Translations under genes and position numbers: made by a program
Shown: piece by piece, positions 1 to 20,754 of the stretch
Layout of the letters: each line of letters begins with the position of its first letter
Numbering within the stretch: position 1 is the first letter of the stretch
Notes under the pieces: generated by a model
Told to the model about the DNA's origin: nothing
The model's input: only the letters and a program-made list of their open reading frames with translations
Database searches by the model: none
Source of the DNA: a virus
IMG/VR virus record: IMGVR_UViG_3300046001_008800
Coordinates: 1 to 20,754 of that record
Strand: one strand, 5' to 3'
DNA length: 20,754 nucleotides

Positions 1-1
1 T

Positions 2-304
2 ATTTGTTTCCTTACTCCAGACGCACCTTTATCCTCAGGAACAGGATTATTTAAACATAAAGAAACAGGTTTATATTGTCGTCCAAAAAATGCCGATGGT
101 AGTATAGATGTAAAATTATTAGACACTATATATAAGGATTCCCAAGATATGGATAAATGGGAATTAACTGATAGATTATCAAATAAATTTAATAGATTAA
201 TACTTTACAGGGGAGATTATTTCCATGTTTCATTAGATTATTTTGGAACTAATTTATATGATGGGAGATTATTTCAAACCTTTTTCTTTGATACTGAGTA
301 TTAA
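2..304 (+). CDS. 2OG-Fe(II) oxygenase-like protein, DUF6445 type (3' end only)
   Basis: This is the C-terminal 100 residues of a gene that begins left of the window; its frame is open from base 2 to a TAA at 302-304. The residues include SSGTG near the start, then LILYRGDYFH, SLDYFGT and DGRLFQTFFF at the end. That series is characteristic, from memory of the family, of DUF6445 proteins, which resemble 2-oxoglutarate/Fe(II) dioxygenases. The H of GDYFH would be the distal iron ligand and the R of DGRLFQ the 2-oxoglutarate-binding arginine; the HxD part should lie outside the window. The stop overlaps the next start (TAATG), implying translational coupling with the glycosyltransferase that follows. 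The substrate is unknown; hydroxylation of a sugar or of a protein side chain are both possible. Confidence 0.7.
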   Translation: MCFLTPDAPLSSGTGLFKHKETGLYCRPKNADGSIDVKLLDTIYKDSQDMDKWELTDRLSNKFNRLILYRGDYFHVSLDYFGTNLYDGRLFQTFFFDTEY

Positions 305-1554
305 TGTTGGTTGTAAAAAAAATAAAAGCATTAATTTATAACTGGCATTCATTAGGTGATATTGAGTTAAATTCTAATGTTTATTATCAAGAAAATCTAG
401 AAAACTCAATTATATTACATTCTCTTAAATTTACAGGAGAATTAGAAAAAGATATTACCCAATATAATCCTGATATTATAGTTTATGAGGGAGAATTAAT
501 TAAAATAAATAATTCTGTTTTAACAGAAAAATGTTTACAATATACTAAATTCCCTACAGATGAAATATTAGCTAATGATATTATAACCCATGTAATATCT
601 AAAAATTGCCAACAGATTGCTCCTATTTTTTCTATTTTTACTCCTGCTTATAAGACAGAATATAAAATATTTAGAGCATATGAAAGTTTAAAAAACCAAA
701 CATTTACAGATTGGGAGTGGGTGATATTAGATGATTCCCCAGATAATATAACTTGGGACATAATACAATTTATATCTAAAAATGATTTTAGAGTTAAAGC
801 TTATAAAATATATCCTATCACCGAAGGAAATGTTGGATTAGTAAAAAATAGAGTAGCATCTTTATGTGAAGGAAAATGGTTAGTTGAATTAGACCATGAT
901 GATGTTTTAACTAAAAATTGTCTACAAAAATGTTATGATGCCTCATTAGAATTTCCAGATGCTGGATTTATGTATAGTGATGTTTGTGAGGTTTATGAAA
1001 ATGGAGAAATGAAATTTTATGACCATAATTGGTCAGGTAATTGGTATGCACGTGACGATAATACTTTTGATTTTGGATATGCCGGACATACTTGGGTAAA
1101 AAATGATAATAAAAACTATTTAACTCATCACTATCCCGATATAAATCCTTTAACAATTAGATTTAATATTAGTATGCCAAACCACGTTAGGGTTTGGAAA
1201 CGTGATGTTTATAATAAAATAGGAGGTCATAATAAATTCCTTCCAGTTGCTGATGATTTTGAACTTATTATTCGCACATTTTTAAATACACGTATTATAC
1301 ACATAAAAAAAATGCTTTACATACAGCATAACAACCATAATAGCACTGTGGATAATAACAGTATAGACATAAATAAACGCGCTAGATTAATACGAGACCA
1401 CTATGATTTAGCAATCCATAATCGTATACAAGAATTAGGTTTTAAAGATTGGAACTGGAATGAAGAATTAGGTCATTCTCAAAAATTTCAAAATGATGTA
1501 TTAATTAAAAAATATTTTAACGAAGAACAAGTAATGAATTACATTTATAAATAA
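304..1554 (+). CDS. GT2-family glycosyltransferase
   Basis: The 416-residue protein has a GT-A catalytic domain from about residue 106. It opens with the strand FSIFTPAY (109-116), followed by the SLKNQTFTDWEW segment typical of GT2 enzymes, the nucleotide-binding ILDDSPD (141-147) and a DxD-type metal site in ELDHDD (195-200). Such enzymes transfer a sugar from a nucleotide-sugar donor in the cytoplasm. The first ~105 residues match nothing I recognise and are not part of the usual GT2 fold. The C-terminal part (to ~390) has the WKRDVYNKIGGHN region expected for acceptor binding. The start is fixed by the TAATG overlap with the upstream gene; no Shine-Dalgarno sequence is present. Donor and acceptor cannot be told from sequence. 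Confidence 0.85.
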   Translation: MLVVKKIKALIYNWHSLGDIELNSNVYYQENLENSIILHSLKFTGELEKDITQYNPDIIVYEGELIKINNSVLTEKCLQYTKFPTDEILANDIITHVISKNCQQIAPIFSIFTPAYKTEYKIFRAYESLKNQTFTDWEWVILDDSPDNITWDIIQFISKNDFRVKAYKIYPITEGNVGLVKNRVASLCEGKWLVELDHDDVLTKNCLQKCYDASLEFPDAGFMYSDVCEVYENGEMKFYDHNWSGNWYARDDNTFDFGYAGHTWVKNDNKNYLTHHYPDINPLTIRFNISMPNHVRVWKRDVYNKIGGHNKFLPVADDFELIIRTFLNTRIIHIKKMLYIQHNNHNSTVDNNSIDINKRARLIRDHYDLAIHNRIQELGFKDWNWNEELGHSQKFQNDVLIKKYFNEEQVMNYIYK

Positions 1555-1559
1555 AACTT

Positions 1560-3413
1560 ATGATAAATTTTACAGTAACCGAAAAAGAAATTAACGAATA
1601 CAGACAAGCACAACCATTTCCACACATAGTTATTGATGATTTTTTACCACCATCACTATTAAATGGTGTTATTGATGATTTTAGAAACTATAATAATTGG
1701 GGTTGGGATAATAGTAATTATTCAAAGGACCATCAAGTTAAAAAATTCTTTTCACCTTGGAACAATGATGGAGATACAACATTACCAATTAATACCAAGT
1801 TAATATTAAATTATTTTAATTCACCTGATGTTATTAATATGTTAGAAGAATTAACAGGTATTAAAGGTCTAATTGCTGACCCTACATTACTAGGTGGTGG
1901 AATGCATAAGATCGATTCAGGTGGTAAATTATCAATTCATGCGGATTCAAGAAAACATGCCATTAGTGGTAATTACAGAAGGTTAAACTTATTAGTTTAT
2001 CTTAATAAAGATTGGAATAAAGAGTGGGGTGGTTCTTTACAATTGTGGGATAAAGACATGACAACAATGGTTCAAGATATTCAACCTTTATTTAACCGTG
2101 TGGTTATCTTTAATACTGGTGCTGACACATATCACGGCCATCCACATCCATTAAATACACCTAACGGTATGTCAAGAATTTCATTAGCATTATATTATTA
2201 TACAAAAGAAAATCCTGATACAGAAGAAAATAGTGTTACATCTGCAGTTTGGAAAGACACACCTGTTGAAGTTAAAAAAGATGGCCCAACCATATGTTTT
2301 GCAACAATGTGTAAAAATGAAGAACATTGCATTCAGAATACATTAGAATCTGTTTATAAGCACATTGACTATTGGATTGTATGTGATACAGGATCAACAG
2401 ATAAAACTTGTGAAATTATTAGGAAATTTTTTGAGGAAAAGGGCATACCCGGTGAGTTACATATTGATGAATGGGTAGGTTTTGATCATAATAAAACTTT
2501 AATGATGAAAAGAGCTAAAGATAAAGCCGATTATGTTTTACACTTAGATGCTGATGATTTATTAATTAATGATTTAGAATTTACTAAAGAAGATATAGGG
2601 GGAGATGCTTATTTTATGAATGTAACTCGTGGGGATCTTAAATGGAAAGCTTTTATTATTTTTAATAACAGATTAACTTGGAAGTTTTGTGGTGTTGCCC
2701 ATACAATTATAAAATGTATAGAAAAAGAGCATTATACTATTAAAGATATAACTCATAAAGAAGCATATATCTCAGGTGAAGGAATTGGTTCTAGAGCATT
2801 TGATCCTAATAAATTTTTATATGATGCTAAAAAACTAAAAAAACAATTTTTTGATACATTATCTTACGACCCAGATGGATTAAATACTCGATCCGTTTTT
2901 TATACAGCTCAAAGTTATCAAGATTCAGGAATGCATGAAGAAGCAATTAAATGGTATCGATTGTATACAAAACTAAATGATAGTTGGATTGAAGAAAAAT
3001 TTGAAGCCCATATGAGAATTTCACTTTGTATGATGGAATTAAATTATAACTTAAAAGACATTGAAATGGAAATGTTTAAAGCTATTAATTTAGAAGAAGA
3101 TAGAGCAGAACCACATTATCATTTAGGATTATATTGTAATCAAATTGGAGAATACGAAAAAGGATATTCATATTTTAAATCATCAAAATCAAAAGATTTA
3201 GACAAAATAAAACAAAAATATGTTCTTTTTATTAGAGAAAATATGTATGGAGATTATAATAACGATGAACTATCTGTCTCTTGTTTTTGGACAAAAAGAT
3301 TTGAAGAAGGTTATAATTATTTATTAGAAATAATAGATGATAATAGATTCACAAGCCAAAAAGATAGATTATTGACTAATAAAAAACATTTTCAAGACAA
3401 TTTTACTTTTTAA
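1560..3413 (+). CDS. Three-domain fusion: 2OG-Fe(II) oxygenase, GT2 glycosyltransferase, TPR-like repeats
   Basis: This 617-residue protein joins two enzymes. Residues ~1-215 form a prolyl-4-hydroxylase-like double-stranded beta-helix: the iron ligands H127 and D129 (HAD), then H192 or H194 in YHGHPHP, and R206, placed to bind 2-oxoglutarate. Residues ~243-410 are a GT2 domain: ICFATMCKNEE (245-255), CDTGSTD (275-281) and the metal-binding LDADD (329-333). Residues ~425-560 hold paired amphipathic helices such as YTAQSYQDSGMHEEAIKWY and HLGLYCNQIGEYEKGYSYF, which look like TPR units. Oxygenases of this kind hydroxylate proteins or small molecules, so one chain could hydroxylate a side chain and then glycosylate it, as happens on collagen hydroxylysine; that coupling is inference. 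The gene lies 5 bases after its neighbour. All expected catalytic residues are present. Confidence 0.85.
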   Translation: MINFTVTEKEINEYRQAQPFPHIVIDDFLPPSLLNGVIDDFRNYNNWGWDNSNYSKDHQVKKFFSPWNNDGDTTLPINTKLILNYFNSPDVINMLEELTGIKGLIADPTLLGGGMHKIDSGGKLSIHADSRKHAISGNYRRLNLLVYLNKDWNKEWGGSLQLWDKDMTTMVQDIQPLFNRVVIFNTGADTYHGHPHPLNTPNGMSRISLALYYYTKENPDTEENSVTSAVWKDTPVEVKKDGPTICFATMCKNEEHCIQNTLESVYKHIDYWIVCDTGSTDKTCEIIRKFFEEKGIPGELHIDEWVGFDHNKTLMMKRAKDKADYVLHLDADDLLINDLEFTKEDIGGDAYFMNVTRGDLKWKAFIIFNNRLTWKFCGVAHTIIKCIEKEHYTIKDITHKEAYISGEGIGSRAFDPNKFLYDAKKLKKQFFDTLSYDPDGLNTRSVFYTAQSYQDSGMHEEAIKWYRLYTKLNDSWIEEKFEAHMRISLCMMELNYNLKDIEMEMFKAINLEEDRAEPHYHLGLYCNQIGEYEKGYSYFKSSKSKDLDKIKQKYVLFIRENMYGDYNNDELSVSCFWTKRFEEGYNYLLEIIDDNRFTSQKDRLLTNKKHFQDNFTF

Positions 3414-3422
3414 TTTATACAT

Positions 3423-4583
3423 ATGTCTATCTATATTATTACTCCTTGTAGTAGAGTTCAATATCTTGAAGCCATTTCTAAAACAATACCAAAAGAATGC
3501 GTTTGGGTTATTGTTTATGATTCAAATTATAATAATCAAATATTACCATATGGTGATATAATTTTAAGACCAAAAAACATAAGTGGAAATTATGGTAAAC
3601 CTCATATAAATTATGCTTTAGATACCTTACCACTAAAAGAATCTGATTGGATATATGTGTTAGATGATGATAATATTATTCATCCTGATTGGTATGAAAA
3701 TGTTCAATCCTTGTGTAATAATAACTATAATATTTTAAGTTGGGGACAACTATGGAATGATAATACAATGAGATTAAGACCAACAGAACACATGATACTC
3801 AGATTAATAGATCAAGCAAGTTATATGTGGAGATATGGATTTGATTCAACCACTAGATTTGAGGAATCATATTTTGGTGATGGTATATTTGCTGATAAGT
3901 TTAACCAAAAATCCCATTGTATTGATAAATATATTAGTTATTATAATTATCTCTCGCCAGAATCATTTACAGAGGAAGAAAAATTAGAGTTTGATGAGGG
4001 GGTTTTAGCAGTTTATCTAAAAAATAATATTATGAATTTCGATAAAAATAATTTACCTACAACTCAGGATGTAATAAATCTATCAAAGATAGAACAACTT
4101 GACTATTCAACTGTTAACACAACTGATGTCTCCCACATTAAAGAAATTTATTTAAAATCTATAAAATACAGAGGAGGAACTGCTTGTGAGGTTGGTAGCT
4201 TAGGTGGTCACAGCACCCTCTCGTTATGCTTAGCTGGACTTAATGTAACCTCATATGATAATGATGGACATAAAGGATTTAAGGATAAACGAGAAGCCGT
4301 ATGTAAAGATTTTAATGTCAATTGGGTTGTTCAAGAAGGACTTTATGCCTTAACTGATGATGTAAAATATGATGTTGTATTCCATGACTCATATCACTTT
4401 GAAGAGGTAATTCCTGAATTGGTAGCATTTTGGTTTTATAAAATTAAAGATGAAGGAATGTTAATTGTTCATGATGTTGAAACTTTTAGTCATGAAAGAT
4501 TTATGTTTTTAATTGGTAATCCAAGATTTGAAAGAACAAAAGATATTCATGGTAGAGAACTTGGAACATATTATAAAAATTAA
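3423..4583 (+). CDS. Glycosyltransferase-like domain fused to class I methyltransferase
   Basis: The 386-residue protein is bipartite. Residues 1-~165 look like a small GT-A domain: IYIITPCSR at the N-terminus and a metal-site candidate in VLDDDN (79-84) followed by HPDW. Residues ~235-386 are a Rossmann methyltransferase related to the Methyltransf_24 group: the SAM-binding loop ACEVGSLGGHST (254-265), an acidic residue at D279 in the position that binds the SAM ribose, and YDVVFHDSYHFEEV (316-329), with a second strand ending MLIVHDVE. Methyltransferases of this type commonly O-methylate sugars. A single chain could add a sugar and methylate it, or methylate the product of a neighbour. The stop codon overlaps the start of the next gene (TAATG). 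The glycosyltransferase assignment is weaker than the methyltransferase one. Confidence 0.75.
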   Translation: MSIYIITPCSRVQYLEAISKTIPKECVWVIVYDSNYNNQILPYGDIILRPKNISGNYGKPHINYALDTLPLKESDWIYVLDDDNIIHPDWYENVQSLCNNNYNILSWGQLWNDNTMRLRPTEHMILRLIDQASYMWRYGFDSTTRFEESYFGDGIFADKFNQKSHCIDKYISYYNYLSPESFTEEEKLEFDEGVLAVYLKNNIMNFDKNNLPTTQDVINLSKIEQLDYSTVNTTDVSHIKEIYLKSIKYRGGTACEVGSLGGHSTLSLCLAGLNVTSYDNDGHKGFKDKREAVCKDFNVNWVVQEGLYALTDDVKYDVVFHDSYHFEEVIPELVAFWFYKIKDEGMLIVHDVETFSHERFMFLIGNPRFERTKDIHGRELGTYYKN

Positions 4584-5818
4584 TGAACCTAACAAATTGT
4601 GATACTTTAATTATTGGTGCTGGAATAACAGGACTTTCATTAGCTTCTTTTTTAGATACTGATAATTATCTAATTGTTGAAAAGGATTCTGAAGTTGGGG
4701 GGTATTGTAAAACTACAATTAGAAACGGATTTGTTTGGGACTACTCAGGACACTTCTTTCACTTTAACAATCAAGAAATTAAAGATTATGTATTAGAGAA
4801 TATTGAGTGTGACGTGGTTACAGTTAATAAAAAAAGTCACATATATTATAAAAACCAATACATAGATTTTCCATTCCAAAACAACATAGACCAATTACCA
4901 ACAGATGAGTTTGTTGAGTGTTTATATGACCTGAAAAATACTGGAAGTGGTGAGGTTAATACATTCACAGATTTTGTTAAAAACACATTAGGAGAGTCAA
5001 TTTGTAATAAATTTATAATACCATATAATCAAAAGTTATATGCTTGTGATTTAAATAATTTAGATTATGATGCGATGGGAAGGTTCTTTCCAAAACCAAC
5101 AAATTTTGATGATTTACTAACGCAACTCAAAAACAAAAACAAGACCGAATCTTACAATGATACATTCATATACCCAACAGGTGGTAGTGTTGAATTTGTT
5201 AAGTCATTACTTAAACGAGTAAATAAAGATAACATTTTATTAGATACAGAAATCATTAGTATTGACCTTGAAAATAAAATAGCTCAAACAAATAACGGAT
5301 ACATCAAGTTTAATAAATTAGTTAATACTATGCCATTTGATACCTTTACGAAATTAACAGGTGAAAAAATTAATAATCTTTCATCAAATAAAGTAGTTGT
5401 ATTTAATTTAGGATTTGACAAGTCAACTGACATCAGTTCAAATTGGGTATATTATCCTAATGATGAAATATTCTACAGAGTTGGATTTTATAATAATATA
5501 TTTAAAACCGATAAGATGAGTTTGTATGTTGAAATTGGTATGGATAAAAATCAGGAAGTCAATGAACAAATTTTATTAAAAAAGATACTAGAAGACCTAA
5601 AAAAATCAGATGTAATTACTAATCAAAAATTAATAGACCACCAAATGATTATTATGAATCCAGCATATGTTCACATCACTAAAGAATCAAAAGAAATTTA
5701 TAATGAATGGTGTGAAAAAAATAACCCAAACGGTTTATTTTCTATTGGTAGATATGGTTCGTGGACGTATTGTTCTATTGAGGATAATATTATACAAGCA
5801 AAAAATTTATTAGTTTAA
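4583..5818 (+). CDS. FAD-dependent oxidoreductase/mutase (UDP-galactopyranose mutase or amine-oxidase superfamily)
   Basis: The 411-residue protein opens with a dinucleotide-binding strand and GAGITG loop (12-17), the ribose-binding acid in IVEKD (31-35), then EVGGYCKT and DYSGHFFHF (53-61). The C-terminal FAD motif is present as GLFSIGRYGSW followed by SIEDN (384-401). The SGHFFHF segment recalls the GPHIFHT segment of UDP-galactopyranose mutase, and IPYNQKLYACDLNNL also fits sugar-mutase-like members found in polysaccharide clusters. R299 and R390 could be the diphosphate-binding arginines, but I cannot align them with certainty. The likely job is supplying or altering a nucleotide sugar for the surrounding transferases, for example pyranose/furanose interconversion. 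Length is close to that of bacterial mutases (~370-400). A related oxidase or desaturase is the alternative. Confidence 0.7.
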   Translation: MNLTNCDTLIIGAGITGLSLASFLDTDNYLIVEKDSEVGGYCKTTIRNGFVWDYSGHFFHFNNQEIKDYVLENIECDVVTVNKKSHIYYKNQYIDFPFQNNIDQLPTDEFVECLYDLKNTGSGEVNTFTDFVKNTLGESICNKFIIPYNQKLYACDLNNLDYDAMGRFFPKPTNFDDLLTQLKNKNKTESYNDTFIYPTGGSVEFVKSLLKRVNKDNILLDTEIISIDLENKIAQTNNGYIKFNKLVNTMPFDTFTKLTGEKINNLSSNKVVVFNLGFDKSTDISSNWVYYPNDEIFYRVGFYNNIFKTDKMSLYVEIGMDKNQEVNEQILLKKILEDLKKSDVITNQKLIDHQMIIMNPAYVHITKESKEIYNEWCEKNNPNGLFSIGRYGSWTYCSIEDNIIQAKNLLV

Positions 5819-5856
5819 ACTTGGTTATTTAAAATAAGGTTATTATATTATATATT

Positions 5857-6768
5857 ATGAATATTACAAAACTGCTAGATATAGATAAAGTGTTTTGTAT
5901 TACTAAATTTAGTAATCAACGTTTAAACAATATTTTAGAACAACAACATAGATTAAATTTAGACATTGAATTTGTTTATCCTGAATTTGATGATGTTCCT
6001 GTTAAAAGTTTAAAAGATACATTTGTAAAAATTGTTAAAGAAAATAAAAATAAATATAAAAAAATATTAATATTAGAAGATGATTTTTGGACAGATTTAA
6101 CTGAAAAACAAATTATATCTTATATTGAAAATAGTGACTATAAAAATATAAGTTTTGACGTTTTTACTTTAGGAAGTTCTATATTTGAAATAGAAAATAA
6201 ATATAAAAACATATTTAAAATAAATTCTTTCGGATATGCCCATTCATTAATAATAAATCTTGAACACATATCTAACGAATTAATTAACAAGCTGAATGAT
6301 AGTGATGAAGCTTTAGATACTATTTTAAGTAAAATGTCTGAAAGTTATAATTTTTATAGTTTTGAAGACAGTATTTTTCAACAAAAAAATTATTTAGAAA
6401 GTAGTATCACCCCAGATAAATCATTAGAAAACTTTAATCATTCTTTTAGGTATTTAAGAGATAAAAATGTTAATAATGATAAACTTATAAAAATAAATGA
6501 AGAAACTTTTATTTTTGAAAATACAATAAATGCATGGGGTTATTATACTGATGGGATTGTAAGAAAAAAAATAGATTTTGCTTCTAATAGTGATATTCCT
6601 CTTGTAGTAAAAATATATGATTACTATTCTGGGGCTTATTCTAATGAATTTAATATTGATTTTAAAAATTTTTTTATTGAATTTAACATATTTACTCCTA
6701 AAGTAGTATTAGAAATAAAAGATGCAAAAAATACTCTACTATACATAGAAATTATAAATAGAAACTAA
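5857..6768 (+). CDS. GT25-like glycosyltransferase with C-terminal beta-rich module
   Basis: The N-terminal ~200 of 303 residues resemble the GT25 (LPS-type) glycosyltransferase fold: an initial strand DKVFCITKFSNQR, a conserved middle KKILILEDDF (68-77) whose EDD is the usual metal site of this family, and a later FGYAHSLIIN strand. The match is by motif and order, and the protein is divergent. Residues ~205-303 form a separate beta-rich tail (LVVKIYDYYSGAYS at about 249-262, then VVLEIKDAKNTLLYIEI) that resembles segments in three or four neighbouring proteins. The 38-base gap upstream is the largest in the island. It is pure A/T with few exceptions, so an internal promoter is possible though none is certain. 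The stop overlaps the next start. Confidence 0.6.
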   Translation: MNITKLLDIDKVFCITKFSNQRLNNILEQQHRLNLDIEFVYPEFDDVPVKSLKDTFVKIVKENKNKYKKILILEDDFWTDLTEKQIISYIENSDYKNISFDVFTLGSSIFEIENKYKNIFKINSFGYAHSLIINLEHISNELINKLNDSDEALDTILSKMSESYNFYSFEDSIFQQKNYLESSITPDKSLENFNHSFRYLRDKNVNNDKLIKINEETFIFENTINAWGYYTDGIVRKKIDFASNSDIPLVVKIYDYYSGAYSNEFNIDFKNFFIEFNIFTPKVVLEIKDAKNTLLYIEIINRN

Positions 6769-7604
6769 TGATAAATATAACTTATAACCGAAATGAAAAT
6801 AAAACTAAAGTTGAAGTAAGTAAACTTGATGTTATTAAAGAACATTTACCTTTAAAAATACAATTCAAAAATATTATTACAGATGAAATCCACTATGAAA
6901 CTGAACTAAAAGATTATTATTGGGCTGAATGGTGTGGTTCTGAATTAATTACTGATGTTTTAATTTATTCATCTAATGGAACTTTATTACATGAATATAA
7001 ATGGGATGTAATAACTCATGGTGATGAAATTGAAAAAATGTTATGGTTTTATTTAAAAGCAAGACAATTGAATGGATTAAAATCTAATGGATTAGTAATT
7101 GGTTCACACGATGGGAGAAATGGACATTGGATTTACCCAGTAAAATACAAATTAACAGATGCTACTTTGGTAGATGGTAGTGATAAACAATATGTTGAAT
7201 TAACACAAAATTATAAAAATAATTCTAACATAGAAACACTAAATACTATTGTAACTACAGATGGTTCGGATGTTGAATGGTATCAAGGAGGAGAAGGTTA
7301 CACAGATACTATTGTTCCTTCATTTATTAATAGCTGGTTAGAATCTTCAGAGATTATAAAAAGTTATAGAAAAAGTGTATCAATTAATGATTTAATGAAA
7401 GATAAAAATTATGATTGGTTACATTTAGATGTTGAAGGTATTGATGGTGATTTAATTTTAACATTAGAAAATAAACCTAATGTTATTATTTATGAAAGCA
7501 TGAATTTAGATAAAATTATGGAAGCTAAACTTAATTTATGGTTTGTAGAAAATTCATACGAAACAATAGAATGTAATGGAAATACTATTGCTATAAAAAA
7601 ATAA
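6768..7604 (+). CDS. FkbM-type methyltransferase with N-terminal beta-rich module
   Basis: The C-terminal ~190 of 278 residues look like an FkbM-type SAM-dependent methyltransferase: a divergent SAM-loop strand LVIGSHDGRNGHW (109-121), the ribose-binding region ATLVDGSD (132-139), and the very typical YDWLHLDVEGIDGDLI (215-230) followed by VIIYES. The hallmark D-x-E-G signature is intact, but the glycine loop (GSHDGRNG) is not canonical, so activity is probable rather than assured. Residues ~28-80 are a small all-beta module (LKIQFKNIITDEIHYE ... YYWAEW ... DVLIYSSNGTLLHEY), which resembles the domain in front of the heptosyltransferase core of the gene at 10225. The FkbM family mostly O-methylates sugars and other hydroxyls. 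The next gene, one base away, is a second FkbM enzyme. Confidence 0.75.
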   Translation: MINITYNRNENKTKVEVSKLDVIKEHLPLKIQFKNIITDEIHYETELKDYYWAEWCGSELITDVLIYSSNGTLLHEYKWDVITHGDEIEKMLWFYLKARQLNGLKSNGLVIGSHDGRNGHWIYPVKYKLTDATLVDGSDKQYVELTQNYKNNSNIETLNTIVTTDGSDVEWYQGGEGYTDTIVPSFINSWLESSEIIKSYRKSVSINDLMKDKNYDWLHLDVEGIDGDLILTLENKPNVIIYESMNLDKIMEAKLNLWFVENSYETIECNGNTIAIKK

Positions 7605-7605
7605 T

Positions 7606-8541
7606 ATGATAGTTTTTAAAGAATTTATAGAAAACCAAAAAGGAATTCAATTTAGTTCTTTAGAATCTCAAGAAATTATTATTAAAATAATAGATGGATA
7701 TACAGGACTTTGTTCTTATCAAGAAAAAATGAATGTTATACCTAATATTATATATTATTGTTTTCACCCTGTAGAAGTATATCATAGAAGATTTGAAATA
7801 TGGGATAATGAGTTAAAAACAATGTATTTAAAAATAGATGCTACATCAAACGAATCAATTAATTTAAAAGATTTAGACACATACAATGTATTAAAGGATT
7901 ATAAATATAATAATCCTCAAGATAAAAACTCTGGTCTTTCATTATATGAAATATTTGTTACAAAAATATATGATAAATTTTTTAAAGTAAATGAAGGGGA
8001 TATTGTAGTAGATATTGGAGGAAATTTAGGACTATTTTCATATTATGCCCTATGTAAAGGAGCTAAACAAGTTTATTGTTTTGAACCTTCTCCTCAATGT
8101 TGTAATTGTATGAATGAAAATTTTAATTTCCCTAATTTAATAATTGAAGAAGCGGCTGTAGGAACTAATAATGGAGAAATTATATTTAATATTGATACTG
8201 AAAGTTCTATTAATTCATCAGTATTTTATACTAGTGAAAATAGTCAAACAATTACTTGTAAATCTATTAATCTTAATGATTATATAAAAACGAACAATAT
8301 AGAAAAAATTGATTATCTTAAAATAGATTGTGAAGGTGCTGAATATGAAATCATTGAAAGTTTAAATGAACAGTATTTAACTAATAATATTAATAAAATA
8401 TGTTTAGAATATCATTTAAATAACAACGGTGAAATAAATACTATTTTAGATAAATTAAAAAAATGTGGTTTTAATATTAATTTTGAATATGGAGATCAAC
8501 AAATTAATGATGAATTGGGAATATTTTATGCTTATAAATAA
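7606..8541 (+). CDS. FkbM family methyltransferase with N-terminal beta-rich module
   Basis: This 311-residue protein carries a canonical FkbM domain from about residue 112. The SAM loop is VVDIGGNLGLFS (134-145), the ribose acid lies in VYCFEPSP (156-163), AAVGTNNGE follows at 183-191, and the signature is DYLKIDCEGAEYEII (236-250) followed by KICLEY. All parts expected for an active O-methyltransferase are there. Residues ~22-78 are a beta-rich segment (IIIKIIDGYTGLCSY, then YHRRFEIWDNELKTMYL) similar in layout to the modules in the proteins before it. The gene begins one base after its neighbour's stop and ends abutting the next ATG, so coupled translation is likely. Two consecutive FkbM genes suggest methylation at two positions or on two different sugars. 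Confidence 0.88.
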   Translation: MIVFKEFIENQKGIQFSSLESQEIIIKIIDGYTGLCSYQEKMNVIPNIIYYCFHPVEVYHRRFEIWDNELKTMYLKIDATSNESINLKDLDTYNVLKDYKYNNPQDKNSGLSLYEIFVTKIYDKFFKVNEGDIVVDIGGNLGLFSYYALCKGAKQVYCFEPSPQCCNCMNENFNFPNLIIEEAAVGTNNGEIIFNIDTESSINSSVFYTSENSQTITCKSINLNDYIKTNNIEKIDYLKIDCEGAEYEIIESLNEQYLTNNINKICLEYHLNNNGEINTILDKLKKCGFNINFEYGDQQINDELGIFYAYK

Positions 8542-9498
8542 ATGAAAAATAAAGATTTAATTTTAATTACATCATATACCCCTGATTCTATAAGAAAAAA
8601 TTTTCTATTAGATTCCTTAAAGTCTATAGATAAAAATAAATTTGATATTATGGTTTCTTCTCATAGTTCTATATCTGAAGAGGCTTTAGAATATTGTAAT
8701 TATTTTATTTATGATAAAAAAAATACTTTATTATTTGATTTGGAGTATAAATTATCTTATTGGTTTTTATGTAGTGCTTTTAAATTATATACTACCGAAT
8801 ATCAAGATTATAACCATATAATAGCTGCTGGTTCTCTTATTATTAATGGATTATCATCAGCTAGAAACTTTGGTTACAATAAAGTTCATTGGTATGATTA
8901 TGATACTATATTCTTAGATGATAGTGAACTTATTGAAAATTCAATACTATTAGATTCACATTCAATTATTTGGTATAGGCACCCAGATGTAGTAGCATTT
9001 TCAGGAATGTCTTTTAATTTAAACAAAATAGATCAAGATTGGTTTAACACATCTGATAGTATTTTTTATTCTTTTTTAAATATATCTACAGTAAATACTT
9101 TAGAAGAATTTAATCATTCATTAATAATAAAAAAAGATGATCATTACGAAAAAACCGTTTCTGATTTAAAGAAAAAAGCTAATATCGCTCTTCATGCCAA
9201 TAACGATACAGAGTGGGTTATAGTAGTTTGGGATGAATTAAATAATGAATTTATGTTGTTTAATTATAATAAAACAGGAAATAATAATAATATTTATGTT
9301 ATTATAAATAATTCTCGTATTGAAAATATGTTTAATAATCAAAAAGAAACATATATGATTAAATCTTTAGGAAAAATAGAAGATATCCAAACTATAAAAC
9401 TTATATTAAATGATAAAGTTATAAAAAATTATGATTTTAATATTATTAATAAAGAAGAATATATTTTAAAAAATAAAATAGAATATATAGTTAATTAA
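8542..9498 (+). CDS. Putative GT-A-like glycosyltransferase
   Basis: The 318-residue protein begins with a strand DLILITSYTPDSIRK, then FLLDSLKSIDKNKFDIMVSSHS, the pattern of a nucleotide-sugar-binding Rossmann-like half. A DxD candidate sits in HWYDYDTIFLDDSE (116-129), where a GT-A metal site belongs. I do not recognise the exact family, so the call is putative. After residue ~205 the chain becomes a low-complexity, Asn-rich beta region (WVIVVWDELNNEF, then TIKLILNDKVIKNYDF) that may be another copy of the beta-rich accessory module seen in neighbours, though this is the weakest of the set. The start directly abuts the preceding stop. Its location among glycosyltransferases and methyltransferases supports a sugar-transfer role. 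Confidence 0.55.
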   Translation: MKNKDLILITSYTPDSIRKNFLLDSLKSIDKNKFDIMVSSHSSISEEALEYCNYFIYDKKNTLLFDLEYKLSYWFLCSAFKLYTTEYQDYNHIIAAGSLIINGLSSARNFGYNKVHWYDYDTIFLDDSELIENSILLDSHSIIWYRHPDVVAFSGMSFNLNKIDQDWFNTSDSIFYSFLNISTVNTLEEFNHSLIIKKDDHYEKTVSDLKKKANIALHANNDTEWVIVVWDELNNEFMLFNYNKTGNNNNIYVIINNSRIENMFNNQKETYMIKSLGKIEDIQTIKLILNDKVIKNYDFNIINKEEYILKNKIEYIVN

Positions 9499-9507
9499 AA
9501 AATAATA

Positions 9508-10221
9508 ATGAATATAAAATTAAAAGAAATATTACTAAATTCAATTCAAGAATATAATAAATATCTTGAAAATAAGATAGAAAATTACGATTCCCATTCA
9601 GGATACTCTTTAAGGGTTAGACAAATGCATACTTTAGTAGAATGTTTATCTGAACATTTTAATTTTGATGAAATAAATTTAATTGAAACTGGAGTAAGTG
9701 GGCATTTAGATTATGGTTTATTTGGATTATTTTTTGCTCATGTTGTAGATCAGTATGGTGGTCAAATGCATTCTGTAGATTTAAATTGTGAATCTTGTTT
9801 AAGTAGTGAAACCATTTTCAGCTCAGAACTACCTAACTTAACATACAAAACATACTGTCAAGACTCAGTTGAGTTCTTAAAAAATCCACCTATTATCCCT
9901 AACATAATCCATTTAGATAGTTATGATTTTCAATTGTTTAATCCATTCCCCAGTGCTCTTCATGCTTGGAAAGAATTTAAAGCTATTGAACATTTGATGC
10001 CTAAAGGAAGTATTATAATAATAGATGATAATTGGAAACAAGACACAATCCTTCAGTGGATTCAAAATGGGGAAGAAACTTGGAATAAAATTATTTATCC
10101 TATGATTGGAAAAGGATCTCATTTATATCAAGAAGCATTAGAGGGAAATATCGAATGGGAATTAATAGGAAACCATTATGATTCTTGTGATAATATAAAA
10201 ATAGTTTTAAAGAAAAAATAA
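9508..10221 (+). CDS. Class I SAM-dependent methyltransferase
   Basis: The 237-residue single-domain protein has the elements of a Rossmann methyltransferase of the Methyltransf_24/cephalosporin-hydroxylase-like group: a SAM-loop strand INLIETGVSGHLDYG (56-70), an acidic end of strand 2 in HSVDLN (88-93), CQDSVEFL (117-124) where the adenine site is shaped, IIHLDSYDF (133-141) at strand 4 and IIIIDDN (169-175) at strand 5. The paired acids D137/D140 and D173/D174 resemble the metal-binding set of small-molecule and sugar O-methyltransferases in this group; this is inference. Four cysteines in the first half have no obvious pairing. The gene is 9 bases after its neighbour and 3 bases before the large glycosyltransferase fusion. 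Confidence 0.7.
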   Translation: MNIKLKEILLNSIQEYNKYLENKIENYDSHSGYSLRVRQMHTLVECLSEHFNFDEINLIETGVSGHLDYGLFGLFFAHVVDQYGGQMHSVDLNCESCLSSETIFSSELPNLTYKTYCQDSVEFLKNPPIIPNIIHLDSYDFQLFNPFPSALHAWKEFKAIEHLMPKGSIIIIDDNWKQDTILQWIQNGEETWNKIIYPMIGKGSHLYQEALEGNIEWELIGNHYDSCDNIKIVLKKK

Positions 10222-10224
10222 ACA

Positions 10225-12513
10225 ATGAATAAACCAAAGTTATACATTCATGGTTCTTATATAGGAAATACTGGTTACAACCAACATACTAGAGATTTCT
10301 TTAGAGAATTATCAAAGCATCTACAATTAAAAGTAAAAAATTTTACTGTAGGAAAAACATGGGATGGATATAATGAAACTCCTCACGATAAAGAACCTTA
10401 TATTAATGAGATTGACAAAAATATCTTATATGAACAAATACTTTGGAATGATAAGGGTGGAAGAGATAATTACAAAATTTATCCTAATTTATCTAAAGAA
10501 TTTATTCATGATTTAAATATAGTTTTATGTGAAACTAACCACCATTTATTTTATGATTCTTATAAGGGCCCAAAAATAGCATATAATGTTTGGGAGACAA
10601 CAAAACAACCAGAAAACTTTTTTAATAAGTTAAAAGAATTTGATGAGTTATGGGTTCCATCGAAATGGCAACGTGATGTAACTATTGCTCAAGGTTATGA
10701 TCCTGATAAAATTAAAGTAGTTCCTGAAGGTGTAGATATTAATACATTTTATCCTAAAGAAGAAACCCATGAATTAACATCTGATGGACGTTTTAAATTC
10801 TTTTTAGCAGGTAGATGGGATTATAGGAAATCAACTAAAGAAATTATTGAAACATTCCTTAAAACATTTAATAAATACGAACCTGTTGATTTAATAATTT
10901 CTATTGATAATCCATTTTCAGGAGATAATTTAGAAACAACAGAAAATAGATTAAAACATTATGGGTTAGAAGATGAACGAATTAAAATAGTTCACTTTCC
11001 TAATAGAGAGGATTATATTAAATTATTAAGATCTAGTAATGTATTTTTATCTTGTGCTAGATCAGAAGGGTGGAATTTACCTTTAATCGAAGCAATGGCT
11101 TGTGGAACACCCTCAATTTATTCAAACTGTTCAGGCCAATTAGAATTTGCTGAAGGTAAAGGTATTCCTGTAAATATTATTGGTGAAAAATCAGCAAATG
11201 ATTCGTCATATAATCATTTTAATGGATATGATGGAAACTATTATGAACCTGATTTTAAAGATTTAGGTAAAAAAATGCGGGAAGTTGTTAATCATTATTC
11301 AAAATATAAACAACTTGCTTTAAAAGAATCTGAAGAAATTTGTAATGATTTTAATTGGGAAAAAATAGGTGAAATTGGATATAAAACTATAATGGAATTT
11401 TATGATAAAATGAATTCTGAAGAATATAAAAATCAAATCCCCCAAAATGAAATTAAAGTAAGTTATTTAGAAGGACCTAAAGTTGAAATTATTGGCGATA
11501 AAGATGAAGAATATTTTGTTGAATTTTTAGATGAAAATGGAAAATTAATTCATAGTGATAATATTAGTAATAATATGTGGACTTCGTGTTCTAGAAAGTA
11601 TTATACTAAATGGAAAATTAAAGTTAATGGAGTTATTATTGATGAATTTGACCTTACTAATAGACGTGTATTAATTGGTTTAGAATCAAAATCTATTGGT
11701 GATACTATTGCTTGGACTCCTTATGCTGTAGAATTTGCTAAAAAACACAATTGTAAAGTAATTTTAAGCACGTTCCATAATGAATGGTTTAAAGGATTAG
11801 ATGCCTATAAAGACATTGAATTTATTGAACCTGGACAATTAACAGAATGTTATGCTATATATAAAATAGGATGGTTTAGGGGAGAATCAGGAAAATGGGA
11901 TAAACTTGATATGTATCCTAATTATCCTCAAACACAACCTTTACAAAAAACAGCATCTGATATTTTAGGTTTAGAATTTAAAGAATTAAACCATGGGATA
12001 AATTTTAAACCAAAACCTAAATCAACAAAAACAGATTATATAGTTATAGCTCCCGAATCAACAACAGGTTGTAAAGAATGGCCTTATGATAGTTGGGTAG
12101 CATTATCTAAAATGTTACGTGAATTAGGTTATACTGTAGTTACTCTTACAATTAAACCATATAATATAAAAGGCAATTTAAATATTCATGGAAAAACGTT
12201 GAATGAGTCTATGGACATTTTATATAACGCAAAATTTTTAATAGGATTAAGTTCAGGCTTATCTTGGATAAATTGGGCTTTAGGAAAACAAACAGTAATG
12301 ATAAGTGGTTTTTCTTCAAAAGATCATGAATTTCAATCTAATAATATAAGAATTCAAAATGAACATGCTTGTAATTCATGTTGGGGAAATACTAATTTTA
12401 CTTTTGATCCTGGAGATTGGGATTGGTGTCCTATTTGGAAAGGAACAGATAAACAACACATTTGTGAAAAATCCATTTCATCATTAAACGTATTTAATTT
12501 ATTACCTTTTTAA
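10225..12513 (+). CDS. Fusion of GT4 glycosyltransferase and TibC/Aah-like autotransporter O-heptosyltransferase
   Basis: The 762-residue protein has two complete glycosyltransferase halves. Residues 1-~405 are a GT4 (GT-B) enzyme: ELWVPSKWQRD (141-151), VVPEGVD (165-171), FLAGRWDYRKS (203-213) and the donor-site SEGWNLPLIEAMACGTP (280-296), with the catalytic-type E281 and E289. Residues ~418-480 are a small beta domain. Residues ~481-762 match the bacterial autotransporter heptosyltransferase family as I recall it: GDTIAWTPY (492-500), PLQKTASDILGL (572-583), STTGCKEW (612-619), SSGLSWINWA (676-685), ISGFSS (693-698), and four cysteines C716, C719, C735 and C747 in the arrangement of the family's iron-binding finger. 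Characterised members O-heptosylate serines of autotransporter passenger domains from ADP-heptose. The acceptor here is unknown. It ends the island, 24 bases before a virion gene. Confidence 0.88.
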   Translation: MNKPKLYIHGSYIGNTGYNQHTRDFFRELSKHLQLKVKNFTVGKTWDGYNETPHDKEPYINEIDKNILYEQILWNDKGGRDNYKIYPNLSKEFIHDLNIVLCETNHHLFYDSYKGPKIAYNVWETTKQPENFFNKLKEFDELWVPSKWQRDVTIAQGYDPDKIKVVPEGVDINTFYPKEETHELTSDGRFKFFLAGRWDYRKSTKEIIETFLKTFNKYEPVDLIISIDNPFSGDNLETTENRLKHYGLEDERIKIVHFPNREDYIKLLRSSNVFLSCARSEGWNLPLIEAMACGTPSIYSNCSGQLEFAEGKGIPVNIIGEKSANDSSYNHFNGYDGNYYEPDFKDLGKKMREVVNHYSKYKQLALKESEEICNDFNWEKIGEIGYKTIMEFYDKMNSEEYKNQIPQNEIKVSYLEGPKVEIIGDKDEEYFVEFLDENGKLIHSDNISNNMWTSCSRKYYTKWKIKVNGVIIDEFDLTNRRVLIGLESKSIGDTIAWTPYAVEFAKKHNCKVILSTFHNEWFKGLDAYKDIEFIEPGQLTECYAIYKIGWFRGESGKWDKLDMYPNYPQTQPLQKTASDILGLEFKELNHGINFKPKPKSTKTDYIVIAPESTTGCKEWPYDSWVALSKMLRELGYTVVTLTIKPYNIKGNLNIHGKTLNESMDILYNAKFLIGLSSGLSWINWALGKQTVMISGFSSKDHEFQSNNIRIQNEHACNSCWGNTNFTFDPGDWDWCPIWKGTDKQHICEKSISSLNVFNLLPF

Positions 12514-12520
12514 AAACAAT

Positions 12521-12531
12521 AATATTTATTA
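12521..12531 (+). promoter_or_regulatory. Probable phage late promoter element, copy 1
   Basis: AATATTTATTA lies six bases before the ATG of the first virion gene. It is the first of six near-identical 11-mers placed just upstream of tail genes, and it marks the boundary between the glycan island and the tail module. The very short distance to the ATG would leave a nearly leaderless transcript. Confidence 0.5.
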
Positions 12532-12537
12532 ATAAAC

Positions 12538-13179
12538 ATGGCAACTTTAAATCCATCAAACGTAATAAACGGCAATACTATAGAAGCATCCGATATAGCA
12601 CAATTATATAAAGCTTTTGGCACAGGTTCAGGTGCTGATATTACTGGACTAAGTATGACAGGTAGTATAACTAATGCTAATGTGGCTACATCAGCAACAT
12701 CAGCTTCTAATATTACTACAGCAGTTACTGGTGGTGGCACTCATTATTTAACATTTGTTGATCAAGCTGGAACTCGTCCTCCAAAAGTTGCTTCGCTTTT
12801 AGAATATAATGCTGCTACTAATAATTTAACAGTTACGGCTTCTTTTGCTACTACGGCTTCATTTGCTTTAAATTCCAGTGTTACGCAAGTTAATACTCAA
12901 TATTATGATAATGGAGTAAACACTGTTCCCGCTGATTTTAAATTTGTAGCTGGTAAAATAGCTATGACTAGTGGAGCTGCTACAAGTAGTATATTTACTA
13001 ATTTAATTGGTAAAGTAATAGGTAATACAGTATGGATTAATGCTTCTTATCCCGAAGCATTCACAACAACCCCCGGTCAATCTCTTCTTAAAGTTAACGT
13101 ATCTGCCAGTGGACAAGTATTAATTAGTGGTGCCCCTTCAGATACAGGAACAGTTATATTTACAGGAATATATATTTAA
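12538..13179 (+). CDS. Ser/Thr/Ala-rich virion structural protein, possibly a fibre or head/tail decoration
   Basis: The 213-residue protein is rich in Ser, Thr, Ala, Asn and Gly. It starts MATLNPSNVINGNTIEASDI, a style common at the N-terminus of phage fibre-like proteins. It has short alternating strings, TSATSASN (51-58) and TASFATTASFA (100-110), which are common linkers in virion proteins of this phage type. The C-terminal ~90 residues are predicted all-beta (IGNTVWINASYPEAF, then SGQVLISGAP and GTVIFTGIYI) and may form a trimeric knob. No enzymatic motif is visible. Its own late-promoter-like motif lies just upstream. It follows the heptosyltransferase fusion gene directly and is the best local candidate for an O-glycosylated acceptor, since it has many exposed-looking Ser/Thr; this is inference. 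Confidence 0.6.
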   Translation: MATLNPSNVINGNTIEASDIAQLYKAFGTGSGADITGLSMTGSITNANVATSATSASNITTAVTGGGTHYLTFVDQAGTRPPKVASLLEYNAATNNLTVTASFATTASFALNSSVTQVNTQYYDNGVNTVPADFKFVAGKIAMTSGAATSSIFTNLIGKVIGNTVWINASYPEAFTTTPGQSLLKVNVSASGQVLISGAPSDTGTVIFTGIYI

Positions 13180-13189
13180 TAAATAATAA

Positions 13190-13441
13190 ATGACAACACA
13201 AGTTTTAACCCCCGAAGAACTACAAAAAGTTCAAAGTTTACAGTCTAAAAGAGATCAATTAACTATTGATTTTGGTTATATTGAATATCAAATTCAAGAA
13301 TTAGAACTAAAAAAAGAATCTCTTATTGAGTCCTTACTTCAATTAAAAAACGAAGAAATCCAAATTGGTAAAGAAATTTCCGAAAAATATGGAGAAGGAA
13401 AAATCAATATCACAAAAGGAGAATTCACCAGTTTTAATTAA
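13190..13441 (+). CDS. Small coiled-coil protein of unknown function
   Basis: The 83-residue protein is mostly one long amphipathic helix: residues ~8-65 carry regular hydrophobic spacing (LQKVQSLQSKRDQL, YQIQELELKKESLIESLLQL), with a kink around FGYIEY at 29-34 that suggests a helical hairpin. The last ~15 residues (KINITKGEFTSFN) are non-helical. It starts 10 bases after the preceding stop with no promoter-like motif of its own, so it is probably co-transcribed with the fibre-like gene. No signal peptide or membrane segment is present. It could be a small virion component or an assembly factor; nothing in the sequence decides between these. Confidence 0.65.
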   Translation: MTTQVLTPEELQKVQSLQSKRDQLTIDFGYIEYQIQELELKKESLIESLLQLKNEEIQIGKEISEKYGEGKINITKGEFTSFN

Positions 13442-13457
13442 TTTTGACTTTTTCTAT

Positions 13458-13468
13458 AATATTTATTA
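13458..13468 (+). promoter_or_regulatory. Probable phage late promoter element, copy 2
   Basis: AATATTTATTA is identical to copy 1 and lies in the 56-base gap before the sheath gene, 29 bases upstream of its ATG. The rest of the gap is A/T-rich with no hairpin. Confidence 0.55.
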
Positions 13469-13497
13469 TGGAATAAAATCAATATATTTTTAGAAAC

Positions 13498-15609
13498 ATG
13501 GCAAACACATTAATATCACCTGGCGTACTCTCAATTGAAAACGATCAGTCCTTTATTACGCAACAACCCGTAACAGTAGGTGCTGCGATTATTGGTCCAA
13601 CAGTTAAAGGTCCTGTAGAAGTTCCAACAATTTGTACCTCGTACACTGATTACCAAAATAAATTTGGTACTACTTTTGTAAGTGGTAGTCAACAGTATTC
13701 ATATTTTACTTCTATTGCTGCCTATAATTATTTCTTAAATGGTGGAGAAACTTTATTAGTAGCTAGAGTAGTAAGTGGAACTTTTTCTGAAGCAAACTCA
13801 ACTCCTATTACTAATGGAGAATTAGCAACAACTGCTTCGGCTACTCTTGGTATAACTCCATTCTCAGCAAGTTTTGCTGCTGTTGGTTCTAGTTCATTTA
13901 GCGTGAATGGTATTGCTTTTAACTTTACAGGAGGAGCATTTGCTAACACCGCAGCACAGATTAATATTAATGCTTCTGGATTTACAACTCCAACAACATT
14001 TGCGGCTGGAGTAGTAACTGCTTTAAATTTTAGTTCTTCAGTATCTCCTTATAATACAAGTGCTTCATTACTTCACCTTACAGCATCTAGTACAGTTGCT
14101 ACTTTAAATTTATTTACTACAGCATCACAAATAGGAACTGTATTTTCAGCTGATACATTAAATGCCTATACAGTTGTGTCGGCAAGTGTTACTACTAACT
14201 TTAGTGGTGCTACAAACGAAGAAGCTTTAGTATTAAAAACTATTTCTGAAGGAACTATTATGAATAGTTCTAGCTCATTAGATGTTAGTGGTTCATTAGC
14301 ATCTGGTTCAGAAGATAATATTAGATTCCAAATCGCAAACAGTGATACTGCTGCTGGAACATTTAGTTTAATTATTCGTCAAGGTAATGATAATACAAAT
14401 GAACAAATTGTATTAGAAACTTGGACTAACTTATCAATGGATCCTACAGCTCCAAACTATGTAGCTAGAGTAATTGGTGATCAAGTTAAAGTATATAGTT
14501 CTGTAGATGGTCCACAAATTAACGTTACTGGTGATTATCCTAATGCCTCTAGATATGTTTATGTGTCTAGCGTAGCAACACCAACACCTCTTTATTTTGA
14601 TAATAATGGTATAGCTAAATCTCAATTTACCGGTTCTATTCCTACAAATAAAAACGGTTCATTTACCGGAGCTAATGGTAATTTATTTGGAGCAGGAGCT
14701 AAATTTAATAATGCTATTATTAATAGTGTTACTAACACTCAAGGTTTAACAGGTAGTGATTATAATACTATGATCGATTTATTAGCTAACCAAGATGATT
14801 ATAGATTTAATGTATTAATTACTCCTGGATTATTTGCTAACCAAGCAAACATAGGTACTTCTCAAGTAACTACTATTATTAACAACACAATGAATCGTGG
14901 TGATAATATTTATATTACTGATTTAGTGCCTTTTGGTTCAACTGTTAGTGATGCCACATCAGCCGCAAATTCGAAAAACACTTCATATGCTGCCTCGTAT
15001 TGGCCTTGGGTTCAAGTAGTTGATCCTAACACAGCCCAATTAGTATGGGTGCCTGCCTCAACGTTAGTAGCCGGTGTATACGCGTATAATGACAACGTAA
15101 GTGAACCTTGGTTCGCTCCGGCCGGTATTAACAGAGGTGGTTTATCTACGGTAGTAAGAGCTGAAAAGAAATTAACTCAAGCACAACGTGATACTTTATA
15201 TATAAACAAAGTTAACCCAATTGCTACTTTTCCTGGAACAGGAGTTGTAGTTTACGGACAGAAAACATTACAAACTAAAGCAAGTGCTTTGGATCGTGTA
15301 AACGTTCGTCGTTTATTGATTTCTCTTAAATCATACATCGGTCAAGTTGCTAATAACTTAGTATTCGAACAAAATACTATAGCTACACGAAATGCTTTCT
15401 TAGCTCAAGTTAACCCATTCATGGAATCAGTTCAACAACGTCAAGGTTTGTATGCTTTTAAAGTAGTAATGGACTCAAGCAACAATACTCCAGATGTAAT
15501 CGATAGAAACCAATTAGTAGGACAAATTTACTTACAACCGACTAAGACTGCTGAATTCATTTACTTGAACTTCAACATCTTACCAACAGGAGTATCTTTC
15601 CCAGCATAA
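13498..15609 (+). CDS. Contractile tail sheath protein (T4 gp18-like)
   Basis: The 703-residue protein has the standard sheath N-terminus, ISPGVLSIENDQSF, then VGAAIIGPTVKGPVEVP and YTDYQNKFG, used to link neighbouring subunits. The conserved C-terminal domain is equally clear: ARNAFLAQVNPFMESVQQRQGLYAFKVV and the last strand with NFNILPTGVSF. The sheath polymerises around the tube and contracts to drive it through the cell envelope. Length is slightly above that of T4 gp18 (659). The extra seems to be a Ser/Thr/Ala-rich insertion at ~108-236, between LLVARVVSGTF and ALVLKTISEGT, segments that normally lie closer together. The gene has its own late-promoter-like motif and is followed by the tube gene, the usual order in myophages. 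Confidence 0.95.
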   Translation: MANTLISPGVLSIENDQSFITQQPVTVGAAIIGPTVKGPVEVPTICTSYTDYQNKFGTTFVSGSQQYSYFTSIAAYNYFLNGGETLLVARVVSGTFSEANSTPITNGELATTASATLGITPFSASFAAVGSSSFSVNGIAFNFTGGAFANTAAQININASGFTTPTTFAAGVVTALNFSSSVSPYNTSASLLHLTASSTVATLNLFTTASQIGTVFSADTLNAYTVVSASVTTNFSGATNEEALVLKTISEGTIMNSSSSLDVSGSLASGSEDNIRFQIANSDTAAGTFSLIIRQGNDNTNEQIVLETWTNLSMDPTAPNYVARVIGDQVKVYSSVDGPQINVTGDYPNASRYVYVSSVATPTPLYFDNNGIAKSQFTGSIPTNKNGSFTGANGNLFGAGAKFNNAIINSVTNTQGLTGSDYNTMIDLLANQDDYRFNVLITPGLFANQANIGTSQVTTIINNTMNRGDNIYITDLVPFGSTVSDATSAANSKNTSYAASYWPWVQVVDPNTAQLVWVPASTLVAGVYAYNDNVSEPWFAPAGINRGGLSTVVRAEKKLTQAQRDTLYINKVNPIATFPGTGVVVYGQKTLQTKASALDRVNVRRLLISLKSYIGQVANNLVFEQNTIATRNAFLAQVNPFMESVQQRQGLYAFKVVMDSSNNTPDVIDRNQLVGQIYLQPTKTAEFIYLNFNILPTGVSFPA

Positions 15610-15623
15610 TTTTTTAAAAACGG

Positions 15624-15634
15624 AATATTTATAA
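15624..15634 (+). promoter_or_regulatory. Probable phage late promoter element, copy 3
   Basis: AATATTTATAA lies in the 48-base gap between sheath and tube genes, 23 bases before the tube ATG. The downstream stretch is A-rich (ACAAAACAAAAATAAAA), typical of the leaders in this genome. Confidence 0.55.
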
Positions 15635-15657
15635 CAAAACAAAAATAAAATAATAAC

Positions 15658-16146
15658 ATGGCAATCTTAGATCCAAACGAAATATTTTTTACCGCCTTTG
15701 AACCCAAACAGGCAAATCGATTCATTATGTATGTAGATGGTATTCCATCATATGTTATTAAAGCAATCTCAGCTGTAACTCTTGAACAAGGTGAAGTGGT
15801 TCTTAACCATATCAACGTTTACTCAAAAGTAAAAGGCAAAACTAAATGGAGCGACTTAACCATGACATTGTTTGATCCTATCACACCTTCAGGTGCTCAG
15901 GCAACTATGGAATGGGTTCGTTTACACCATGAATCAGTAACTGGCCGTGATGGATATAGTGATTTCTATAAGAAAGATTTAACTATTGATATTTTAGGTC
16001 CTGTAGGCGATATTGTTTCAGAATGGATTATTAAAGGTGCGTTTATTAAAGGTGCTAACTTTGGTGAATATAACTGGGATACTGAAAACGCTGCTATTAA
16101 CTTATCATTAACAATTGGTATGGATTATTGTGTATTGAATTTCTAA
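15658..16146 (+). CDS. Tail tube protein (T4 gp19-like)
   Basis: At 162 residues this matches T4 gp19 (163) in length. It begins with FTAFEPKQANRFIMYVDGIPSYVIKA, the first strands of the tube fold, and has the typical KWSDLTMTLFDPITPSG and the C-terminal IKGAFIKGANFGEYNWDTEN followed by LSLTIGMDYCVLNF. Hexameric rings of this protein stack to form the inner tube inside the sheath. It carries its own promoter-like motif and is directly followed by an intrinsic terminator, which suits very high expression of a single major protein. Its position after the sheath and before the tape-measure chaperones is standard. Confidence 0.95.
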   Translation: MAILDPNEIFFTAFEPKQANRFIMYVDGIPSYVIKAISAVTLEQGEVVLNHINVYSKVKGKTKWSDLTMTLFDPITPSGAQATMEWVRLHHESVTGRDGYSDFYKKDLTIDILGPVGDIVSEWIIKGAFIKGANFGEYNWDTENAAINLSLTIGMDYCVLNF

Positions 16147-16171
16147 TAAAAAGTAAAACAATAATTAAAGA

Positions 16172-16203
16172 AAGCTCGCATTTTTTGCGAGCTTCTTTTT
16201 TTT
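16172..16203 (+). terminator. Rho-independent terminator after the tail tube gene
   Basis: A perfect 9-bp stem, AAGCTCGCA (16172-16180) paired with TGCGAGCTT (16186-16194), encloses a loop of five T and is followed by C and then eight T. It lies 26 bases after the tube stop codon and just before the next promoter-like motif. It is one of the few G/C-rich spots in the window. Confidence 0.92.
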
Positions 16204-16206
16204 ACT

Positions 16207-16217
16207 AATATTTATAA
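16207..16217 (+). promoter_or_regulatory. Probable phage late promoter element, copy 4
   Basis: AATATTTATAA begins four bases after the T-run of the terminator and lies 12 bases before the chaperone ATG. The order terminator, motif, start codon strongly suggests that the motif restarts transcription here. Confidence 0.6.
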
Positions 16218-16229
16218 CAAAATAAGTTT

Positions 16230-16973
16230 ATGAGCGAATTAAAGTTTCCAACAGAAATGGTTGACCTGCCTTCAAAAGGTTTATTTTATCCCGAAAATCA
16301 TCCTTTAGCATCTGGAAAAGTAGAAATGAAATACATGACTGCTAAAGAAGAAGATATTTTAACTAATAAATCCTATATTGAAAAAGGAATAGTAATTGAT
16401 AAATTACTTCAATCTTTACTTGTAACTCAATTTGAGTATAATGATTTATTATTAGTAGATAAAAATGCTATTATGATCGCTGCTCGTGTTTTAGGTTACG
16501 GTAAAGATTATGAATTTATGTATAAAGGAGAACAGTGCACAGTAGATCTAAGTAAATTAGAACCTAATCCAGTAGATGAAAAATTATGGATAAAAGGTAA
16601 AAATGAATTTACATTTACTTTACCAACTACAGGTCACGTTATTTCCTTTAAACTTTTAACTCATGGTGATGAAAAGAAAATTGCTGAAGAAATTAAAGGT
16701 TTACAAAAAATATTTAAAGATTCTAACCCAGAATTAACTACACGTCTAAAACATATTATTTTATCTGTTGACGGTAATGTAGAAAATCGGGTAGTTAGAC
16801 AATTTATAGACAATAATTTACTGGCTAGAGACGCTAGATCTTTACGTGAATATATCCGTTCAGTAACTCCAGAAATTGAAATTAAATTTGATTATGAGGG
16901 ACCTAACGGTGTCGAGGAGGGCGCTACAGTTCCTATTGGACTTAACTTTTTTTGGCCTGACGCCGCAATATAG
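16230..16973 (+). CDS. Tail assembly chaperone / baseplate hub protein, T4 gp26-like (upstream frame)
   Basis: The 247-residue protein has the N-terminal VDLPSKGLFYPENHPL (11-26) and YMTAKEEDILTN (35-46) typical of gp26-like proteins of T4-type phages, followed by IDKLLQSLLVTQ and NAIMIAARVLGYGKDY. It ends ...NFFWPDAAI. It sits between the tube and tape-measure genes, the conserved place of tail assembly chaperones, which coat the tape measure and recruit tube subunits. FFWPD is normally followed by more sequence in single-frame relatives as I recall them; here that continuation lies in another frame (see 16954-17208). So this frame is probably the abundant short product, with a minor longer product made by frameshifting. 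Baseplate hub subunit is the older name for the T4 relative. Confidence 0.85.
   Translation: MSELKFPTEMVDLPSKGLFYPENHPLASGKVEMKYMTAKEEDILTNKSYIEKGIVIDKLLQSLLVTQFEYNDLLLVDKNAIMIAARVLGYGKDYEFMYKGEQCTVDLSKLEPNPVDEKLWIKGKNEFTFTLPTTGHVISFKLLTHGDEKKIAEEIKGLQKIFKDSNPELTTRLKHIILSVDGNVENRVVRQFIDNNLLARDARSLREYIRSVTPEIEIKFDYEGPNGVEEGATVPIGLNFFWPDAAI
16947..16953 (+). other. Candidate programmed frameshift site (run of seven T)
   Basis: Seven T residues follow GGACTTAAC and precede GGCCTGACG, in the overlap between the gp26-like frame and the downstream frame. A change of +1 (or -2) anywhere between here and the upstream TAG at 16971 joins the two. The slip could equally lie a little later, near GACGCCGCA, which would keep FFWPDA before the junction. 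A sequence AGGAGG lies at 16915-16920, but ~26 bases upstream is farther than known stimulatory spacing. Confidence 0.5.
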
Positions 16974-17208
16974 ACTAAATTTATTTACTCAAATCCACGA
17001 AATGGTATTTCATGGACAGGGTGGGTATGATTATAATACAATTTATAACATGCCTATATGGTTACGTAATTTTACCTTTAATAAAATTAAAGAACATTAC
17101 GAAAACCAAAACCAAGAACAGAAAAAAGCCGAAGCATCTTGGACTAATAAAAAAGGTATTCCAAAACCACCAGTTGCCCCAACTGGAAAAAGGGCATCAT
17201 ATAAATGA
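16954..17208 (+). CDS. Downstream frame of the tail assembly chaperone (gp51-like), translated by frameshift
   Basis: This frame is open well upstream of 16954, but its earlier part is a shadow of the gp26-like frame, so I begin it just after the T-run. It encodes about 84 residues, ...YRLNLFTQIHEMVFHGQGG and then YNTIYNMPIWLRNFTFNKIKEHYE, followed by a charged KK/Q-rich tail. The core ...GGY..NTIYNMPIWLR.F is the familiar C-terminal segment of T4-type tail assembly proteins. It has no credible start of its own at a useful place: an ATG at 17002 would cut the conserved domain, and upstream TTG/ATG codons lie inside the other frame. Production as a fusion with the gp26-like protein is therefore most likely. 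An alternative is an uncorrected one-base sequencing error, but then one would expect no conserved frame overlap ahead of a tape-measure gene. Confidence 0.75.
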   Translation, partial: GLTPQYRLNLFTQIHEMVFHGQGGYDYNTIYNMPIWLRNFTFNKIKEHYENQNQEQKKAEASWTNKKGIPKPPVAPTGKRASYK

Positions 17209-17222
17209 TGCCCAAATTTTTT
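17192..17222 (+). terminator. Rho-independent terminator overlapping the chaperone stop codon
   Basis: A perfect 9-bp stem, GGGCATCAT (17192-17200) paired with ATGATGCCC (17205-17213), with a four-base ATAA loop, is followed by AAA and six T. The stop TGA (17206-17208) of the downstream chaperone frame lies within the right arm. A ribosome reaching this stop would disrupt the hairpin, so termination may depend on whether the frameshifted product is being made; this is inference. Confidence 0.88.
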
Positions 17223-17230
17223 ATTTCTTT

Positions 17231-17241
17231 AATATTTATAA
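17231..17241 (+). promoter_or_regulatory. Probable phage late promoter element, copy 5
   Basis: AATATTTATAA starts nine bases after the T-run of the preceding terminator and lies 15 bases before the tape-measure ATG. As at copy 4, the order is terminator, motif, start codon. Confidence 0.6.
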
Positions 17242-17256
17242 TAAACTAAGTTTATA

Positions 17257-20200
17257 ATGGCAGACAATCAGGATCCTAAAATATCAGCTCAAAATGCTAA
17301 AAATACTCAAGATACAGCAAAAGCAACAGCTAATGCTGCTGATAAGCAAAAATTACTTAGAGATGTTCTTGAAGAAACTTTATTTTTACAAAGAGATTAT
17401 AGTTCTGAAGTTCAAAAATTAGGAAAAGGTTTAGGATTAGGTGTTCTCCAAACCGCAGAATTAAAAAAGGCATTTAAAGATACAGCTAATTATGCTAAAG
17501 ATTTAACTAATGCTGTTGATGATGTATTAGATGGAACTTTAGATTTAGAGGAATTAAATCAAAAAATAGCTAAAGGAAAACAATCTGAAATTGCTTTTAA
17601 TAAAGAATTAGAAAGATCACTAACAGCTATGTTAGCTGATTCTGGTTTATTATTAGAAAATGATACATTAATAACTGAAGCTTTAGCAGATCATAATAAA
17701 TTACGAGATATTGCCAATAATTTTTCTCAAAATTTAACGGAAGATCAAATAAAATTATTAGATTTATTTGCTTTACAATCTGAAGAATTACAACGACAAA
17801 AACAATACCAAGATGATTTAGTAAATAAAGCTACAAGGCAAAAAGAATTATTTGGACTCACAGGCGATGTTTTAAAAAGTTCTACAGAAGCAATGAAAGA
17901 ACTAGGTTTAGGTTCTTTAGCTTCTGCTTTTAATTTTGATAAAGCTTCGGAAGCCGGTAAGAAAATGGCTGCTGAAATAGAAGCAACAAAAGAAGGTGCC
18001 CTTGATACTGCAGATAGAATAAAAGTATTACAAGCTTCTTTTAGTGAATTAGGTAAAGGTTTTGTAAAAAATATAACTTCTTTTGAAGTAATTGCAGCTT
18101 TTGCCTTAAAGTCAGCTATTGAAGCATCAAAACAAACAGCTGAATTACAAAAAGAAACAGGTATGTCATATAAAAATGCATACTTGTTAAAACAAGAAAT
18201 GTCTGGAGTAGCGATAGCATCTGGTGATGCTTTTGTTACTACTGAAAAATTAATGAAAGCAGCAGCATCTCTAACTCATGAATTAGGAATGTCAGCTGAG
18301 GTGTTAGGACATGAAGCTTTAGTATCAGCTGCAAATTTAGAACAAAAATTAGGTTTTAGTGCTAAAGAATCAGCTACATTAGTATCCAATGCACGATTAC
18401 AAGGTAAAAATACTGAAGAAGTATTAGATGCTAATATTAAAATAGTTGGCGAATTTAATAAACAAAATAGAACAGCTCTAAACGTTAGTAAAGTATTAAA
18501 AGAAGCAGCAAATGCTTCTATGTCTTTACAAGCTAATTTAGGTTTTAGTAATGATAAATTAATTGGAGCTGCTTCTGCTGCTACTAAATTAGGTCTTTCA
18601 TTATCTGAAGTTGAAGGAGTAGCAGATAGTTTATTAAATTTTGAAGATTCAATTACAAAAGAATTAGAAGCAGAATTATTAACAGGTAAAGATCTTAATT
18701 TTGAAAAAGAAAGACAATTAGCTTTAGCAGGTGATTTAGAAGGATTATCTAAATCCTTAAATAATAACGCAGCTATTCAAGATGCTTTTGCCTCTAAAAA
18801 TGTTTTAGCCCAGAAAGCTTTAGCAGAATCTATGGGAATGACTCGTGATCAGTTAGCTAAAATTACATTACAACAAAAATTCAATACTATGGCGGCTGAG
18901 GATTTTAGAGAAATGTATGGTGAGGCAACATATGAGTCTATGAAACAAGAAGGAGCAGCTGAAAAATTAAAGAATGTATTAAATAAAGTATTAGATATTT
19001 TAGGTAGTATTTTAGGTGTGTTTTCTCCTATATTAGATGCTATAGCATATTTAGCATCATCCTCGATAGGTGTAGCTACTATATTAGCATTAGTAGCATA
19101 TAAAACTCTTCCAGTAATGGTTGGTAGTTTTAAAGGGATATTAGGAAGTATAAAAGGAATGGCTTCTGGATTAGCAAATATGTTTTCAGGATCTAATAAA
19201 GGAGCAGACATGATTGCTTCAAAATCTGGTAAACTTTTTTCAAAAGATTCTCCTCAAGGAAAAATGATAGCAAATTTATCCGGAGATAAAACAAAAGACA
19301 TTGCGGATAAAGCCGGAGAGGGAGCAGGTTCGGCTGCTGATAAAACAAAAGGAGTTAAGAGTAATATGGGTAAAGATATTAAAAACTTTTTAACTAATTT
19401 ATCTAAAGGAATTCAATCGTTTGCTCCTGTTAAAGCGTCAGATATTGTAAAATTAGCGGGTAGTGCATTAGCATTAGTAACCCTAACCCCAGCAATTCCA
19501 GCCTTACTTTTATTACAATTAGTAAAAGGTCCAGCCATTAAATCCGCATTAAAAGGAATTGGTGATGGATTAGTAGCTTTTGGTGAAGCCGCTAAAGGAT
19601 TAACACAAGTAGCTCCATATATTTTATTAGCTGAAGTATTAATTGCTGGGTTTGGTGCTGCTTTAATTCCATTAACTTATGCTTTATCTAAACTATCACC
19701 TTTAGTTGAATCATTTGGTAAAGCAATAAAATCCGCATTTGAAGGATTAGCAACAATAGTAACTGCGGTAGCAGATGGATTTGTAAACTTTTTAGGAGCT
19801 ATTACTTTAGAAAAAGCAGCAGCATTATATTTATTATCTGGAGCACTTGTTGCTTTAGCTGCTGGGTTTGGAACTTTTGCTATAGCTATGGGGGCAGCAG
19901 GTATTGTTTCTTTCTTTGCGGGAGATGGTGTTTTAAGTCAATTAGAAACATTAGCCAATATGGCTACTCCTTTACAAACAGTTGCTACTTCATTATCTCA
20001 AATGGCTCAAGCTTTATTTGGTGTTGGTGAAGCATTAAATCAAATAGATGCTGATAAATTAGAATCATTAAATGAATTTGCTGAAGTAAGTCCTTTAGCC
20101 GCTGTCGGTAATGCTATTGGAGGAGCAATTGAATCATTATTTGGAGGAGGCGAAACAAAACAATCATCCCCAGAACTTGCTGAAATTAGAGATATATTAA

Positions 20201-20289
20201 ATCAAATTCTTAAAAAAGAAACTAACATATACATGGATTCAACTAAAGTAGGAACTGGATTTGCTATGGGCACATCTAAAGTTCAATAA
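17257..20289 (+). CDS. Tail tape measure protein
   Basis: The 1010-residue protein follows the chaperone pair and has the composition of a tape measure: a long, mostly helical, Ala/Lys/Glu/Leu-rich N-terminal two thirds with coiled-coil-like stretches, then several hydrophobic segments. The latter lie roughly at 595-640 (ILGSILGVFSPILDAIAYLA, ATILALVAYKTLP), ~725-750 (SALALVTLTPAIPALLLLQL), ~780-805 (ILLAEVLIAGFGAALIPLTYAL) and ~850-885 (ALYLLSGALVALAAGFGTF). Tape measures set tail length and enter the host envelope with the DNA; the hydrophobic parts would form a membrane pore. No lysozyme or peptidase motif was recognised. The C-terminal ~30 residues (PELAEIRDILNQILKKETNIYM) look like a hub-docking helix. 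At 1010 residues and ~1.5 angstrom per residue, it would predict a tail of about 150 nm, a rule-of-thumb estimate. Confidence 0.9.
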   Translation: MADNQDPKISAQNAKNTQDTAKATANAADKQKLLRDVLEETLFLQRDYSSEVQKLGKGLGLGVLQTAELKKAFKDTANYAKDLTNAVDDVLDGTLDLEELNQKIAKGKQSEIAFNKELERSLTAMLADSGLLLENDTLITEALADHNKLRDIANNFSQNLTEDQIKLLDLFALQSEELQRQKQYQDDLVNKATRQKELFGLTGDVLKSSTEAMKELGLGSLASAFNFDKASEAGKKMAAEIEATKEGALDTADRIKVLQASFSELGKGFVKNITSFEVIAAFALKSAIEASKQTAELQKETGMSYKNAYLLKQEMSGVAIASGDAFVTTEKLMKAAASLTHELGMSAEVLGHEALVSAANLEQKLGFSAKESATLVSNARLQGKNTEEVLDANIKIVGEFNKQNRTALNVSKVLKEAANASMSLQANLGFSNDKLIGAASAATKLGLSLSEVEGVADSLLNFEDSITKELEAELLTGKDLNFEKERQLALAGDLEGLSKSLNNNAAIQDAFASKNVLAQKALAESMGMTRDQLAKITLQQKFNTMAAEDFREMYGEATYESMKQEGAAEKLKNVLNKVLDILGSILGVFSPILDAIAYLASSSIGVATILALVAYKTLPVMVGSFKGILGSIKGMASGLANMFSGSNKGADMIASKSGKLFSKDSPQGKMIANLSGDKTKDIADKAGEGAGSAADKTKGVKSNMGKDIKNFLTNLSKGIQSFAPVKASDIVKLAGSALALVTLTPAIPALLLLQLVKGPAIKSALKGIGDGLVAFGEAAKGLTQVAPYILLAEVLIAGFGAALIPLTYALSKLSPLVESFGKAIKSAFEGLATIVTAVADGFVNFLGAITLEKAAALYLLSGALVALAAGFGTFAIAMGAAGIVSFFAGDGVLSQLETLANMATPLQTVATSLSQMAQALFGVGEALNQIDADKLESLNEFAEVSPLAAVGNAIGGAIESLFGGGETKQSSPELAEIRDILNQILKKETNIYMDSTKVGTGFAMGTSKVQ

Positions 20290-20292
20290 TTT

Positions 20293-20303
20293 AATATTTA
20301 TAA
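20293..20303 (+). promoter_or_regulatory. Probable phage late promoter element, copy 6
   Basis: AATATTTATAA lies in the 24-base gap after the tape-measure gene, 10 bases before the ATG of the small repeat protein. No terminator hairpin precedes this copy. Confidence 0.55.
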
Positions 20304-20313
20304 TAAAATAACT

Positions 20314-20559
20314 ATGGGACTATTAAATAAATTAACAACAGACGGTTCATTATTAACTGGTTTAGATGGCAAAAAACCTTTAGAGTATGATAAACAAACT
20401 ATTCAAATTGATAGTTTGACTAAATCTCAATTAGATTTAGATGGTAAAAATCCTTTAGAATACGATAAACAAACTATTCAAATTGCTAGCTTAACTCAAT
20501 CACAATTAGACTTAGACGGTAAAAACCCAAACAAATACTTAGATAATCCTCCAAGATAA
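20314..20559 (+). CDS. Small repeat protein of unknown function, likely virion-associated
   Basis: The 81-residue protein consists of a 16-residue leader (MGLLNKLTTDGSLLTG) and two and a half copies of a 25-residue unit: LDGKxPLEYDKQTIQI, then xSLTxSQLD. The third copy breaks off after LDGKNP and ends NKYLDNPP. The units differ at only four residues between copies one and two. There is no signal peptide or membrane segment and no recognised domain. Its place after the tape measure and its own promoter-like motif suggest a late, tail-related protein. The conserved GK-P--Y element may be a docking peptide repeated for avidity, but this is a guess. The next gene shares the same MGL start and overlaps its stop (TAATG). 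Confidence 0.7.
   Translation: MGLLNKLTTDGSLLTGLDGKKPLEYDKQTIQIDSLTKSQLDLDGKNPLEYDKQTIQIASLTQSQLDLDGKNPNKYLDNPPR
20362..20547 (+). repeat. In-frame 75-bp tandem repeat (2.5 copies)
   Basis: Units run 20362-20436, 20437-20511 and a partial 20512-20547. Units one and two differ at scattered positions, many of them synonymous (for example GGC/GGT, GAG/GAA, TAT/TAC), so the duplication is not recent and the protein sequence appears to be under selection. Confidence 0.9.
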
Positions 20560-20754
20560 TGGGATTAATCGACTTAAAGACTGATCTTAAGTCCCTAAGA
20601 TATGGGAAGGATACCATCGGAGGAGGGTATAGTGGACAACCCTATATTCAAACTCCAATTCCCGAAAGTTTTAATGATTTAGGTGCTAACGAGGATTTTA
20701 TTTTACGAGGAGGCATCAATGCTGTAAGAGATTCAGCAACAGATATTCGTCTCA
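20559..20754 (+). CDS. Unknown late protein (5' end only)
   Basis: An open frame starts at the ATG that overlaps the preceding stop (TAATG) and runs off the right edge after 65 codons. It reads MGLIDLKTDLKSLRYGKDTI, then a glycine-rich GGGYSGQPYIQTPIPE and a region FNDLGANEDFILRGGINAVRDS. The tone of the sequence (short basic N-terminus, Gly/Pro/Tyr-rich linker) suits a virion or baseplate-associated protein, but I recognise no family. It has no promoter-like motif of its own and is probably co-translated with the small repeat protein. Confidence 0.75.
   Translation, partial: MGLIDLKTDLKSLRYGKDTIGGGYSGQPYIQTPIPESFNDLGANEDFILRGGINAVRDSATDIRL

Follow-up and report, generated by a model that had tools for sequence, protein, structure and literature searches.

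The window analysed here is the whole of a 20,754-base IMG/VR virus record, and it encodes a glycosyltransferase in which a divergent BAHT domain (the TibC/Aah family, TIGR04414) stands behind an N-terminal GT4 domain (Table 1). We call this domain divergent because both the adenine-reading Arg and the beta-hairpin thumb of TibC are missing. In our judgement it is moderately probable that the protein is a phage-encoded, two-module protein O-glycosyltransferase for the phage's own Ser/Thr-Gly collagen-like fibre, with the BAHT-like module priming, the GT4 module extending and a cassette of neighbouring genes finishing the glycan. That automatic annotation names some phage proteins Aah/TibC was already known; what is new is a variant that is fused and has neither thumb nor Arg, together with its link to giant Ser/Thr-Gly fibres.

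Table 1. Features of the window that bear on the fused enzyme, with positions counted from the first base.
Feature	Position	Strand	Basis
Glycan cassette: GT2, 2OG-oxygenase+GT2 fusion, methyltransferases including FkbM, FAD enzyme, unknowns	304..10221	+	Pfam/NCBIfam
Fused GT4-BAHT-like glycosyltransferase, 762 aa	10225..12513	+	ORF; single chain in most of ~100 related phage contigs; dN/dS 0.12-0.32
GT4 domain (GT-B, presumably retaining), residues 1-400	10225..11424	+	Pfam PF00534; phrog_2170; EX7E
EX7E motif, E281-GWNLPLI-E289	11065..11091	+	Sequence; nearly invariant in 52 relatives
TibC-type N-terminal beta-barrel, residues ~408-480	11446..11664	+	TIGR04414 match from 408; beta strands in model
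BAHT-like GT-B catalytic domain, residues 481-758	11665..12498	+	TIGR04414; PDB sequence match; Foldseek
Predicted catalytic base D493 (TibC Asp110)	11701..11703	+	Asp in 80/80
T613 and K617, predicted diphosphate binding (TibC Thr226, Lys230)	12061..12075	+	80/80
Site of TibC beta-hairpin thumb, ~9 residues shorter	12154..12204	+	Alignments; model without hairpin
S662, place of TibC adenine-contacting Arg286	12208..12210	+	Arg 0/80; V, I, S, T or L
W681, predicted sugar contact (TibC Trp305)	12265..12267	+	80/80
Putative four-Cys iron-finger motif, C716, C719, C735, C747	12370..12465	+	80/80; TibC spacing
213-aa Ser/Thr-rich protein, substrate proposed earlier	12538..13179	+	Again only in near-identical contig L007
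83-aa protein, between enzyme gene and sheath in most relatives	13190..13441	+	
Tail sheath	13498..15609	+	phrog_23 2e-74; best isolate match Flavobacterium phage immuto 52%

A TibC-type domain fused to a GT4 domain

The autotransporter heptosyltransferase profile TIGR04414 (hepto_Aah_TibC) aligns with residues 408-758 at 4.5e-65 and 220 bits, above its curated cut-off of 200, and all 14 of the related phage records that were scored also exceed that cut-off. By sequence the best PDB match is TibC itself (2e-37), and Foldseek superposes our AlphaFold model on TibC (4rap) with an E value of 1.5e-25, a TM-score of 0.79-0.81 normalised on TibC and an rmsd of about 3 A; with profile, PDB sequence and fold in agreement, the match is not a matter of chance. 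The model, built on 52 phage relatives, has a mean pLDDT of 88.3 and a pTM of 0.58, a value that leaves the relative placement of the two halves uncertain; in its C-terminal half it has both the N-terminal beta-barrel and the GT-B core of a BAHT. The N-terminal half matches Pfam Glycos_transf_1 (PF00534, 8e-15) and phrog_2170 (8e-31), and profiles, model and Foldseek concur on a GT4 enzyme with a GT-B fold and the E281/E289 EX7E motif. A preliminary description of this DNA had proposed, from its letters, a TibC/Aah-family domain with metal-finger cysteines joined to a complete GT4 enzyme in a phage, and TIGR04414, the TibC structure and the Pfam and PHROG matches bear this out. The motifs on which it relied (GDTIAW at 492, ASDILGL at 577, SSGLSW at 676 and ISGFSS at 693) are all in the translation, and its four cysteines and 24-base gap to the next gene are likewise present. 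It placed the TibC-like part at residues 481-762, correctly as to family; since the N-terminal beta-barrel belongs to that part, the real start is at about residue 408.

The functional residues of TibC were named in an eLife study (PMC4358343). Asp110, Thr226, Lys230, Trp305 and Cys339/342/358/370 are invariant across 80 phage sequences, and the cysteine spacing (3, 16, 12) is the same as in TibC, although conservation around C735 (the DWDWC stretch) is partly selected, since DWDWCPIW was among the scan patterns used to collect the relatives. Model confidence in the four-Cys loop is 55-71. Of the four residues with which TibC holds its donor, the Trp, Thr and Lys are kept in all 80 sequences and Arg286, which reads adenine N1 (PMC4358343), in none. 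The position of Pro300, which governs heptose stereoselectivity in TibC (PMC4358343), is Ser or Gly in the phage set.

The thumb has fared no better than the Arg. In TibC this beta-hairpin joins dimers into a ring, and thumb mutants fall to dimers that are inactive on TibA (PMC4358343). The phage enzyme has a thumb about nine residues shorter, without the hydrophobic tip (Phe265-Val266 in TibC), and its model has no hairpin there. The structural comparison confirmed the TibC fold anticipated earlier, while the thumb that builds the TibC dodecamer is absent: a TibC-like ring is not expected for the phage enzyme, which must assemble and work differently. With the thumb missing, a finger-mediated dimer is the probable alternative to the ring. 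Stand-alone phage proteins of about 400 aa retain both the Arg and a long hairpin; three other loci (L093, L221 and L259) keep the hairpin and have lost the Cys finger.

A scan of viral contigs yielded 101 relatives, of which 78 loci were retained. Relatives thus occur on about 100 phage contigs, nearly all with the same fusion and normally a short way before the tail sheath gene. The GT4 and TibC-type domains lie in one frame in every locus that spans the N-terminal half, with the sole exception of L076, so the fusion described earlier is real; L070 and L080 (the latter being Microcystis phage Mel-JY01, found by tblastn) carry an insert between the domains. Against four relatives, the GT4 half has a dN/dS of 0.12-0.32 and the TibC-type half one of 0.18-0.20, implying that both are under purifying selection. 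Immediately behind the gene of the fused enzyme, two loci (L060, 10265-11146; L065, 10265-11149) have another TibC-type gene, which is truncated.

A bacterial origin was considered and rejected: the genome scan gave two matches, both in phage-like sequence within MAGs. The MAGs are labelled Bacteroidetes and Pacearchaeota (L092 and L093); in each, the TIGR04414 gene adjoins genes of phage tail or fibre type, and the contig is probably mis-binned phage DNA. Of 297 genomes from the phylum to which the Bacteroidetes MAG belongs, 296 lack TIGR04414, and the lone match is a phage-like contig.

Gene neighbourhood and host

No partner autotransporter lies beside the enzyme gene, whose neighbours in the phage tail operon are a fibre, the 83-aa protein or the sheath. 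For the 83-aa protein we found no convincing family match. The 213-aa protein just downstream is 25% Ser/Thr and matches no Pfam or PHROG family, so that its earlier designation as a virion gene was a guess.

The cassette has features of its own. At 1560-3413 of the window a prolyl-hydroxylase-like 2OG-Fe(II) oxygenase is fused to a GT2 with resemblance to two other enzymes, the glycosyltransferase GmaR and the peptide glycosyltransferase SunS, and the proximity of this 2OG-oxygenase-GT2 to a collagen-like fibre in relatives makes a hydroxylate-and-glycosylate enzyme conceivable. The nearest relative (G008) has 93-99% DNA identity to the window over the cassette. Between the two a module has been swapped: the PRK07208-like FAD enzyme of the window (4583-5818) is replaced in G008 by a true UDP-galactopyranose mutase (L370:7768-8853; PF03275, 262 bits), with DNA identity of 93-94% on both sides.

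The host is probably a bacterium of the Bacteroidota. Core genes of a 176-kb relative (G001) are 25-66% identical to those of Flavobacterium phage immuto, and there is little Shine-Dalgarno signal upstream of genes (15% versus 9% in shuffles); both would fit such a host.

A giant Ser/Thr-Gly fibre as candidate acceptor

In the loci L017, L026, L047 and L051-L057 an ORF of SSGTSG-type repeats stops 4-65 nt short of the enzyme gene. These ORFs run from hundreds to about 1,500 residues, several being cut by the contig end, and are 29-50% Ser+Thr; in the fibre of L017 Pfam identifies collagen repeats and an S74 chaperone domain. In the three long relatives G001, G002 and G003 the repeat proteins reach about 3,465 residues. 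The fibre of G008 is 3,246 aa (Ser 36%, Thr 10%, Gly 32%) with a 2,145-residue GXX run and a collagen-like C-terminal part, and the gene order there is fibre, laminin-G-like gene, 2OG-oxygenase and DUF6445 genes, cassette, fused enzyme, sheath. The first base of the window corresponds to a point about 2.1 kb past the end of the G008 fibre; to judge from its relatives, the virus of the window would thus have its fibre just outside the 20,754 bases.

Low-complexity masking in tblastn gave zero matches to the repeat, which was therefore sought with a 23-base DNA pattern. Among viral contigs of at least 20 kb, TIGR04414 was present in 15 of the 48 selected by the repeat only (13 above cut-off), as against 1 of the 45 selected by two arbitrary patterns (Fisher p 2e-4, a value that overstates independence, since many contigs are related and the counts are not independent). 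That sole positive control contig itself has 46 repeat matches; the other 44 controls have none. In the reverse direction, of 22 contigs of 20-52 kb that bear the enzyme and had been picked regardless of fibre, 13 have the repeat. It is also present in a 735-kb megaphage (LR756501, 1,277 pattern matches) and in the phage contig of the Bacteroidetes MAG, and weakly in Mel-JY01. In the last of these (L080, 2-3049) an open plus-strand Ser/Thr-Gly frame lies opposite two annotated minus-strand genes and is possibly a misannotated fibre. The association has its exceptions. The 636-kb megaphage LR756504 is a counterexample, with a stand-alone BAHT-like gene and zero repeat, and 33 of the 48 repeat contigs have no TIGR04414 gene, being perhaps fragments or relying on a different enzyme. 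In line with the association, phage immuto is not among the phage records that match the enzyme, and the pattern search did not find the repeat in it.

The preliminary description took the 213-aa protein as acceptor. Outside the window the gene for it was seen only in L007, a near-identical contig, whereas the enzyme is found time and again with giant Ser/Thr-Gly fibres, which makes the collagen-like fibre the better candidate.

Proposed mechanism and rival explanations

The two-domain chain is best read as priming on Ser and then extending. The C-terminal BAHT-like module would place the first sugar onto Ser/Thr of the phage's own giant fibre and the N-terminal GT4 module of the same chain the next one; the transferases, methyltransferases and FAD/UDP-galactopyranose-mutase-like enzyme of the cassette may then extend and cap the glycan. 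Heptose, the sugar named previously, lacks support as stated, given that Ser662 occupies the place of the TibC Arg286. The loss of that adenine-contacting residue calls for caution about ADP-heptose, which is a possible donor. A host could supply it: in a sample of 198 Bacteroidota species, roughly half score above cut-off for an HldE-type kinase. A search of the long relatives for a phage heptose supply (gmhA, rfaE domain II and a GmhB-type model) gave a clear GmhA only in the distant megaphage LR756504, and short, below-cut-off nucleotidyltransferases in three contigs. In LR756504 (L111, LR756504.1 420000-462000) the GmhA (251 bits) is about 27 kb from the stand-alone BAHT-like gene, with a class 1 fructose-bisphosphatase nearby, hinting at a heptose supply of its own. 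The UDP-galactopyranose mutase in the cassette of the nearest relative makes galactofuranose a candidate for one of the sugars.

It could be argued that the enzyme and cassette instead remodel the surface polysaccharide of the host (lipopolysaccharide or capsule) and so block superinfection. This is the usual view of glycosyltransferases in T4-like hypervariable regions and has been given for pelagimyophages (PMC7029224), and the TibC-type domain is indeed a relative of GT9, which includes the lipopolysaccharide heptosyltransferases. We nevertheless think it unlikely, as the domain scores 220 bits with the protein-modifying family and 30.8 bits with lipopolysaccharide heptosyltransferase I (WaaC, TIGR02193, cut-off 185.3), has retained the iron finger and beta-barrel that characterise TibC, is located in a tail operon and co-occurs with Ser/Thr-rich fibres.

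The enzyme might, on the other hand, be a true TibC-like O-heptosyltransferase for the Ser/Thr-rich protein encoded 24 bases downstream. The family match, the adjacency of the two genes, the HldE-type kinases of the Bacteroidota and the GmhA of a megaphage with a relative would all suit this idea. It becomes quite improbable once one considers that the adenine-contacting Arg is absent from all 80 sequences, that the thumb is gone too, and that most relatives of the window have the 83-aa gene and the sheath where the window has the proposed substrate gene. The loss of both thumb and donor-contacting Arg would be explained if the BAHT-like half were non-catalytic and simply a protein-binding scaffold for the GT4 half. 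Against this, none of the 80 sequences departs at the Asp, Thr, Lys, Trp or any of the four Cys, even though most are only 55-65% identical, and this half has a dN/dS of about 0.18-0.20; we give the scaffold very little credence.

Comparison with known systems

With TibC/Aah (TIGR04414; PDB 4rap, 4rb4) the phage enzyme shares the fold, the N-terminal beta-barrel, the catalytic Asp, the Thr/Lys/Trp set, the four-Cys spacing and, as the likely type of acceptor, Ser/Thr-rich repeats. It differs in its fusion to a GT4, in the loss of thumb and adenine-binding Arg, and in its setting in a phage tail operon without an autotransporter. TibC-type and GT4 modules are also combined in two UniProt entries from uncultured Caudovirales (A0A6J5SVC1 and A0A6J5SUQ0, named 'Glycosyltransferase Aah/TibC' or 'Methyltransferase FkbM') and in WWT39291.1 of Mel-JY01, a methyltransferase by its GenBank name, all three differing from the window enzyme in module order or inserts. 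The literature searched proposes no substrate or role for these proteins, and we found in it no study of phage TIGR04414 enzymes.

GtfA/B and SdgA/B glycosylate serine-rich repeat adhesins and SD repeats in Gram-positive bacteria. Here too GT4-type enzymes are found beside long Ser-rich repeat proteins and priming is followed by extension, but the priming enzyme is unrelated, and the phage case involves fibres and one fused chain; SdgB stands low in the Foldseek list for our model. Mycobacteriophages such as Maravista have been proposed to glycosylate their capsids with their own glycosyltransferases (PMC11256854). These enzymes, like ours, are proposed to act on the virion, the differences being that the target is the capsid and not a fibre and that a TIGR04414 enzyme is not mentioned (PMC11256854).

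Large phages often carry sugar-transferase cassettes, for which changes to the host surface are the usual explanation, phage transferases of this kind being interpreted as modifying the O-chain (PMC7029224). Here, a protein-glycosylation family is repeatedly tied to a specific candidate substrate of the same phage, which poses a directly testable question, namely whether the fibre is a glycoprotein and owes its sugars to this enzyme. We suggest, tentatively, that aquatic phages may possess a mucin-like system, in which a fused priming-extending enzyme, of new donor specificity and not built as a ring, densely glycosylates giant Ser/Thr-Gly collagen-like tail fibres as long as about 3,500 residues, perhaps to shield the fibre or to tune adsorption. 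If this is true, phage fibres would be a further kind of Ser-rich repeat glycoprotein, and a compact enzyme for O-glycosylation in two steps would be gained.
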